Origin: Chloroflexota bacterium
Lineage (GTDB): Bacteria; Chloroflexota; UBA11872; VXOZ01
NCBI GenBank assembly: GCA_028874195.1
Contig: JAPPLM010000057.1
Location: forward strand, 1 to 62,994
DNA: 62,994 nt
Direction: 5' to 3'
The notes beneath the pieces are model-generated. The model saw only the letters and a program-made list of their open reading frames with translations. It did no database searches and was not told the origin of the DNA. Position 1 is the first letter of the stretch, and each line of letters starts with the position of its first letter. Made by a program: the position numbers and the translations under genes. Positions 1-62,994 of the stretch are shown here, piece after piece.

Positions 1-1067
1 GAAGGGCTTTATGCTGAGGCAAACCAACAAAGATAGTCAATAGCTACTTATTCCCTTTGGCAGGTCCTCCTCGAGTGATTTACCAGTTCTCGCGAGCTGT
101 TGTGTCGGCCGGGCAACGTGCACAGCGTTGGTCGATAGCGGGAGGCTCTGAAGCCGGCAGTGGAGCGTTGTCGGCACACGAGAGTGTAGTAGCCAAACCA
201 AATAAACGCTGCCTTTGCCTGGCGCTAGAGACTCTCGACTTCCTGGGGTGCAGCCTGTTGCCTACACTATCCGGCTGCTGGTCGGTGAGATACCGGACCG
301 GCAAAACAAGCCTCTCTGGCAAGTGCCGGCGGATTCGCGTGGCAGGCCGATGGTGGTGAGGAATCATGACTGTGGATAACCAAGACGCACGCTGGTCGCG
401 AGCGCGACAGGTCAAGGAGAGCACGTCCCTATTCAAGGGATACCGGCAAGCATCGGCCCGTGCTGAGCCGGGTCGCCTTGAGGCGCCGGCAGAAGTCTAG
501 TGTTATCGAAGCTGGCGGGCGCACCCCTCACTGGACAACGTGCGATGCATAGGTACATTGTCTTCGTCAAGAGGAAGAGTACATTGCGTCCGCTATGCGT
601 AAATGTGGACAGTATTGGCTTTATGTCTGTCCGCCGGAGAACTCCCAGGGCTTCTTCTCCCACGGGAGCCGGACGACTGGATCTAAGAAACTTGCTATGG
701 TCAATGCCAACAAGGAAGACTCAAATGTGGTACGTCGATGCGGCCGCCAATGCGCAAGAGACTACGTGGCGAAACCACAGCGTGATGGGTATCAGCGCGA
801 AGACGCAGCGCTAGAAGAAAGGAGCTGAACCGGCAAGGCGGGCACCTTATAATCAAGGAACATCTGGACGCCGTGCAACATACCGCGGAAACCGCTCTCG
901 AGGAAGGCGGTTACCTCTGCTAAGGTTTTCCAAGCGAGCCAGGCTTTTTTCACTCGCTCGGAAGGCCTTTTGCGAGCGTAATCGCTATCCAGGTAGGCAC
1001 AACATGCCAAGGGTATGCTGTTCGGCTGTAGAGACGACTAAACAGGAATCTACTTATTGGAAACACA
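1..1067. other. Gene-poor stretch, nothing recognised
   Basis: About 1 kb without a convincing gene. Open frames on both strands are short, mutually overlapping, of atypical composition (Arg/Ser/Pro-rich shadow-like proteins) and lack good ribosome binding sites. No tRNA, rRNA or riboswitch pattern was recognised. It could be the decayed end of a gene lying beyond the left edge or a true intergenic region. Confidence 0.5.
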
Positions 1068-1889
1068 ATGGCCAAGAAAACAAGCTTAGAGCTGCGACTG
1101 CACGGCAGGCACTGGCGTACGCGGACCCTTGCCACCGCCGACTGGGAAGAAGAGGAGTTTGCGCTTGATCCGGATGAGACCGGTTTCGTGGCTTTACATC
1201 TTTGGAACGTCGGTGACGTGGGCGGTCCGCCTGTCCCGGAGAATTTCTCGGTGGATATGGGCAAGCCGGAGACCCAAGCAGAGTCGGTGCGGATTGCCGA
1301 GCAGTATATCCGTCCAGCAATCCACGCGGCACGCGCTGCCGGGCTAGCGATCTTCCACGTTGAGCCGCGCAACATCGCCCTGAAATATGACTCTGTCCAT
1401 CACATGCTGGCGGAGGACGAGCTCAATCCGCCGCGGCGGGAGCCGGGACCGCCGGCGGTCAATCCCGGTTGGCTCAAAGAGCGGGCGGAGCGGACGCACG
1501 GCAAAGGGTATATGGAGTGGGAAGGCTGGCAACAAATGCGCATCCTTTCCTCATGTGAAGCTGAGCCGGGCGACCAGGTGATCCTTACCAGCGCTCAGTT
1601 CGACCGCATTTGCCGCAGCCGGGGCATCAAGAACCTTATCTACACCGGCTTTGCTACCAACATGTGTATTCTTGGCGCAGAAGGGGCAACCAGGCCCATG
1701 CTATCGTACGGATATAGGATTTTCCTCATCCGCGAAGCGACGCTGGGTTCTGAGATCCCAGAGACTTTCCATGACCGCCTGATTACCAAAGTAGCGCTCA
1801 TTGAATTTCAAAAGCACGTAGGCGACACCATCGGCTGCGACCAGTTCATGGCAGCATGCCGCACCGTCGCCGCGGCAAGAATGAGATAG
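1068..1889 (+). CDS. Isochorismatase-family (cysteine hydrolase-like) protein
   Basis: A 273-residue protein with the Rossmann-like fold of the isochorismatase/nicotinamidase/N-carbamoylsarcosine amidase family. The nucleophile region is clear: TGFATNMC places the catalytic-type Cys at about residue 200, followed by the usual small residues. The other two triad positions look changed: the strand that normally ends in Asp (IDMQNDF-like) reads VALHLWNVGD, putting Asn47 near the Asp position, and the strand that normally supplies Lys reads VILTSAQFD, with Thr. An N-terminal extension of about 35 residues precedes the core. The next gene starts 7 bases after the stop, so the two are probably co-transcribed. 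Substrate cannot be read from sequence; an amidase-type hydrolase of small nitrogen compounds is one possibility given the downstream flavoproteins. Family call is secure, activity is not. Confidence 0.85.
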   Translation: MAKKTSLELRLHGRHWRTRTLATADWEEEEFALDPDETGFVALHLWNVGDVGGPPVPENFSVDMGKPETQAESVRIAEQYIRPAIHAARAAGLAIFHVEPRNIALKYDSVHHMLAEDELNPPRREPGPPAVNPGWLKERAERTHGKGYMEWEGWQQMRILSSCEAEPGDQVILTSAQFDRICRSRGIKNLIYTGFATNMCILGAEGATRPMLSYGYRIFLIREATLGSEIPETFHDRLITKVALIEFQKHVGDTIGCDQFMAACRTVAAARMR

Positions 1890-1895
1890 GGCGCA

Positions 1896-2819
1896 ATGTT
1901 TCCGAACGGCGCGGAGTTCTGTCTCAGTCTGCGTCCCGCGGTTGAGATGTGCACGAATTTTCCCTACTGGACTTCCCAGTGGAACCACCTGAAGGGCGCA
2001 TTGGATGACGACAGCAAACACTACGTACTGAAGATGCATGAGGTAGCGCGCTCATACGGGGTGCCTCTCTACTTCCTCTTGGTGGGAAGCTCCCTCGAGG
2101 ATCCAGACATTGACTACCTCAAGCAACTGGTAGCCGCCGGTCACGAGGTGGGTAACCACACGTACACACACCTCAACGTCAAGGCAAAGACGATCGAGAG
2201 CTTGCAAGCGGTGTACGCTAACGCGCCGTGGCGGGCACATGGCCGCACGCCGTTGCAGGTAATCCACGACGAGGTGCGCGCGACGAACGCCGCTATCCGC
2301 GAACGGCTAGGTGTCCCTGTAACTGGATTCGGCACGCCGGGCGCGTTCAGCACCGGACTGCATGACGTAACCGAGGTCCAAGCGCTGCTCAAAGAAGAAG
2401 GCTTCACCCACGTCACCTCGCATTATCTTCATCCGGCGCCGCGGGGAGCCAAGCGCCCGCCGCTCGCTCAAATCGAAGCCGCCTTGCGCAAGAACATAGA
2501 CAAGCTCCAACCATATCGCTATCCGAACGGCCTGCTGGAAGTCGCGCCCATGGCTCTTACCGACATCGCGGCCTTTAGGGTTCTCGATCTGGATCGTTGG
2601 GAATACGTTAGACTTCTCAAGACGGCGATCGATCACGCCCACGCGAACCGCTATATCCTGAGTCTTGCCTTCCATCCGCCCGCGATGGCCGCGCGCGATC
2701 CCCACTGCGACGTGCTCGACACCGTAATCCGCTATGCGCTCGAGAAGCCTGGCGGCTGTTGGATTGCGACCAACAGCGCGATTACGTCCTATTTGGAGTC
2801 GAGGGAGACAGAAGGCTAG
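1896..2819 (+). CDS. Polysaccharide deacetylase-like (NodB-fold) protein
   Basis: A 307-residue protein of the NodB/allantoinase-PuuE type carbohydrate esterase fold. The second metal-binding motif is present as GNHTYTHLN (His88 and His92). The first motif (TFDDG-like, catalytic base and metal Asp) is not visible: the matching N-terminal strand reads FCLSLRPAVEMCTN. Later text such as GFGTPGAF and LAFHPP resembles the third and last motifs, with a C-terminal His in a leucine-containing strand. There is no signal peptide, so it is cytoplasmic, which fits a PuuE/imidase-like deamidating role better than wall polysaccharide deacetylation. It begins 7 bases after the isochorismatase-like gene. 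Because the Asp motif is missing, it may be catalytically altered or belong to a divergent subfamily. Confidence 0.75.
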   Translation: MFPNGAEFCLSLRPAVEMCTNFPYWTSQWNHLKGALDDDSKHYVLKMHEVARSYGVPLYFLLVGSSLEDPDIDYLKQLVAAGHEVGNHTYTHLNVKAKTIESLQAVYANAPWRAHGRTPLQVIHDEVRATNAAIRERLGVPVTGFGTPGAFSTGLHDVTEVQALLKEEGFTHVTSHYLHPAPRGAKRPPLAQIEAALRKNIDKLQPYRYPNGLLEVAPMALTDIAAFRVLDLDRWEYVRLLKTAIDHAHANRYILSLAFHPPAMAARDPHCDVLDTVIRYALEKPGGCWIATNSAITSYLESRETEG

Positions 2820-3019
2820 TTTAAAGCCCTTGGGGGTTCACCTTGGGAAGTGGGAGTCCGCTTGCCCCGCAACTTACGGCCGGCGACCATCGCTCTAGGC
2901 AAGTGGCGGCGTCTCGTTCGCAATCCAATAGTCTCTTTGTCCCACCGCCACGCCTGCACTCCTTCAATTGACGAGAGAGTGATTTGCTTGCTAGACTGAG
3001 CTAGGAATGCTCCCCGCAC

Positions 3020-3094
3020 GGTGGCTGTAGCTCAACAGGTTAGAGCTCTGGACTGTGGCTCCAGCGGTTGGGGGTTCGAGTCCCCTCAGCCACC
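3020..3094 (+). tRNA. tRNA-His (anticodon GTG)
   Basis: A full cloverleaf can be drawn by hand: acceptor GTGGCTG pairing with CAGCCAC, D-stem GCTC/GAGC, anticodon stem CTGGA/TCCAG around a loop with GTG, and T-arm GGGGG-TTCGAGT-CCCCT-like. The base before the acceptor is G and the discriminator is C, giving the extra G-1:C73 pair that identifies tRNA-His. The 3' CCA is not encoded (the strand continues CCC). Confidence 0.95.
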
Positions 3095-3226
3095 CCCTTA
3101 CTCTCACTTCACCAAATCTTCTTGCCGAAGGTTACCCTATGCGGTCAGCGAACGCAGGCTGCCCGCATGGGTTTTTTCTTACGTACCCGTCTCAAGCGGG
3201 ACTGTCCAAAACACAAGTTTGAGTGG

Positions 3227-3910
3227 ATGATCCTGCTACTGGGAAAGAAGGGCACGAAATTCGTGATTCCTGCGATTGATCCGAACGTCGACTACAAGGT
3301 ATTGGTAAGGCAAGCATATGACGCTTGCGCGGCAGCATACGACGCATCGCGCCGGTCGGAGCCGGGGATAGAGATGCGGGCACTGCTCGATCGACTGAAC
3401 GACGGCGACGCGGTGCTCGACGTTGGCTGCGGGGCGGGGGTCCCAATTGCCAAGTCTCTGGCTGCGCGCTACCGCGTCACGGGCGTGGACATCTCACCTG
3501 AAATGATCCAACGGGCACAGCAGAATGTGCCGACCGGCGACTTCATGTGCGGAGACATCATGTCGGCCACATTCCCTCCTTCCAGCTTTGACGCAGTGAT
3601 GGCATTCTACTCGATATTCCACCTGCCCAGAGAGGAGCACCCGGACCTGTTTCGGAGAGTGCAGCGGTGGCTCAAACCAGGTGGATACCTGCTCTGCACC
3701 TTGCGTCACTATAGCGAGGAGGGCTACACGGAGGATGATTTCTTTGGAGAGACGATGTATTGGAGCAACTACAGCCTCCGCGAATACGCAGAGATACTGA
3801 ACACAGCGGGATTCACGCTGCTTGAGACGGATTTAACGGGTTCCGGCTATGAAGAGACAAGCGAGGAAGTCAGCGAGAATCACCCGCTGGTGCTTGCGCA
3901 AAAGCATTGA
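3227..3910 (+). CDS. Class I SAM-dependent methyltransferase
   Basis: A 227-residue protein with the standard methyltransferase core: SAM-binding loop VLDVGCGAGVP around residues 65-75, acidic end of strand two in VTGVDIS, GDIM near the third strand, and the FDAVMAFYSIFHLP segment followed by LKPGGYLL (post-IV motif). It resembles small UbiE/type-11 methyltransferases; the substrate is not predictable. The open frame reaches back into the tRNA-His gene, so an upstream start is impossible; ATG at 3227 is the first sensible start, though a GTG a few codons later cannot be excluded. It stands alone between tRNA-His and a promoter for the next gene. Confidence 0.85.
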   Translation: MILLLGKKGTKFVIPAIDPNVDYKVLVRQAYDACAAAYDASRRSEPGIEMRALLDRLNDGDAVLDVGCGAGVPIAKSLAARYRVTGVDISPEMIQRAQQNVPTGDFMCGDIMSATFPPSSFDAVMAFYSIFHLPREEHPDLFRRVQRWLKPGGYLLCTLRHYSEEGYTEDDFFGETMYWSNYSLREYAEILNTAGFTLLETDLTGSGYEETSEEVSENHPLVLAQKH

Positions 3911-3987
3911 CAGGCAAGGCTAGGAATACCCTCTCAGCCATCAGAAATTTAATTCAAATTTTGTTGGATTTTTGGGGGATTGACTGG

Positions 3988-4016
3988 TTGACGGCGGGCC
4001 TGTGGAAGATTAGAAT
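3988..4016 (+). promoter_or_regulatory. Sigma70-type promoter for the homocysteine methyltransferase-like gene
   Basis: TTGACG (3988-3993), a 17-base spacer and TAGAAT (4011-4016) give a near-consensus housekeeping promoter in an AT-rich patch. The predicted start point near 4023 leaves a leader of about 90 bases before the ATG at 4112. Seen by eye only. Confidence 0.55.
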
Positions 4017-4111
4017 CTCGCTATCTGCTCGCAGACTTCCATTGTTGGTAGAAGGCGGCAAGATACAGGTAGTTTCAGACAGAGTGTTGAGCGATAGCGA
4101 GGTAGCCGGTC

Positions 4112-5173
4112 ATGGCCAATTATGAGCATCTCAAGAGCCGCTTGGACAACGGTGGTGTGGTCGTCTTAGATGGCGCCATAGGGACTGAGCTCCAAGTGAT
4201 GGGCGCGCCCATGGACCCGGCCTCATGGTGCGGCCCTGCCAATTACACCCACCCGGCAACGGTGCGCCAAATGCACGAGCGCTACATTCGCGCGGGGGCC
4301 GACATCATTACCACCAATACGTTCAACACGCTCCGACCCGCGCTGGAAGCTTCCGGTTACGGTGCATTGGTGCGAGAGGTGAAAGTACGCGCCGTCGACG
4401 CCGCTATCGAGGCCAGAGACCGGGCCGCTGACGACCGGTCCGTTTACATCGCCGGTTCTATCTCATGCCGCATACCCATTCGCGATCGCAAAACCGGGAC
4501 ACTCCTCGGTGGCACCGGCTACGGCTACGGCGCCAGTATTTCGGCGAAAGAGTTGCGTTTTCACGCCAGGGAGCAGGCGGATATCCTCGCCGAATCTGGA
4601 GTTGACTTTTTCCTAATTGAGAATCTATGGGCCGATAACGAATCCCGGGCAATCGCTGCCGAAGCGGCAAAGAGCACCGGGCTACCGGTGTGGGTAGCAT
4701 TTACCGCCTCACTTGGCCCGGACGGACAGACTGTCAGGATGGATTTCGCAGACGACCGGAACTACAGTGTCGGCTTGGGAATGCCGATGTGGACCGAAAC
4801 GTGGCGTACAGTAGATAACGAAAAGACCCTAGGTGAGGCGGTAAGGGAGATTGCCTCTATCGGTCCGGATGTGCTTGGTGTGTTCCATAGTAGAATTGGG
4901 GACACTACCAAGGCTCTTCAGGTCGTCTTGGATGCGTGGAACGGCCCCGTTCTCGCGTACCCGGATGCGGGCAGGGAAGACTACCTCGACACCTGGCAAG
5001 ATAGTAGTGTGATCAATGAAGAGTCTGCAACGGAACTGAAACAGGAAGCCGCGGAGTGGGTCGGTATGGGGGTTCAAGTCATTGGCACGTGCTGCGGATT
5101 TGGCCCCAATTACGTTGGCGCTTTGGCAGACGCGTTGGCGGACGAGGTGACTACGCCGCGGGTAGGCGTATAG
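4112..5173 (+). CDS. Homocysteine S-methyltransferase family protein (BHMT/MetH-N-like)
   Basis: A 353-residue TIM-barrel protein of the family that moves a methyl group from betaine, S-methylmethionine or methylfolate to homocysteine. Typical marks are LDGAIGTELQ near residue 20, ADIITTNTFNT at 63-73 and the C-terminal zinc motif GTCCGFGP (Cys327, Cys328). The third zinc ligand, usually Cys in a GVNC-type strand, aligns with GVFH, so His259 stands in its place. No cobalamin or folate domain is attached, so the methyl donor is probably a small molecule. A sigma70-like promoter lies upstream and the flavoprotein alpha subunit gene follows after 79 bases, suggesting one operon. With the downstream sarcosine-oxidase-like proteins, stepwise demethylation of a methylated amine is plausible but inferred. 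Confidence 0.85.
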   Translation: MANYEHLKSRLDNGGVVVLDGAIGTELQVMGAPMDPASWCGPANYTHPATVRQMHERYIRAGADIITTNTFNTLRPALEASGYGALVREVKVRAVDAAIEARDRAADDRSVYIAGSISCRIPIRDRKTGTLLGGTGYGYGASISAKELRFHAREQADILAESGVDFFLIENLWADNESRAIAAEAAKSTGLPVWVAFTASLGPDGQTVRMDFADDRNYSVGLGMPMWTETWRTVDNEKTLGEAVREIASIGPDVLGVFHSRIGDTTKALQVVLDAWNGPVLAYPDAGREDYLDTWQDSSVINEESATELKQEAAEWVGMGVQVIGTCCGFGPNYVGALADALADEVTTPRVGV

Positions 5174-5252
5174 TTCAGGCTGCTGAGCTGATGCGCTCGA
5201 GTAAGGGCGCATTCGTAAGCAGGGGCTTCGGCATTTTCAGGAGAGAGACCAC

Positions 5253-6782
5253 ATGGAGACCAAGTCGCTAGTTGTCGTAGGGGCCGGCGTGGCCGGTACT
5301 GCCGCTGCCATCGAAGCGGCCCAATCCGGCGTGCAGGTCACGCTGATCGATGAGAACCCCATCAGCGCGTCCATGATGGGACTTGATGTGCCTCAGTTCT
5401 TTGGCAAGAGAGTTGCGGACACGCTCAGCGATAAGGAATCGATGCTCCAGAGGATGACTGCGGCTAACCCTGCACTCGATGAGGCAGCGGCAGCCGGTGT
5501 GGACGTTCAGCTTGGCACGTGCGTCTGGGGCGCTTTTCGCAATACGGAAACCAGCCGGAAACTCGACGGCCCGCAGCTTGGCCTGGCCGACGACAAGCAG
5601 TCGTGGGTAATAAAGTACGACCGGCTCATCGTGGCGGCCGGCTCCCGCGACTTGGTCATTTCCTTTGCCGGGTCGAACTTGGCGGGAGCAATGGGAGCTA
5701 ACGGTGCTCACGCGCTGCTGAGTCGCTACCAGGCATCAACTTCGCGGCGCATGGTGATTTTGGGCTCCGGCAACGTGGGACTCCACACTGCCAAGATGGC
5801 ACGCGCAAACGGTATTGAGGTGGTCGCCATTGTGGACGTGTTTCCTTCCGTGCGGGGCGACGGGTCCCTCATGAAGGAACTTCAGCAAGAAGGCGTTGAC
5901 TTTTACACATCCCATACCTTAAAGGAAGCCGTGGGCAGTGAAGACGGTATCGAATCCGTCGTGCTCGTCGCAGTAAACGAAGACAACGAGCCGGTCAGCG
6001 GCTCCGAAAAGACGATCGCTGCCGACACGGTGTGCCTTGCAATCGGCCTCGTGCCCAATATCGAGCTCCTCAGTCTTTTGGACTGCGACATTTCTTTCAA
6101 GTCTGAGCTTGGTGGCTACGTGCCGGACCATGACGACTGCATGCGCACCAGCCTCGAGGGCGTGTATGTCGCGGGTGATGTCGCCGGTCTTCACGACGGA
6201 ATGGTCCTGAACCCCGAAATTGCGCGCAATCAAGGCCGACTTGCCGGCATTGGCGCTGCCGAGTCACTGGGTGCCATCGACAGTGGGGAGGCTCGTGCCC
6301 GGCGCGCCGAGATACGGGCCGAGGCTGCCGCAAGACCGGCCGCAGTGCATTTGGTTTGGAATCAATGGCTTCAGTCCCTCGTCAATGTCGGCGGCATGGA
6401 TGTGCTTGCCTGCGAATGCGAGGAGGTTTCCCGCGCGGAGCTTATAGACTTGCAGCCGCCGCGCTACTTGAACTGGCGCTCGGAGCAGATGAGTAGTCGG
6501 AACGTGCGGACTCAAGTAAAGGACGGTCCAGTCGATCCAGACCAAGTCAGGCGCCTGACGCGGGTCGGCATGGGCCAATGTCAGGGCCGGCGCTGCCGCG
6601 AGCAGGTTTCGCTACTGCTGGCTGCAGAGTCCGGTACCGATCTAGCCAAAGTACCGTTCATGTCGTACCGGCCCCCCGTGCGGCCTCTGCCGCTGAGTGT
6701 CATGTGGCCGCACGATGAAACGGATGAGATGCGCGAAAATTGGGTCAAGTGGTTTATTCCCGTGAGTAGAGTGTTGGGGTAG
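5253..6782 (+). CDS. FAD/NAD(P)-dependent oxidoreductase, alpha subunit of hydroxyproline/octopine dehydrogenase type
   Basis: A 509-residue two-dinucleotide-fold flavoprotein. The FAD-binding loop GAGVAG is at residues 10-15, a second nucleotide loop GSGNVG at 171-176, and YVAGDVAG near 305-312 is the third FAD motif. The C-terminal part carries four cysteines, CEC at 387-389 and Cys443/Cys448 in GQCQGRRC, matching the BFD-like [2Fe-2S] module of HcnB/OoxA/hydroxyproline dehydrogenase alpha subunits. These enzymes work with a D-amino-acid-oxidase-fold beta subunit, which is encoded 31 bases downstream. The start ATG follows AGGAGAGAG by a good distance. Substrate is unknown: an imino acid, opine or N-methyl amino acid is likely. 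Confidence 0.85.
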   Translation: METKSLVVVGAGVAGTAAAIEAAQSGVQVTLIDENPISASMMGLDVPQFFGKRVADTLSDKESMLQRMTAANPALDEAAAAGVDVQLGTCVWGAFRNTETSRKLDGPQLGLADDKQSWVIKYDRLIVAAGSRDLVISFAGSNLAGAMGANGAHALLSRYQASTSRRMVILGSGNVGLHTAKMARANGIEVVAIVDVFPSVRGDGSLMKELQQEGVDFYTSHTLKEAVGSEDGIESVVLVAVNEDNEPVSGSEKTIAADTVCLAIGLVPNIELLSLLDCDISFKSELGGYVPDHDDCMRTSLEGVYVAGDVAGLHDGMVLNPEIARNQGRLAGIGAAESLGAIDSGEARARRAEIRAEAAARPAAVHLVWNQWLQSLVNVGGMDVLACECEEVSRAELIDLQPPRYLNWRSEQMSSRNVRTQVKDGPVDPDQVRRLTRVGMGQCQGRRCREQVSLLLAAESGTDLAKVPFMSYRPPVRPLPLSVMWPHDETDEMRENWVKWFIPVSRVLG

Positions 6783-6813
6783 GCAACGATCAGTGGTTCA
6801 GCGGAGTGGCAGT

Positions 6814-7974
6814 ATGCCTAGTAACAGAGCAGACGTAGTCGTCATTGGCGGTGGCATTTCGGGCCTCAGCACCGCCTATCATCTGGCCAGGGTGGGCAAA
6901 GACGTCGTCGTCGTCGAGAAAGGGATCGTCGGGGCCGAGGCGTCCGGTCGCAACGGTGGGATGATCAGCGAACGCACTGACGAGCCGGACTTGGTGCCGT
7001 TGGCGGTGGAATCTGTGCGATTGTGGCCGACGCTGGACGATGAATTGGGCTATCCCACCGAGTTCGTGCAGAAGGGTAGGCTCCAAGTTGCCGTATCCGA
7101 AGCGGAAATGGGCCGCTATCTCACCGAGTGTGAGGTTGGGGAGCGTTTCGGCGTGCATGTGGATGTGCTGGATCCAGGAGAAATACGGGACTTGGTGCCT
7201 TGCGTCACCGATAGAAACCTCGGCGGGATCTTTTTCCCCAAGGGCGCTCACGCCAACCCGCAGCGGTCGGTTCAGGCATTCGCCTGGGCGTTTCAAGACA
7301 AAGGCGGAAAACTCTACCAACACACCGCCGTCAAGGGTTTCAAGCAAGCAGGTGGAAGGGTCACGGCGGTTGAGACGACCACCGGCGACATCGAGGCCGA
7401 CACGGTGGTGTGCGCTGCCGGGCCTCAAACGGCGCTAATGCTCGAGCTGGTGGGTGTGCGCGTGCCCCTAGCGACGGCGAGGGCAGAGATTATTGCCACT
7501 GCGCCCTTGGAGCCACTCTTTGAGATGGCCCTCGTGGGCAACGGTCTCTACGGGCGCCAAGCCAAGAAGGGCAACCTGCTCTACGGCGGAGGACCCCACG
7601 AATGGATCGATGTGGACTTGACCGGAGATCCCGGCAAACCCAACACGCCCCTCATACGGAATATCGCCAGGCGGCTGGCAGACCTGTTTCCCGGGGTGGC
7701 GGACGTGCCGGCAATCCGGAGTTGGGCCGGGGTGATCGAACAAGCGCCGGATTCCCTGCCTATCATCGACATCCTGGACCGGCCGAGCAACTTTGTATTT
7801 GTCTCCGCATCGGCCCATGGCTTCGCAATCGCCGCCGCCACGGGCAAGGTCGTGAGCGAACTGGTCTTACACGGCGAGTCCAGCGTTGAGATAAGTGGAC
7901 TGCGAATGGACAGGTTTGGCGACGTTGCGCCGAACTGGCGTGAAGAGCTTGGTTGGGTTCCGATTCCGAGATGA
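6814..7974 (+). CDS. FAD-dependent oxidoreductase, DAO family (putative beta subunit)
   Basis: A 386-residue protein of the D-amino acid oxidase/sarcosine oxidase beta fold. The FAD loop GGGISG lies within the first 20 residues, followed by a DAO-type GRNGGM segment, and the C-terminal part has IRSWAGVIEQAPDSLPIID and SASAHGF, typical of HcnC/OoxB/sarcosine-oxidase-like enzymes. ATG at 6814 is preferred over an upstream in-frame GTG at 6793 because GGAG sits 7 bases before it. It directly follows the Fe-S flavoprotein and probably forms a heteromeric dehydrogenase with it. No small gamma [2Fe-2S] ferredoxin subunit gene is found alongside. Its TGA stop overlaps the start of the DNA methyltransferase (ATGA). 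Confidence 0.85.
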   Translation: MPSNRADVVVIGGGISGLSTAYHLARVGKDVVVVEKGIVGAEASGRNGGMISERTDEPDLVPLAVESVRLWPTLDDELGYPTEFVQKGRLQVAVSEAEMGRYLTECEVGERFGVHVDVLDPGEIRDLVPCVTDRNLGGIFFPKGAHANPQRSVQAFAWAFQDKGGKLYQHTAVKGFKQAGGRVTAVETTTGDIEADTVVCAAGPQTALMLELVGVRVPLATARAEIIATAPLEPLFEMALVGNGLYGRQAKKGNLLYGGGPHEWIDVDLTGDPGKPNTPLIRNIARRLADLFPGVADVPAIRSWAGVIEQAPDSLPIIDILDRPSNFVFVSASAHGFAIAAATGKVVSELVLHGESSVEISGLRMDRFGDVAPNWREELGWVPIPR

Positions 7975-9191
7975 CAGAACGTGTGACTGAGAACCAACCA
8001 GCTTCCGCTACTACAGCAGAAAGCTCTCACGGATACAACCCTCAGTATTCGATGGCACCCTTCACCACATTCAGTTCTGTTACGCCCAAAACAGAATTGG
8101 AGGTGCTAAATCTAAACTGGCGGGAACAGGATCTACCGGAGCGTATTAGAACAAAGCATGTTCATCGGCTGCATCCATACTTAGGAAAATTTGTACCTCA
8201 GCTTGCCGAAATATTCTTGCGCAAGTATGAACCTGCCACAGTCTGCGACCCGTTCTGTGGGTCGGGCACGGCACTCGTTGAAGCAGTGGGTCTAGGGATA
8301 AATGCCGCCGGATGTGATATCTCTTCATTTAATACGCTCATGTCGCGGGTAAAAACCGACAAGTATGATCTTCAGCAGCTGGAGTTCGAGATCGGCGACA
8401 TTTTAAATAGGGTAGCGTCTACAAAACAGATGCGGCTACTTGAAGAGAAACCATCTTACCATTCTAGTGAGTACTTGAATTCGTGGTTTGCTCCTCCGGC
8501 TTTGAAATCGCTGATAGCTTACCGAGAGTTGATAGAAGACTACCAATATAGTGACGTACTTAGGCTTATCCTTTCTCGGTCTGCCCGGTCCGCGCGCCTT
8601 ACGACCCACTTCGATCTCGACTTCCCAAAGTACCCTCAGACTGAGCCATACTACTGCTATAAGCACAGGCGGACATGTAAGCCCACCGAAAACTCGGCTC
8701 AGTTCCTAAAGAGATACAGCAGGGATACCTTGAAGAGGATTCGTGAGTATTCAGCGGTTCGCAGAGATGTGTCGATTTCAATCATCAACGGTGATACCCG
8801 AAAGGTGCAATTTCCAGAGTGCGATCTGGTAGTTACTTCCCCACCGTATGTAGGCTTGATTGACTATCATGCCCAGCACAGGTACTCCTATGAATTATTG
8901 GGACTAGAGTGGAAAGCAAATGAAGAGATTGGAGCGGCAGAAAAAGGGGGCTCTCTTCGGGCTCAGGCGGAGTATGTAGACAGCATGGTCGAATCTTTTG
9001 AGAACGTTAAGAAGAGCCTTTCAAAGGAAGGGCGTATGGTGGTGATCGTAAATGATAAGCACGGCCTCTACGAAGAAATCCAAGATCGAGTCGGCATGCG
9101 TCTTGAAGCAAGGCTAGAGCGACACGTGAATAGAAGAACGGGAAGAAGAGCGGGCGATTTCTTTGAAAGTGTTCTAATTTGGACAAGCTAA
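7971..9191 (+). CDS. Type II DNA methyltransferase (N4-cytosine/N6-adenine)
   Basis: A 406-residue amino-methyltransferase. SAM motif I is DPFCGSGT (residues 93-100) and the catalytic motif IV is TSPPY (289-293), so motif I precedes motif IV by about 190 residues that may contain target recognition. The N-terminal RTKHVHRLHPYLGKFVPQL block is typical of a family of stand-alone type II modification enzymes. SPPY favours N4-cytosine but N6-adenine is possible. It is followed after 10 bases by a putative endonuclease, making a complete restriction-modification pair. The start at 7971 overlaps the flavoprotein stop as ATGA; an in-frame ATG at 7953 is also possible. Base composition is visibly richer in A and T than the genes on either side, suggesting horizontal acquisition. 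Confidence 0.9.
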   Translation: MTERVTENQPASATTAESSHGYNPQYSMAPFTTFSSVTPKTELEVLNLNWREQDLPERIRTKHVHRLHPYLGKFVPQLAEIFLRKYEPATVCDPFCGSGTALVEAVGLGINAAGCDISSFNTLMSRVKTDKYDLQQLEFEIGDILNRVASTKQMRLLEEKPSYHSSEYLNSWFAPPALKSLIAYRELIEDYQYSDVLRLILSRSARSARLTTHFDLDFPKYPQTEPYYCYKHRRTCKPTENSAQFLKRYSRDTLKRIREYSAVRRDVSISIINGDTRKVQFPECDLVVTSPPYVGLIDYHAQHRYSYELLGLEWKANEEIGAAEKGGSLRAQAEYVDSMVESFENVKKSLSKEGRMVVIVNDKHGLYEEIQDRVGMRLEARLERHVNRRTGRRAGDFFESVLIWTS

Positions 9192-9201
9192 GGACTACGA
9201 T

Positions 9202-9981
9202 TTGAATCCTGCGACAAAGAACGCAGTCATCAGTATATTGCGAGATTTCGCCACTAGCCAGTTACCGAAACTGACCAAATGGACGCTGTCAGATATCGGA
9301 CAAGCCTACCCTTTCCATCGACTCTTCTTTCCTGATAGAGAGATACTTGCTGCAAGAGTCGAAAGAAGCGTCGTCACATCAATGGGTACAACGCTCTACC
9401 CAAGTCTGGCCGAAGCGATATGTAAAGGACGATTTGATTGTGTACACGTTGAGCACCCCATAGAAGGCATGGTCAATGATGCGGCGATCAACATGATTGA
9501 GCAGATAGTCACCGAACTCCGCACATCTCCTAAGAAGCGTGAGTACCCTCGAAATCCAGACCACGACGCTGAATTGAGTGACATATTAAACTCAAGGGGC
9601 GGTGGTCAGGCATCTCGTTCGGTTACCGCCGATCTATACGTAGGAGACTTTGATTGTGGCCCTCTGTTCATTGAGCTAAAGAGCCCGCTTCCCAATCTCG
9701 ATGTTGCGGCGGAATCTAAAAGGAAACTCCTTTACTACCTAACTATTATGAATAGGCAAGGGAAGATCAATCCACAAGCTTTCTTGGGCCTAACGTACAA
9801 TCCTTTCATTACTCGAGAGCAATACGGGCACTCCTACACTAAGCAAATCATGGACATGCGTAAGCAGGTCCTGATTGGTAGCGAACTATGGGACTACTTA
9901 GGTGGTCCCGGAACCTATTCCGAGTTGTTGGCACTAATTGAGCAAGTCCGGCAGGAATTACCGGGTCTTGCAAACCTATAG
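9202..9981 (+). CDS. Type II restriction endonuclease, probably TdeIII-like
   Basis: A 259-residue protein immediately downstream of the DNA methyltransferase. TADLYVGDFDCGPLFIELKSP contains a PD-(D/E)xK-like core: an acidic residue (Asp144 or Asp149) then E158-L-K160. The overall layout, a helical N-terminal half then the catalytic strand and KSPLPN, recalls the TdeIII endonuclease family, but this was recognised by memory only and the target sequence should not be assumed. Start is TTG at 9202, supported by AAGGA about 8 bases upstream; no ATG or GTG nearby fits as well. Same AT-rich composition as the methyltransferase, supporting joint transfer. Confidence 0.75.
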   Translation: MNPATKNAVISILRDFATSQLPKLTKWTLSDIGQAYPFHRLFFPDREILAARVERSVVTSMGTTLYPSLAEAICKGRFDCVHVEHPIEGMVNDAAINMIEQIVTELRTSPKKREYPRNPDHDAELSDILNSRGGGQASRSVTADLYVGDFDCGPLFIELKSPLPNLDVAAESKRKLLYYLTIMNRQGKINPQAFLGLTYNPFITREQYGHSYTKQIMDMRKQVLIGSELWDYLGGPGTYSELLALIEQVRQELPGLANL

Positions 9982-10097
9982 CTTCACTCATTCCTAGGTT
10001 TGCCAACGCTCGAATTCTACTGTTTTCATATTGCTTGACCCAGCATCCAATCGCTCTGTTAAAAGTGCATAGACGCTTCTATGATTGGAGAAAGCCT

Positions 10098-11597
10098 GTG
10101 AAGGCATCGATTCGCTTGGACCTCGACCACCACGTTGGTGATATTGATCGGCGCATTTTCAGTGGGTTTGTAGAACACTTGGGCCGGGCAGTATACGAGG
10201 GGATCTTCGATCCGGCGAGTCCACTGAGCGATGCTAATGGCTTTCGCACGGACGTGGGCAAAGCGCTGCGAAAGCTGGGCATGCGTTTCATGCGGTATCC
10301 CGGCGGCAACTTTGTCAGCAACTACGACTGGCGCGATGGTGTAGGGCCGCTAGCAGAGCGTCCCGTGCGGGCGGACTTCGCATGGAAGAGCATCGAGCCG
10401 AACACGTTTGGGGTTGACGAATTCGTAAATTGGTGCCGCTGGATGGACATTGAGCCCATGATGGCGGTCAACCTTGGCACGCTGGGGCCGCGTGAAGCCG
10501 CAGAACTCGTCGAATATTGCAACTTTCCCGGTGGCACACACTGGTCCGATGCGAGACGACAGAACAGCAGCTCAAACCCACACGGCATCAACCTTTGGTG
10601 CCTGGGCAACGAGATGGACGGCCCGTGGCAGGCCGGCAACTGCACGGCCGCGGAATATGCGGCGAGAGCACAACAGGCGGGCCGCCTCATGAAGGGTATC
10701 GACTCATCCATAGAATTGGTTGCGTGCGGCTCCACCGGTCGTTACATGGATACCTACTTGGAATGGGACCGCGTTGTACTGGAGACCTGCTGGGACGACG
10801 TTGACTACATATCTGCCCACCGGTACAGCCGCAATTCCCAGGATGATAGCGCGTGGTTCCTGGCTGAAGGCGTGGAAATAGACCGGGTCTTGAGCGATTA
10901 CGCCGGTCTGCTGGCCTATGTGCGCGGCGTCAAGAGAAGCGACAAAAAGGTCTACGTTTCTTTCGATGAGTGGAATGTCTGGTACAAGGACCGCATGATA
11001 GATGGCGCGTGGTCACGGGCGCCGCACCTGCTCGAAGAAATTTACAATCTTGAGGATGCGCTGGTCTGCGCGCAGTTCTTAAATAGCTTTCTGCGCCACG
11101 CCGATATCGTGAAGATTGCGTGCCTTGCGCAAATCGTCAACGTCATCGCACCCATTCTTACAAAGCCCGACGGCATGCTCATTCAGAGCATCTACTATCC
11201 GTTCCAGCTCTTTTCACAGCATGCAAGCGGGGTATCGCTTAGACCGATTGTGGATGGTCCGACGCATACTGCTGGTGTCAGAGGTGAGGTGCCAATGTTG
11301 GACGTTTCAGCAAGCTATGACCCTCAATGTGAATCCATAAGTGTGTTCGTTGTCAACAGAAGCCTCACGGAGGATATTGAAGCTCAGGTTTCAGTGGGTG
11401 GTCTGCGAGCAAAGCCGGACATAGAGACCATCATGCTCACTGGCGACGACCCCAAGGCTCACAACACGTGGGAAAGACCGGACGTAATCAGTCCTAATTC
11501 TGGCACCGCTACCAGAGGCGCGAACGGTCAAGTGTTCCTGAAAGTGCCGTCGCTTGGGCTGACTGTTGCCCGCGTGCAGCTAGAACAGCGGGACTAG
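10098..11597 (+). CDS. GH51 alpha-L-arabinofuranosidase
   Basis: A 499-residue glycoside hydrolase family 51 enzyme that removes arabinofuranosyl residues from arabinan or arabinoxylan oligosaccharides. The acid/base Glu is in WCLGNEMDG (about residue 172) and the nucleophile Glu in VSFDEWNVWY (about 291); RYPGGNF near residue 67 and the C-terminal beta-sandwich are also typical. No signal peptide is seen, so it is intracellular and would act on imported oligosaccharides. GTG at 10098 is the preferred start (GGAG 8 bases upstream); an in-frame TTG at 10035 is less likely. It is monocistronic, following the restriction-modification pair and convergent with the ABC exporter gene. Confidence 0.92.
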   Translation: MKASIRLDLDHHVGDIDRRIFSGFVEHLGRAVYEGIFDPASPLSDANGFRTDVGKALRKLGMRFMRYPGGNFVSNYDWRDGVGPLAERPVRADFAWKSIEPNTFGVDEFVNWCRWMDIEPMMAVNLGTLGPREAAELVEYCNFPGGTHWSDARRQNSSSNPHGINLWCLGNEMDGPWQAGNCTAAEYAARAQQAGRLMKGIDSSIELVACGSTGRYMDTYLEWDRVVLETCWDDVDYISAHRYSRNSQDDSAWFLAEGVEIDRVLSDYAGLLAYVRGVKRSDKKVYVSFDEWNVWYKDRMIDGAWSRAPHLLEEIYNLEDALVCAQFLNSFLRHADIVKIACLAQIVNVIAPILTKPDGMLIQSIYYPFQLFSQHASGVSLRPIVDGPTHTAGVRGEVPMLDVSASYDPQCESISVFVVNRSLTEDIEAQVSVGGLRAKPDIETIMLTGDDPKAHNTWERPDVISPNSGTATRGANGQVFLKVPSLGLTVARVQLEQRD

Positions 11598-11697
11598 CTG
11601 CACATACATGAGCGCTACTTTAACGCAGTGGCCTTCAGTACTCTGGCTTAAACGCGGATATCGGGATTCTTCTAGCCCTCTTGATTCGATAGCGAGA

Positions 11698-13506
11698 TTA
11701 CTCTCGATACCACGATGCCTGTTTGCTGTAGAGATCGGCGTACGTGCCGCCCTGAGCCATGAGTTCTGCGTGGCTTCCCTCTTCAGCAATCGCGCCGTCT
11801 TCCAGCACGATTATGCGGTCAGCCATGCGGACTGTTGAAAAACGGTGGCTGATCAGGATCGTGCTGCGGCCCTGGGTGAGTTCTCTGAACTTCTGATAGA
11901 CTTCGTACTCTGCCTGTACATCGAGTGCGGCCGTGGGCTCATCCAGAATGAGAATTTGAGCGTCCCGGAAGAATGCGCGCGCCAGTGCCAACTTCTGCCA
12001 CTCGCCGATTGAGAGTTCCGCCCCTTCCTCAAACTCTCTTCCCAGTTGATTATCGTAGCCCTTTGGCAGCCGGGCAATCACTTCATCGGCGCCGCCCTGC
12101 TCAGCGGCTTGAACTATTGCTGATCGGTCATCCATGCGTGCCAGGTTGGCAATGCTGATATTCTGTGCCGCCGTGAGATGAAAACGGGCATAGTCCTGAA
12201 AAATTGCAGTGATATTCTCGCGTAGGTTTCCTAGGTCATGCTCCCGCAAATCAGTGCCGTCCAAGAGAATAGCCCCTTGTGCAGGGTCGTAGAGGCGGCA
12301 AAGTAGCTTGACCAGCGTGGTCTTGCCAGCCCCGTTGTGCCCCACCAAGGCGACACTCTCTCCCTGTCCCACGCGAAAACTCACATTTTCCAGCACCTTC
12401 CGCTCTGTGCCCGGATATGTGAATGAGACATTCCTTACCTCAATCCCTTTGCGCAGCGGCTTTGGCACGCGTTTGCCCACGCCCTCCGAAACGGGCATTT
12501 GCGGCTCTAGGTCCAGAAAGTCCAGGAGATGAGAGACATGAAGTTGACACGTATGCACGGTGCCAGCGGTTTGTAACAGCCGGTAAAACGTCTGCTGCAC
12601 TAGGAAGATGACCCCAACATAGAGCACGAGGTTGCCGGGCTCGATTTCTCCAAGAGCTGCTCGCCACACCGTGTAAATAAGGACGGCTCCCGCCGTTGCC
12701 GGGGATATCAAAGTGAGCAGTGTTACAATTCTTGCCTGGCGGCGGCGGAAACTCTGCACGAGCTTGTAGGACTGCTGGAACAGCTCCCGATATGAATCGA
12801 TAAAGAACCCGCCAAGTCCAAAGAGACGAACTTCCTTGGCCGCGTCCTGGGTGGTGAGCACCTGCGCGTAGTAGTCCAGCTTGCGCTGGTAGGGTGCCTG
12901 CGAGCGAAACACGGTTGTACTCTCCACTCCCGTTCTCAAGTACGCAAGGTAGGATGGAATGGTAGCGAGAAACACAACGACTGCGGCTAAGGGGTGCAGT
13001 TGCGAAAGAGTGCCAAACAGCAATACCACCACCACGATGTAGGCCAGCATATTCTTTGTCGCCATAAAGAGCCGCTGCGCCCACGTGTCGGTTGCCTGCC
13101 GTGCGGTCTGCAACTGGTCGTAGAACTTAGATGACTCAAATAGCGTTAGGTCCTGGATAGATACTGCCTTCTCCATGAGTCTCATCTGCAAGGCGAACTG
13201 CAAGCGATCAATCTGACCGGGTGTGACGATTTCATATGCCCACGAGGATAGATAGCTACTCAAACGGTATATGACAAGCAGCAATGCCACGAGAATTGCC
13301 ATTTCTACCTGTTGGGCGATTACGGCGTCTACCAGGAACTTCATAAACCATACGCTGAGTGGTTCGAGCGTGGCCATGAGGAGGTCGAGCACTATCTCCA
13401 CGGCGGTGTGGCCGGGTGCAGCGGCAATGAACAGCCGCATGCTCGGCACGATGCGACCGTACTCCCCGAGGAAACTCTTTAGTTGTTCACGATTGATTTT
13501 CAGCAT
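11698..13506 (-). CDS. ABC exporter, fused membrane and ATPase domains
   Basis: A 602-residue half-transporter of the type IV (MsbA/LmrA-like) exporter fold. Six membrane helices lie within residues 25-310; the ATPase follows with Walker A GHNGAGKTT (389-397), Walker B ILILDEPTAALD (519-529) and the H-loop in SHRFST. The signature reads LSIGEWQ (499-504) where LSGGQ or LSGGEWQ is usual, so the third-position Gly is Ile. It has no partner half-transporter here and probably homodimerises. Substrate is unknown (lipid, peptide or drug). The upstream region contains a 9-base inverted repeat and AT-rich promoter-like sequence, indicating regulation. Confidence 0.9.
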   Translation of the reverse strand: MLKINREQLKSFLGEYGRIVPSMRLFIAAAPGHTAVEIVLDLLMATLEPLSVWFMKFLVDAVIAQQVEMAILVALLLVIYRLSSYLSSWAYEIVTPGQIDRLQFALQMRLMEKAVSIQDLTLFESSKFYDQLQTARQATDTWAQRLFMATKNMLAYIVVVVLLFGTLSQLHPLAAVVVFLATIPSYLAYLRTGVESTTVFRSQAPYQRKLDYYAQVLTTQDAAKEVRLFGLGGFFIDSYRELFQQSYKLVQSFRRRQARIVTLLTLISPATAGAVLIYTVWRAALGEIEPGNLVLYVGVIFLVQQTFYRLLQTAGTVHTCQLHVSHLLDFLDLEPQMPVSEGVGKRVPKPLRKGIEVRNVSFTYPGTERKVLENVSFRVGQGESVALVGHNGAGKTTLVKLLCRLYDPAQGAILLDGTDLREHDLGNLRENITAIFQDYARFHLTAAQNISIANLARMDDRSAIVQAAEQGGADEVIARLPKGYDNQLGREFEEGAELSIGEWQKLALARAFFRDAQILILDEPTAALDVQAEYEVYQKFRELTQGRSTILISHRFSTVRMADRIIVLEDGAIAEEGSHAELMAQGGTYADLYSKQASWYRE

Positions 13507-13542
13507 AGCCGTTTACTGTTTCGGAAAGTGAACGAGAATACA

Positions 13543-13576
13543 CTTAACATAAGTATAAGAACAAGGATATGTTAAG
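13543..13576 (-). promoter_or_regulatory. Inverted-repeat operator candidate before the ABC exporter
   Basis: CTTAACATA (13543-13551) and TATGTTAAG (13568-13576) are perfect inverse complements separated by 16 bases. A smaller ACTTA-aca-TAAGT dyad is nested in the left arm, and TAAG recurs between the arms. On the minus strand the right arm overlaps a TTAACA-17-TTATGT promoter-like pair about 60 bases from the exporter start. The region also lies upstream of the divergent cyclophilin-like gene. Confidence 0.4.
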
Positions 13577-13755
13577 CCAACGCTTAGATCGAGCGAGGAT
13601 TGAGATCCTTGGCTTTTGACTTGGCACCGGCGCCATGTGAAGCTACGGTCGTGCTCTCACCCACCCAACGACGAGAGCGTGGCGCTTGCCAATCCCCGCC
13701 TTCTCATGATACAGAAGGAGTGCGAGTTTGCAACGAACCGCAAATTGAGGACACG

Positions 13756-14130
13756 ATGACAAGACGAATACGCATCCGCTGCGGCGATGTGGAAGCAGCG
13801 GCGACGCTCAATGACTCAAGCACCGCCCAGGCGATTTGGGAAGCGCTGCCCATCGAAGGCGACGCCAACGTCTGGGGTGATGAAATCTACTTCCGCATCC
13901 CCGTGTCGCTTGCAGAAGACGATGCTCAAGAAGTGGTCGAGCTTGGCGATCTTGGATATTGGCCGCCGGGCAATGCCTTCTGTATCTTCTACGGGCCGAC
14001 GCCCATGAGCCGCGGCAGCGAGATTCGGCCTGCTTCGCCGGTAAACGTCTTCGGCCGCATAGAAGGTGATCCATTGGTTTTCAAAGGCGCAACGAGCGGC
14101 GCGACAATCATAATCGAGCGCATTGAATAG
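13756..14130 (+). CDS. Cyclophilin-like fold protein (TM1367-type)
   Basis: A 124-residue protein resembling the small cyclophilin-fold family typified by TM1367 (Cyclophil_like). Marks include TAQAIWEALPI, WGDEIYF, LGYWPPGNAFCIFYGPTP and the closing NVFGRIEGD. Members are of uncertain role; peptidyl-prolyl isomerase activity has not generally been shown and substrate binding in small-molecule metabolism is suspected. ATG at 13756 is chosen because GAGG precedes it by 5 bases; the longer frame to 13600 has no family-like sequence. The HTH-hydrolase gene follows after 50 bases in the same direction. Confidence 0.8.
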   Translation: MTRRIRIRCGDVEAAATLNDSSTAQAIWEALPIEGDANVWGDEIYFRIPVSLAEDDAQEVVELGDLGYWPPGNAFCIFYGPTPMSRGSEIRPASPVNVFGRIEGDPLVFKGATSGATIIIERIE

Positions 14131-14180
14131 GCGCAGAGATTCTTTGTGGAATGAGTGCATGAGCATCAGGAGTAGTCGGC

Positions 14181-15014
14181 ATGGCGTATGCATTGGAAGA
14201 TGAATTTGGCGACATCATCGGTAAGGCGCGGCGGGGACTGGGGTTGAGTGTAGCCGCTGTGGCTGATCAGGTTGGTGTCAGCGCGGGCGACATTGAAAAG
14301 ATGGAGAGCTATGAACTTACGCCGGATCAGGCGGGCATTGGCCGTCTTGCGTGCGTTTTGGGCCTGGACAGCGACCGCCTCGGCGCCATTGCGCGCGAAG
14401 AGTGGGAGCCGAAACCCTGCGACTTTGCAGCCGCCGAAAGTGTCGGTATAGAACGCTTCCTCGTCGAGGAATACAACGCGAATGTTTACTTGCTGGTCAA
14501 CAGAGACACCAATACCGCGCTACTCATAGATGCCGGCGGCCTCGGTGACGAGGTCGTGCGCCATGTCCAGCAGACCGGCTTGCGCTTGCTGGCCGTCCTG
14601 ATTACCCACGGGCACAGCGACCATACGGACTGGGTAAGCGCCATTCGCAGCAAGACCGGAGCAGACGCCTACGTGCATGCTGCCGACATAGCCATTAACC
14701 AGCGCAAGCTGGGGGCCGACGTGAACTCGCTGCAAGGGGGCGAAACCTTGGAGTTCGAAGGTTTCAGCGTGAATGTGGTGCCGACTCCCGGTCACACGGC
14801 GGGGAGCGTCATGTACGTGATCGGAGCTGCCGCTTTTCTCGGCGACACTTTGTTTGCCGGTTCAATGGGACGGTGCAGTCTTAGCTATACCAATATGCTG
14901 GAGACTATACGCGAGCAGATTCTCGCATTGCCCGCTGCTACAAAGTTGCTGCCGGGACACGGTCCGGCAACGACCGTACAGGAAGAGCGCGCGCATAACC
15001 CCTTCCATGGCTGA
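14181..15014 (+). CDS. Fusion of XRE-type helix-turn-helix domain to metallo-beta-lactamase hydrolase
   Basis: A 277-residue protein with two parts. Residues 8-70 form an XRE-like helix-turn-helix (LSVAAVADQVGVSAGDIEKME, split here as two helices around VGVSAGD). Residues 85-277 are a glyoxalase-II-like metallo-beta-lactamase domain with all metal ligands visible: HGHSDH (His143, His145, Asp147, His148), His205 in PTPGHTAGS, Asp222 in LGDTLF and His260 in LPGHGP. The hydrolase should therefore be active, on a thioester or similar substrate. The HTH may bind DNA or mediate protein contacts. A regulator sensing its own substrate is one reading, but it is inference. It ends near a 358-base gap before a Crp/Fnr gene. 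Confidence 0.85.
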   Translation: MAYALEDEFGDIIGKARRGLGLSVAAVADQVGVSAGDIEKMESYELTPDQAGIGRLACVLGLDSDRLGAIAREEWEPKPCDFAAAESVGIERFLVEEYNANVYLLVNRDTNTALLIDAGGLGDEVVRHVQQTGLRLLAVLITHGHSDHTDWVSAIRSKTGADAYVHAADIAINQRKLGADVNSLQGGETLEFEGFSVNVVPTPGHTAGSVMYVIGAAAFLGDTLFAGSMGRCSLSYTNMLETIREQILALPAATKLLPGHGPATTVQEERAHNPFHG

Positions 15015-15372
15015 ATCGGCTGGGGGGTGTCCCAACAGCATTGGGCATTGAGCTGGCCAATACTACAACCACCGTTAAATCTCTATGTGGAGGCGGAGGG
15101 TGCCAATCCGCCTGACCGGCGCGGCCCGAGGGTTGTGTCAGTCTCGACGATGGGATAGCGGCAACTCTCTCCATGTGCCGGCTCGCAGGCGTGTACGGAA
15201 ACACGAGCTGTCTCATGGCTTATTGGCCCCTGCACGAGCGATCCGCCAATAATCCCGTAATGTAGGCTCCCGTACAAAACCAAATCACAGTGGGTGCTAT
15301 GCTCAAAATAGGAAAACTCATGCAAGTCAGGGCAGTGCGAATCTCTGCCTGCCACAAAATGGAAGGGGCCGC
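15015..15372. other. Intergenic region before the Crp/Fnr gene
   Basis: No gene is recognisable in these 358 bases. A short CCCAA/TTGGG hairpin occurs at about 15033-15047 without a T-run, so it is not a convincing terminator. The rest presumably carries the promoter of the Crp/Fnr regulator; no clear -35/-10 pair stands out. Confidence 0.4.
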
Positions 15373-16137
15373 ATGAGGAACATCCAGGCATCCACGCGCA
15401 GGACGAACCTGCGTCCACACCGTCAGGACAACGGTCGGCTGGCTCTCTACAGCCATACCCTTTCCTGCATCTCCAAGTTAGAGATCTTTGCGGAGCTCTT
15501 GCCCCACGAAATCAGCGAGATCGATCATGCGAGCGCGACCGTAAAGATCGGCAAGGGCGGAGTGATCTACGCGCAGGAAGAGAGCCGCGAGGTGCTCTTT
15601 CTCATCAAAGAAGGCCGTGTCCAGCTCTACCGCATTTCGTTTGAAGGGCGCAAGCTTGTGCTGGCTATGCTCGGGCCGGATATGTTCTTTGGCGAGATGC
15701 CGCTCTTTGGGCAGGCTATGGGTGATTCGGTGGCTCAAGCCGTGGACGACACGACGCTATGCACGCTCGGACGTGCCGAAGTGGAGCGAATTCTGGTGAC
15801 TTATCCCCGGATCGGCCTGCGCCTTATTCAGGTGCTCAACGAGCGGCTTCAGGATGCTGAGGAGCGCCTGCATGAGAGCGCGTTCATGACGATGCCTGCC
15901 CGCACTGCCGCGCTGATCTTGCGCCTCGCGGAGGATTCCGATGAAGTGCACGGCCTTACCCACCAGGACTTGGCGGACATGCTCGGTGTCTATCGTGAAA
16001 CCGTGACTGCGACACTGGACAAGCTGAAGCATGACGATCTGCTGGAGATCGGCCGCAAGCGGATTACATTGACCAATCGCTCCGCTCTCGAAGACCTCGT
16101 ACAGGGTTCTGCAAGCACCCCATTGCAAGGAGAGTAA
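15373..16137 (+). CDS. Crp/Fnr-family transcription regulator
   Basis: A 254-residue regulator: cyclic-nucleotide-binding-like beta-roll at about residues 35-150 (GGVIYAQEE, LFLIKEGRVQLYR, GPDMFFGEMPLFGQ), a long dimerisation helix and a C-terminal winged helix (LTHQDLADMLGVYRETVTATLDKL in two helices). There is no N-terminal Fnr cysteine cluster and the GEMPLF stretch lacks the full cAMP-contact set, so the effector is unknown. The DUF3179 lipoprotein gene starts 5 bases after its stop, making the pair an operon. The first 25 residues are not family-like and a later start is possible. Confidence 0.85.
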   Translation: MRNIQASTRRTNLRPHRQDNGRLALYSHTLSCISKLEIFAELLPHEISEIDHASATVKIGKGGVIYAQEESREVLFLIKEGRVQLYRISFEGRKLVLAMLGPDMFFGEMPLFGQAMGDSVAQAVDDTTLCTLGRAEVERILVTYPRIGLRLIQVLNERLQDAEERLHESAFMTMPARTAALILRLAEDSDEVHGLTHQDLADMLGVYRETVTATLDKLKHDDLLEIGRKRITLTNRSALEDLVQGSASTPLQGE

Positions 16138-16142
16138 CTCGC

Positions 16143-17363
16143 ATGAAGCGACCGACACGCAAACTCATGAGTCGCCGCAACATTCTGCTGGCTGCCGGCA
16201 CCGCCACGGCGGCAATCGTAGCGGTAGCAGCCTGCGGACAGATGCCGGAGGAAGCACCCGAAGAGAAAGCTGAACCCGCCGCCACATCGCAAGCGGAAGC
16301 GGCGCAGCCCACTCCTTCGCCTGATCTGCCTCCTAACGTTCAGTTCTCCACTTTTGGCTGGAAGACAGACTTCTCCAAGCACAGTGTGCCGTTGGACGAA
16401 ATCAGCTCCGGTGGACCTGGAAAAGACGGCATTCCATCCATTGACTTTCCGCAATTTAACTCAGTCGACAAGGCATTCTATGCCGACACGGAACCCGTTG
16501 TAGTGGTGGAGGTGAATGGCGAAGCGAAGGCGTATCCCATTGAAATCCTGATCTGGCACGAAATCGTGAATGACACTCTCGGCGGCGTGCCGGTAACGGT
16601 GACGTTTTGCCCGCTGTGCAATACCGCCATCGCATTCGATCGACGCCTCGACGGCATTGTCTATGACTTTGGCGTGAGCGGCAACCTGCGCTATAGCGAC
16701 CTCATCATGTACGACCGCCAAACCGAGAGTTGGTGGCAGCAGATTACGGGAACAGCCATTGTAGGCGAACTCACCGGCAAAAAACTCACTTCGATCCCGG
16801 CGTCTATCGTCTCTTTTGCAGACTTTCAAAGCACCTACCCGAAAGGCCTGGTGCTCTCAAGCGAGACCGGCTATATGCGGCCCTATGGCAGCAATCCATA
16901 TCCCGGCTACGACAACATTTCCCGCTCTCCTTTTCTGTTCTTCGAGCCTGTTGACGGACGCCTGCCTGCCATGGAGCGGGTGGTGACGGTATCACTGAAT
17001 GGTGAGGACGCCGCTTATCCCTTCAACGTGCTGGCGGAACAGAAGGTGGTGGAAGATTCCGTCGGCGGAGAGCCAATTGTGGTCTTTCATCAACCTGGCG
17101 TGGATTCTCCCTTCTCTGCCACGGACATTGGCGCCGCCGGTGTTTTTGCACCCACCCTCGACGGCACAACCCTGAAGTTTAAAGTGAACGACGACGGGAC
17201 AATCGTGGATACCGAGACGCAGTCGCAGTGGAACGTCCTCGGCCGCGCTATTGCCGGTCCCCTGGAGGGCAAGCAGCTCCAATCTATCGTGAACGGCAAC
17301 CACTTTTGGTTCGCTTGGGCGGTGTTCAAGCCTGAAACGCGAGTCTTTGGCCTATCCGAGTAA
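16143..17363 (+). CDS. DUF3179-domain lipoprotein
   Basis: A 406-residue exported protein. The N-terminus has a twin-arginine-like SRRNILL, a hydrophobic stretch and a lipobox ending at Cys31 (VAAC), so it is probably a membrane-anchored extracytoplasmic lipoprotein; a Glu/Ala/Pro-rich linker follows. The DUF3179 core is marked by YPIEILIWHEIVND, TFCPLCNTAIAFD (Cys156 and Cys159), a GVSGNLRYSDLIMYDR segment and SWWQQITG. Family members are widespread but uncharacterised; the CxxC and conserved His suggest metal or redox binding. Coupled to the preceding Crp/Fnr gene. GGAG lies a suitable distance before ATG 16143, though Met10 would also give an intact signal. Confidence 0.88.
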   Translation: MKRPTRKLMSRRNILLAAGTATAAIVAVAACGQMPEEAPEEKAEPAATSQAEAAQPTPSPDLPPNVQFSTFGWKTDFSKHSVPLDEISSGGPGKDGIPSIDFPQFNSVDKAFYADTEPVVVVEVNGEAKAYPIEILIWHEIVNDTLGGVPVTVTFCPLCNTAIAFDRRLDGIVYDFGVSGNLRYSDLIMYDRQTESWWQQITGTAIVGELTGKKLTSIPASIVSFADFQSTYPKGLVLSSETGYMRPYGSNPYPGYDNISRSPFLFFEPVDGRLPAMERVVTVSLNGEDAAYPFNVLAEQKVVEDSVGGEPIVVFHQPGVDSPFSATDIGAAGVFAPTLDGTTLKFKVNDDGTIVDTETQSQWNVLGRAIAGPLEGKQLQSIVNGNHFWFAWAVFKPETRVFGLSE

Positions 17364-17457
17364 ACTACTCCCAATGGCATGCTATGAGTAGTTAGTTGGT
17401 GGCAAAGCCGGCACGAAGCCATCGTTAGCGTTTCGAATGGCGGCGCATCATCCTCGG

Positions 17458-18570
17458 TCAATCTCGGTAACCTTCAAAACGAGTCGGATCCCAATGGGAG
17501 ATTGAGCGGGAAGTCCGGCCGGTGGTTACGAGATCCCTGATGATTTCGGCGGTGATGGGCGCCTGCTGGATGCCCAGCTTATAGTGGCCGACTGCGTAGA
17601 AGTAGCCAGGGAGCGCAGAGGGCCCGACGAGTGGATAGCCATCGGGGCTAAAGGGGCGGAAACCAGACCAGAGTTCTTCGATGCTCCCTTCGGCTAGTGC
17701 CGGGATAGCTTGAATCGCGGCCTGAAGCATCCCCTGAATTGCTCCTGCGGTGTTACGCCTGTCGTATCCGACCTTTTCGCTCGTCGCACCCAAGACGATG
17801 CGCCCGCTCTTGCGGGGGATGATAATGAACTGCGGCAGGTTTATGAGGTGGGTGAGCGCGACGGAGTCCGCGCGCAAAGAGAGCATCTGGCCGCGCTCTG
17901 GTTGCACCGGAATGTGCTCTGGCGCTCCCCGCAGAGTGCCGCCCCAACTGCCGGTTGCATTGACTACTGTGCCCGCACTGTATTCTTGGTTCGCAGTGCG
18001 CACACCGGTGACCTTGCCCTCTTCGACTTGCAGCCCTTGGACGTCACAGCCGGTAATGACGTCAACACCCGCCTTGCGCGCGCCTACATCCAGTGCACGC
18101 AGTAGACGCCGGTTCTCAATATTTGCGCATGACGTGACCATGCCGAGTCTCACCGGGAGTGTGACCTCAGGCTGGCGTTTCCGCACTTCCCCAGGGGCAA
18201 TGAACTCGCATCCAAGGTTGGCCCCTTCTAACTGGGGTTGCAGCGCGCGCATGTTGGACTCATCATCCGCAGTAAGGGCGAGGTGTAGTGCCGGATGGCG
18301 CACTGCCTCTATGTCGATGCCAGTCTCTTCCACCAGTACGGGTGCCAAGGCCAACAGCATTTCGCTGCCCTCCACACGCAGGGAAAAGTCGGCAATGCTC
18401 TCGTAGGGATAGGGTCGGCTCATGAGCACACCGGCGGACGCCCACGACGCTTCTTTGCCCACCTCGCTGCGTTCGAGCAGCGCCACGGAAAGGCCGGCAT
18501 TGCGCACGGCGCGCGCGATCATGAGTCCGATGATACCTGCGCCAACGATTACAACATCATAGGTTTTCAT
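17458..18570 (-). CDS. thiO: Glycine oxidase-like FAD enzyme (ThiO family)
   Basis: A 370-residue DAO-family flavoprotein that would oxidise glycine or a related amine to an imine, producing H2O2; in thiamine synthesis this supplies iminoglycine for the thiazole ring. The FAD loop GAGIIG is within the first 15 residues, followed by ERSEVGKEASWASAGVL, and the C-terminal GFRPFSPDGYPLVGP and GHYKLGIQQAP segments match ThiO. The start is set at Met8 of the longer frame, next to the flavin strand. No thi genes or TPP riboswitch are visible nearby, so a role in amine catabolism instead of thiamine synthesis is possible. It is convergent with the DUF3179 gene. Confidence 0.8.
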   Translation of the reverse strand: MKTYDVVIVGAGIIGLMIARAVRNAGLSVALLERSEVGKEASWASAGVLMSRPYPYESIADFSLRVEGSEMLLALAPVLVEETGIDIEAVRHPALHLALTADDESNMRALQPQLEGANLGCEFIAPGEVRKRQPEVTLPVRLGMVTSCANIENRRLLRALDVGARKAGVDVITGCDVQGLQVEEGKVTGVRTANQEYSAGTVVNATGSWGGTLRGAPEHIPVQPERGQMLSLRADSVALTHLINLPQFIIIPRKSGRIVLGATSEKVGYDRRNTAGAIQGMLQAAIQAIPALAEGSIEELWSGFRPFSPDGYPLVGPSALPGYFYAVGHYKLGIQQAPITAEIIRDLVTTGRTSRSISHWDPTRFEGYRD

Positions 18571-18880
18571 GCCGGCATTTAGTCCCCTCATGCAAAGCCA
18601 ACTGCGGCGCTGGGTGCTCTGGCTTTCAATTCTACTCTAATCGTGCTGGTGATTATCGCTCTCGCAGACTTGCTTTTGCGTCAGCGTCCAGGACCGCAAA
18701 GCAGCTACACAAAGTCTCTTCACGGCTTACGACCCAAGCCGTCTAAAGGTGTGAGTTGCTTTAGCCCCCTAGTTGAACCTGCATCAATCCACTCGGTCTG
18801 ATTGTGGCATAATCGAACGTGCCGCAACGCGGGTTGCCGCCCACTCATGACATTTGGGAGCGAATGCCAAGAGATTTGTC
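18571..18880. other. Divergent intergenic region
   Basis: About 310 bases between the divergent ThiO-like and nucleoside hydrolase genes. No gene is seen. TTGAAC near 18774 and CATAAT near 18809 are promoter-like hexamers but are spaced too far apart to pair. Confidence 0.35.
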
Positions 18881-19762
18881 ATGCCGGAAAAAGTGCTCTT
18901 CGACACAGACATCGGCACTGACATCGATGACGCGGTGTGCTTGGCATACCTGCTGGCTCAGCCAGCGTGCGATCTTCTCGGCATTACCACCGTGAGCGGT
19001 GAGGCCACGAGACGCGCCATGCTGGCAAGCGCCTTGTGCCGGGCGGCTGGCAAGGACGTACCAATTCATCCCGGCGCGGAAGATCCGCTGCTCATTGCGC
19101 AGAAGCAACCCAGGGCGCAACAAGCGGACGCATTGGGTGACTGGCCGCACAGTTGCACGTTTCCACAGGGATCAGCAGTTGAGTTTCTGCGGCAGACCAT
19201 TCGCGCCCATCCCGGTGAGGTAACGCTGCTCGCAGTCGGCCCGTTGACCAATGTCGGTCTCTTATTTCGCGCAGACCCTGAGATTCCCAAGCTACTAAAG
19301 GGGTTAGTGCTCATGTGCGGCCAGTTCTTTGGTCGTTCACCGGGCAGGGGACCGATGGAATGGAATGCTTCTTGCGATCCCCATGCCGCTGCCATTGTCT
19401 ATCAGAGCGCGGTTGCAGTGCATCGTTCGCATGGCCTCGACGTCACCCATCAGGTCAGCATGCCAGCAAAGGAAGTTCGCGCAAGGTTTCAAGCGCCACT
19501 GCTTCGACCGGTGGCGGCGTTTGCTGAGGTTTTCTTCGAGCATCGGGACGAAATCACATTCCACGATCCACTCGCCGCTGCTACGATTTTCGACGATAGC
19601 ATTTGCACGTTTTCACGTGGCAACGTGCACGTTGAACTGGAGAGCCCGCGCCTTGCGGGCTACATGCACTGGCAGGTTAACGGAGGAAAGGGTTCACACC
19701 AGGTCGCAGACACGGTAGACCCAGATCGATTCTTTGCCCACTATTTTTCAGTGTTTAGCTAA
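18881..19762 (+). CDS. Inosine-uridine-preferring-type nucleoside hydrolase
   Basis: A 293-residue protein of the nucleoside N-ribohydrolase family, releasing a base and ribose from nucleosides for salvage. The calcium-binding N-terminal motif [11 protein letters not shown] occupies residues 8-18; [11 protein letters not shown] (mid-protein) and [18 protein letters not shown] are also diagnostic. Start is ATG 18881; a TTG nine codons upstream is in frame but would add an unconserved stretch. The downstream MOSC gene follows by 11 bases with a good ribosome site (AAGGAG), so both are probably co-transcribed. Substrate range is not determinable. Confidence 0.92.
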
Positions 19763-19773
19763 GGAGAACGAGC

Positions 19774-20250
19774 ATGTTCGAAGGTAAGGTTCTAGGCATC
19801 TATACCGCCCCGGCCCGCCGGGAGCCCATGGTCTCACACCAAGAAGTGCGTGTCGTCCCAGGCAAGGGCATTGAGGGCGACCGCTACTACATTGGCAATG
19901 CGACGTATTCGGACCGGGCGGGGCCGCATCGGGAGGTTACACTGATTGAGCTTGAATCCATCGACGCTCTGGAACGGGAGTACGGATACCGCCTTGAGCC
20001 TGAACTCTCCCGTCGCAACCTCCTGGTGTCCGGAGTGCCTCTCAACCATCTCATCGAACGAGAATTCTCGATTGGCACCGTGCGCCTGCGCGGACTGTTG
20101 CTCTGCGAACCGTGCGCGACTCTCGCTGAAACCAGCGGTCACGAGCACATCATCAACCACCTCTTGCATCGCGGGGGTCTACGTGCGGAGATCTTGACCG
20201 AGGGTACGATCCACGTAGGTGAAGCGGTCTTGCCAGGTGGTGGCGAGTAG
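19774..20250 (+). CDS. MOSC-domain protein
   Basis: A 158-residue stand-alone MOSC domain, the fold shared with the C-termini of molybdenum cofactor sulfurases and with YiiM/mARC. Conserved features are GKGIEGDRYY, LIELESIDAL, RRNLLVSG, the Cys-containing CEPCATL and GLRAEIL near the end. These proteins bind molybdopterin-linked substrates and take part in N-hydroxylated compound reduction or sulfur transfer, but this one has no partner domain. It follows the nucleoside hydrolase with AAGGAG upstream of its ATG. Confidence 0.88.
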   Translation: MFEGKVLGIYTAPARREPMVSHQEVRVVPGKGIEGDRYYIGNATYSDRAGPHREVTLIELESIDALEREYGYRLEPELSRRNLLVSGVPLNHLIEREFSIGTVRLRGLLLCEPCATLAETSGHEHIINHLLHRGGLRAEILTEGTIHVGEAVLPGGGE

Positions 20251-20311
20251 CGGCTAAGCGCTCACGTATCTGCACCCAAAGGACATATGGATCTTGGCCG
20301 GATGCATGCGG

Positions 20312-21082
20312 CTATCCGGTCCTGTACCCTAGCGTACCGCCACCGTCCGCATAGAGTTCGGTACCGGTTATGTACGTCGCCTCATCTGAAACGAGAAAGA
20401 GCGCGGCGTCGGCCATCTGCTGCGGCGAAGAGATGTAATCCAGCGGAGCCCGCGCCGCAACGCCGGCGCGCATTGCGTCCGGATCGGGTTGCATGTTCAG
20501 AAAGCTCTCGAAGAGCGGGGTGGCAACGCTTGACGGGCAGAGCGAATTCGCCCGAATGCCATACTGCGCGCAGTCCAGCGCCAGCGCCCGGGTAAACGTG
20601 ATTACGGCTCCCTTGGAAGTGCAGTAGGCAATAGAGTGCGGTTGCGCGTGGACGCCCACCATGGAAGCAACGTTGAGCACTACCCCCTTTGTCTCCTTCA
20701 AGGCTGGCAACGCGTACTTGCAGGTCCAGTAGAGGCTCTTGACGTTACTGTTCATAATGCGGTCCCACTCGTCCTCGGTGGTACCCTCGACATCATTATC
20801 GACATAAATAGCGGCATTGTTTACGAGGATGTCCAACGCCCCAAACTGAGATTGCGTTTCCTTGAGCATAGCGCGCACGTCATCCTCGCTTGAAACGTCA
20901 GCGGCGATGGCAAGTGCCCGCCCACCTGCCTGTCTAATGTCGGACACTACGCGTTCCGCGCCCGCCTGATTTAGCTCTGCAATTGCTACGGCCGCGCCTT
21001 CGGCGGCAAAACGCACCGCCATGGCTTCCCCGATACCGCTGCCACCGCCGGTAATCAGTGCAACTTTGTTCTGCAATCTCAT
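20312..21082 (-). CDS. Short-chain dehydrogenase/reductase
   Basis: A 256-residue classical SDR. Cofactor motif TGGGSGIG is at residues 11-18, NNA at 88-90, the catalytic Ser is at about 140 and YCTSK gives Tyr153 and Lys157; the C-terminus ITGTELYADGG is the usual closing strand. The acidic residue after strand two (AIAELN) favours NAD(H). ATG at 21082 is chosen over an in-frame TTG two codons earlier because AGGAG is well spaced from it. Substrate is unknown. Divergent from the phosphofructokinase gene. Confidence 0.93.
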   Translation of the reverse strand: MRLQNKVALITGGGSGIGEAMAVRFAAEGAAVAIAELNQAGAERVVSDIRQAGGRALAIAADVSSEDDVRAMLKETQSQFGALDILVNNAAIYVDNDVEGTTEDEWDRIMNSNVKSLYWTCKYALPALKETKGVVLNVASMVGVHAQPHSIAYCTSKGAVITFTRALALDCAQYGIRANSLCPSSVATPLFESFLNMQPDPDAMRAGVAARAPLDYISSPQQMADAALFLVSDEATYITGTELYADGGGTLGYRTG

Positions 21083-21160
21083 ATCCAAGCTCCTGTAGAG
21101 TGCTCATTTTGGCCCCCAAGTCTTATGGGAGCACTTCGTCTCTGTGACAACTCTCGTGCA

Positions 21161-21193
21161 ATTATACCGACTACCGGGGTGGACTGAGGTCAA
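21161..21193 (-). promoter_or_regulatory. Possible promoter for the SDR gene
   Basis: On the minus strand a perfect TATAAT (21166-21161) lies about 80 bases before the SDR start. The nearest TTGACC (21193-21188) is 21 bases upstream, longer than ideal, so only the -10 is convincing. Confidence 0.35.
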
Positions 21194-21219
21194 GTTAACT
21201 ACCGAGAAGCAGGCCTGAA

Positions 21220-21248
21220 TTGACGGTTAATTGCCTAGACAGTAGCAT
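21220..21248 (+). promoter_or_regulatory. Sigma70-type promoter for the phosphofructokinase gene
   Basis: TTGACG (21220-21225), a 17-base spacer and TAGCAT (21243-21248). It predicts a transcript starting near 21255 with a leader of about 150 bases before ATG 21408. Confidence 0.45.
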
Positions 21249-21407
21249 GCACTGGAAGCGTCAAGTGTCGGGCACTCCCTGACGCTGAGCGGTTGCCAAG
21301 CATGGCCGTTGCGGCGTGGTATCACTTGTGCCGTCGCCCGCTGCGGGCGTCTTATCGCGGGCCCAGAATCCTTCAATTCTGCAGCAGACTTTCCCTACGC
21401 AATCATA

Positions 21408-22613
21408 ATGAGCGGGACGTTAGTTGTCGGACAATCCGGCGGGTCAACTGCCACGCTGAGCAACACGCTGGCAGGTGTGCTGGAAGCGGCGCTGCAGAGT
21501 GATGCCGTAGACCGCATTTACGGCATGTGCAACGGCATTGAAGGCTTGCTGCAAGAGCGTTTCGTAGATCTGACGAATGCCTCAACGCAGCTTCGTGACG
21601 CGCTTAGGCGAACTCCTTCTGCCGCCCTGGGATCTTGCCGCTATGGCTTGCAGGAGACTGACGCCGAGCGCGCGCTGGATGTGCTCAAGGCACATGACGT
21701 CCGCTATTTCATCTACATAGGTGGCAATGGCTCGGCCCTCACGGTGCAAGCGGTTGACCGCTGGGCGCAGGAGAGCGGCCACGATTTGCATGCTGTCGCA
21801 GTGCCCAAGACCATCGACAACGACCTTTGGGGCACGGACCACACCCCCGGCTACGGAAGCGCAGCACGCTTTGCGGCGCTTGCCGCGCTGGATGGCGGTT
21901 CGGATTCCTGGGCGCTCCGCACGCATGATCAGGTTAAGATTCTCGAGACGTTTGGCAGGAATACAGGATGGGTGACGGCTGCGACCGCGCTCGCCAAGCG
22001 TGAAGAGGCCGACCCACCCCATCTCATCTTTGTTCCCGAACGTCCGCTCACGCAGGAGCGCTTCCTGCAGGAGGTCCAAGCTGCCTTTGACCGTTTCGGC
22101 TACGTCCACGTCGCCGTTTGCGAAGGACTGCGCCGACCCGACGGCGAGTTGCTGTTCGCGTCCGACCGCGCCGTTGACCGGGATGCGTTTGGGAGAGGGC
22201 AACTTGGCGGTGTGAGCACGCTCCTTGCGGAATTGGTTGCAGATGAGTTGGATCTGAAGAGCCGCACAGACAAGCCCGGCACCATGCAGCGGGCGTGCTT
22301 GTCGCTCGCTTCATCGGTAGACCTTGAGGAGGCTTACCTAGTTGGCAAGGCTGCGGTGAAGGCGGCAGTCTCCGGCGATACCGGCAAGATGATTACTTTG
22401 GAACGCACGCCCGGCCCAGAATACGCGGTCACTACCGGTCTCATCGATGTTAGCGACGTTGCGGGCAAAGAACGGCCACTCCCTGACTCGTATCTCAATG
22501 AAGCCGGTAACCACGTAACTTCCGCATTCCTGGACTACGTGCGGCCCCTGATTGGCGCGCAGCTGCCGGAATATGTGCGGCTGTCCCTTCCCACGGTGTC
22601 CAAGCTGATCTAG
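21408..22613 (+). CDS. 6-phosphofructokinase family protein, cofactor uncertain
   Basis: A 401-residue PfkA-superfamily kinase that phosphorylates fructose 6-phosphate. GQSGGSTATLSNT opens the protein, the phosphoryl-donor loop is GGNGS (105-109), PKTIDND (133-139) carries the catalytic Asp, and GRNTGWVTA is the substrate loop. The donor-site residues are mixed: Gly at the fourth position of GGNGS is the ATP-type residue, while Lys in PKTIDND is found in PPi-type and in some ATP-type enzymes. The length also fits the longer PPi/ATP group. ATG 21408 is chosen because the family-like sequence starts there; the open frame extends 33 codons upstream. Monocistronic, with a promoter about 160 bases upstream. 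Confidence 0.88.
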   Translation: MSGTLVVGQSGGSTATLSNTLAGVLEAALQSDAVDRIYGMCNGIEGLLQERFVDLTNASTQLRDALRRTPSAALGSCRYGLQETDAERALDVLKAHDVRYFIYIGGNGSALTVQAVDRWAQESGHDLHAVAVPKTIDNDLWGTDHTPGYGSAARFAALAALDGGSDSWALRTHDQVKILETFGRNTGWVTAATALAKREEADPPHLIFVPERPLTQERFLQEVQAAFDRFGYVHVAVCEGLRRPDGELLFASDRAVDRDAFGRGQLGGVSTLLAELVADELDLKSRTDKPGTMQRACLSLASSVDLEEAYLVGKAAVKAAVSGDTGKMITLERTPGPEYAVTTGLIDVSDVAGKERPLPDSYLNEAGNHVTSAFLDYVRPLIGAQLPEYVRLSLPTVSKLI

Positions 22614-22703
22614 GGGTGGATACCAATCGAAGCAACCTGACTGGGACTCGGGAATGCCAATGCGCCAACCGGCTTGGCCTGTAGGTAAGAGAGACGATTC
22701 TGC

Positions 22704-23894
22704 GTGAAAACTCTTGGGTTTCTTTCGCGGCCAGCGGCCGGGTTACCTCGCACCGTTTTGATTCTCAGCACGGGTTTCTTCTTTGTCTTCATGGGCGCCA
22801 GCGCGTTCCAGCAGTTTCTCATCCCCTACCTGACGGACAAGGGCGTGACGACCGCCTTCCAGGCATCTGCCATACTAGCGTTGGTGTACATCTCGTTCCT
22901 CGTGTGGCGTGCCGTGGTCGCGTATACCCTTTACTACTTGGGCGAGTACTGGAGCACCGTGCTGGGCGCGGTGACGTATTCGCTCTTTGCCGTGAGCGCC
23001 TTTGCATTGAACCGCTTTGAGCTCCTGCTGATTGCTGCCGCGATGTGGGGGTGGGGAGCCGCGGCCATGTGGATCTCGAGCACCACCCAACTGCTCGATG
23101 CCACGGCCGACACGCACTACGGCCGCGCCAACGGTCTTTTGTACACTGCGACAACCGGGGGGCAAGCAATCGGTGTGCTCTTGCTCGGTCTCCTTATGAG
23201 CGTTACCAGTGTGGAATTTGGGCCACCGGTTGCGGCTGCGATCACAGGAATCGGCGTAGCGACGTTTCTCTTCTTGCCCTATCAACATACAAAGCGCGTG
23301 AAGCCCCGGCTGGCGCCGATTTTCCAGGTGTTGACTGTGCCAAGGACCGGCCTTGCCGCGCTCTTTCTCTTTCTTTCCTCTCTCGCCTTTGGCCTTATCC
23401 TCGGCAGTTTCAGCCAGATCATCGGCAGCGGCCAGGGGCACGGCATGCTGGCGCTGATAACTGCGGGGTATTGGATCGTCCGCATCTTTGGCAGCTATGC
23501 GGGTGGCTTTATCGCGGACTGGCTTGGCCGCGAGCAGGTTCTTATACTCTCATTCGGCGTGGCAGGTTTGGGTCTGCTCCTGCCGACGTTCTATGGTGGC
23601 ACGCTTACCATGAGCGTTGCGGCGCTGGCAATGGGCTTGCTCAACAGCACGGTGCCGGTGGCAACTAATGCCATGATTGGCGACCTCACCACTTTCAGCA
23701 ATCGTCACCTGGCAATCGCGTCGCTCTTCGTGTGGCGAGACCTGGGCGTAGGCATCGCCATCCTGGCGGGAGCAGCCATAATCTCACTTGCCGGTAGCGA
23801 ACAGTTGATCTTCGGGATCTTCGGCGCGGCATTCTTGGTCTCCGCCGGCTTTGCCTACTGGCTCAAAGGGCAGCCCATTGTGAAGATGGCCTAA
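22704..23894 (+). CDS. MFS transporter
   Basis: A 396-residue integral membrane protein with about twelve hydrophobic helices and a short basic loop in the middle (HTKRVKPRLAP), the layout of a major facilitator superfamily permease. A GGFIADWLGRE-type segment between helices in the second half is the usual loop-motif remnant. No specific subfamily or substrate could be recognised. The start is GTG at 22704, upstream of an unbroken hydrophobic first helix. It follows the phosphofructokinase by 90 bases and may be read from the same promoter, hinting at sugar or organic-acid traffic, though weakly. Confidence 0.85.
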   Translation: MKTLGFLSRPAAGLPRTVLILSTGFFFVFMGASAFQQFLIPYLTDKGVTTAFQASAILALVYISFLVWRAVVAYTLYYLGEYWSTVLGAVTYSLFAVSAFALNRFELLLIAAAMWGWGAAAMWISSTTQLLDATADTHYGRANGLLYTATTGGQAIGVLLLGLLMSVTSVEFGPPVAAAITGIGVATFLFLPYQHTKRVKPRLAPIFQVLTVPRTGLAALFLFLSSLAFGLILGSFSQIIGSGQGHGMLALITAGYWIVRIFGSYAGGFIADWLGREQVLILSFGVAGLGLLLPTFYGGTLTMSVAALAMGLLNSTVPVATNAMIGDLTTFSNRHLAIASLFVWRDLGVGIAILAGAAIISLAGSEQLIFGIFGAAFLVSAGFAYWLKGQPIVKMA

Positions 23895-23982
23895 GGTCCC
23901 TTGGGAACCGCTTGGTGCTGCAGGGCGCTACGTGACTGCTGCTAAGCGCGAGTTTCAGCGGTGGAGCAAGCAACGGCCAAAC

Positions 23983-24019
23983 AAAAAAAGGCAGAGCGGC
24001 ATGCATTGCCGTTCTGCCT
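23983..24019 (-). terminator. Rho-independent terminator of the fmdB-side operon
   Basis: A 13-base stem (one G-U pair) with a 5-base loop, arms at 23989-24001 and 24007-24019, is followed on the minus strand by seven T residues (23989-23983). It lies about 70 bases past the stop of the FmdB gene and lacks a T-run on the plus strand, so it serves the minus-strand operon. Confidence 0.9.
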
Positions 24020-24086
24020 CTCTGAATGAAAAAGCCTTCGTCAAAAGTGAATCACGGACACTGCGACTGCTACGGACACAAAAAGG

Positions 24087-24413
24087 TCAGTTGTCTTTAG
24101 TTGGCTTAGCCGACGAGGACTTCGATTCTCCGCCAGAGTCTGAGTTGGCCGTGCCTGCCGCCTTGGACTCGGCTTTGTCCTTTGCCGGAGCCTCTTTGGG
24201 TTTTGGGCTGCCGTTATTCTCGCTCTTGCCGTTATCCGTGCGGTTATCGGTTACGTACCAGCCACTTCCCTTAAATATCACGCTTGCGGGATGGAACACT
24301 TTACGCACCGCCCCGTTGCACTCAGGGCAGTTCGTCACCGGAGGATCGCTGAACCGCTGTTGCCGCTCAAAACTATGGTTACAATCATCACACGCATATT
24401 CGTACAACGGCAT
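24087..24413 (-). CDS. FmdB-family zinc ribbon protein
   Basis: A 108-residue protein whose first 45 residues form the FmdB/CxxC_CxxC_SSSS zinc ribbon: MPLYEYACDDC with Cys8 and Cys11, then CPEC with Cys29 and Cys32, followed by VFHPASVIFKGSGWYVTD, the hallmark end of the domain. The remaining 50 residues are a low-complexity, charged Lys/Glu/Ser/Gly tail likely to be disordered. Function is unknown; relatives are annotated as regulatory proteins. It is the last gene before a strong terminator and follows DNA polymerase III delta prime after about 250 bases. ATG 24413 is used; a GTG three codons upstream sits closer to GGAGG. Confidence 0.9.
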   Translation of the reverse strand: MPLYEYACDDCNHSFERQQRFSDPPVTNCPECNGAVRKVFHPASVIFKGSGWYVTDNRTDNGKSENNGSPKPKEAPAKDKAESKAAGTANSDSGGESKSSSAKPTKDN

Positions 24414-24665
24414 TGAAGACACCTACCTCCGCAGTCAGGTCTTGCGCTCTAGCTATTCGTCAGGCGAGACAAGCAGTCGGCTGCCTCTAGTCAGACATAA
24501 GATTGCCGCACCCGCACTTCATATACGGGCGTCTACCGCAGTTGGCGCGAACAATCTTGTCCGCTCAACGCAATTGAGGTCCAGCAAGGGCAAACGGAGC
24601 CCGGGCTGAACCAGCAACAACCAAGTTCCAAGTATACCATCCACAGCAGGACTTAGTACGGCGCT

Positions 24666-25640
24666 TCACGATGCTTCAGGCAAGTGCAAAGCAAGGGTCT
24701 CTAGGGCAAGCCGGGCGTTGACGTTTGCGCGAACCCACTCGCGCGCTTCATCGATGCGCTTGATCACGCTTACGGCTTCCTGTGGAGAAATACTGAGTTC
24801 GACATCATTGCCCAGGCCATGCCTGCTATTATCGGCGCCGTCCGGCACGCCCGCTTGCGCCAAGAGAAAAGAGCGCCACCATTCACTCCAAAGATCGAAC
24901 AAGCGGTCTACGTCTGACACATCGTCCAAGAGATGGTCTATGAGTTCCATGCGAGAAGCGCGGTCGGCGCGAAGAGTCTGAATGAGGGCGCGTACGAGTG
25001 ATTCCTCTCGCTCCCGCAGTTCTGGGTCCATACTTGCCGCAAGCGCCCACCCCATGCGTCCTAGGCTTGCTGCCGCGAGAAACGCCGCGTCTTCCCGCGC
25101 CACCCCTCGCTCTTCTAGTTCAGTCTGGACAAGCCGACGCGGAAGTCCGGTGAGACGCCACACCTGGCAGCGCGAGAGCAGGGTCTGAGGCATGAGGTGC
25201 GTGGAGGTTGCCGTGAGAATTAGCGTGTTGTGTGCGGGTGGCTCCTCCAATGTCTTAAGAAGGCGCTGGCTCGCCTCCGGTTGGAGCAGATGTGCGTCGA
25301 GAATGACCGAGACGCGCTGGACCGCTTGGTAGGGACGCAAGGCGACCGCCTGTTGCAGCGCGGCAACTTGCTCCATGCGAATGGACTTGCGTCCTTCTTC
25401 CAACTCTACCAAGTGAAGGTCGGGGTGTTGTTGACGCGCGACTCCCTTGCACTGTACGCACTCCCGGCACGGACCGTTCGGTTGAGCGTTGCACAGCAAC
25501 GCGGCGGCTAGGTCGAGCGCCAGCGTTTGCTTGCCCACCGCTGCCGGGCCGGCAAAGAGGATGGCATGTCCCAGAGCGTCTTGGGCAATTGCGCGTTGCA
25601 GGAAATGCTGCACCCGTTCATGACCGACTGTACGCCACAT
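24666..25640 (-). CDS. holB: DNA polymerase III subunit delta prime
   Basis: A 324-residue clamp-loader subunit. Walker-A-like GPAAVGKQT (31-39), a zinc module with Cys50, Cys58, Cys61 and Cys64, SVILDAHLLQPEASQRLLKTLEEPP and the SRC sensor (LLSRCQ near residue 155) are all typical. Within the clamp loader it helps open the sliding clamp; the P-loop here is intact although in many delta primes it does not bind ATP. It lies 12 bases downstream of a secreted-protein gene at the end of the exopolysaccharide operon, an unusual neighbourhood for a replication gene. The C-terminal collar domain is somewhat divergent. Confidence 0.9.
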   Translation of the reverse strand: MWRTVGHERVQHFLQRAIAQDALGHAILFAGPAAVGKQTLALDLAAALLCNAQPNGPCRECVQCKGVARQQHPDLHLVELEEGRKSIRMEQVAALQQAVALRPYQAVQRVSVILDAHLLQPEASQRLLKTLEEPPAHNTLILTATSTHLMPQTLLSRCQVWRLTGLPRRLVQTELEERGVAREDAAFLAAASLGRMGWALAASMDPELREREESLVRALIQTLRADRASRMELIDHLLDDVSDVDRLFDLWSEWWRSFLLAQAGVPDGADNSRHGLGNDVELSISPQEAVSVIKRIDEAREWVRANVNARLALETLALHLPEAS

Positions 25641-25652
25641 GTTCCGAATCTT

Positions 25653-26897
25653 CTAAGTGCAATGAATCTCAGCGATGAAGTCCGCCCAACCTGCCGATTT
25701 TTGGGACTCCTCGACATATCCGTTCAGAATCTCCTCGTACCCATTGGCGTTGTACGTGCCTTCAGAGCCCCATAGCGCCTGCCAAAGCGCCGCTTCGATG
25801 CGTAGACCGTCGGCGACTAGCTGTTTGCAGGTTTCACGAGTGTGTTCCAAAGGCACCGGGGAGAGCGTTCGTGCTTCCAGATACGTAGCCAAATGAGCGA
25901 GCACGGCCGCGACTGCTTCGTAACGCGCATCCTTCAACGCCGGATGTAAATAGATCAGCACCCAATTGCCGACGCGCAGCGCCGCAGTATCGAGAAGGTC
26001 CGGCGCGTAGCCGATTATGGCATGGTCGAGGTGGTGAACGAGGTGAGCCGTTACTTCCTGTTCAGCGAGTAAGGACCGCACTTGGGCAAGCAAGGCGTCA
26101 CTTGGTTTATCAAATGGATTAGGAACCGGTCGGTATGCATCCATGGGAATGAGATTGGCTTCTTTGTAGAGTATTCCGGCAAAGACCTGTGTCACCGTGC
26201 CAGGTTCGGGTTGGCCCGGAACGTTCTCGACCCAGCGTTGGAATGCGGCCCGTTGGAATCGTTGGACCACAAAGGGGCCTAGTTTCTGCGGATGGGACAT
26301 AGGGAGTCCGTAAAGCAAGAGAGAAATCTCCAGATTGCCGGGGACCAGTGGATTTTGCAAGAAGCGAGCAGCAATCTCTGGATCAGTGAGCCAGGAGAGG
26401 CGAATAGCACGAGACTCCGCAAACGTTGACCCACCGTCGTCCGTAATCGGCCGCGGAATGCCACGATCGAGGAGCCACTGCTCTAGTCCCGCATTGTCAA
26501 GAAGCTCAAAGGTATTGGCAAGCGAGATCTGGCCGGAAGACTTGTGCCAAACCAGGACCGCATATTGCAGGATCAGGTACACGTCTCCGGTGGTAGCGTC
26601 TGTGAAGGGAGAAGCCAACGGATAGCCCAATACGGAGCCGCCGCCAAGCGCCCGAAACATGACGTAGAACTGAGGGCCATTGGGAACATCGGGAATTACG
26701 TATCCGAAACCCTCGCCGTATCCGGCTGCCTCGCTATAGAAACCCTGGCTTGGTGGATCGGTTTGGTAGAGTATGTCACCCCTCGCCGCTGCAAAGGCGG
26801 TTGAAACACCGAAGAAAAAAAGCCAGAGAGCAACAGAGAGACTAACAGCGCAGCGCCGCCAGCTATCCAACAAGCGATTTCTTGGCATTGGGATCAT
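25653..26897 (-). CDS. Secreted protein of unknown function
   Basis: A 414-residue exported protein. The basic N-terminus and hydrophobic segment (VALWLFFFGVSTAFAAA) form a Sec signal peptide cleaved after about residue 37. The first half contains GFYSEAAGYGEGFGYV, LGGGSVLGYPLASPF and QRFQRAAFQRW, which recall the Gly-Tyr-Pro-rich repeats seen in surface or cell-wall-binding proteins of related bacteria (LGYPL-type). The C-terminal half is helical with His-containing segments and AALWQALWGSEGTYNANGYEEIL, not recognised. It overlaps the BY-kinase gene by up to 35 bases; starting at Met4 (26888) would shorten this. Position in the operon suggests a surface role. Confidence 0.75.
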   Translation of the reverse strand: MIPMPRNRLLDSWRRCAVSLSVALWLFFFGVSTAFAAARGDILYQTDPPSQGFYSEAAGYGEGFGYVIPDVPNGPQFYVMFRALGGGSVLGYPLASPFTDATTGDVYLILQYAVLVWHKSSGQISLANTFELLDNAGLEQWLLDRGIPRPITDDGGSTFAESRAIRLSWLTDPEIAARFLQNPLVPGNLEISLLLYGLPMSHPQKLGPFVVQRFQRAAFQRWVENVPGQPEPGTVTQVFAGILYKEANLIPMDAYRPVPNPFDKPSDALLAQVRSLLAEQEVTAHLVHHLDHAIIGYAPDLLDTAALRVGNWVLIYLHPALKDARYEAVAAVLAHLATYLEARTLSPVPLEHTRETCKQLVADGLRIEAALWQALWGSEGTYNANGYEEILNGYVEESQKSAGWADFIAEIHCT

Positions 26898-27519
26898 CGT
26901 TGAACACTACGCCAAGTACGTGCGCATCGATCTGCGCCAGCATTGCCTTGGCACGTTGGATTTGATCACGCCTCGCCTGATTGGCGCGTACCACAAGGAG
27001 AACACCGTCAACGTACCGCGCCAGCGCCGCGGCGTCCGCAGCCGTGAGGAGCGGCGGAGTATCGAGGATGACGTGATCGCTTGCAGCGGCAAGATCCACG
27101 ATTAAGTCGGCCATGCGCTGGGAGGCGAGAAGGTCGGGAGCATTTTCCGGTACGGCGCCGGCGGCAAGCAGATTCAGCCCTGCTGTTCCGCAGTTCTCGT
27201 GAAACGCTGGGCCGTCCGCGCCACTCAAGTAGTCGGCAAGCCCGGGTTCTTGTGAGACGCCCAGAATGGTGTGTAAGCTGGGCGTGCGCAAGTTCGCGTC
27301 GACAAGCGTAACGCGGAGACCCAGTTGCGCCAAGGAAGACGCAAGACATGCCGAGACGAGGGTCTTGCCTTCTTGCGGGCCCGCGCTGGTCACTACCAGC
27401 GCTTTCTGTGCGTGTTCCTCTGCCTGAAAGCGAATGGTGGTGCGGAGGGAACGGAAGGCCTCGAAAGCAGGGCTATTCGCTCCGAGCGTTAGCTGAAGTG
27501 GTGAGGAGAGTCCTGTCAT
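26863..27519 (-). CDS. BY-kinase-type ATPase of polysaccharide export (CpsD/CapB-like)
   Basis: A 218-residue cytoplasmic P-loop ATPase. AFRSLRTTIRF near residue 20, Walker A SAGPQEGKT (45-53), Walker A prime LVDANLRTP (72-80) and Walker B VILDTPPLL are the four bacterial-tyrosine-kinase signatures. The C-terminus ends NDDPNAKKSLVG without the usual cluster of tyrosines, so autophosphorylation as in CpsD/CapB is doubtful. It lies just downstream of two Wzz-like genes, as expected for a kinase split from its membrane activator. Likely role: control of exopolysaccharide chain length and export. Confidence 0.88.
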   Translation of the reverse strand: MTGLSSPLQLTLGANSPAFEAFRSLRTTIRFQAEEHAQKALVVTSAGPQEGKTLVSACLASSLAQLGLRVTLVDANLRTPSLHTILGVSQEPGLADYLSGADGPAFHENCGTAGLNLLAAGAVPENAPDLLASQRMADLIVDLAAASDHVILDTPPLLTAADAAALARYVDGVLLVVRANQARRDQIQRAKAMLAQIDAHVLGVVFNDDPNAKKSLVG

Positions 27520-27589
27520 GATTCTTTTTGCCTCATATCCTCAAAGCGGCAATGCAGTGTCTACGCAGTTAGTACACATGTATCCAAAT

Positions 27590-28267
27590 CTACTTGGGAA
27601 CTGGAGGGATGCAGGCAACGATAGGCACGCCGAGAATTTGCTCGGCCTCTCGCCGGAGACGGACGCGCGCATCGAGAAACTCGCTCGCAAGCGCCAAAAC
27701 AATACCGGCAATTGCGCCAAGTACAAGGGCAACCGCCACATTAAATCTCACGCGAGGGCCTATCTGTGCAGCGTTACTCGCTTCGTCAAGTATCCGAGCC
27801 CGCAAGAAAACGTCACCACCCGGCCCGCTGCTCTGCTCCGATTGCGCGAGTTGTACGAACTCGTATGCAAATCCATTAGCGGCATGAACCGCTTGTTGTG
27901 GAGAGGCACTCTCTGCCTGGATCACGACTATGTAGCTGTCCTGGACGACAACCGTCCGCAAGCTGCCAAGTACGGTATCGGGTGATACATCAAGCTCCTT
28001 GCGGTCTACCACACGTTGCGCCACCTCCCCGGTGCGCACGCGCCCTACATAGGTGTTGAGCAGCCGCTCTACAGCCCCCATCGTCCAGTAGTCGATGACG
28101 TTCGGTGTAACGAGAACACTTACCCCCGCTCGGTACATAGGTTGCTGCCGACTGCTATAGAAATAGGCGGCGAGGACGGCAACCAGGGCAAGGACGATCA
28201 CAATCCAATACCGCCGTCGAATGACGCCTGTGTAGTCCTGTAACCGTAGAGATGCAAGCTCAAGCAT
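27590..28267 (-). CDS. Wzz/YveK-like chain-length regulator 1
   Basis: A 225-residue membrane protein with a helix at about residues 20-40 (WIVIVLALVAVLAAYFY), an extracytoplasmic domain and a second helix near 175-200, ending EQILGVPIVACIPPVP. This is the topology of the Wzz domain fused to a GNVR-less tail, the usual membrane activator for BY-kinases. YRAGVSVLVTP and AESASPQQAVHAAN are family-like. It follows the other Wzz-like gene by 9 bases and precedes the kinase gene by 70 bases. Confidence 0.82.
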   Translation of the reverse strand: MLELASLRLQDYTGVIRRRYWIVIVLALVAVLAAYFYSSRQQPMYRAGVSVLVTPNVIDYWTMGAVERLLNTYVGRVRTGEVAQRVVDRKELDVSPDTVLGSLRTVVVQDSYIVVIQAESASPQQAVHAANGFAYEFVQLAQSEQSSGPGGDVFLRARILDEASNAAQIGPRVRFNVAVALVLGAIAGIVLALASEFLDARVRLRREAEQILGVPIVACIPPVPK

Positions 28268-28276
28268 TCAGCATAC

Positions 28277-29026
28277 CTAGCTTTCGGTCGCATCCTCAAG
28301 TGGGCCCTGCGCAGTTGCCAAGTCTTGTTGAGGAATGGGGGGAATAGTCAGTAATACCGGAATACGAAGCGCTTCCTCAACATCTTCCCGCGAGCGACAG
28401 ATGCCCGATAGCACTTCTAGGACAAACGCAAGTCCCGTGATGAGGAGAAAGGCCACCAGCGTGCGAGCGAAAATATCGAGGCCCAGACGAACCAGCGAGG
28501 TGGCTTCCGGATCGGTTGCCGGGTCAATAATCGTGAGGCTCACAAGTCCCTGACGCACAGTGAGAAAATAGTCCTTGGCTTGTGTCTCGAGTAGCGTCTG
28601 CGCAGCGTCTGCCAAGGCCTGCGCGACTAACGGTTCATCACTGACAAAGGTGAGTTCCAAGACTCGATGACTGCGGTTGCTGCGGAGTGAATCTGCAATC
28701 TGCCTTGGCGTAAGCTGCAATCCATAGCGCTCGGCGGCAATTGCGGAAACGCCTGCGGCGAACGCCTGCCCTTGGACGATTTCGGAGAAGTCTTCAATGT
28801 TGGACTGGGCGAGAAGCTGACGGTAGTATTCCTCCGAGTAATGGGACTCTCCGCTCTCAGGTGTCGGAGCGGGAGGTACGGCCTGAACATGGACGCGCAC
28901 GGATGACTCATAGGCATTCGGCCAGAGGAGCGCCAAGATCACACTTCCAATAAACGCCACGATAGTGACGCTCAGGATTAGCTTCCTTCTGGCTCCAAGT
29001 ATTCTGAGATACGATTGAATGCTCAT
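28277..29026 (-). CDS. Wzz/YveK-like chain-length regulator 2
   Basis: A 249-residue protein with the same plan as its neighbour: helix at 17-37, extracytoplasmic segment, second helix near 190-210 and a tail ending EALRIPVLLTIPPIP. The loop is longer and includes a Glu/Ser/Pro-rich insert (PPAPTPESGESHYSEEY). Sequence similarity to the first is limited to the membrane segments and the tail, so this looks like old duplication or two specialised subunits. The start is ATG 29026; a TTG two codons upstream is alternative. Confidence 0.8.
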   Translation of the reverse strand: MSIQSYLRILGARRKLILSVTIVAFIGSVILALLWPNAYESSVRVHVQAVPPAPTPESGESHYSEEYYRQLLAQSNIEDFSEIVQGQAFAAGVSAIAAERYGLQLTPRQIADSLRSNRSHRVLELTFVSDEPLVAQALADAAQTLLETQAKDYFLTVRQGLVSLTIIDPATDPEATSLVRLGLDIFARTLVAFLLITGLAFVLEVLSGICRSREDVEEALRIPVLLTIPPIPQQDLATAQGPLEDATES

Positions 29027-29086
29027 GGACAACTCGATTGGCGCGTGAATACCACCTCATTTTAGCAGATTCCTTGCCCATGTCAG

Positions 29087-30211
29087 TTAGGGCGGCGAAC
29101 ATGGGCCTTTGGGAGGGCGCGGCCGCGACGCGGCAGTATCGATGAGGGTGGTCATTCTCTTTTTGAATACGTTGGTGTCGAAGGCAGCGGCATGTTCCGT
29201 GATGCGCTCTGTGCAAAACGCCATTGTGGCAAAGCGCTCAATTGCTTCGCAAAGAGCCTCCACTCGTTGTTCAGAGAAGAAGATCCCCGTTTCTCCCTCA
29301 ACCACGGTGTCCAGCGCTCCGCCGGCAGCATAGGCGATGACCGGACGTCCGGAGGCTTGCGCTTCTACCGGGACCAGCCCGAAATCCTCTTCCCCGGGAA
29401 AGACCAGAGCTCTACACTGCGACAAGTGGCGCCGTCGTATCTCGTCGTCTACGTAACCCAGAAACTGGACGTTTGGCTCTGCCAGCGCCTCCAAGCGAGC
29501 GCGGTCTCGTCCGTCGCCGATGATCCGCAATGGCAAGCCAAGACGGTTGAACGCTTGGATCGCTAGGTCCACCCGCTTGTAGGGCACCAGGCGGGAGACA
29601 ATCAAGAAGTAGTCGTCAACGTGGTCGGATGGTGCAAAAAGCGACGTATCGACCGGTGGGAAGAGAATGGACGCTTCGCGGTTGTAATATGTCTTGATCC
29701 GTGCAGCTATAGCCCGGGAAATTGCAACGAAGTCATTTACACGCGCGTTCGCGGCCACATCCCAGGCGCGAATTCTTGTGAGTACTGCGGGCAGCACCTT
29801 TCGTGGCAGCCAGCCTATTTGCTCCCCCGCGAGATATTCCCGTGTGCTCCAAGCAAAGCGCATGGGAGCAAGGCAGTAGCAAATGTGCCAAGCGTCTTCA
29901 CGGGTAATGACGCCCTTGCACCATGCGCTGCTGTTACTAATGACCACGTCATATTCGCGGAGGTCAAGGTGCTCGAAGGCGATAGGGTAGAGCGGCAGCA
30001 GCATCTGATGCCGCGGATAGCGGGTGAGCGGTCCAAGCTTCTGCAGAAAGGTAGTACGTATGTCGAGTGGACGAAACGCCGCAGACATGGCGTCCGGACG
30101 GTAGAAGGACGTGTAGATTGGCGCCTCAGGGAAGATTTCGTGGAGCACGAGCAGAACATTCTCTGCGCCCCCCATCTGGTTGAGGTAATCGTGGGCTATG
30201 GCAATTCGCAT
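29087..30211 (-). CDS. Glycosyltransferase family 4
   Basis: A 374-residue GT-B enzyme. The N-terminal GGAENVL glycine-rich loop, the central IVSRLVPYKRVDLAIQAF and IIGDGRD, and the donor-site PGEEDFGLVPVEAQASGRPVIAYAAGG (EDFGLVPVEAQ as the E-x7-E motif) place it in GT4, retaining sugar transfer from a nucleotide sugar to a lipid-linked intermediate. It heads the Wzz-kinase half of the exopolysaccharide locus. The 530-base repeat-rich gap upstream suggests its own promoter. Sugar specificity cannot be inferred; mannosyl transfer is common in this group. Confidence 0.92.
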   Translation of the reverse strand: MRIAIAHDYLNQMGGAENVLLVLHEIFPEAPIYTSFYRPDAMSAAFRPLDIRTTFLQKLGPLTRYPRHQMLLPLYPIAFEHLDLREYDVVISNSSAWCKGVITREDAWHICYCLAPMRFAWSTREYLAGEQIGWLPRKVLPAVLTRIRAWDVAANARVNDFVAISRAIAARIKTYYNREASILFPPVDTSLFAPSDHVDDYFLIVSRLVPYKRVDLAIQAFNRLGLPLRIIGDGRDRARLEALAEPNVQFLGYVDDEIRRRHLSQCRALVFPGEEDFGLVPVEAQASGRPVIAYAAGGALDTVVEGETGIFFSEQRVEALCEAIERFATMAFCTERITEHAAAFDTNVFKKRMTTLIDTAASRPRPPKGPCSPP

Positions 30212-30366
30212 CGTTGTGAGTGGAACTCTCTACTGTTAGGGCGCAAGCGGCTTTGCAATGAACGCGCTGCAATGAGGTATGCAATATCGATCTAATGGCT
30301 CAACAGCTTTAACTTGTAGCGTAATCGGACTGGCGCGGTACTCCGACAGCACGGCGACATGGCACA

Positions 30367-30386
30367 AGTTACAAACCTGTGCTACC
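30367..30386 (+). repeat. Degenerate copy of a 22-base dispersed repeat
   Basis: The stretch ending ACAAACCTGTGCTACC differs at two positions (and by one missing base) from the canonical TTGCAAACCTGCGCTACC found intact, in opposite orientation, at 33693-33714. Confidence 0.6.
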
Positions 30387-30392
30387 GGACAG

Positions 30393-30437
30393 CAGGTTGC
30401 AAACGTGTCCTGAGCCTGTCGAAGGGCCTGCGCTACC
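30393..30437 (+). repeat. Dispersed repeat split by a 23-base insert
   Basis: CAGGTTGCAAAC (30393-30404) and CTGCGCTACC (30428-30437) are the two halves of the 22-base repeat seen at 33693-33714. Between them lie 23 bases containing CCTGAGCCTGTCGAAGG, itself a short sequence that recurs in many bacterial genomes. Confidence 0.65.
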
Positions 30438-30505
30438 AGATGAATGGTAGCGATGCCTCCTGTGTCCTCGTCACGTGCCAACGTACCGCCAGCCACAACG
30501 TAGTA

Positions 30506-30562
30506 GCGCGGGGGCTTGTCCCCCGCCAACCACAACGCAGCGCGAGGGCTTGTCCCCCACCT
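30506..30562 (+). repeat. Two tandem copies of a 23-base dyad repeat
   Basis: Copies at 30506-30528 and 30540-30562 share AGCGCG-GGGCTTGTCCCCC and differ at only two positions; the period is 34 bases, and CCACAACG precedes both. Each has GGGGG/CCCCC-type arms around CTTGT and would fold into a short hairpin. Confidence 0.75.
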
Positions 30563-30743
30563 CTGCACCCTGTGCTCCCGTTGCTCTCGCTCGGCGAAAC
30601 AAGCGTGTTGGATTGCTGGCTGTTCCTCGGCGACGAGAAGGACATGTTGCCCTCTAAACTGGATAAGATCTGTTCTTGCCAAAGTCCCTGACGCCGCTGT
30701 CGCTGAAGCCTATGAAAGTAAGACCAGTCACTAAAAGAGTCAA

Positions 30744-32201
30744 TCAGTAGGCGCCGTCACGGCGGAGGACCGCCGGAATCGTGCGAATGATAAGATTGAT
30801 GTCGAGGCCAAGCGACCAATTGTCAATATAATAAATGTCCATCATCACCATCTCTTCGAAGGGGACGTTGCTCCGTCCATTCACCTGCCACAGCCCGGTC
30901 AAGCCTGGCTTTACACTGAGCCGCTTCTTCTGCCATTCCTCGTACTGGGCCACTTCTTCGGCGAGCGGCGCCCGCGGACCGACAAGGCTCATGTCGCCGC
31001 GCAGGATATTCCAAAACTGCGGCAGTTCGTCGAGCGAAAGCTTGCGCAGCCAAGCGCCGACTCTCGTGCGCCGGGGGTCGTTTGCCATTTTGAAGAGCGG
31101 TCCGTCAGCTTGGTTATGGTCAGCGAGCGTAGAGCGCAACTCGTCGGCGTCCTCGCGCATGGAGCGGAACTTGTACATTCTGAACGGCTTGCCGTTCTGC
31201 CCGACACGTTCCGCGGCGTATAGCACCGGGCCGGACGATTCCAGTTTGATGGCAAGCGCAATGATCAAGAACACCGGACTGCCCAAGAGGAACACGGCTG
31301 CAGAGATGATCGTATCGAGGAGACGCTTCAGAAAGAAGTCCCAGCCAACGATCCCGCCGTCTTTCAAGCCGATGATGGGGATGCCTCCGATAGAGTCAAT
31401 GTCTACTGTGTTGAGTTGAATTTCGAAGAGGTCCGGTATGAGGTGAAAGCCAACTCCTTGTGCTTTGCATTGATCCATTACGTCAGCAATGCGCCGGTGC
31501 TCGGTCGCCGGCAGCGCAATGATCACGCTCTCCACCCCGTAGGCTTGTACCACGTCGGCAAGTCGATCAACCGCTCCCAATACCTTGATACGACCGAAGT
31601 GCGCGCCTCGCGCGAAATGCCCGTCATCCAAGAACCCAACGAGTCGGTACCCGAGGTTCGGTTGCGTTACCACCTGCTGCATGATCATCTTGCCATGCAT
31701 GCCTCCACCGACCACGACCAATTGCTCGAGCAGGCGGCCGCGACGGCGCAGCATGTCAACCCCAATGCGGAACAGCACGCGACTCGCGCCGATGATGAGC
31801 GGGGTGCTCAATCCGATATAGGTGAATACCAGACGTGAGTACACCGCAGGCTGATACATGGAGAAGATAACGATAAGGAAGAAAACGGCCAGTGCGGACC
31901 CTAAGAAGATCCGACCCAGCTCGTCGAGCAGGCCGGTAGACCGCCGCAGACGGTAAACGCGCGTGACCTGGAAAGCGACAAGAATCAAGGCAAGGTAGCT
32001 GGCGAAGACGTTCAGATAGAAGCCAAACGGCAAGTACTGAAATTCTGTCAGAAGCGGCCCAATCTCAAGTTCGTAGCGCAGCCACCAGGAGAGGTAGAAA
32101 GCAACGGCAGCGAGGGCCAAGTCAAGTACGCTGAAGAGCAGCTTGCCTGCAAACTGCTTCCTGCGCTTGACTTTTGGCGGCGAGACCATCGAGGCAACCA
32201 T
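30744..32201 (-). CDS. Exopolysaccharide polyprenyl-phosphate sugar transferase
   Basis: A 485-residue initiating glycosyl-1-phosphate transferase that loads the first sugar phosphate on undecaprenyl phosphate. About four to five N-terminal helices (residues 15-130), a CoA-binding-like Rossmann domain with GGGMHGKMI near 170 and the catalytic PF02397-type C-terminus are visible: KRLLDTIISA, YKFRSM, DELPQFWNILRGDMSLVGPRAP and GLTGLWQVNGRS. The product is of the WcaJ/CpsE class. The start is ATG 32201, directly after the upstream glycosyltransferase stop; a second ATG four codons in is possible. It forms a pair with that gene, ahead of the repeat-rich gap. Confidence 0.93.
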   Translation of the reverse strand: MVASMVSPPKVKRRKQFAGKLLFSVLDLALAAVAFYLSWWLRYELEIGPLLTEFQYLPFGFYLNVFASYLALILVAFQVTRVYRLRRSTGLLDELGRIFLGSALAVFFLIVIFSMYQPAVYSRLVFTYIGLSTPLIIGASRVLFRIGVDMLRRRGRLLEQLVVVGGGMHGKMIMQQVVTQPNLGYRLVGFLDDGHFARGAHFGRIKVLGAVDRLADVVQAYGVESVIIALPATEHRRIADVMDQCKAQGVGFHLIPDLFEIQLNTVDIDSIGGIPIIGLKDGGIVGWDFFLKRLLDTIISAAVFLLGSPVFLIIALAIKLESSGPVLYAAERVGQNGKPFRMYKFRSMREDADELRSTLADHNQADGPLFKMANDPRRTRVGAWLRKLSLDELPQFWNILRGDMSLVGPRAPLAEEVAQYEEWQKKRLSVKPGLTGLWQVNGRSNVPFEEMVMMDIYYIDNWSLGLDINLIIRTIPAVLRRDGAY

Positions 32202-32203
32202 AG

Positions 32204-33364
32204 TTAACTCTGAGTAGGCGCTTGCGTGCCGAGTGACTGATACAAGTTCACGCACGTACGCACCGATTTCTCCCAAGAGAATCGGCGCGCCTGCTCAAGG
32301 CCGCGCGCGCGCAGGCTGTCCGCGAGTGCAGTGTCCGTCAGAATGCTGGCCATGGCGGCAGCCAGATTGCTCTCCTCACGAGGCGGCACCAGCACGCCGG
32401 CATCACGGGCGATTTCCGGCATGGAGGATGTATTCGAGGTAATCACTGGGGCGCCCGAAGCCATGGCTTCGAGTACCGGATAGCCAAACCCCTCATAGGT
32501 TGAAGGATAGACAAACGCGTCCGCGCTACTATACCACAGCGGTAGTTCTTCGCGCGCCACGTACCCTGGCATGAGAAGGCGATCGCCAATCCCGGCTTCC
32601 GCAATCGCTTGCTGAATCGCTTGCGTCATCCAACCCTTTGCGCCAACCAATACCAGGCTATGGGGCAGATTTTCTTCACGCATGACTTTCCCAAACGCGC
32701 GGATGAGCACGTCTACATTCTTGCGTGGTTCTAGTGTGCCGACATAGAGAACATATCGATTCGGCAAGCCCTTGGCGGTACGAAATGTGTTGCATTCTTC
32801 CTGTGTGCGCGAGCAGAAGTCGGCATCAGCGGCATGATAAACGACGTGCACCCGCTCTGGTGGAACCCCTAGCATTTGCACTACATCGTCACGGGTGCTT
32901 GCGGACACCGCTACGACTGCATTCGCATGCTTTGCAGACAAGCTGGTGAAGAGCCGGAGATACTGTCGCTTGAGTTGAGGGAATAACCGAGGATAGCGAA
33001 GAAACGTAAGGTCGTGAATCGTAAGAACGGTGGGGCACGCTGCGCCCATTGGAACTACATTCAGCGGGCAGTGCAGTACGTCTAGTTTATCATGGGCCGT
33101 GTGCCATGCCAAGACCGTCTGCTCCCACAAGATACGGGGCACCGGATGCGCTGTAGGGAGTCTACTTGTGACAATGGTAGGCGTGTGTCGCGTGGGCTCG
33201 CGCCACTCCGGCATGAGGTTGTTCGTAAAGAGGGTGTAGTGATTCTTGCCATCGGTATTGAGGAGATGTGTTGTCAGTTGTCGAATGTAGTGGCTTATGC
33301 CGGCATTGCGGTAGTCGTGTGAGGAGTAGAGCTTCAGGGCGTTGATCCCAATTTCCACGGCCAA
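32204..33364 (-). CDS. Glycosyltransferase family 4
   Basis: A 386-residue GT4 enzyme, of the mannosyltransferase-like type: NAGISHYIRQL near the N-terminus, LTIHDLTFLRYP, VAVSASTRDDVVQMLGVPPERVHVVYHAAD, YVLYVGTLEPRKNVDVLIRAF and the donor site YPSTYEGFGYPVLEAMASGAPVI. It would extend the lipid-linked glycan. It is the first gene of the exopolysaccharide operon, with a -10-like TACAAT at 33419-33414 and an 18-base palindrome over the expected -35. Stop and next start are separated by two bases. Confidence 0.93.
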   Translation of the reverse strand: MAVEIGINALKLYSSHDYRNAGISHYIRQLTTHLLNTDGKNHYTLFTNNLMPEWREPTRHTPTIVTSRLPTAHPVPRILWEQTVLAWHTAHDKLDVLHCPLNVVPMGAACPTVLTIHDLTFLRYPRLFPQLKRQYLRLFTSLSAKHANAVVAVSASTRDDVVQMLGVPPERVHVVYHAADADFCSRTQEECNTFRTAKGLPNRYVLYVGTLEPRKNVDVLIRAFGKVMREENLPHSLVLVGAKGWMTQAIQQAIAEAGIGDRLLMPGYVAREELPLWYSSADAFVYPSTYEGFGYPVLEAMASGAPVITSNTSSMPEIARDAGVLVPPREESNLAAAMASILTDTALADSLRARGLEQARRFSWEKSVRTCVNLYQSLGTQAPTQS

Positions 33365-33413
33365 ACCTCGTACTGCTGGGCGTTCTCGCGGGTGGACACC
33401 ATGCTCACCTGGT

Positions 33414-33453
33414 ATTGTAGCGCGAAGAGGGTGTGGCGCTCACGCGTGAGCGC
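33414..33453 (-). promoter_or_regulatory. Putative promoter with palindromic operator, exopolysaccharide operon
   Basis: GCGCTCACGCGTGAGCGC (33436-33453) is a perfect 18-base palindrome. On the minus strand TACAAT (33419-33414) is a -10-like hexamer and the palindrome covers the -35 position 17 bases upstream, so a protein bound there would block polymerase. The glycosyltransferase start is 50 bases beyond the -10. Confidence 0.5.
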
Positions 33454-33692
33454 ACGCCCCACCACTATGGCTGTAACTCTGATTTGCTAGCTTCTAGGCA
33501 ACTCTCAAGACATTGATAGAACCGGATCTAGACAACTAACGGAGTGAAGTGCGGTACCAGGCTGTAGCGCAAGGGCCTGAGGAGTGGGCCGGATACCGCA
33601 GTGTCAGTTCCCGGAATCTCCTCCAGACGAGCGTCTAGTAGTCCAATACGTTTGCATTGATGACTTTGTGCAAGCACATGAGTAGGGCCAAT

Positions 33693-33714
33693 GGTAGCGC
33701 AGGTTTGCAACCTG
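33693..33714 (-). repeat. Intact copy of the 22-base dispersed repeat
   Basis: Read on the minus strand this is CAGGTTGCAAAC followed by CTGCGCTACC with no interruption, matching the split copy at 30393-30437 exactly. Confidence 0.7.
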
Positions 33715-33822
33715 CGCTCATCCCGCATTGACGGCCAATCACATCAATCCGGTGACTCCTCAAGACAAGGCTGTTGCACTACTAGCCACGTCAGCCGCTT
33801 TCAGCGCGTGCCTGTCTCATAT

Positions 33823-33840
33823 ATTCATGCTAGCATGAAT
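33823..33840 (+). promoter_or_regulatory. Palindromic operator candidate before the sugar isomerase-like gene
   Basis: ATTCATGCTAGCATGAAT is a perfect 18-base palindrome ending 41 bases before ATG 33882 and overlapping a -10-like TATATT (33820-33825). Size and symmetry fit a dimeric repressor such as a LacI- or GntR-type protein; no such gene is adjacent. Confidence 0.5.
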
Positions 33841-33881
33841 GCACACGGTATTTGCCCCACGCCATGAGGAGCTACAGCGCC

Positions 33882-34643
33882 ATGCGTCTTGGAATCGTGA
33901 CCTACAACATCGCGGCAGACTGGGACATTCCCGCAATGCTCGCCAACTGTGAAGAGGTTGGGATCTGTGGAGTAGAACTCCGCACCACCCACGCACACGG
34001 CGTCGAACCAACCCTCCCAGCGCAAGAACGCCGGGAAATAAAGTCGCGATTTGCAGATTCGCCGGTTACGATCATCGGACTGGGCACTACCTGTGAGTTC
34101 CATGCGGTCGATGCAGAGACGGTGCAGGAGAACATCGAAACCGCAAAGGAGTTTGCGCAGCTTGCGCACGATCTGGGCGCTACGGGTATTAAGGTGCGTC
34201 CAAACGGCTTGCAGTTGGAGGCCGGAGTATCTAAAGGGCGAACTCTGGAGCAGATAGGCAGCGCGCTCAGTGAAGTTGGCGCCGCCGCCCAAGACCTAAA
34301 CGTCGAAGTGTGGCTGGAGATGCATGGCCGCGACACGGCAGAGCCGCACAACATCCGCCAGATCATGGACAATACCGCCAACTCCAATGTATACCTTTGC
34401 TGGAATTCCAATCCGCAGGACGTGGAATCGGGCTCAATTGCCAAGAGCTACGCCTTAGTGCGCAACGAGATAGGGCACGTCCATATCAATCGTCTCTACA
34501 GCGACTATCCCTATCGCGAGTTGTTTGAACTTTTGAACGAAGACGGCTACGCCGGTTGGCTCTGCGCGGAGATTGAAGCCTCTTCCGATCCTCTGACCGT
34601 TCTGCAGTACTATCGGACGCTATTCCACAATCTAGGCGGGTAA
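33882..34643 (+). CDS. Sugar phosphate isomerase/epimerase-like TIM-barrel protein
   Basis: A 253-residue protein of the xylose-isomerase-like TIM-barrel (AP endonuclease 2) superfamily. ANCEEVGICGVELRTTHAHG, a GTTCEFHA strand, LAHDLGATGIKVRPNG, VWLEMHGRD (metal Glu/His), CWNSNPQDV and IGHVHINRL are consistent with metal-site strands of IolE/hydroxypyruvate-isomerase-like enzymes. ATG 33882 is chosen because GAGGAG lies 9 bases upstream; the frame opens 10 codons earlier. Single gene with its own palindromic operator; likely inducible sugar or inositol-type catabolism. Specific substrate unknown. Confidence 0.85.
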   Translation: MRLGIVTYNIAADWDIPAMLANCEEVGICGVELRTTHAHGVEPTLPAQERREIKSRFADSPVTIIGLGTTCEFHAVDAETVQENIETAKEFAQLAHDLGATGIKVRPNGLQLEAGVSKGRTLEQIGSALSEVGAAAQDLNVEVWLEMHGRDTAEPHNIRQIMDNTANSNVYLCWNSNPQDVESGSIAKSYALVRNEIGHVHINRLYSDYPYRELFELLNEDGYAGWLCAEIEASSDPLTVLQYYRTLFHNLGG

Positions 34644-34886
34644 GGCAGCCACTCGACTGAGAGTGCTCACATAGCGCACCGGTGCCGCGACTCGCTAAAC
34701 GAGGTATAATTGGGATTGGTCACACCCGATATGTGGCTTCAAGCGAAGTGTAGCTCCCTAGGACTAAGCAGGTTAAGATGTGCAGCAAGACCGCCAAGTG
34801 CAACATTTCAACCTACTCTGTTGCTCTTGCTTGCTGACCGCAGAATGACGGAATCTGTTGAATACGACGAGAGAATCTAAATAACC

Positions 34887-35288
34887 ATGGCGCGCAAGAG
34901 ACGAAGGTCGAACAGCCAGCGGCGTAGGCCGGCAAGGAATCGCAACACAGGCGGAGAGCGGCGCGCGGCAAGCGCGGCTCAGTCCCAGCAGAGCCAGACT
35001 GGTGCAGAGGCGTCGAGCAGTGGATTGGAGTCCTCTGTTCCTACAGAGTCTGCTGCGTTGTCTTCCAGGGCGCCGGCAGATTCACAGAGCGGACAGCTGG
35101 GTTCCACACGTTCCCAGGAGACGCCCGCCGGCGCGAGGACAGCTTGGCCTACGCGCCGCAAGCGATCCCAGCTTGTAGAACTGCCGGTCCAGGAGCTTGA
35201 CCACGTGCGTAGCGATCTCGCGCGGATCGGTTTGCTCTCTTTGGGCATGGTGCTTGTACTGGTGGTGCTGACGTTCGTCTTACGCTGA
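34887..35288 (+). CDS. Small single-helix membrane protein, unknown
   Basis: A 133-residue protein with an Arg-rich start, a long Ser/Gln/Ala/Thr-rich low-complexity middle and one C-terminal membrane helix (LLSLGMVLVLVVLTFVL) ending at the terminal Arg. This is the plan of a tail-anchored protein with a disordered cytoplasmic or nucleic-acid-binding arm. No family recognised. It precedes another small membrane protein by 99 bases in the same direction. The coding status is likely but rests on composition and a plausible helix only. Confidence 0.55.
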   Translation: MARKRRRSNSQRRRPARNRNTGGERRAASAAQSQQSQTGAEASSSGLESSVPTESAALSSRAPADSQSGQLGSTRSQETPAGARTAWPTRRKRSQLVELPVQELDHVRSDLARIGLLSLGMVLVLVVLTFVLR

Positions 35289-35387
35289 CGATTCCACTGC
35301 TCCACCATGCAGAAACGATCCGTGTTTTCGAGATCCGGTCACATCTGCGCTGCTGCTGAGAAAGAAACGCCACGTTTGAAGTAGACG

Positions 35388-35888
35388 ATGTTTGAGCAAG
35401 GCACGACACTTTCACAAATCATCGGCACGTCTCTTGCCAGTTTCTTGTTGGCACTCTTGTTTCTGCGCATCTACCTGCCCTTTGCGCCGAAGCGTCCGGG
35501 AACACCAATCGGCAAGATCCGCCTTGGCATTCGGGAAAAGGTCCTCATCTTTCGCCCCACGCTGATTCCTCTTCTCTTGCTGCTATTCATAAATCAAATC
35601 CCCCTTGAAGGCATACACTTCTCTTTCATGCTGCCCGGAACCGAGTTGATGATCATGCTGGCCGTCTTGATTGCGGCGATGGTGCCCATGGCCTACGTTT
35701 TCACGACCGAGGGGTACTCGCTCAGCAATGGACAGGCCCATAAGTGGGAGAATTATCGTCGCTATGAGATTGAGAGCGGTACGGTCGTTCTCGAAGGCAA
35801 GGGGGAACGGCCCCTAAAGCAAAAGCTGTACATTCCTCTTGAGAAAGAGAATGCGCTGCGCACGGTCTTGAAGCGGTTCGTAGGCTAG
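35388..35888 (+). CDS. Small membrane protein, unknown
   Basis: A 166-residue protein with an N-terminal helix (residues 12-29), two further helices at about 55-70 and 83-105, and a charged C-terminal 60 residues (WENYRRYEIESGTVVLEGKGERPLKQKLYIPLEKE) that look like a small cytoplasmic beta-rich domain. It resembles proteins of unknown function next to RarA in some genomes only in the vaguest way; no family is claimed. It lies 83 bases before rarA. Confidence 0.6.
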   Translation: MFEQGTTLSQIIGTSLASFLLALLFLRIYLPFAPKRPGTPIGKIRLGIREKVLIFRPTLIPLLLLLFINQIPLEGIHFSFMLPGTELMIMLAVLIAAMVPMAYVFTTEGYSLSNGQAHKWENYRRYEIESGTVVLEGKGERPLKQKLYIPLEKENALRTVLKRFVG

Positions 35889-35971
35889 GTGCGCGTTCGC
35901 TTCCCAATTTCCATTTGCGCTCACTCATTTCAGTGCAAGGACGCGATGTGTAGCGGAAGGCGCGAGAAGCA

Positions 35972-37408
35972 GTGAAGCGAAGATCGCCTCGAGAGAATCC
36001 TCACCCCTCGCTCTTTGTTGATGCCAATACCAGCAAAGAACCGGCTTCTGCGCGTACACGCCCAACCGCCGCTGCCGTGCCCCTGGCTACGCGCATGCGG
36101 CCGTTGTCGCTGGATGAGTACGTGGGGCAAGCCCATCTCCTGGGTGAAAAAGGCGTGCTCCGCCAGGCAATCTCGGTGGACCGTATCCCATCGATGATTC
36201 TGTGGGGACCGCCCGGATCGGGCAAGACGTCACTGGCCGCCATCATCGGCCGCACCGCCAAAGCCAAAATCGCGAGCCTCAGCGCCGTAAGCGCCGGTGT
36301 TGCCGACCTGCGCAAAGTGGTGGAAGAGTCCCAGGCGCGTCTTGAACTGACCGGCCAGCGCACCATCCTCTTCATCGACGAGATCCACCGCTTCTCCAAG
36401 AGCCAGCAAGACGCCATCTTGCCCTACGTGGAAGACGGCACCGTTACGCTGATTGGCGCCACGACGGAAAACCCCTCGTTTGAGGTGAACGCTCCCTTGC
36501 TCTCGCGCACCCGGGTGTATAAGCTCGAACCGCTGAACGATGATGAGATCATGGTGCTGGTGGAGCGGAGTGTGGCCGACACTGAACGGGGTTTGGGCCG
36601 GCAGCACGTGGTCATGCAACCGGAGGCCTTGTCATATCTCGTCAGCATGGCGAACGGCGATGCCCGTGTAGCGCTGAACGCTTTAGAATTAGCCGTCACG
36701 CTTGTCAGAGAGGACGACACCGGTAAGCATCTGGTAACACAAGACAGTATCGCGCAGGCGCTCCAGCGGCGGGTGCTCCCCCACGATAAGAAGGGAGACT
36801 TCCATTACGACCTTATCTCGGCATACATCAAGAGTGTGCGCGGCAGTGATCCTGACGCTGCGGTCTATTGGCTTGCGCGCATGCTGGAAGGTGGGGAAGA
36901 CCCGCTCTTCGTCGTGCGCCGCATGGTGATTCTGGCTTCTGAAGACATTGGACTTGCCGACCCACAAGCGCTCAGTGTCGCCGTGGCCGCCCAGCAGGCG
37001 GTGCACTTCATCGGCATGCCGGAGGGGATTTTTCCGCTCACGCAGGCGACGCTCTATCTTGCCACGGCGCCCAAGAGCAACTCGGCGCTGCGGGCCTACG
37101 CTGCGGCGCGTGAGGCGATCCAGGAAACCGGCAACCTCAGCGTTCCGCTCCATCTGCGGAATGCGCCTACGGGGCTGATGGCGGCGTTTGGGCACGGCCA
37201 GGACTATAAGTATCCGCACTCGTTTGCAGGGAATTGGGTAAAGGAAGAGTACCTACCTGACCCACTGGAAGGCCAGCGCTTTTTTGAGCCGGGTGCGGAA
37301 GGTTTCGAGCGCACGCTTCAGCAGCGTCTCGCTGAAGTCGAAGAGCGCCGCAAAAAAGCCGCAGCGGAGACTAACGAACCTGGCGAACCGATGCCGGATT
37401 CTCGCTAG
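35972..37408 (+). CDS. rarA: Replication-associated recombination protein A
   Basis: A 478-residue AAA+ ATPase of the RarA/MgsA/WRNIP1 family, acting at stalled replication forks with single-strand-binding protein. Walker A GPPGSGKTS (79-87), Walker B ILFIDEIHRF (131-140), GATTENPSFEVN sensor and the C-terminal YDLISAYIKSVRGSDPDAA, ASEDIGLADP and FAGNWVKEEYLP blocks are all diagnostic. The GTG start at 35972 yields a 40-residue basic N-terminal extension. The last four bases overlap the stop of the convergent AttH-like gene. A Lys/Glu-rich tail follows the conserved region. Confidence 0.95.
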   Translation: MKRRSPRENPHPSLFVDANTSKEPASARTRPTAAAVPLATRMRPLSLDEYVGQAHLLGEKGVLRQAISVDRIPSMILWGPPGSGKTSLAAIIGRTAKAKIASLSAVSAGVADLRKVVEESQARLELTGQRTILFIDEIHRFSKSQQDAILPYVEDGTVTLIGATTENPSFEVNAPLLSRTRVYKLEPLNDDEIMVLVERSVADTERGLGRQHVVMQPEALSYLVSMANGDARVALNALELAVTLVREDDTGKHLVTQDSIAQALQRRVLPHDKKGDFHYDLISAYIKSVRGSDPDAAVYWLARMLEGGEDPLFVVRRMVILASEDIGLADPQALSVAVAAQQAVHFIGMPEGIFPLTQATLYLATAPKSNSALRAYAAAREAIQETGNLSVPLHLRNAPTGLMAAFGHGQDYKYPHSFAGNWVKEEYLPDPLEGQRFFEPGAEGFERTLQQRLAEVEERRKKAAAETNEPGEPMPDSR

Positions 37409-38580
37409 ATGAGACCGCGCAAAGGCTGGGCGTAACCGGTGAGCTCCGCGTACCCGTAGCCTGATGCATCTCCGGAAACGCGCACTGCGCCCTCCCAGTA
37501 GATCACATTGGCCAAGACCTCTTGATCCGCAAGCAGCGGCTCCAGTTTAAGGCGCAATGAGGCATTGCCTAGTGTCAGTTCAATTTCCCATCCCGCGGGA
37601 TACGTAGCGCCGCTGTTTTTGCTTTGCCAACTGCCAAGCGGCGTGATGGCGAAATCCTCTGCCGCCAGGGAGCGGGTCGTGCCGTCCGGAGAGACCAGCA
37701 GTCCGCCAAACAACGGCTCAAGACTGCCGTCCTGGCGCCGAATCTGCCCCACCATGATGTCACGACCGTCGTCGAGGTGAATGGCAAACCAGTCCCACCC
37801 CACGGCGTCCGCGCTGAGCGCACTGGTGCCAAATTCACGATCCATCCAACTCAAGCCACTCACGGCGAACTCCTCGCCCCCGATTTCCACGATACCCGTC
37901 GTTTCCAGGCGCGAAAGCGAATAGTAGTAGCTGGCATTGCCAGGCTCAGGTCCCTTCCGACTCAGCCCGTTTTCACCGTGGAAGGAGGGTCCCTTGACCG
38001 GTGTCAGCGTAAGGTCAAGCGCAAAGCCGGCTGCTTTTGCGCGTATGACCATTTGCGATACTACGTCGTCCGAAGCGAAAACCGCCCAGTCGTCGATCCA
38101 CACGCGGAATCGTGGCGACACCTCCGCGCCTGCGAGGCCCACTGCGCCGCGACTGAATCGATCTTCCTGGAAGAACGTCCCGCCTGCAATGTCGCTCACC
38201 GTGAAGTGCGCTAGGTATACCTGATTTGTGTACCACTCCGACTGGCTGTCTCGCCGATCTGTAGTCAAGGCACGGCGGAAGATGGTGAACTGGTACCCAA
38301 AGCGCTTACCGTCGGCTGTCGTTAGATTGCCCGTGTAATACCACCATTCCGTTTGGAAGGCGGGATGCGGCCCATGATCGTGGGGGAATTCCCACTGCCA
38401 GGGCTTGACTGCGCGCGCAAAGCCATCATCATTGAGTTCCGCCGCAACGACTATGGTTTCCGCGCCAATGGGCTGCGACGGCTGAGTTGAAACTCGCATA
38501 ACGCTAAATACCAGCAGCGCGAGCATGGTCACAATCAGGCCGGACCACAATAGCCTGCTGTTGACATAACGTCTATTCAT
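37405..38580 (-). CDS. AttH/CrtC-like lipocalin-fold protein, membrane anchored
   Basis: A 391-residue protein with an N-terminal membrane helix or uncleaved signal (residues 10-28), then a two-domain lipocalin-like AttH/carotenoid 1,2-hydratase fold: WQWEFPHDHGPHPAFQTEWWYYTGNL is the family hallmark, with FGYQFTIFRRAL, GLSWMDREFG and WDWFAIHLDDG later. Family members are poorly characterised secreted proteins. Its gene overlaps the FtsX-type permease stop by 8 bases, and an ABC ATPase lies just beyond, the classic attEFGH-like association. It probably accepts or processes a lipid-like cargo released by the transporter. Confidence 0.88.
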   Translation of the reverse strand: MNRRYVNSRLLWSGLIVTMLALLVFSVMRVSTQPSQPIGAETIVVAAELNDDGFARAVKPWQWEFPHDHGPHPAFQTEWWYYTGNLTTADGKRFGYQFTIFRRALTTDRRDSQSEWYTNQVYLAHFTVSDIAGGTFFQEDRFSRGAVGLAGAEVSPRFRVWIDDWAVFASDDVVSQMVIRAKAAGFALDLTLTPVKGPSFHGENGLSRKGPEPGNASYYYSLSRLETTGIVEIGGEEFAVSGLSWMDREFGTSALSADAVGWDWFAIHLDDGRDIMVGQIRRQDGSLEPLFGGLLVSPDGTTRSLAAEDFAITPLGSWQSKNSGATYPAGWEIELTLGNASLRLKLEPLLADQEVLANVIYWEGAVRVSGDASGYGYAELTGYAQPLRGLI

Positions 38581-41131
38581 AGCGAATTGCCTCCGCGGGG
38601 GCGAGATGAGCGACGCGCCATGCCGGATATGCTCCCGCCAGCAACGCAGCAGTCAGTGCGATAAGCACGGCTTGCAGCATCGAGCCTGGAGCCACAAGGA
38701 AAGAGAATGTCCATCCGAACGCGCGTACGTTTATGACATTGATGAGCATTTTGGCCAGTAGCAAACCAATCGGCAGTGCGAAGACGCCGGCCGCAAGACC
38801 CATGAGTCCCGTTTCAAGCAACGCCAATCTCCATAGCTGACCGCTGGTGAGTCCAAGGGCGCGCATCGTACCTAGGGTGCGCTGCTGGTCGATTTGAATA
38901 GCCATGAGCGCGCTTAATACGCCAATGAAGGCTACCACGGCAGCAAGACTGCGCAAGGCGGCGGTGATGTTGAAGGCGCGGTCGAAGATGGTAAAGACCT
39001 GCGTCCGCAGCTCGCCGGTGCTCTGTACACTGAGTCCCTGGTCGGCCAGCAGTCTGCGTGCGTTCTCCACAACTTGCGCGCTTTGGGCCTCGGGCGTCAG
39101 GAACAAGGCGAATGACGACACCCATGGATCGGCGAAGTGCTTCCGGTAGACGGCATCCGACATGAGCACTATCCCTTGGTCCGTACCATAGTGGTAGTAG
39201 ACGCCCACGATAGGAAAGCTGCGAGGACAGTTATCGGTTAGGATGCGCAGCGTATTCGCTTCTGATGTGATGCCCCGGCGGTAAGCGAACGACTCCGTTA
39301 CGATGATTGCGCCATTCTGCATGGCATCCCAAACGTCCTCCTTGGGAACGGCAAGCCAAAGGTAGCGGCGAGAGCGTTCCGCGAGGTCATCACTCACTGC
39401 GACGAGGTTTACCGGCGGCAAGTCGGGATAGTCCGGCGCCAGCACCGGCACGTCGCGCGCGGTAAGTACCTTTGAAACGCCGGGCAGGTTTTGTAGTTGA
39501 ACTGCCAACTCCGGGTCTAAATTGACCGTTTCGAGCAACCCGCTCGCCGGCGCGGAAATGAACACGTCTGCGGTCAGCGCGCCATCAAGCCACGTAGTCA
39601 CCGTGCCTCGAAAACTTGCAATCATCACGCTTACGCCGACGATCACGCTGACCGACAGCGAGAGCGCGGCTACGGCTACACCGGTCCGGCTTAGTGAACG
39701 GGCAATCGCACGGGGGGCAGTTCGTCCTAAGGTGCCGATCGCGCGCCCGAGAACCGGCTGAACAAGGCGCATCACGATCAATAACGCGAGCGGCGTTATG
39801 AGCACACTCCCCATGAGCGCCAGAAACAGTGCCCCGAAACCAAGCAAAAGGCTCTGCGCTTGGAATTGAGTCAGAACGAGTCCGGCCGCAAGAACAACGA
39901 TCCCGGCTACCGCCGCCATGTCGGCGCGGGAACGCGACACGTGCTCGGCATCGGTGCTGCGCAGCGTACTGGCTGGCGTGATGCCGGTTGCGTTCAAGGC
40001 GGGGATCAGTGCCGCCCCGAGGCTGGCGCCAAGCCCCGTAAACACACCTTTGGCGATGGTGAACGAGGAAAGCGTAAGCGCTTGCACTTCCACTCGATAA
40101 TAGAGATCGCTGATAGTCCTCGTCACCGCGCCTACGAGGAAGCCGCCAAGCACGTAGCCGACCGCCAAGCCGAGCAGCGTGCCCGCGACGCCGAGGGCGA
40201 CGGCCTCCAGGAGAATGCCAGCAAACACCTGCCGGCGCGTGGCGCCAATCGCCCGCAGCATGCCGATCTGCCGCCGGCGCTGCACCACGCTAAAGGACAT
40301 GATGCTGTAGACCAGAAACAGGCCGACGATCAGCGCGAGCAGGCTGAGGGCTTGGAGATTGAGGGTGAAGCTATCGCTCAGTTGCTCCAGGTTGCTTTGA
40401 TTGCTTTCGACCGGCCGCGCAACGACCCCAGGAGGCAAAGAACCTTGGATATCCGAAAGCACTGGGGTGTTTGTGAGCACGAGGTCTATGCGCGTCAGCA
40501 CGCCCGGACTGCCCACGATCTCTTGCGCCGTGCTAATGTCTGCGACGACGAGTGAGGCAAGCGCCTGCGCGCTCAGTTCGTTCGCGGGATGGATGATTCC
40601 CACGAGGGTAACGCTTCGTCTTCCCCGCGCAGTGCGGAGCTCGAGTTGCTCTCCGGCTTCTACGCCAAGCCGCGCGGCGACGGACTGGGAAACCAATACC
40701 GTGTCAGGTTCGGTTATAAGTCTAAGTAACACCTGACCATCCACGCCCGGAGCGGAAGCACCGGCGAGGTACTGACGCACCTGCGCCTCGGCAAAAGGAT
40801 CGATTCCGAGCAGCGTCAGCGGGATTTCGTCTGAGCCGACACGAACAGTGCCCTGGATGACCGGCGCGGCAGTGCGGATACCGAGGTCGGCGCGCAGCGA
40901 GCGGTAGAGCGCGGAGGGGACGCCGCTTGGGCCGCCTACGATTTCGTGGGTTGCATCGCCTTGGAGGCTTGCCAGACTTAGCGAGAATGCCCGGCGCGCC
41001 GAATCCGCGGCCACGTCAACGCCCACCACCAACGCGACGCCGGCGAGAATACTCAGGACGAAGAGTATACTTTGCAGAACGCGCCGTTGCAGCGCGCGAT
41101 AGGCGAGACGGCTGACTACGGTGCCGGTCAT
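38573..41131 (-). CDS. FtsX/MacB-type ABC transporter permease
   Basis: An 852-residue permease with two FtsX domains, about eight helices in total: N-terminal helix (18-38), a periplasmic MacB-PCD-like region, a three- to four-helix FtsX block near 260-460 and again near 730-850, separated by a second extracytoplasmic domain. RRRQIGMLRAIGATRRQV and QQRTLGTMRALGLTSGQL are the two cytoplasmic coupling segments typical of LolC/MacB/YbbP permeases. These transporters use ATP energy for work in the periplasm or envelope. Encoded between the ATPase and the AttH-like protein, with 3 and -8 base spacing. Confidence 0.93.
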   Translation of the reverse strand: MTGTVVSRLAYRALQRRVLQSILFVLSILAGVALVVGVDVAADSARRAFSLSLASLQGDATHEIVGGPSGVPSALYRSLRADLGIRTAAPVIQGTVRVGSDEIPLTLLGIDPFAEAQVRQYLAGASAPGVDGQVLLRLITEPDTVLVSQSVAARLGVEAGEQLELRTARGRRSVTLVGIIHPANELSAQALASLVVADISTAQEIVGSPGVLTRIDLVLTNTPVLSDIQGSLPPGVVARPVESNQSNLEQLSDSFTLNLQALSLLALIVGLFLVYSIMSFSVVQRRRQIGMLRAIGATRRQVFAGILLEAVALGVAGTLLGLAVGYVLGGFLVGAVTRTISDLYYRVEVQALTLSSFTIAKGVFTGLGASLGAALIPALNATGITPASTLRSTDAEHVSRSRADMAAVAGIVVLAAGLVLTQFQAQSLLLGFGALFLALMGSVLITPLALLIVMRLVQPVLGRAIGTLGRTAPRAIARSLSRTGVAVAALSLSVSVIVGVSVMIASFRGTVTTWLDGALTADVFISAPASGLLETVNLDPELAVQLQNLPGVSKVLTARDVPVLAPDYPDLPPVNLVAVSDDLAERSRRYLWLAVPKEDVWDAMQNGAIIVTESFAYRRGITSEANTLRILTDNCPRSFPIVGVYYHYGTDQGIVLMSDAVYRKHFADPWVSSFALFLTPEAQSAQVVENARRLLADQGLSVQSTGELRTQVFTIFDRAFNITAALRSLAAVVAFIGVLSALMAIQIDQQRTLGTMRALGLTSGQLWRLALLETGLMGLAAGVFALPIGLLLAKMLINVINVRAFGWTFSFLVAPGSMLQAVLIALTAALLAGAYPAWRVAHLAPAEAIRYE

Positions 41132-41134
41132 GGG

Positions 41135-41842
41135 TCAGACCACGGCAGCAGCCGGTTGCACTGACAATGCACCATCGCGAAGCAGGCAGACGCGAGACGC
41201 CTGACGCGCGATCTCGTGGTCGTGGGTAGCCATCAAGAGTGTGCGTCCGGCCTCACGCGTGAGCTGGAGCAGGATTGAGAGCACGCGCGCGCTGTTCTGA
41301 GCGTCGAGATTGCCGGTGGGTTCGTCGGCAAGGACGATGAGCGGCTCATGCGCCAGCGCGCGGACGATGGCAACCCGCTGCTGCTCGCCGCCGCTGAGCT
41401 TCTCCGGAAACGTGTTTGTGCGGTCACCGAGACCCACGCGGGCCAGCAATGACGCCGCATAGTCTCTGCGACTGGCGTTCACACTCCCTTCAAGCTCTGC
41501 GGGCAAGAGGATGTTTTCCCATACCGTGAGCGTGGGAATGAGATTGAACAACTGAAATACCATACCGACGTGGCGGCGTCGGAAGTGCGTGCGCGCAGTG
41601 TCGCTCAGGCTCGTCAAGTCAGTACCGTCGATGACGATTTCGCCAGCGTCGGGCGTATCGATGCCGCCGATCAGGTGGAGCAGCGTCGTCTTGCCGCTGC
41701 CGCTGCTGCCCAGGATGGCAACGAATTCGCCGCGGTCGACCTCCAGGCTGGCGTCGCTTAGTACGGCGCGCTGCTCGCCTTGATCGAGATAGGACTTGCT
41801 TATGCCGGAGATTGAAACTATGGGATTGTGCTTTTTGTTCAT
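41135..41842 (-). CDS. ABC transporter ATP-binding protein (LolD/MacB type)
   Basis: A 235-residue ATPase: Walker [11 protein letters not shown]-loop in [27 protein letters not shown], signature [14 protein letters not shown], Walker [14 protein letters not shown] and the H-loop in MATHDHE. The NLIPTLTV sequence marks the MacB/LolD subclass that pairs with FtsX permeases, and the permease follows after 3 bases. ATG 41842 is preferred; the frame runs upstream to 41941 over the end of the kinase gene. Confidence 0.95.
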
Positions 41843-41909
41843 TTCTTGTGGCTGGAACGTCAGGTATGGAATTCGGGGTTGCACTACGAAGCATCCTGCA
41901 GCCAAGAAT

Positions 41910-42554
41910 TCATTGTGGTGCCCCGCTGGCTGCCGTGCCATGCTTCAGATGCATCTCGGCGAGTCGTTTGAATGCAGTAGGTTCTGGACCGCTCTCAAGG
42001 CGTTGCCGAATGGTGTCGGCACACTCCGGAGGAGTGAGTTGCGACGTGTCGACCTCAACGTCATAGATACCGGGCATATGAACTTCACGCTGCCAGCGGC
42101 AAATGTGTTCGTCTAGCCCACGACTTGGGTCCCAGGTTTCTTGCCGTCGCTCGATGATGATTTCGATGGGACAACGAATTCCCACGAAAAGGACAGGTAA
42201 GTCTCGCAAGCGCCGCGCGCTCTCAAAGAGGATGCCACGCGGCACGGAATAAGCATCATGATGGCCGACATCCACGACGACATTTACGCCCATCCGGCTA
42301 TGGGCGGCAATCGATTCGTACATAGCCGCGTACAGCACTGGGACAAGAGGCTCGAGCGTAGCGGCCAACTCTCCGCCCGGGCGCAGACCGATTCCCGGAC
42401 TGTAGCGCTGTGAAGTCAGTTGCTTGAAACCATCTACGCCAAGGTTGACCCATACACCAGCGAACGTGTCCAAGACCACCCTGGCGATGCTCGACTTGCC
42501 AGACCGCGGCGCACCGTTCAGGATGATGATTTGCCCCGGCTTGCAAGCTAGCAC
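41910..42554 (-). CDS. Chloramphenicol-phosphotransferase-like P-loop kinase
   Basis: A 214-residue P-loop protein that resembles chloramphenicol 3-O-phosphotransferase: IIILNGAPRSGKSS (Walker A), VWVNLGVDGF, VVVDVGHHD (acidic residue in the base position), VLFVGIRCP, ERRQETWDPSRG and HICRWQREVHMPGIYDVEVDTS. The natural substrate of most such proteins is unknown, and resistance should not be assumed. It lies upstream of the ABC genes on the same strand and downstream of tRNA-Arg. Confidence 0.85.
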   Translation of the reverse strand: MLACKPGQIIILNGAPRSGKSSIARVVLDTFAGVWVNLGVDGFKQLTSQRYSPGIGLRPGGELAATLEPLVPVLYAAMYESIAAHSRMGVNVVVDVGHHDAYSVPRGILFESARRLRDLPVLFVGIRCPIEIIIERRQETWDPSRGLDEHICRWQREVHMPGIYDVEVDTSQLTPPECADTIRQRLESGPEPTAFKRLAEMHLKHGTAASGAPQ

Positions 42555-42667
42555 GTTGCAATCCCTTTTTGCGTAAAGAATGAGCTTTGCCTCAACGCGA
42601 AAGAGACTATCAGCCTTGCAGACCGGGAGGTTGGCGGCCTACTTCCAGGAACCCAGAATGTACGTCG

Positions 42668-42742
42668 TGGTACCCCCAGGGCGACTCGAACGCCCGCTCC
42701 TGGCTCCGGAGGCCAGTGCTCTATCCACTGAGCTATGGGGGC
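42668..42742 (-). tRNA. tRNA-Arg (anticodon CCG)
   Basis: The complement folds as acceptor GCCCCCA/TGGGGGT, D-stem GCTC/GAGC, anticodon stem CTGGC/GCCAG around CTCCGGA, T-arm GGGCG-TTCGAGT-CGCCC and discriminator A, followed by an encoded CCA (42668-42670). The anticodon reads CGG codons. Confidence 0.95.
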
Positions 42743-42832
42743 CTGTTCTTCTTTATGATACCAGACTGCTGCGGCGCAACCACAGACCGCGAGAGATGGG
42801 GTCACTAGCTCGAATGAGGAGGGGGAAGTAGC

Positions 42833-44308
42833 TTAGGGAGAGTTCGCCAGTTTGCCGGCTTCTTCAAAGGCAGCCTGCGCCCATTCGACGGCACCAGCGG
42901 GATAAATGCCGAGCACGAGCGTGCCAATCATGCCAATGGCGACTACGGCACCAATGGCGGTGGAAGCGGGCACAGGCAGCAGGCGGGGCTGAATGTCTAC
43001 CATGTACATGTTCACGACCACCCGCAGATAGTAGTAGGCCGAGACCGTGCTCGTGAGCACGAGGACTACCGCCACCCACGTCAGGCCGCCGTTGACGGCC
43101 ACTTGCAACAGATAGAGCTTCCCAAAGAATCCCGCCGCGGGCGGTATGCCGGTGAGGGAGATCATAAACACCGCCATAGCGACGGCCATGAGAGGCGAAC
43201 TGCGACCGAGGTTTTGGAAGTTCTCCAAGTCCGTGCCGCCGGTGCGGCGCTCGACCGCGAACGTCACGGCGAAAGCGCCCAGCGTCATCAGGGCATACAC
43301 CACAGCGTAGAACATCACGGCGGCCACCGCGTCCCGCATGAGACCGCCTGCCTCCGAGTGGGCGTGCACGACCGCGATGCCCACCAACATGTAGCCGGTA
43401 TGCGCGATGGAGGAGTACGCCAGCAGGCGCTTCACGTCTTGCTGCCAGATGGCGACAAAGTTGCCGACGATCATGCTGGCTACCGCAATGGCGATCACAA
43501 TGGGCATGACCATGTCTTGCCACGGTTCAAGTCCGTGTACGACCACCCGGAGAAGGCCCGCCATGGCGCCAATCTTGGCGCCGGCTGCCAAGAAGGCGGT
43601 GGAAGGCGTGGGCGCTCCCTGGTAGGCGTCCGGCGTCCACATGTGGAAGGGCACTGCCGCCACTTTGAACGCCAGGCCGACGAGGAGCAGGCCGAGGCCC
43701 AGCAAGAACCAAGGATTATCCGCACCTTGGCTCTGGACGTACAACGCTATATTCGCGAGATTCGTCGTGCCGGTCAGCCCAAAGAGCCAAGCGATGCCGT
43801 AAAGCAGAACGCCGGAGGCAAACGCGCCCAGCAGGAAGTACTTGAGAGCGCCTTCCGTAGCACGAAAACGGTCGCGCTTGATGGCCACGAGCACATAAAC
43901 AGGAATAGACGTAAGCTCAACGCCGAGATAGAGCGTAATCAGATCGCCCGTAGCGCCCAGCAGAAGCATGCCGACCGTCGCAAAGAGTATGAGCGCCGAC
44001 AGTTCAGCGAATGGGACCTCACTGGACTGAGCATACGCGAGCACAATGCTGAGCGCGGCAATTGCGATGAAGAGCACCTTGAAGAAGACCGCATAACCGT
44101 CGGTCAGCACCATGCCGCCGAAAGCGGTACCGCTGTCTGCGCGTAAGACCACACTGACGAGAATTGCGACAACACTGCCTGCCACAATCAGCCCCAACAA
44201 CCCGCGGTGGGTCCGCCTGCCGCCAAAGGCGTCCACCATAAGAACGGCGGCAGCGATCAAGGTAATGATGATTTCCGGCAGTATGCTTGTGAGATCTTCT
44301 GGTTGCAC
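42833..44308 (-). CDS. nuoN: NADH-quinone oxidoreductase subunit N
   Basis: A 491-residue antiporter-like membrane subunit of complex I with about 14 helices. LYLGVELTSIPVYVL, VAIKRDRFRATEGALKYFLLGAFASGVLLYG (with the conserved Glu and Lys), MWTPDAYQGAPTPSTAFLA and DVKRLLAYSSIAHTGYML match NuoN. These charged residues form a proton channel. Last gene of the nuo operon, 36 bases after nuoM. Confidence 0.96.
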   Translation of the reverse strand: MQPEDLTSILPEIIITLIAAAVLMVDAFGGRRTHRGLLGLIVAGSVVAILVSVVLRADSGTAFGGMVLTDGYAVFFKVLFIAIAALSIVLAYAQSSEVPFAELSALILFATVGMLLLGATGDLITLYLGVELTSIPVYVLVAIKRDRFRATEGALKYFLLGAFASGVLLYGIAWLFGLTGTTNLANIALYVQSQGADNPWFLLGLGLLLVGLAFKVAAVPFHMWTPDAYQGAPTPSTAFLAAGAKIGAMAGLLRVVVHGLEPWQDMVMPIVIAIAVASMIVGNFVAIWQQDVKRLLAYSSIAHTGYMLVGIAVVHAHSEAGGLMRDAVAAVMFYAVVYALMTLGAFAVTFAVERRTGGTDLENFQNLGRSSPLMAVAMAVFMISLTGIPPAAGFFGKLYLLQVAVNGGLTWVAVVLVLTSTVSAYYYLRVVVNMYMVDIQPRLLPVPASTAIGAVVAIGMIGTLVLGIYPAGAVEWAQAAFEEAGKLANSP

Positions 44309-44344
44309 GGGCTATTCCTTACACATGCCCCTAAGTACTGAAGG

Positions 44345-45850
44345 CTAGCGAATCACAGCGCTCGACACCCCGGATTCCGCTAAGCCTTGCATGATTCCGC
44401 TAGTGTCGGCGGTAAAGAGTTCAACGAACATCTGTGGCTGCACACCTGCCCATATCACCACCACTGCCAGGGCCACGAGCACCGCTGCTTCCAGCCTATT
44501 CAGGTCCTCGAGGCGGCCGTGCGCATCTTTCAAGGTGCCGAGCATGACCCGCCAGTACATCCACAGCATGTACGCCGCGGAAAGTATGATACCGAGCACT
44601 GCGAGCACGCCAAAGATGCGCGTTCCTGTCATGAAGGCGCCAAGCAGTACCATGAACTCGCCCACAAAGCCCGACAACCCCGGCAAGCCGATGGAGGCGA
44701 GGGAGAAGAAGAGCAAGAGCGTGGCATACACCGGCCAGCGGTGCGCCAATCCGCCCAGGTTCGCTATCAGCCGGTCGTGCGTGCGCTCATAGAGCTGCCC
44801 CACACACAGGAAGAGAGCGCCGGTTACCAGGCCGTGGCTGAACATCTGCATGATGGCCCCGTCGAGGCCCTGCTGCGTGAAGGAGAAAATGCCCAGGGTT
44901 ACGAAACCCATGTGGCTTACCGATGAGTAGGCAATGAGTTTCTTTAGGTCCGTTTGCATGAGAGCGACCAACGCGCCATAGAGAATCGCAATGACCGATA
45001 GGACAAGGATTGCCGTCTGCGCCAATTCGCTGGCATCGGGAAAGAGCGGCAGGCTGAAGCGAATGAAGCCGTAGCCGCCCATCTTGAGCAAGATTCCGGC
45101 CAGGATGACGCTTCCGGTCGTCGGCGCCTCCACATGGGCATCCGGCAGCCATGTGTGGAAGGGAATCATCGGCACCTTGATCGCAAAGGCAAGGAAGAAC
45201 GCCAGGAAGGCCCAAAGCTGGAAGCGCTCGCCATACGTGCCCTGAGTGAGCTCAAGAATGTCGAACGTATACACGCCCGTCGTATTGCCGTGCACGAAGT
45301 AGAGCGCCAGAATGGCGACGAGCATGAGGAGACTGCCGAAGAGCGTGTAGAGAACGAACTTGACCGTTGCGTACACACGGCGCTCGCCACCCCATACCCC
45401 GATCAGCACGTACATGGGGATGAGCATGACTTCCCAGAACACGTAGAACAGGACGAAGTCCAAAGCAAGGAACACACCGGTTATGCCCACTTCCAGAATG
45501 AGCATGGTGAAGAGGTACTCTTTCACGCGCTCGTGTACCGAGGCCCAGGCATAGACGATGCAAAGGAAGAAGAGGAACGTATTCAGGAGCACCATGAGCA
45601 GGCTGATGCCGTCAACGCCGAGCGCATACTGGATGCCCAGGGCCGGCAGCCAGTCGAACGTCTCTCGAAACTGCATGCCGGCGCCGGATTCGAAGCTCAC
45701 CCACACGGCCACACTCAACACGAGCGAGAGCAGAGTACCCGCGAGCGACACGGCGAACATGGCGCGGCGCTCAGGCAGGAAGAGCACGATTACGGCCGCG
45801 ACGAGCGGCAACCAGAGAATGAGTGAAAGAATGGGGATTGAATCCACCAA
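44345..45850 (-). CDS. nuoM: NADH-quinone oxidoreductase subunit M
   Basis: A 501-residue antiporter-like membrane subunit. DFVLFYVFWEVMLIPMYVLIGVWGGERR contains the conserved Glu, and IKVPMIPFHTWLPDAHVEAPTTGSVILAGILLKMGGYG and TDLKKLIAYSSVSHMGFV contain the conserved Lys and His. It is one of three proton-pumping subunits of the membrane arm. Seven bases separate it from nuoL. Confidence 0.97.
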   Translation of the reverse strand: MVDSIPILSLILWLPLVAAVIVLFLPERRAMFAVSLAGTLLSLVLSVAVWVSFESGAGMQFRETFDWLPALGIQYALGVDGISLLMVLLNTFLFFLCIVYAWASVHERVKEYLFTMLILEVGITGVFLALDFVLFYVFWEVMLIPMYVLIGVWGGERRVYATVKFVLYTLFGSLLMLVAILALYFVHGNTTGVYTFDILELTQGTYGERFQLWAFLAFFLAFAIKVPMIPFHTWLPDAHVEAPTTGSVILAGILLKMGGYGFIRFSLPLFPDASELAQTAILVLSVIAILYGALVALMQTDLKKLIAYSSVSHMGFVTLGIFSFTQQGLDGAIMQMFSHGLVTGALFLCVGQLYERTHDRLIANLGGLAHRWPVYATLLLFFSLASIGLPGLSGFVGEFMVLLGAFMTGTRIFGVLAVLGIILSAAYMLWMYWRVMLGTLKDAHGRLEDLNRLEAAVLVALAVVVIWAGVQPQMFVELFTADTSGIMQGLAESGVSSAVIR

Positions 45851-45857
45851 TGCTACC

Positions 45858-47765
45858 TCAACGCACCATTATGATGTAGAAGGCGAGCACGAGCGCCGTA
45901 CCCAAGACGACGCTGAAGGCATAGTTTTCCAAGCGGCCGGTCTGCATACGCCGGAGACCGCCTCCCACGCCGCTGACAACCAAGCCAATGAGGTTCACTA
46001 GGCCGTCCACGATGTTCAGGTCGAACCAGGCAAAGAGCCAACCCACGCCACGGGTTCCCCCTGCCAGGACCGTATCGTAGAAGTCATCGAGAAAGTACTT
46101 GTTGACCAATAGCGTATGGAGGGGCCGCACCCTGCCGGCGACGGCCTCGGGAGCGGGCAATCCGCGCATGTATACGCTATAGGCAATGAGAATGCCGAAG
46201 AGCGCAATAAGAGTCGAGACGGCCATTACGCCAAGCACAAACGTCGTAGACGGTTTATGGACTAAACCGGCTAACTCTGCCGCGATGAACGTATCGTGTA
46301 GGTAGTTGTGGATAAGCCCGTGCTCAGGCGGGACACCGACAAACCCCGCAAGCGCCGCTCCTACTGCCAAGACGATGAGGGGTAGGGTCATCACATGCGG
46401 GGACTCGTGAACGTGTGAGAACCGCTCGGTTTCCATGCGGGTCTTGCCAAAGAAGGTCAGAAATATCATGCGGAACGTGTAAACGGCCGTAAGGAACGAT
46501 GCCAACGCGCCCAAGGCGTAGAGGAGATAGCCCATCCCGCCGGCAAGCAGCGTGGCTCCAAGCAGCTCGTCCTTACTCCAGAATCCCGCTAAGGGGATGA
46601 TGCCGGAGAGCGCCAGACCGCCAATGATGTACGTTGAGCCGGTAACCGGCATCTTGCCAAACAGCCCGCCCATGCGCTGCATGTCCTGCTCTTCGTTGGT
46701 GCCGTGAATCACGGAACCGGAGCCAAGGAAGAGCAGACCTTTGAAGAAGGCATGGGTAGCGAGATGGAAGATGGCGGCGGCGAACGCGCCGACGCCGAGA
46801 GCCATGAACATCAAACCGAGTTGGCTGACGGTGGAGTACGCGAGGACACGCTTGATGTCGTTTTGCGCGAGGCCGATGGTCGCCGCAAAGAGGGCCGTAA
46901 ACGCGCCGACGATCGCTACGACCACCATAGCGTTTGGTGTCAGCACATAGAGCGGATTGAACCTTGCTACCATGTAGACACCCGCCGTCACCATCGTGGC
47001 CGCATGGATCAGAGCGCTGACCGGCGTTGGGCCCTCCATCGCGTCGGGCAGCCACACGTGCAGCGGGAACTGCGCCGACTTGCCCATGGCGCCCACAAAG
47101 AGCAGGAGACAGATGACCGTGAGCATGCCCGGTGTCGCGGCTGCAATGGCCGGAGCCTGCGCGAAGATTTCGTCGTAGTCTAACGTTCCGAAGACATACC
47201 ACGCCAAAAGAAGCCCAATCAGAAAGCCGACGTCGCCTATGCGGTTCGTCAAGAAGGCCTTAATCGCTGCCGCGGACGCCGACTGACGCTCGAACCAGAA
47301 CCCAATCAAAAGGTAGGAGCATAAGCCGACGGCTTCCCAGAAGACAAACAAGACCAGCAGGTTGTTTGCCATCACGAGCATGATCATCGCAAAGACAAAC
47401 AGCGGCAGATAGGTGAAGAACCGCCAGAAGCCGGGATCGTGGTCCATGTAGCCTATCGAATAGACATGGACCATGAAGGAAACGCTCGTGACTACGAGCA
47501 GCATCACAAGGGTGAGGGCATCCACACGCAGCGCGATATCCAGTGCAAAATCACCGGAGACTGCCCATGTCCAAAGCGTGACTGATTGCGGTTCCGCATG
47601 GTCCAACTGGGTGATGAACAAGGCCACACTGACGACAAGCGCGCCCAGCACGCCGGCGTTCGCGACGAGGCCGGTATGCTTCTTCAGGTACTTGCGGCCA
47701 AAGACGCCGTTTATCGCGAAAGCGACGAAGGGCAGAAGCGGTATGAGCCAGGCAACGTCGGCCAT
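45858..47765 (-). CDS. nuoL: NADH-quinone oxidoreductase subunit L
   Basis: A 635-residue antiporter-like subunit with the C-terminal lateral helix expected in NuoL. FWEAVGLCSYLLIGFW, GKSAQFPLHVWLPDAMEGPTPVSALIHAATMVTAGVY and NDIKRVLAYSTVSQLGLM are diagnostic, each with the charged residues of the proton path. It is slightly longer than the E. coli protein and ends in a helix after a linker of about 60 residues. It starts 16 bases after nuoK. Confidence 0.97.
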   Translation of the reverse strand: MADVAWLIPLLPFVAFAINGVFGRKYLKKHTGLVANAGVLGALVVSVALFITQLDHAEPQSVTLWTWAVSGDFALDIALRVDALTLVMLLVVTSVSFMVHVYSIGYMDHDPGFWRFFTYLPLFVFAMIMLVMANNLLVLFVFWEAVGLCSYLLIGFWFERQSASAAAIKAFLTNRIGDVGFLIGLLLAWYVFGTLDYDEIFAQAPAIAAATPGMLTVICLLLFVGAMGKSAQFPLHVWLPDAMEGPTPVSALIHAATMVTAGVYMVARFNPLYVLTPNAMVVVAIVGAFTALFAATIGLAQNDIKRVLAYSTVSQLGLMFMALGVGAFAAAIFHLATHAFFKGLLFLGSGSVIHGTNEEQDMQRMGGLFGKMPVTGSTYIIGGLALSGIIPLAGFWSKDELLGATLLAGGMGYLLYALGALASFLTAVYTFRMIFLTFFGKTRMETERFSHVHESPHVMTLPLIVLAVGAALAGFVGVPPEHGLIHNYLHDTFIAAELAGLVHKPSTTFVLGVMAVSTLIALFGILIAYSVYMRGLPAPEAVAGRVRPLHTLLVNKYFLDDFYDTVLAGGTRGVGWLFAWFDLNIVDGLVNLIGLVVSGVGGGLRRMQTGRLENYAFSVVLGTALVLAFYIIMVR

Positions 47766-47780
47766 TATCTCTGTGTGCCT

Positions 47781-48089
47781 TTAGCCTTTGAGTGTGTTGA
47801 TTTCATCTACGTTGAGCGTATCCCGATGGCGCGACAGCGCCACAATGATAGCCAGCCCAACCGCAGCCTCGGCCGCGGCTACCGTTAGCGAGAATATGAC
47901 GAAGGCTTGCCCCAGCATATTGTCCAGTGCCACGGCGAACCCGACAAACGTGACGTTGGCTCCCAGCAAAATAAGCTCAATTGACATAAACACAATAAGC
48001 AAGTTGCGCCGCACCAGCACACCGAGCAAGCCGATGATGAAGAGAGCCGCGCCCAGCACCAAGTAGTACTCTAAGGCTGGGATTATCAT
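47781..48089 (-). CDS. nuoK: NADH-quinone oxidoreductase subunit K
   Basis: A 102-residue three-helix subunit. VRRNLLIVFMSIELILLGANVTFV contains the conserved membrane Glu, and FVIFSLTVAAAEAAVGLAIIVAL the second. Length and order match NuoK exactly. Located between nuoJ and nuoL. Confidence 0.96.
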   Translation of the reverse strand: MIIPALEYYLVLGAALFIIGLLGVLVRRNLLIVFMSIELILLGANVTFVGFAVALDNMLGQAFVIFSLTVAAAEAAVGLAIIVALSRHRDTLNVDEINTLKG

Positions 48090-48112
48090 CTCAGTCGCCT
48101 ATCTCCTCAGCG

Positions 48113-48730
48113 CTACTTGGCCGTTTGTTGCTTCTGCACGTTTGCCTTCTCGTACCGCTCTTCCATCCACTCTGACACCCCCATCTCCGAAGATGAGCGC
48201 GGCCGTCTCGGCTTCTGACGTGCCAGGACGATGGCGCCAACGACAGCGGCAGTCAAGAGAACCGAGGCCACTTCAAAGGGAAGCAAGTAGTCGCGGAAAA
48301 GCACCTGCCCGAGCGCCTGTACGTTCCCGCCCTGTCCGGCGACCCATGCGGGCGAATGAGGACCTTGGGCACCGATGGTGATGGTGGCTCCGGTGAGGAC
48401 TATGAACTCCAGAAAGAGGATGGCGCCAATCACAATCGCGAGCGGCGCTTGCACGTGAAACTGCCGCACGCGCTCCACCGCGCCGATATTGAGCAGCATC
48501 ATGGTGAAGAGGAAGAGTACGATGATGGCGCCGGCATAGATGATTATGTGCGCTGCGGCGAGGAACTCAGCGCGCAGCAGGATGAAGATTCCCGCAAGGT
48601 GGAACACAACACCCACGAGCGCCAGCGCGCACTGGACCGGATTGCGCAGCATAATGACAAGCACGGCGAACACCACGCTTGCCAGCGCGAAATACGCGAA
48701 AATCAGGGTAAGCAAGGTCTCGCTAGTCAA
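48113..48730 (-). CDS. nuoJ: NADH-quinone oxidoreductase subunit J
   Basis: A 205-residue membrane subunit with five helices. MLRNPVQCALALVGVVFHLAGIFILL, LAAAHIIIYAGAIIVLFLFTMMLL (with the pi-bulge YAGAI) and a C-terminal helix near 160-180 are typical. A charged tail of about 30 residues follows. It overlaps the end of nuoI by 8 bases, so translation is coupled. Confidence 0.95.
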   Translation of the reverse strand: MTSETLLTLIFAYFALASVVFAVLVIMLRNPVQCALALVGVVFHLAGIFILLRAEFLAAAHIIIYAGAIIVLFLFTMMLLNIGAVERVRQFHVQAPLAIVIGAILFLEFIVLTGATITIGAQGPHSPAWVAGQGGNVQALGQVLFRDYLLPFEVASVLLTAAVVGAIVLARQKPRRPRSSSEMGVSEWMEERYEKANVQKQQTAK

Positions 48731-49181
48731 GCGTTGAGACCTCCTTGCCCTGCTTATCCACCAAGTCCATCAAGCGGTCTACGTCATAGATGAGCGTGCT
48801 ACGATCGTCCGTCGAGAAGTCAAATGCGTCAGTCATCTCCAAGGCTTCAACCGGGCATGCTTCCACACAGAGGCTGCAAAAGAGACAGCGGCCGACATCC
48901 AGCGTGTAAGAGGTCACCACTTTTTCCGTCGGCTGGGCCGGATTCGATTCCGTTGTTATGGTGATGCATTCATTCGGGCACGCCGTCTCGCAAAGACCGC
49001 AGCCCACGCACTTTGGCCGTCCGTCCGGTCGCCGGCGCATGCCCACGGCGCCGCGATAGATCGCAGAGAGAGGTCGTTTCTGCTCCGGATAGCGGATGGT
49101 GACCGGCTGTCGAAAGAACTCCCGGAGGGTTACACTGAGCCCTTTCGCAATCGGCAGCAGCGAGTCAAACCGAAAACTCAT
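48723..49181 (-). CDS. nuoI: NADH-quinone oxidoreductase subunit I
   Basis: A 152-residue ferredoxin-like subunit with two CxxCxxCxxxCP motifs, CVGCGLCETACP and CLFCSLCVEACP, binding clusters N6a and N6b that carry electrons to N2. RPLSAIYRGAVGMRRRPDGRPKCVGC is family-typical. The open frame extends about 115 codons upstream through nuoH, but ATG 49181 begins the conserved protein and GGGAGAGAG precedes it. A C-terminal extension of about 30 residues follows the second motif. Confidence 0.95.
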   Translation of the reverse strand: MSFRFDSLLPIAKGLSVTLREFFRQPVTIRYPEQKRPLSAIYRGAVGMRRRPDGRPKCVGCGLCETACPNECITITTESNPAQPTEKVVTSYTLDVGRCLFCSLCVEACPVEALEMTDAFDFSTDDRSTLIYDVDRLMDLVDKQGKEVSTLD

Positions 49182-49204
49182 TACACTCTCTCCCAACTTT
49201 TCTC

Positions 49205-50224
49205 CTAAGCGTACACCGTCAGCTTCAGCACTGTGGCGACTGCCAGGTTGAGCAGTCCCAGCGGCAAGAGCACTTTCCAACAAAAGTTCATCATTTGGTC
49301 GTAGCGAAATCGCGGTAACGTGGCCCGAATCCAAAAATAGATGAACAGAAAAAGGAAGACCTTGGACATCATGATGCCAACAGCCAGCAAGGTTGTGAAG
49401 AAATGCCCGATATATGGCTCCAGAAACTGCGCCGGCCACCCGCCACCCAAGAAGACCGCGCTCACCAAGAAAGACGCCAAGAGCATGTTGGCGTATTCGG
49501 ACAAGAAGAAGAATGAAAACCGCCAACCGGAATACTCGACGTGATACCCGGAGACGAGCTCGGTTTCCGCTTCCGGCAGGTCAAACGGCGCGCGGTTTGT
49601 TTCCGCTAGCGCGGCACAAACAAAGACAAACGCGCCAATGACCAACGGTATGGCGAAAGGTACCTGCTGCTGCCGCACGATTTCAGGCAGGGAAAGCGAT
49701 CCCGCAAGGACTACCACGCCGACGAGCGCTATACCAAGCATGATCTCATAGCTGATCATCTGTGCACTCGACCGCAGGCTTCCCAACAGGGCATATTTGC
49801 TATTCGACGCCCAGCCGGCCATGACTATGCCGTACACCGCCACAGACGTAAGCGCCACAATGTAAAGCACGCCCACGTTCAGATCGGTGGCATAGAGACC
49901 GATGACCCGCCCGAAGATGTGGAGCTCGGTGCCAACCGGCACCACCGACCACGCCATAAAGGACGGCACCAAGAGCAGGAACGGGGCCAGAATGAAAAGA
50001 ACGCGGTCCGCTCCGGCCGGGATCATGTCTTCTTTACCAAGAAGCTTTACGGCATCAGCCAACGTTTGAAAGACGCCAAAAGGCCCGACGCGATTCGGGC
50101 CGACGCGAGACTGAATGCGACCCAATATACGCCGCTCGCCCCAGATGAGGGGAGGCACCATGAGCAACGGCACCGCAAAGGCAATGATGGATTTGAAGAT
50201 GACCGCGATGACAAATTCTGTCAT
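49205..50224 (-). CDS. nuoH: NADH-quinone oxidoreductase subunit H
   Basis: A 339-residue membrane subunit at the quinone-entry site, with eight helices. ERRILGRIQSRVGPNRVGPFGVFQTLADAVKLLGKEDMIP, ETNRAPFDLPEAETELVSGYHVEYSG and FIYFWIRATLPRFRYDQMM are highly conserved. Its ATG overlaps the nuoG stop by 4 bases. Confidence 0.97.
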   Translation of the reverse strand: MTEFVIAVIFKSIIAFAVPLLMVPPLIWGERRILGRIQSRVGPNRVGPFGVFQTLADAVKLLGKEDMIPAGADRVLFILAPFLLLVPSFMAWSVVPVGTELHIFGRVIGLYATDLNVGVLYIVALTSVAVYGIVMAGWASNSKYALLGSLRSSAQMISYEIMLGIALVGVVVLAGSLSLPEIVRQQQVPFAIPLVIGAFVFVCAALAETNRAPFDLPEAETELVSGYHVEYSGWRFSFFFLSEYANMLLASFLVSAVFLGGGWPAQFLEPYIGHFFTTLLAVGIMMSKVFLFLFIYFWIRATLPRFRYDQMMNFCWKVLLPLGLLNLAVATVLKLTVYA

Positions 50225-52782
50225 GGCTCATTCCTAGCTCGCGGCTGCGCCGAGCCAACCTCGGATGCTGCAGCAGCAGCACGTACTGATACCGCAACAG
50301 TGGCCTCCGCGCCCAGCAACGCTCCCACCGGCGCATCCGGGAAGCCAACGGGAAGATAGACTACATCTTCCGGCAAACGGCTGTTGGCTTTGGCCGTAAC
50401 GGTCACGTCCGTTCCGTTTGCCTGGATCCCCACTTTCTCGCCGTCAGTCACGCCAAGGTGCTCGAGCTGCGCCGGGTGCAATTCGGCAACCGGCTCCTCC
50501 ACCAAACGGCGTAGGTTGCTGCTGTAGCGGCCGGTAACGCCGGGCACGAAGAGGTGATCTTGCGTCACTAAGAGCAGTTTGCCGTCACCATTCACGCTTG
50601 GCAGCACCGGCAGCTCGTGCCAACCGAAACGCGGCGCGCTGTGGGTCGTTGGGATCTCTGCCAGCACCGCGGCAATCTCTTGCGCTACAGAGTCCGAATT
50701 CCTATAGGCCCACCGTGCGCCAAGCTTGAGTGCGAGTTCAGTGAAAATCTGCCAATCGGCTTTCGCTTCGCCAACGGGTGGAATTGCCGCCTGCGCCCGC
50801 TGCGCGCGGCCTTCCAGATTTGTGAACGTACCGGTCTTTTCGGTAAAACTGACCGCGGGCAATACAACGTCGGCGTGCTCCGCCGCTGTGCTATTCACAA
50901 AGAGGTCCTGCACCACCACGAAGCCCGCCCGATTAAGGAGTGCTTGGGCCTGCTGGTGGTTGCGGGCGGTCGTTGCCACGTCTTCTCCGATAACGTAGAG
51001 GACGGAGACATCAGCGTCGGACAAGAGATCGTCAAGCGTGAGTCCCTGAGATTCGGGCAGCACCACGTCCCAAAGCTTGCCCAATGCGCTGCGGGCTTGA
51101 GCGTCATCACCGCTGCGGAAATTCGGCAAGATGTCCGCTCCCGCCCCCATTTGCACGAGGCCGCGGGAGTTTGCCTTGGCGGCGAGCGGGAAGAGTTGGG
51201 CATCCGGCAAGGCCAGCGCAAGATTGGCCGCCGCTTGCGCAAAGCCCACGGCGCTTCCGATCAGCCAGTTGCCGAGCGCCCACACGATTCCGACGCTGCC
51301 AGCCTGGGCGAGTTGCGCGGCGGTCTCGCTCAATTCTGCCGGTTCGATTCCGGTATCGGCGGCGGCAGTCTCCAGATCGTAGCCGTGTAACTCCTCCGGT
51401 GCACCGCCGTTACCAGACTGGCGAGAGAGTTCGGCTGCAAGTCCCTGGACAAGGTGCTCCTCCGTTCCCGGTCGCACGCGCAGTACACGTTGGGCGAAGC
51501 GGCTATCCTGCCTGCTCGGCAGACTGCTGACCTGAATAAGCGCTTTGCCCTGGTCGCGCACCCACTGCCGCATCCGCATGCCGAGCACGTCGTGGCTTTC
51601 CATAATGTCACCACCCACGACCAAGAAGGCATCCATGTGTTGCATTTGGGCAATGCTGAAATCAAAGGCGGCGGGACCTAATGTCTTGAGCGTGGGAATA
51701 AACGTCCAACGCTCAGTGCTATCGATATTGTTGGTGCCGACCACCTCTCGCATGAGACGCGATACCAGATAGTTTTCTTCATCGCTCAAACGCCCGGACG
51801 TAATGGCTGCGATTGCATCCGGACCGTGCTGGGACTTTGCCCCGGCGATTTGTTCTGCCACCAAGGTAAGCGCTTCATCCCAGCTTGCCGGTTCCAGCGC
51901 GCCGTTCCGGCGTATGAGCGGCTGCTTCACGCGCCCGTCGTCATGAATGTAGTCGTAGCCAAAGCGGCCGCGCGTGCAGAGCATGCCGTCCCCGGGACCC
52001 CGGTCGCGTGTGTTGACCGGCGTTTGGTCACGGAGTGCGGGATTCGCTTTCGTGCGCAACACTTCGCCCATGCGCGTCTCGACGTGCATCTGGCAGCCGA
52101 CACTGCAATGGTTGCAGATTGACTCGCTTTGGTGCACTTGCCACGCCCGTCCGCTATGCATGAATGGGCGGCTCAGCAAAGCGCCAACGGGGCACACTTC
52201 GATACATTCACCGCACTCGACGCAGTCCAGCGGCTCGTCGAACTGTGTCCCAATGTAGCTGTGAAACCCGCGAAGGTTGAAGGTAAGCGCACTATCCCCA
52301 ACGCGTTCGTCGCAGATGCGCACGCACTTGCCGCAGTAGATGCAGCGATTTGGGTCCCACTCGATCAGAGGACTGAATTCATGGTCGGGCTCGTTTGGAT
52401 TGTCGCTGCCCAACTTGCTGCGGTACACCCCTACTTCGTAGGCAGTGTGCTGCAGATCGCAGACACCGGACTTGTCGCAATAGGGGCAATCCAGCGGGTG
52501 ATGCTGCAGGGTCATTTCCATGATGCCCTGCTGGGCATGCACCACGGGTTCGGTCTTCGTGCTCACCACCATGCCGTCCATGGCCAGAGTATTGCACGAA
52601 GAGAGCGGCTTTGGCGCACGCTCTACTTCCACCACGCACATGCGGCACGCGCCGTAGGGCTTGAGAAAGGTATCGAAGCATAGGGTAGGTATGTAGGTGC
52701 CAAGCTTGCGCGCGGCATCGAGGATCGTCGAGCCTTCGGGTACCGTTACTTCTTGACCGTCAACCGTAAGCGTTACAGGCAT
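50221..52782 (-). CDS. nuoG: NADH-quinone oxidoreductase subunit G
   Basis: An 853-residue peripheral-arm subunit. The N-terminal [2Fe-2S] domain has Cys35, Cys46, Cys49 and a fourth in SSCNT; HHPLDCPYCDKSGVCDLQ holds the His/Cys cluster; CIYCGKCVRICDE and CVECGECIEVCP bind two [4Fe-4S] clusters; CNHCSVGC begins a formate-dehydrogenase-like domain with an N7-type cluster. The large domain continues to about 750 and ends with a small beta-barrel segment. The usual NADH-oxidising partners NuoE and NuoF are absent from the cluster; only 57 bases separate this gene from nuoD. Confidence 0.95.
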   Translation of the reverse strand: MPVTLTVDGQEVTVPEGSTILDAARKLGTYIPTLCFDTFLKPYGACRMCVVEVERAPKPLSSCNTLAMDGMVVSTKTEPVVHAQQGIMEMTLQHHPLDCPYCDKSGVCDLQHTAYEVGVYRSKLGSDNPNEPDHEFSPLIEWDPNRCIYCGKCVRICDERVGDSALTFNLRGFHSYIGTQFDEPLDCVECGECIEVCPVGALLSRPFMHSGRAWQVHQSESICNHCSVGCQMHVETRMGEVLRTKANPALRDQTPVNTRDRGPGDGMLCTRGRFGYDYIHDDGRVKQPLIRRNGALEPASWDEALTLVAEQIAGAKSQHGPDAIAAITSGRLSDEENYLVSRLMREVVGTNNIDSTERWTFIPTLKTLGPAAFDFSIAQMQHMDAFLVVGGDIMESHDVLGMRMRQWVRDQGKALIQVSSLPSRQDSRFAQRVLRVRPGTEEHLVQGLAAELSRQSGNGGAPEELHGYDLETAAADTGIEPAELSETAAQLAQAGSVGIVWALGNWLIGSAVGFAQAAANLALALPDAQLFPLAAKANSRGLVQMGAGADILPNFRSGDDAQARSALGKLWDVVLPESQGLTLDDLLSDADVSVLYVIGEDVATTARNHQQAQALLNRAGFVVVQDLFVNSTAAEHADVVLPAVSFTEKTGTFTNLEGRAQRAQAAIPPVGEAKADWQIFTELALKLGARWAYRNSDSVAQEIAAVLAEIPTTHSAPRFGWHELPVLPSVNGDGKLLLVTQDHLFVPGVTGRYSSNLRRLVEEPVAELHPAQLEHLGVTDGEKVGIQANGTDVTVTAKANSRLPEDVVYLPVGFPDAPVGALLGAEATVAVSVRAAAAASEVGSAQPRARNEP

Positions 52783-52839
52783 CGTTCCCTCTTCTTACCC
52801 ATGGCAGGTAGCCAAGTCATGTAGACTGCACCACCCGCA

Positions 52840-54045
52840 TCATCGGTCAATCTCACCAAGTATGATGTCAATACTTCCAATTACGGATACAACGTCTGCG
52901 AGCAGCCGACCTTTCACCAAGTAAGGCAAGGACTGCAAATTGACGAACGAGGGCGAACGTACGTGCATACGATACGGTTTGCCGCTGCCGTCGCTGACGA
53001 CGTAGAAGCCCAATTCGCCCTTTGGCGCTTCAATAGCGGCGTAGGTCTCGCCCCGCGGCACCGGGAAGCCGTGGATGTACATCCAGAAATGGTTGATCAT
53101 CGCTTCCATGTCGGTGTAGAGGCGCGGCGTGTCCGGCCGGCCAACACGGGAGTCATCGGTCATCACGGGTCCAGGCGGCATGTGTTGAATCACCTGACGC
53201 ATGATGCGTACGCTTTGGCGCATCTCTTCGAGCCGCAGAATGTAGCGGCTAAAAACGTCGCCCTTACCCGTGCCCGTGGGAATATCGAACTCCACCTTGT
53301 CGTAGGCGGCATACGGTTCAGCCTTGCGGATGTCCCACTCCACCCCCGAGCCACGTAAGCAAGCGCCGGACAACCCCATCGCAATCGCGTCGTCGCCGGA
53401 TATCACGCCCACGTCCACCGTGCGGCCCAACCAAAGATCATTCTTGCTGAGCAACTTATCAAACTGGTTGATTTCCTTGATGAAGTAGTCCAGTGAGCTT
53501 TCAAGCTTTTCGTAGAAGGGTTCGCGGGGTTCCTCCAGGAATCCACCGGGACGCATCACACTGTGGGTCATGCGTGCACCGCAAAGTTCCTCGAAAAGCT
53601 CCAGGACACGTTCGCGCGCGCGGAAGGCATAGAGGAAGACCGACATTGCCCCGATGTCCAGCGCGTGGGTGGCTATCCAGACGAAGTGGCCCGCCAGCCG
53701 TCCCAGTTCACCAACAATGCACCGCAGCCATTGCGCGCGCTCCGGCACCTCAATTCCCGCAAGCGTCTCTACGGCAACCAGCCAGCCAAGATTGCTGGAA
53801 GCGGCCGCGGTGTAATCCATGCGGTCCGTATACCCCAGGATTTGGGTATACGTCTCGCTTTCGGCGATCTTTTCCGTGCCGCGGTGCAGGTAGCCAATGA
53901 TGGGTACGGCTTCCTCGATGTACTCGCCGTCCATCTTGAGGACAACGCGCAGCACGCCATGAGTGCTAGGGTGCTGCGGACCCATGTTCAGGATCAGTCC
54001 TGAATCATCTTCACCGGCAATGCGTTCTATCTCAACAGTCGCCAT
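52840..54045 (-). CDS. nuoD: NADH-quinone oxidoreductase subunit D
   Basis: A 401-residue subunit related to the large subunit of [NiFe] hydrogenase. NMGPQHPSTHGVLR, YLHRGTEKIAE, TQILGYTDRMDYTAAASSNLGW and the C-terminal SLPYLVKGRLLADVVSVIGSIDIILGEIDR are diagnostic. It shapes the quinone-binding cavity with NuoB. Encoded as a separate protein, not fused to NuoC. Confidence 0.97.
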   Translation of the reverse strand: MATVEIERIAGEDDSGLILNMGPQHPSTHGVLRVVLKMDGEYIEEAVPIIGYLHRGTEKIAESETYTQILGYTDRMDYTAAASSNLGWLVAVETLAGIEVPERAQWLRCIVGELGRLAGHFVWIATHALDIGAMSVFLYAFRARERVLELFEELCGARMTHSVMRPGGFLEEPREPFYEKLESSLDYFIKEINQFDKLLSKNDLWLGRTVDVGVISGDDAIAMGLSGACLRGSGVEWDIRKAEPYAAYDKVEFDIPTGTGKGDVFSRYILRLEEMRQSVRIMRQVIQHMPPGPVMTDDSRVGRPDTPRLYTDMEAMINHFWMYIHGFPVPRGETYAAIEAPKGELGFYVVSDGSGKPYRMHVRSPSFVNLQSLPYLVKGRLLADVVSVIGSIDIILGEIDR

Positions 54046-54084
54046 GTGACGCTCTCACTACTCCTGAGGTAGTGCGTTACTCGA

Positions 54085-54558
54085 CTAAAGTCCCTCGCGC
54101 GGGAAGTCTTTGCGCAAGGGGTGATACTCATAATCTTCATCCATGAGGATGCGCCGCAGATCGGGATGATTGGCGAAGTTTACGCCCATCAGATCGTAGA
54201 CTTCGCGTTCCGGCCAGTCTGCGCCCGGCCAGACCTGCGCCATCGATTCTACCGACTCATGTGCGGCTATTCGCGTTTTGACGCGGATACGCCGATTAGC
54301 GGGGATTGAGCGCAGATGGTAGACGACTTCCAGTTCTTGCGATTCGCCGGGCCAATGGACTGCCGTGACATCACCGAAAAAGTTGAACCTTAGCTCGGGG
54401 TCGTCGCGCAGCGCCGTTGCGACCTCTAACAGGTGCGTGGCGACGATCTCTATGGTCAGGTAGTCGCGGAGAGAGTTTGCGGCAATGACTTTATCGCCTA
54501 AGACGGCTTTCACACGTTCGTGGATCAAATCAGCGGCGACTGGTGGCGGAATGCTCAC
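54085..54558 (-). CDS. nuoC: NADH-quinone oxidoreductase subunit C
   Basis: A 157-residue protein of the 30-kDa complex I subunit family. FNFFGDVTAVHWPG, YHLRSIPANRRIRVK and PEREVYDLMGVNFANHPDLRRILMDEDYEYHPLRKDFP (signature region) identify it. The frame extends upstream into nuoB; GTG at 54558, about 11 bases after AAGGAG, is the best start, giving a gap of 8 bases after nuoB. The start is less certain than the gene. Confidence 0.93.
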   Translation of the reverse strand: MSIPPPVAADLIHERVKAVLGDKVIAANSLRDYLTIEIVATHLLEVATALRDDPELRFNFFGDVTAVHWPGESQELEVVYHLRSIPANRRIRVKTRIAAHESVESMAQVWPGADWPEREVYDLMGVNFANHPDLRRILMDEDYEYHPLRKDFPREGL

Positions 54559-54566
54559 GGAAACAC

Positions 54567-55139
54567 TTACTCCTTGGCGCCCGCATCCGCGCGGGCGGTG
54601 AGCAATGCCTCTTCCGAGCCGGCCCACTCACCCTGCTTGATCTTCTGCTGCAACAGCATGAGACCCTCCAGCAGCGCCTCGGGCCGCGGCGGGCAGCCGG
54701 GCACGTAGATGTCTACCGGAACGGCGAGGTCTACACCCTGAAGCACACTGTAGGAGCGGTACGGCCCGCCGCACGTAGCGCAATTGCCGTGGGCAATCAC
54801 CCAGCATGGCCTGGCCATCTGTTCCCAGAGGTTGCGAATAATAGGTGCCATCTTCTTTGTGACCGTACCCGCCACAATCATGACGTCGCATTGACGAGGT
54901 GTCGCCCGGAACGCCATGCCGAAGCGATCCGCGTCATAGTGTGATGCCCAGACCGCCATCATCTCGATGGCGCAGCACGCGAGGCCGAACGTCATCGGCC
55001 ACAACGCGTTTGCACGCCCCCAGTTCAGGATTTGGTCGGCGGAGGCAAGCACAAAGCCGGAGGCACCCGTCTTTTGCCCGGCGGCGGGCAGCGTAAGCGT
55101 ATCTTCTATAGCCCCCAATCGAATGCTCCTTTCTTCCAT
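54567..55139 (-). CDS. nuoB: NADH-quinone oxidoreductase subunit B
   Basis: A 190-residue Fe-S subunit binding cluster N2. The ligands lie in [19 protein letters not shown] and [38 protein letters not shown] and [23 protein letters not shown] are typical. It overlaps the end of nuoA by 34 bases in a different frame. The C-terminal extension after [13 protein letters not shown] is normal. Confidence 0.97.
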
Positions 55140-55483
55140 GCGTAGACGTAGCCAACGAGCAGGATAGCAATGAAGATTGCCATTTCAACCAGACCAAAGA
55201 GGCCGAGAGACCCTATGATTACGGCCCATGGAAAGAGAAAGGCGAGCTCCAGGTCAAAGACAACGTAGACAATTGCAACCATATAGAAGTGCACCCCGTG
55301 CTTGCCACGGGTGTCGCCCACCACGCCACTTGGGCCAATCCCCGACTCGTAGGGTAACGTGCGGAGGGGGCCGGGGCGAAACTTCGGTCGCAGTACGGAG
55401 GCCAGCGCAAGCGAGCCAATCCCGAATGCGGATGCCGCAACGAAGATCACCAGAAACGGGATGTATCCGACGTAGTATTCCAT
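55106..55483 (-). CDS. nuoA: NADH-quinone oxidoreductase subunit A
   Basis: A 125-residue three-helix membrane subunit. [34 protein letters not shown] (with conserved Asp and Glu) and a closing helix WAxGLL-like region identify it. First nuo gene; 98 bases separate it from the upstream rex gene on the same strand. No strong promoter of its own was found, although TTGTAA and TATAAG occur in the gap with too long a spacer. Confidence 0.95.
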
Positions 55484-55581
55484 CTGCTATCTTCCGGCCC
55501 TCAGCGGTGGCTGTATCAGTCGCGCTCCGGTCTTATAATGGACGAGTTTCTTTTCTTTTACAAATGCGTTCCGTAGGAGCT

Positions 55582-56277
55582 CTACTTAGACAATACGGTC
55601 GATACGTCAGAGCATTCAGCTTCAGAAGCGTCACCTTCCGCCACACTCTCCCGCAATACATATGAGAGGTACTCCACCTCGATTGAAAGGTCTACGCTGG
55701 CCAGGTGGACGTGAGACGGCACCATCAACGTTACGGGTGCGAAATTCAGCAAGCAGCGCACACCGGCAGCGACGAGCTGCTCGGTAACGGCCTGGGCGGC
55801 CTTGGCGGGAACGGCCAACAGCGCCATGACGATTTGGCGGGACTGAATGGTCTCTTTGATCTGATCCATCGGCTTTACTACCACGTCGCGGATCACCGTG
55901 CCAACGCGGCGCGGATCAGAATCGAACGCCTCGACAATGCGGAATCCTTGACGCGGAAACCCATCGTACGCCAATAAGGCGGAGCCCAAATTGCCGACAC
56001 CTACGAGAGCCATGGGCCATCCTTCGCCGATTCCCAAGATGTCCTGCATGTGCGTGTGCAGCGAGTGCACTTCGTACCCGACGCCGCGCCGCCCGAAGTT
56101 TCCGAAATACGCAAGGTCACGACGGACCTGGGCCGCTGTAGAACCGGTCAAGGCAGAGAGGTGTTCTGAGGAAACACTTTCAACGCCCTGTTCTCGTAGC
56201 ACAGCCAACGTACGATAGTACATTGAGAGGCGTCTGATCGCCATCTGCGGCGCTTTTCCCCGCGTCGACCCAGACAT
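55582..56277 (-). CDS. rex: Redox-sensing transcriptional repressor Rex
   Basis: A 231-residue Rex repressor. The N-terminal winged helix is clear (RRLSMYYRTLAVL, VSSEHLSALTGSTAAQVRRDLAYFGNFGRRGVGYEV), followed by a Rossmann NAD(H) domain with LVGVGNLGSALL (GxGxxG at 93-98), AVPAKAAQAVTEQLVAAGV and LNFAPV. Rex binds operators when NAD+ dominates and leaves when NADH accumulates. Its gene lies directly upstream of nuoA on the same strand, and a Rex-box-like site is found 30 bases before its start. GAGGAG lies 6 bases before the ATG. Confidence 0.96.
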   Translation of the reverse strand: MSGSTRGKAPQMAIRRLSMYYRTLAVLREQGVESVSSEHLSALTGSTAAQVRRDLAYFGNFGRRGVGYEVHSLHTHMQDILGIGEGWPMALVGVGNLGSALLAYDGFPRQGFRIVEAFDSDPRRVGTVIRDVVVKPMDQIKETIQSRQIVMALLAVPAKAAQAVTEQLVAAGVRCLLNFAPVTLMVPSHVHLASVDLSIEVEYLSYVLRESVAEGDASEAECSDVSTVLSK

Positions 56278-56844
56278 TGGCGCTCCTCATGTCAGAGGCA
56301 ATTGCCACGTGAAACATATCACAAGCTCCCGCCGCACGCAACTAATCAATGCCGTTTCCTAGGCGAAATTCTCCGTATTCCAATCCTCCATGCGTTCACG
56401 CATTTCTATTGCCAAATCGGTCGGAATCTGCAGGAAGCACTGCTCGGAGTGCGAGAGATTAGAGAGCACGAAACTCCCGGACCTGGTTCGTTTGGGTTCC
56501 ACACAAGACACAATTCTTTCCTCAACGACGCGCACAGGGTTCTGCGGCAAGACTCCTTACGAGACTATCAGCGAGGTGTTGATTCAGCGCTCGCTGCATT
56601 GATCTTGCGTGTAATGGACAAGACATCGGACCAACGGTGGGACGCGCCCGGCAAGAGTCACGTGTAACTGCTGCCCAGCCTGAGCGAAGCTAAGCCAGTG
56701 AGTCTAGAGTGACGGAATAGGGGAAAGGCGGCGCGAATAGAATGCCGGCAAGGCAAGAGAACGTGCTTGGTCACTGCATCGATGAGTAATCGGATACGCG
56801 TTAGGAACAGCAAGTCTCAATGCGAGTGGGGTGAGCCGGTGCGC
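56278..56844. other. Intergenic region between VanW-family and rex genes
   Basis: About 570 bases. Apart from the Rex-box and the rex promoter at its left end, two short opposing open frames near 56360-56600 have no recognisable homology or ribosome binding sites. No RNA gene recognised. Confidence 0.45.
56307..56324 (-). promoter_or_regulatory. Rex-box-like operator upstream of rex and nuo
   Basis: On the minus strand TTGTGATATGTTTCACGT resembles the Rex operator TTGTGAA-N4-TTCACAA, with complete TTGTGA and TCAC half-cores and mismatches in the last two and one inner base. It overlaps a candidate -10 (TATGTT) that has TTGCGT 17 bases upstream. The site is 30 bases from the rex start, consistent with autoregulation and with control of the rex-nuo transcript. 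Confidence 0.65.
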
Positions 56845-56850
56845 TCACCC
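56829..56850 (-). terminator. Weak hairpin at the end of the VanW-family gene
   Basis: GGGTGAGC (56829-56836) and GCTCACCC (56843-56850) pair around a 6-base loop and overlap the stop codon of the VanW-family gene. No T-run follows on the minus strand, so this may stabilise the 3' end of the message instead of terminating it. Confidence 0.3.
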
Positions 56851-58680
56851 GGGTAGCTGCGGCACCTGGCCCGGCTGTTCTTCGATCTTCGTGCCAACGA
56901 GCCAGCCCTCGCGGTTCGGTCGGTAGCGGCTGCGAAACCGGTCGACGTGGGATTCTCCATCGACCACGACCTCTCGGTGAATCTCAGCGTACACGCCGTC
57001 CACGGCCCATTCAACTTGCAAACGCTCACCCAGCGGAAGGTCCGGGTCCTCTTTGTCCGGCAAGGGCGGGCCGTGCTTCACCCAATTCTTGGCGACGGCG
57101 GGCAGCATGCGCACCCACCGGTTTATACTGCGGCCGTGGAACACAAACTTGAGCTCCATGGCTTCTTCGTCAACGTGCGTTTGGATGAGGATAGGGTGTT
57201 CCGAATCGTTGACGAACTTGAGGTCGACACCCGGATCATACACTGCGGCATCGAATCCGGGCGGACTCCCGTCTCGCTCGTAATAGCCGACCCGGTAGGA
57301 ATGCTGATTGCGTTCCATGATCGGCAGGCCGGCCCAAAAGGCCGCCCGAAACATGGTCGTCGAGACCTGGCAGACACCGCCGCCGACGCCCGGCACCGTT
57401 TGATCGCCAAAGATTATGAGACTGGATTGGTAGCCGTCGTCGCGCGTGATCGGGCCGAGTACGCTGAGGAATGAGAACGTCTCTCCCGGCGGGATCACGT
57501 AGCCATGGAGCTTAGAGGCGGCAAGGGCAATGTTGTGGGCGCGCTCTGCCGGAGAGCCCTCAAATAACGAGGCGCCTTCCGCGATGACGTTCTCAAACCC
57601 CCAGTTGTGCATGTTCTGCGCTGTATACACCGGTTCTTGGACTTCGGCGGGGAGGTAAAGTGCCGTGATCCCTTGCTCGATGGCAGCCTGCGCTGTAGCC
57701 AGGAGCACATCTGAATCGGTTTGATACCCCTGCTCGGCCGGCTCCTGTAGGTGCACTTCTTCATCGCGGACGGTGAGCCGCGCGTTTATGGGAGGCCGCG
57801 TTGCCTCGACGGCAACCTGCTCGAGCCACGCTTGGAGCCTCTTAGCATCTCCCATGACTGCCAGGCGGCCTTCATCGGGGTTATGATAAATCTGCAACCA
57901 GGAAGTTAACGCTTGCCCCGGTACTTCCCAGCCGTCACCTGCAAGTTCGAAGCGCAATCCTTGGGCAACAAGCTTATCGAAGACTGACTTTGTTTCTTCC
58001 GCCTTCTGCAAGGTAATCGGCGGGACGAGGGTTAGGACAGGCAAGTAGACTACCTGGCGCTGCGGTGGATCGGACGGCAGTGCCAATAGCTTTAGCGCCG
58101 CTTCGCGGTCAAGTCTCTTGCCGTCGGCGCCGGGCACAACGCGCACTTGGTCGGCTTGGCGCTCCAGAGCTGAATTCTCGGGTGGGCGGTCGATTTGCTT
58201 GGCAATCGCATTCAAGAAACCTAAGGCAACCGTAGAGTTCAAGAATATCGGCAATTCAACCTGATTGCGCGCACTCAGTCCTGAGAACCAGTACCACATG
58301 CGCCGCTGCTCGCGAGCGAATGCCGCGCGAATTGCCTCTTCGATTTCTACAATAAGACCGATCTCCGTGGCTGTGGGTGTCCACGTGGCTTCTTCGTAGC
58401 CGAAGACCACCGGGTTACGCAGATAGTCTTGCCACTGTGCCGCGACCAGCGCATTTGCCTCCGCCATCGACAGACCGGAAATGTCCACGGAGCCAATAAA
58501 GGTGCCGGGCAGTGCGTACCTGCCGGCTTGGGAGCGCGCCACGCCAAACACCGACCCTCCTACGAGGCCCGCGGCAGGCACAGCAGCGGCTTTCAGCAGC
58601 AGCCGCCGGGGTATCCCGCGAGAGCTAGCCTTCCACGCGTAGCGCGATTGCATTGGCATGCTAGATCTCCGAGGAGACAT
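56845..58680 (-). CDS. VanW-family cell-wall protein with peptidoglycan-binding-like domains
   Basis: A 611-residue exported protein. The N-terminal IPRRLLLKAAAVPAAGLVGG is a twin-arginine-like signal. Two long repeats of the PG_binding_4 type follow (roughly 60-190 and 210-330), then the VanW domain at 350-510: NIALAASKLHGYVIPPGETFSFL, GGGVCQVSTTMFRAAFWAGLPI and YDPGVDLKFVNDSEHPILIQT. The C-terminal VVVDGESHVDRFRSRYRPN is G5-like. VanW proteins are common in vancomycin clusters but most, as here, lie outside them; likely role is wall attachment or remodelling. Single gene, divergent from the solute-binding protein. Confidence 0.92.
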   Translation of the reverse strand: MSPRRSSMPMQSRYAWKASSRGIPRRLLLKAAAVPAAGLVGGSVFGVARSQAGRYALPGTFIGSVDISGLSMAEANALVAAQWQDYLRNPVVFGYEEATWTPTATEIGLIVEIEEAIRAAFAREQRRMWYWFSGLSARNQVELPIFLNSTVALGFLNAIAKQIDRPPENSALERQADQVRVVPGADGKRLDREAALKLLALPSDPPQRQVVYLPVLTLVPPITLQKAEETKSVFDKLVAQGLRFELAGDGWEVPGQALTSWLQIYHNPDEGRLAVMGDAKRLQAWLEQVAVEATRPPINARLTVRDEEVHLQEPAEQGYQTDSDVLLATAQAAIEQGITALYLPAEVQEPVYTAQNMHNWGFENVIAEGASLFEGSPAERAHNIALAASKLHGYVIPPGETFSFLSVLGPITRDDGYQSSLIIFGDQTVPGVGGGVCQVSTTMFRAAFWAGLPIMERNQHSYRVGYYERDGSPPGFDAAVYDPGVDLKFVNDSEHPILIQTHVDEEAMELKFVFHGRSINRWVRMLPAVAKNWVKHGPPLPDKEDPDLPLGERLQVEWAVDGVYAEIHREVVVDGESHVDRFRSRYRPNREGWLVGTKIEEQPGQVPQLPG

Positions 58681-59550
58681 CTATCGCTTCCATTTCCATA
58701 GCAACCTGTTCGCCGCTACGCCGAGCAGCCCCGCTCTTGGTCGACTTTGCCGGGGCTGTGTCTGGCGCTCGGTTTTGATATCCAACATACATGCCGTGTG
58801 TTGAGTGTGATCAAAAATCGACGTTGGTGTGATCGGGCGAATAGTCTACTACCTCAGCTTCTAATGTTAAGAAACTCTGGGCAATCTGGAGCTATCAGGT
58901 ACAGGCAAGGAGCACGGATGCTGGTTGCAAGGGAAGGTGGCTGGCGCTTGCGTGGTCGCACGCACAGGCTGCTGCCGGCGTACCCGCAAAAACACATCGC
59001 GCAGAGGGCAGACTATTCTCGGGGAACTGCCACGGTGGGAAAAGCGCCAGCTGACTTTGGGGTACGTTCGCAATGGTGGTGGCAGGGCTAACTGTGCCAA
59101 GCGAACCCGATAGTAAGGCATTCCACTCCTGCCACGTCATGTCGATCTTCCTCGTCATCGAGGCTGCGTGGTTTCCTTACTTTTCCAGCCTATTATAACA
59201 CCTGCTCACAAGGAAGTGTCCTACCCGACATTCCTGACTAACTTTAGGCAGGATTTAGCGCGACATATGAGCCTTGCCTTTCTCCACATCCGCATGTGCG
59301 CGTATAAGTGGGAGACTCGCGCACGCTCCGCAATTTCCGGGCGTTCATGAATGCAAGTGGTACATACGTTTGCCAGGTTTGACAATCGTTAAGCAACCTC
59401 TCAGGTACTCGTGTCAAGGTATGTAAAAGAGTCTGTAGCGGAGATTGAAAGGCTGTCAAGTCAGAAGGGGAATTCTGGGGTTTCTTGCTCAATGTAGTCG
59501 AGGGAGCAAAGGAACCGCTCTCTTCACCAACTGGAATTAGGAGGCGAGCC
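58681..59550. other. Long divergent intergenic region
   Basis: About 870 bases between divergent genes. No open frame here looks like a real protein; they overlap on opposite strands and show no homology. A TTGACA at 59379-59384 lacks a good -10 partner. Promoters for both flanking genes presumably lie here, but I cannot place them. Confidence 0.45.
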
Positions 59551-60786
59551 ATGCTTACGCGTCGCGCATTGATCGCGGGATCTGCTGCACTGACCGCCGG
59601 GTGTGGTTTTCTTGAATCTCGGTTTTCCGCGCCGAGCTTACCGCAAGAAAGACCGTTGACTTGGGCGGTAACCCGGGTATTCGACGAGGAATTGCCCTGG
59701 CTGGCCGAGCAATTGCTCAATAAGGACGAGGAGAATCCCAACGGCCCCAAGCGCGGGGGGTACATTCTCTCGCGTCAAGAGGTTGGCAAGAACATCTATG
59801 GTGATGAACTCATTCGCGTTTTGCAGGAAATGGAAGCCGACTTGGTAAACGTGAACACATTTAACGTAGATGAGTTGGCTGAAAGAGGCGTGTTGCTGCC
59901 TCTAGACGGATTCCTTGGCGCCGATGAGACTACCTTGAATCAAGAGCACTATCCCAGCGTGCTCGACCAATTTCGCGTACGGGATTCGCTCTATGCCTTG
60001 CCGCTGAATGCGATGCCGCTGATGATGCACTACGACGAAGCGCTCTTTGCGGCGCAGGGCGTGCCGCCAGTGGATAGTAGCTGGGCGTGGGCGGACTTGG
60101 TACGGGTTGCAGAGCAATTAACGGAAAAGAAAGAAGATGGCACCGTTAGACGTTGGGGCCTGATCGCGCACAATTTCGGAATCTGGTGGGCGCTATGGCA
60201 AAACAACGCGGAGGTGGTCGATCCGGCAACCGGCGAGTGCCGACTTGGGGATGCGGCCGCTCTCGAGGCGCTGGAATTCATGCGCGGTCTCTTCCACACG
60301 CAGCGTGTCTCCCCGGCAGCCGTGAGGAGGGAACTGGGGGAGAGTATCTACATTAATGGGGTTGGACCTGCCATGAAGCACACGTTGTTCCCTAGGCCGC
60401 CCACGGGGATTCGCTTGGCGGAACTTCCCCGCGGCAAGGCGCAGGTTGTGCCGGTTAGAGCCGATATGGGCATGGCAATCGTAGCGGAGACTTCCCGACC
60501 CGAAGTAGCGTATATGGCTATGCGCGGGCTCGTGGATGTGATGCAGGAGCTTGTCGTCATACCTGCGCAGCGAGAAGCGGTCGCGCGTCTCGGAGATTTC
60601 AAAGTAGGTCTTGAAGAGAAAGACATTTCCATAGTTCAGCGGTCTATGGAGCACGGACGCGGCGTGCCGCGCTACGGCCAGACGGCACGTAGGGCGCTGG
60701 ATAGAGCGCTTGAGGCACTGGTGCAAGGCGATGACGTGACCACTGCCGTCAATGACACATGCAGGTTCATTCGTCAGAGTCAGTGA
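59551..60786 (+). CDS. Extracellular solute-binding protein (sugar-type lipoprotein)
   Basis: A 411-residue ABC-importer receptor. The N-terminus MLTRRALIAGSAALTAGCG is a Tat/lipoprotein signal with the lipid Cys at 18. The mature protein has the family-1 pattern: ADLVNVNTFNVDELAERGVLLPLDGFL, YALPLNAMPLMMHYDEALFAAQGVPPVDSSWAWADLVRVAEQLT and RWGLIAHN. AGGAGG precedes ATG 59551, which fixes the start in spite of a longer frame. No permease or ATPase genes adjoin it, so the receptor is orphaned here. Ligand unknown, probably an oligosaccharide or glycerol phosphate-type solute. Confidence 0.9.
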   Translation: MLTRRALIAGSAALTAGCGFLESRFSAPSLPQERPLTWAVTRVFDEELPWLAEQLLNKDEENPNGPKRGGYILSRQEVGKNIYGDELIRVLQEMEADLVNVNTFNVDELAERGVLLPLDGFLGADETTLNQEHYPSVLDQFRVRDSLYALPLNAMPLMMHYDEALFAAQGVPPVDSSWAWADLVRVAEQLTEKKEDGTVRRWGLIAHNFGIWWALWQNNAEVVDPATGECRLGDAAALEALEFMRGLFHTQRVSPAAVRRELGESIYINGVGPAMKHTLFPRPPTGIRLAELPRGKAQVVPVRADMGMAIVAETSRPEVAYMAMRGLVDVMQELVVIPAQREAVARLGDFKVGLEEKDISIVQRSMEHGRGVPRYGQTARRALDRALEALVQGDDVTTAVNDTCRFIRQSQ

Positions 60787-60947
60787 TGTGTTGCATGTAT
60801 CCGCCATTGCGGGCGAAGCGTCTTGAGCCGCAATGTGCGACCCAAATCCGCATGTTCCTCTTGCTCGTGCCTGCGACATTAATTGCGGAATGCGGGCCTG
60901 CAAGACGCACTGACTGATTCTATCCCGCTAATCTAAGTCCGACATTG

Positions 60948-61349
60948 TTAGTCGAACACGGCGATCGCGTCTATTTCCACCAGCCAGTCTTCACCCGACA
61001 GGGAGCCGATCTGCACCATAGTGGCCGTAGGGTACGGCGGCTCGAAAATCTCATTGCGGATGCCGGTGACGACGGCGCGGAAGCGAATGTCGGTGACGTA
61101 CATATTGAGGTGCGCCACGTTTGCCAGAGAGCCGCCGGCCGCCTTGCAGAGCGCCTCGATATTGGCATAGACCTTGCGCGTCTGGGCTTCGATGTCGCCC
61201 TTCCCCACGAGGTCGCCATTCTCATCTACCGGAAACTGTCCGGCAATGAACAACACGCGCTTGATGCCATCTATCATCAGGCCCTGCGAAAAGTTGCTGA
61301 AAGGCGGGCAGACGCCCTCGCCGAGGATGGTTTTCTTTCCTAATGCCAT
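60948..61349 (-). CDS. RidA-family protein
   Basis: A 133-residue YjgF/RidA protein, a trimeric enamine/imine deaminase or related fold. PFSNFSQGLMIDGIKRVLFIAGQFPVDENGDLVGKGDIEAQTRKVYANIEALCKAAGGS and the C-terminal EPPYPTATMVQIGSLSGEDWLVEIDAIAVFD are typical, but the conserved Arg of canonical RidA appears shifted (IRFRAVVTGIRNE). It lies downstream of a solute-binding protein gene on the same strand, 243 bases away. Confidence 0.93.
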   Translation of the reverse strand: MALGKKTILGEGVCPPFSNFSQGLMIDGIKRVLFIAGQFPVDENGDLVGKGDIEAQTRKVYANIEALCKAAGGSLANVAHLNMYVTDIRFRAVVTGIRNEIFEPPYPTATMVQIGSLSGEDWLVEIDAIAVFD

Positions 61350-61384
61350 GCTCTTTAGACTCCTAGAGTGTGAGTTCTAGTTTT

Positions 61385-61406
61385 CTCGCTGCGCTCGAAA
61401 TGACAG
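61385..61406 (+). repeat. Short dispersed repeat-like sequence
   Basis: CTCGCTGCGCTCGAAATGAC is reminiscent of short repeats common in related genomes. CGAAATGA recurs twice more in the next 140 bases, near 61430 and 61520. Confidence 0.35.
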
Positions 61407-61527
61407 AATACCTTGTTTTGACTTAGTGCCGCGAAATGACAACACAATCTTGAGAAGGCGCGGATTCCCGAGATAACATTACGATTTCATTGGGCAACAA
61501 CCATGCCACGAACTGGGGTCGAAATGA

Positions 61528-61561
61528 ACGTTCGCCCCCTCGTCTCCAAAGGGGCGAACGT
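61528..61561 (-). terminator. Strong hairpin after the second solute-binding protein gene
   Basis: ACGTTCGCCCC (61528-61538) and GGGGCGAACGT (61551-61561) form a perfect 11-base stem with a 12-base loop, 32 bases beyond the stop codon of the minus-strand gene. The sequence after it is only mildly T-rich, so it may terminate inefficiently or protect the transcript from 3' decay. Confidence 0.55.
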
Positions 61562-61592
61562 CTGACCAAAGCTACACAGGAAACGGCGGGCC

Positions 61593-62994
61593 CTAGCCCT
61601 TATCGGCGTAATACTCGTCAATCATCTCTTGCATGATCTTGCCGGCGCTTTGCATCGCTTCCGTGACGGTCAATTCCTGACTCCACGCCATGTTCATGTG
61701 GTCCAGGTAGACCCGGCGAATATCAACATAGTTGGGGTAGATTTGCGTCATGAAGCCATTGCCCTCGCCAATCGGCTCCGTGATCGGGGTCAACTCGCGC
61801 GGCGGACGCGCCTTCTGTTCTGCCAAGCGCGGGTCGTCCCAGGCCGATTTCACCACGGGCATGCCGTAATTCAGCAACGTGGTGACGCCGACCTGCACCT
61901 CGAGATCGGTGCTGATGAACTTTATCAGTTCCCACGTGGCGTCCGGAGACTTGGCGCCCGACCACATGTACTGCACCGGCGTGTAGCTGCCCACCGCGTT
62001 CGAGTTTTCGCTCGCAACGCTGTGGGCCGGGAAGCGCCGCGCTTTGACCGGTAAATCCTCGACGCCCGGCACGTTCCAGCCGGATTCAGTGTTGAACCAC
62101 GTATGGAATACCGCGGCGCGCTGGTGCACGAACGGTGAATCCCGCCGTTGTTCCGCCGGAATGGAGTCATTGAGCGCAGCAACGTCTTCCCGGGTCGGCT
62201 TTACACGGTACTTGAATTCAAGGTCATACAGGAATTGAATGACGTCGATGAATTCAGGTTCGTGCAGCCGGAAGCGGGAGTAGTCGTCAGAGACGAAATT
62301 CGTGCCGTTTTGGATCAGCATCGTCGGCACTTCGGTGGTGGAGTCGTTGCGACTATAGAAACCCCAGATGGGATTCTGATCGGCGCTGGAGCGCTGTGTG
62401 ATCTCGCGCGCTGTCTCGAGCAGTTCGCCGCCGTCACTGGGATTCCAGGATTTCGGCGGTTCGTTGATGCCGAACTTATCGAGAAGGGCCGTATTGTAGA
62501 TTTGGATAGTAGCCAGCACGCCGTAGGGGAACGTCCATGACTTGCCTTCGGGGTCCTGCAGCCAATCGATTCCCACTACGTCGGCAAGCGCGGCCGCATC
62601 GCGCTGGACAAAAGGCGTCAGGTCAGCGATATAGCCGGCGTCCCGATACTGAGGATAGCGGGTGGGTTCCGGGCCGAGGATGTCCGGCGACGACCCGGCA
62701 GCGAGTTCCACGACCTGCTTTTCCATGAGCGCCCGATACGCCATGGACTGCCAGTTGACCGTAATGTTGGGATGCAATTCCTTGAAGGGACCGAGGACGA
62801 GATCCTCGAAAGCCCCCGCGTTCTCATGTATGTTCACCACCCAGTTAACGCTAACCGTCGCCTCTTCCATCGCGGGCATGTCTTCCGACTTAGGCGCATC
62901 GTCGGCCTCAGGCATAGCAGCCGGAGCTTGCGCCACGCCGCAAGCAGCAAACACGGCCACGGTGCTCGCGCCCGCCGTGGCTGCAAGAAGCCCT
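61593..62994 (-). CDS. Extracellular solute-binding protein, N-terminus beyond window
   Basis: At least 466 codons read into the window edge. The frame remains open through a hydrophobic signal (GLLAATAGAS then VAVFAACG, lipobox Cys) to the last base, so the true start lies past 62994. The mature protein begins with an Ala/Glu/Asp-rich linker and then has typical family-1 features: DLVLGPFKELHPNITVNWQSM, YIADLTPFVQRDAAALADVV, SWTFPYGVLATIQIYN and AVGSYTPVQYMWSGAKSPDATWELIKFIS. Sugar or polyol importer receptor. No permease genes are present on the near side; they could lie beyond the edge upstream, but downstream is only a hairpin and RidA. Confidence 0.9.
   Translation of the reverse strand, partial: GLLAATAGASTVAVFAACGVAQAPAAMPEADDAPKSEDMPAMEEATVSVNWVVNIHENAGAFEDLVLGPFKELHPNITVNWQSMAYRALMEKQVVELAAGSSPDILGPEPTRYPQYRDAGYIADLTPFVQRDAAALADVVGIDWLQDPEGKSWTFPYGVLATIQIYNTALLDKFGINEPPKSWNPSDGGELLETAREITQRSSADQNPIWGFYSRNDSTTEVPTMLIQNGTNFVSDDYSRFRLHEPEFIDVIQFLYDLEFKYRVKPTREDVAALNDSIPAEQRRDSPFVHQRAAVFHTWFNTESGWNVPGVEDLPVKARRFPAHSVASENSNAVGSYTPVQYMWSGAKSPDATWELIKFISTDLEVQVGVTTLLNYGMPVVKSAWDDPRLAEQKARPPRELTPITEPIGEGNGFMTQIYPNYVDIRRVYLDHMNMAWSQELTVTEAMQSAGKIMQEMIDEYYADKG

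Follow-up and report, generated by a model that had tools for sequence, protein, structure and literature searches.

A predicted Rex operator ahead of a rex-nuo gene row in an uncultured Chloroflexota bacterium

Described Rex systems and the rex gene of this locus

In Streptomyces avermitilis, Rex represses nuo, atp and cyd genes, and the regulon comprises nuoA1-N1, atpIBEFHAGDC, cydA1B1CD and rex-hemAC1DB (PMC5355995). Its binding sites, such as TTGTGATACGGTTCACGA at atpI, were footprinted between and over the -35 and -10 elements (PMC5355995). The Firmicutes operator (TTGTGAAW4TTCACAA in S. aureus) is the same palindrome, read by the same regulator family, as at the locus described here; the Firmicutes targets are mainly fermentation and anaerobic genes (PMC2883068), whereas here they belong to aerobic respiration. 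NAD biosynthesis is a further conserved Rex function (PMC6391272). For the phylum itself, RegPrecise 3.0 includes a Chloroflexi collection of five genomes and refers to the comparative work on Rex by Ravcheev et al. 2012 (PMC3840689); its Chloroflexi regulogs may already contain a predicted Rex-nuo link for Chloroflexota. The wiring of Rex to respiration is already known from Streptomyces, and only its layout in the present lineage is unusual.

The window analyzed here is a stretch of 62,994 nucleotides, contig C3 of a 3.5-Mb Chloroflexota genome that is 98% complete (Table 1). The nearest relatives of this genome that carry names are Chloroflexota MAGs. As in Streptomyces, there is a Rex protein and, overlapping promoter elements, an operator (here a predicted one) of the form TTGTGAAN4TTCACAA. 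The likeness to S. avermitilis extends to autoregulation, to nuo and atp as targets and to sites that are nearly the same (that of atpI, for example), all of it read here from sequence. There are also differences. In S. avermitilis the linked neighbors of rex are hem genes and a separate operator serves nuo, whereas here rex and nuo are linked and the sole box of the locus precedes rex. The oxidase boxes found here are at cox and ctaB.

The product of rex matches Pfam PF06971 (Put_DNA-bind_N) and PF02629 (CoA_binding), scores above the cut-off of the NCBIfam Rex models, and matches the Rex structure 3ikv in the PDB with an E value of 3.9e-46. Both the Rex-type winged-helix N-terminal domain and the Rossmann NAD(H) domain are present, which bears out the identity given to this gene in the original prediction. 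In S. agalactiae Rex, Arg50 and Arg51 contact two operator guanines, and Arg62 is also named (PMC8376106). A hand comparison of the sequences together with an alignment places R52, R53 and R64 of the present protein at these three positions; T. aquaticus Rex has a lysine at the second of them. Judged by its sequence, this is a genuine Rex, in which the base-contacting arginines of the recognition helix and the wing are kept.

Table 1. Features of the rex-nuo locus, and one regulator gene elsewhere in the window
Feature	Position	Strand	Basis or remark
CRP/FNR-family regulator (HTH_Crp_2)	15373-16137		One of two in the genome
Rest of complex I row, read as nuoH, I, J, K, L, M, N	42833-50224	-	nuoI ferredoxin domains in Pfam; others by order and ORF sequence
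nuoG	50221-52782	-	Directly after nuoD; no nuoE or nuoF between
nuoD	52840-54045	-	PF00346
nuoC	54085-54627	-	PF00329; true start probably downstream of ORF start
nuoB	54567-55139	-	PF01058; overlaps nuoA end
nuoA	55106-55483	-	PF00507
rex-nuoA gap, 98 bp	55484-55581	-	Neither Rex box (≤2 mismatches) nor terminator-like site found
Candidate separate nuoA promoter, TTGTAA-N17-CATTAT	55535-55563	-	TTG-N17-CATTAT in 6/6 genus genomes
rex, NADH/NAD+-responsive repressor, 231 aa	55582-56277	-	Pfam, NCBIfam and PDB matches
Likely ribosome-binding sequence, GAGGAG	56283-56288	-	Before rex; GAGGAGCGCCA invariant in genus
Predicted Rex operator, TTGTGATATGTTTCACGT	56307-56324	-	30-47 nt upstream of rex ATG; matrix score and genus conservation
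Candidate -10 of rex promoter, TATGTT	56313-56318	-	Inside Rex box; preceded by TGA (extended -10)
Candidate -35 of rex promoter, TTGCGT	56336-56341	-	TTGCGY 17 nt from -10 in 6/6 genomes; weak consensus match

The operator and the rex promoter

The original prediction had recognized the half-cores of a Rex operator in 18 bases just before rex and over a candidate -10 element. Read from the window on the minus strand (56324-56307), these bases are TTGTGATATGTTTCACGT. They differ from TTGTGA-N6-TCACAA at two of the 12 arm bases, both in the right arm, and from the full TTGTGAAN4TTCACAA at three. The half-sites are TTGTGAT and ACGTGAA, each with its GTG core. With T at position 7 and GT at the end, the box is less symmetric than most sites of the class.

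Such a match is unremarkable by itself. At up to three mismatches, the full consensus occurs at 80 places in the 3.5-Mb genome, compared to 49 for a reversed control pattern, so that consensus matching alone is too weak a criterion genome-wide and a palindrome arising by chance has to be considered. A matrix was therefore built from 19 sites of relatives in the class, located near nuoA, cox, atp and ctaB and excluding the site under study. These sites had been picked for likeness to the consensus, and the matrix measures how well a site fits the class motif rather than testing that motif as such. The operator scores 18.5 bits on this matrix, the highest value in the 63-kb window (the runner-up has 13.3 bits), and no site in 3 Mb of first-order random sequence scores as high. 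Only five other sites reach this score in 181 kb of the same genome, a portion chosen partly for its consensus matches. The footprinted S. avermitilis sites give 18.1 to 22.6 bits on the same matrix, with 18.3 for nuoA1 and 18.1 for atpI. The score is therefore well separated from the background, at which level the original prediction would have failed.

The site is also conserved. Six genomes of the genus, in which Rex identity falls as low as 79%, share 17 of the 18 operator bases without variation, and the box keeps a constant distance to the ATG; farther upstream, only 18 of 181 ungapped columns are invariant. A GTTGCG block just upstream of the box is invariant as well, and the pattern TTGCGY-N17-TATNTT is kept in 6/6 genomes, with TATNTT located within the box. 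A strict promoter scan of the rex 5′ region lists no promoter, and for this reason the putative rex promoter is graded as plausible but weak. The box covers the -10 of this conserved, weak promoter-like pair, as had been predicted.

The same bases could in principle have been kept as promoter bases rather than as an operator. However, the invariant block spans both arms of the palindrome and extends past the -10, and analogous boxes are found at functionally coherent genes (see below). Matrix rank, exact placement 5′ to rex and conservation in the genus together place the site beyond chance, and we regard a fortuitous palindrome or a pure promoter constraint as extremely improbable. The 18 bases are, on this sequence evidence, very probably a Rex operator.

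A site for a regulator of the CRP/FNR family (TGTGA-N6-TCACA) has an overlapping motif core, and the genome encodes two HTH_Crp_2 proteins, one of them in the window. Several observations argue for Rex instead. The class sites favor A at position 7 and T at position 12, which is the Rex form, and the box is at rex itself. Moreover, in the few genomes compared, the boxes follow Rex. Seven genomes with Rex have 4-15 boxes at up to two mismatches, compared to 0-4 for the control pattern. One genome with Rex and no HTH_Crp_2 match above the cut-off (G021) has six boxes against one, whereas another (G024, 96% complete) that has an HTH_Crp_2 match above the cut-off and lacks Rex stays at background, with two against one, and its cox and atp loci are without a box. 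A CRP site was rejected on motif form and on this co-occurrence, the latter drawn from few genomes, and we consider it highly unlikely. The Rex reading of the site is retained below.

Control of nuo from the rex promoter

As originally described, nuoABCD follow rex in the same direction after 98 bases: rex runs from 56277 to 55582, and the start of nuoA is at 55483. In the mechanism that we favor, Rex would repress its own promoter through the 18-mer as operator, and rex would head a rex-nuoABCDG(H-N) unit. At low NADH, a Rex dimer holding NAD+ would sit on the box and cover the -10, keeping RNA polymerase off. When NADH rises, Rex would be released and rex transcribed, and transcription would continue through the 98-bp gap into the genes for the membrane and quinone-reducing part of complex I. 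The cell would thus probably switch on the rex-nuo row when NADH builds up, and respiratory capacity would follow NADH through Rex boxes at nuo, cox, ctaB and atp. The sequences show the Rex protein, the site with its conservation and its position over a conserved promoter-like pair, similar boxes at other genes and, on few genomes, that boxes go with Rex; we infer the binding, the repression, the release by NADH and the read-through into nuo. As a whole explanation, with the operator governing nuo in the genus by read-through, we consider it reasonably likely.

The gap between rex and nuoA bears on the last of these steps. Throughout the genus it is without a Rex box at up to two mismatches, and a search for a terminator-like site found none. 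It does hold TTG-N17-CATTAT in 6/6 genus genomes, within otherwise variable sequence, and this element may be a separate, box-free promoter of nuoA. The box could then control rex alone, by autoregulation, with nuoA transcribed from its own promoter in the gap. Against this possibility, nuoA has a box in three sister families (f2, f4 and f5), and loss of control in this one genus would be odd with a box kept upstream of the linked rex; nor was a terminator-like site found in the gap. Both promoters may act together. We consider exclusive transcription of nuoA from its own promoter unlikely, and transcription of nuo may come by read-through from rex, from its own promoter or from both. The sequence TTGTAAA in the gap was also considered as a decayed Rex half-site, which is possible, but its reading as a -35 element is simpler.

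The claim of a single operator for the rex-nuo unit therefore stands in part. The operator, its overlap with a promoter, the order of rex and nuo, and nuo as a recurrent target in the class all agree with it. The shared transcript is unproven because the gap holds the conserved, box-free promoter-like element.

A second part of the original claim, that complex I would be coupled to its own electron donor, needs to be narrowed. The genes of the NADH-oxidizing subunits, nuoF and nuoE, are on another contig (G000:C60:19308-21194; L053:2306-4195), unlinked from the nuo row. No Rex box at up to two mismatches was found in the upstream sequence examined of nuoEF in 30/30 loci of the class, a result that serves as an internal control for the class-wide box search. 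Because nuoE-nuoF on this contig are without a box, coupling to the donor is limited to the NuoABCDGH-N part, and would hold there if the operator governs nuo. How the stoichiometry of complex I is kept with a box-free NuoEF, its NADH-entry part, is a small puzzle.

The gene for a second, NuoE-NuoF-like fusion protein adjoins that of a formate dehydrogenase alpha subunit (G000:C20:43205-46751; L054:3206-6752), and the two proteins probably form an NAD-linked formate dehydrogenase.

Rex boxes at respiratory genes across the class

The position of the box relative to rex and nuoA differs among relatives. In family f2 the order rex-nuoA is kept and the box is between the two genes. For one f2 genus (g3, 12 nuoA loci) it is located 66-81 nt past the rex stop codon and matches at all 12 arm bases; for another (g2, three nuoA loci) it is 8-20 nt past the stop, with one mismatch. 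The 11 nuoA loci of families f4 and f5 have a box about 50 to 190 nt before nuoA, with 1-2 mismatches, and nuoA was not found beside rex in the sequence stretch examined. Another Chloroflexi MAG (L042) has a rex-nuoA pair with the box upstream of rex, as in the genus studied. Predicted Rex boxes thus recur at nuo across the class, in varying positions. An f3 locus in which rex adjoins nuoA (L033) has no box there, and control at the rex-nuoA locus is therefore not universal.

In loci L162-L168 of families f2 and f3, no nuoA was found in the roughly 1.4 kb that precede nuoB, and the nuo operon seems to be split.

These arrangements suggest a scenario that we put forward only tentatively. In the genus, the Rex operator of complex I may have moved from the nuoA promoter, its place in most sister families, to the rex promoter. 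A single autoregulated promoter would then co-induce repressor and complex I, a second promoter at nuoA, free of regulation, would supply a floor, and nuoEF would be outside Rex control class-wide.

Similar boxes are found at other respiratory genes. At cox1 a box is present in 6/6 genus genomes, exact or nearly exact, and cox boxes are also present in 11/11 g3 and 2/2 f4 loci. A box precedes atpI-atpB in 5/5 genus genomes, and atp boxes are found in all f2 loci that are not cut off; atp and cox boxes occur in other families as well. The ctaB gene (heme O synthase by NCBIfam) has a box in 4/4 genus orthologues. The atp and ctaB boxes of the genus, like those at cox1, are exact or nearly exact. 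The same Rex probably controls the aa3 oxidase (cox), ctaB and atp through these predicted sites.

Several further boxes were observed. In f4 and f5, an exact Rex box lies just before an ORF for nadA, quinolinate synthase (L195:2287-2304 and L196:2561-2578). The nuo and atp boxes agree with the S. avermitilis regulon, and those at nadA with the known Rex function in NAD biosynthesis. Three genus genomes have a Rex-like box 24-58 nt before a citramalate synthase gene (L053:17396-17413, L200:2280 and L210:2259), an unusual possible target. In G031, apparent atp genes are preceded by three Rex-like boxes in a stretch of about 320 bp (L204:1994-2317). A site in G021 (L192:2627-2644), TTGTGATATGTTTCACAA, is nearly identical to the rex site of the window, and the next ORF is without a Pfam match.

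For a class of largely uncultured Chloroflexota, these boxes outline a testable respiratory Rex regulon of nuo, cox, ctaB and atp, in which the predicted operator is seen at different places around one conserved pair of regulator and target.
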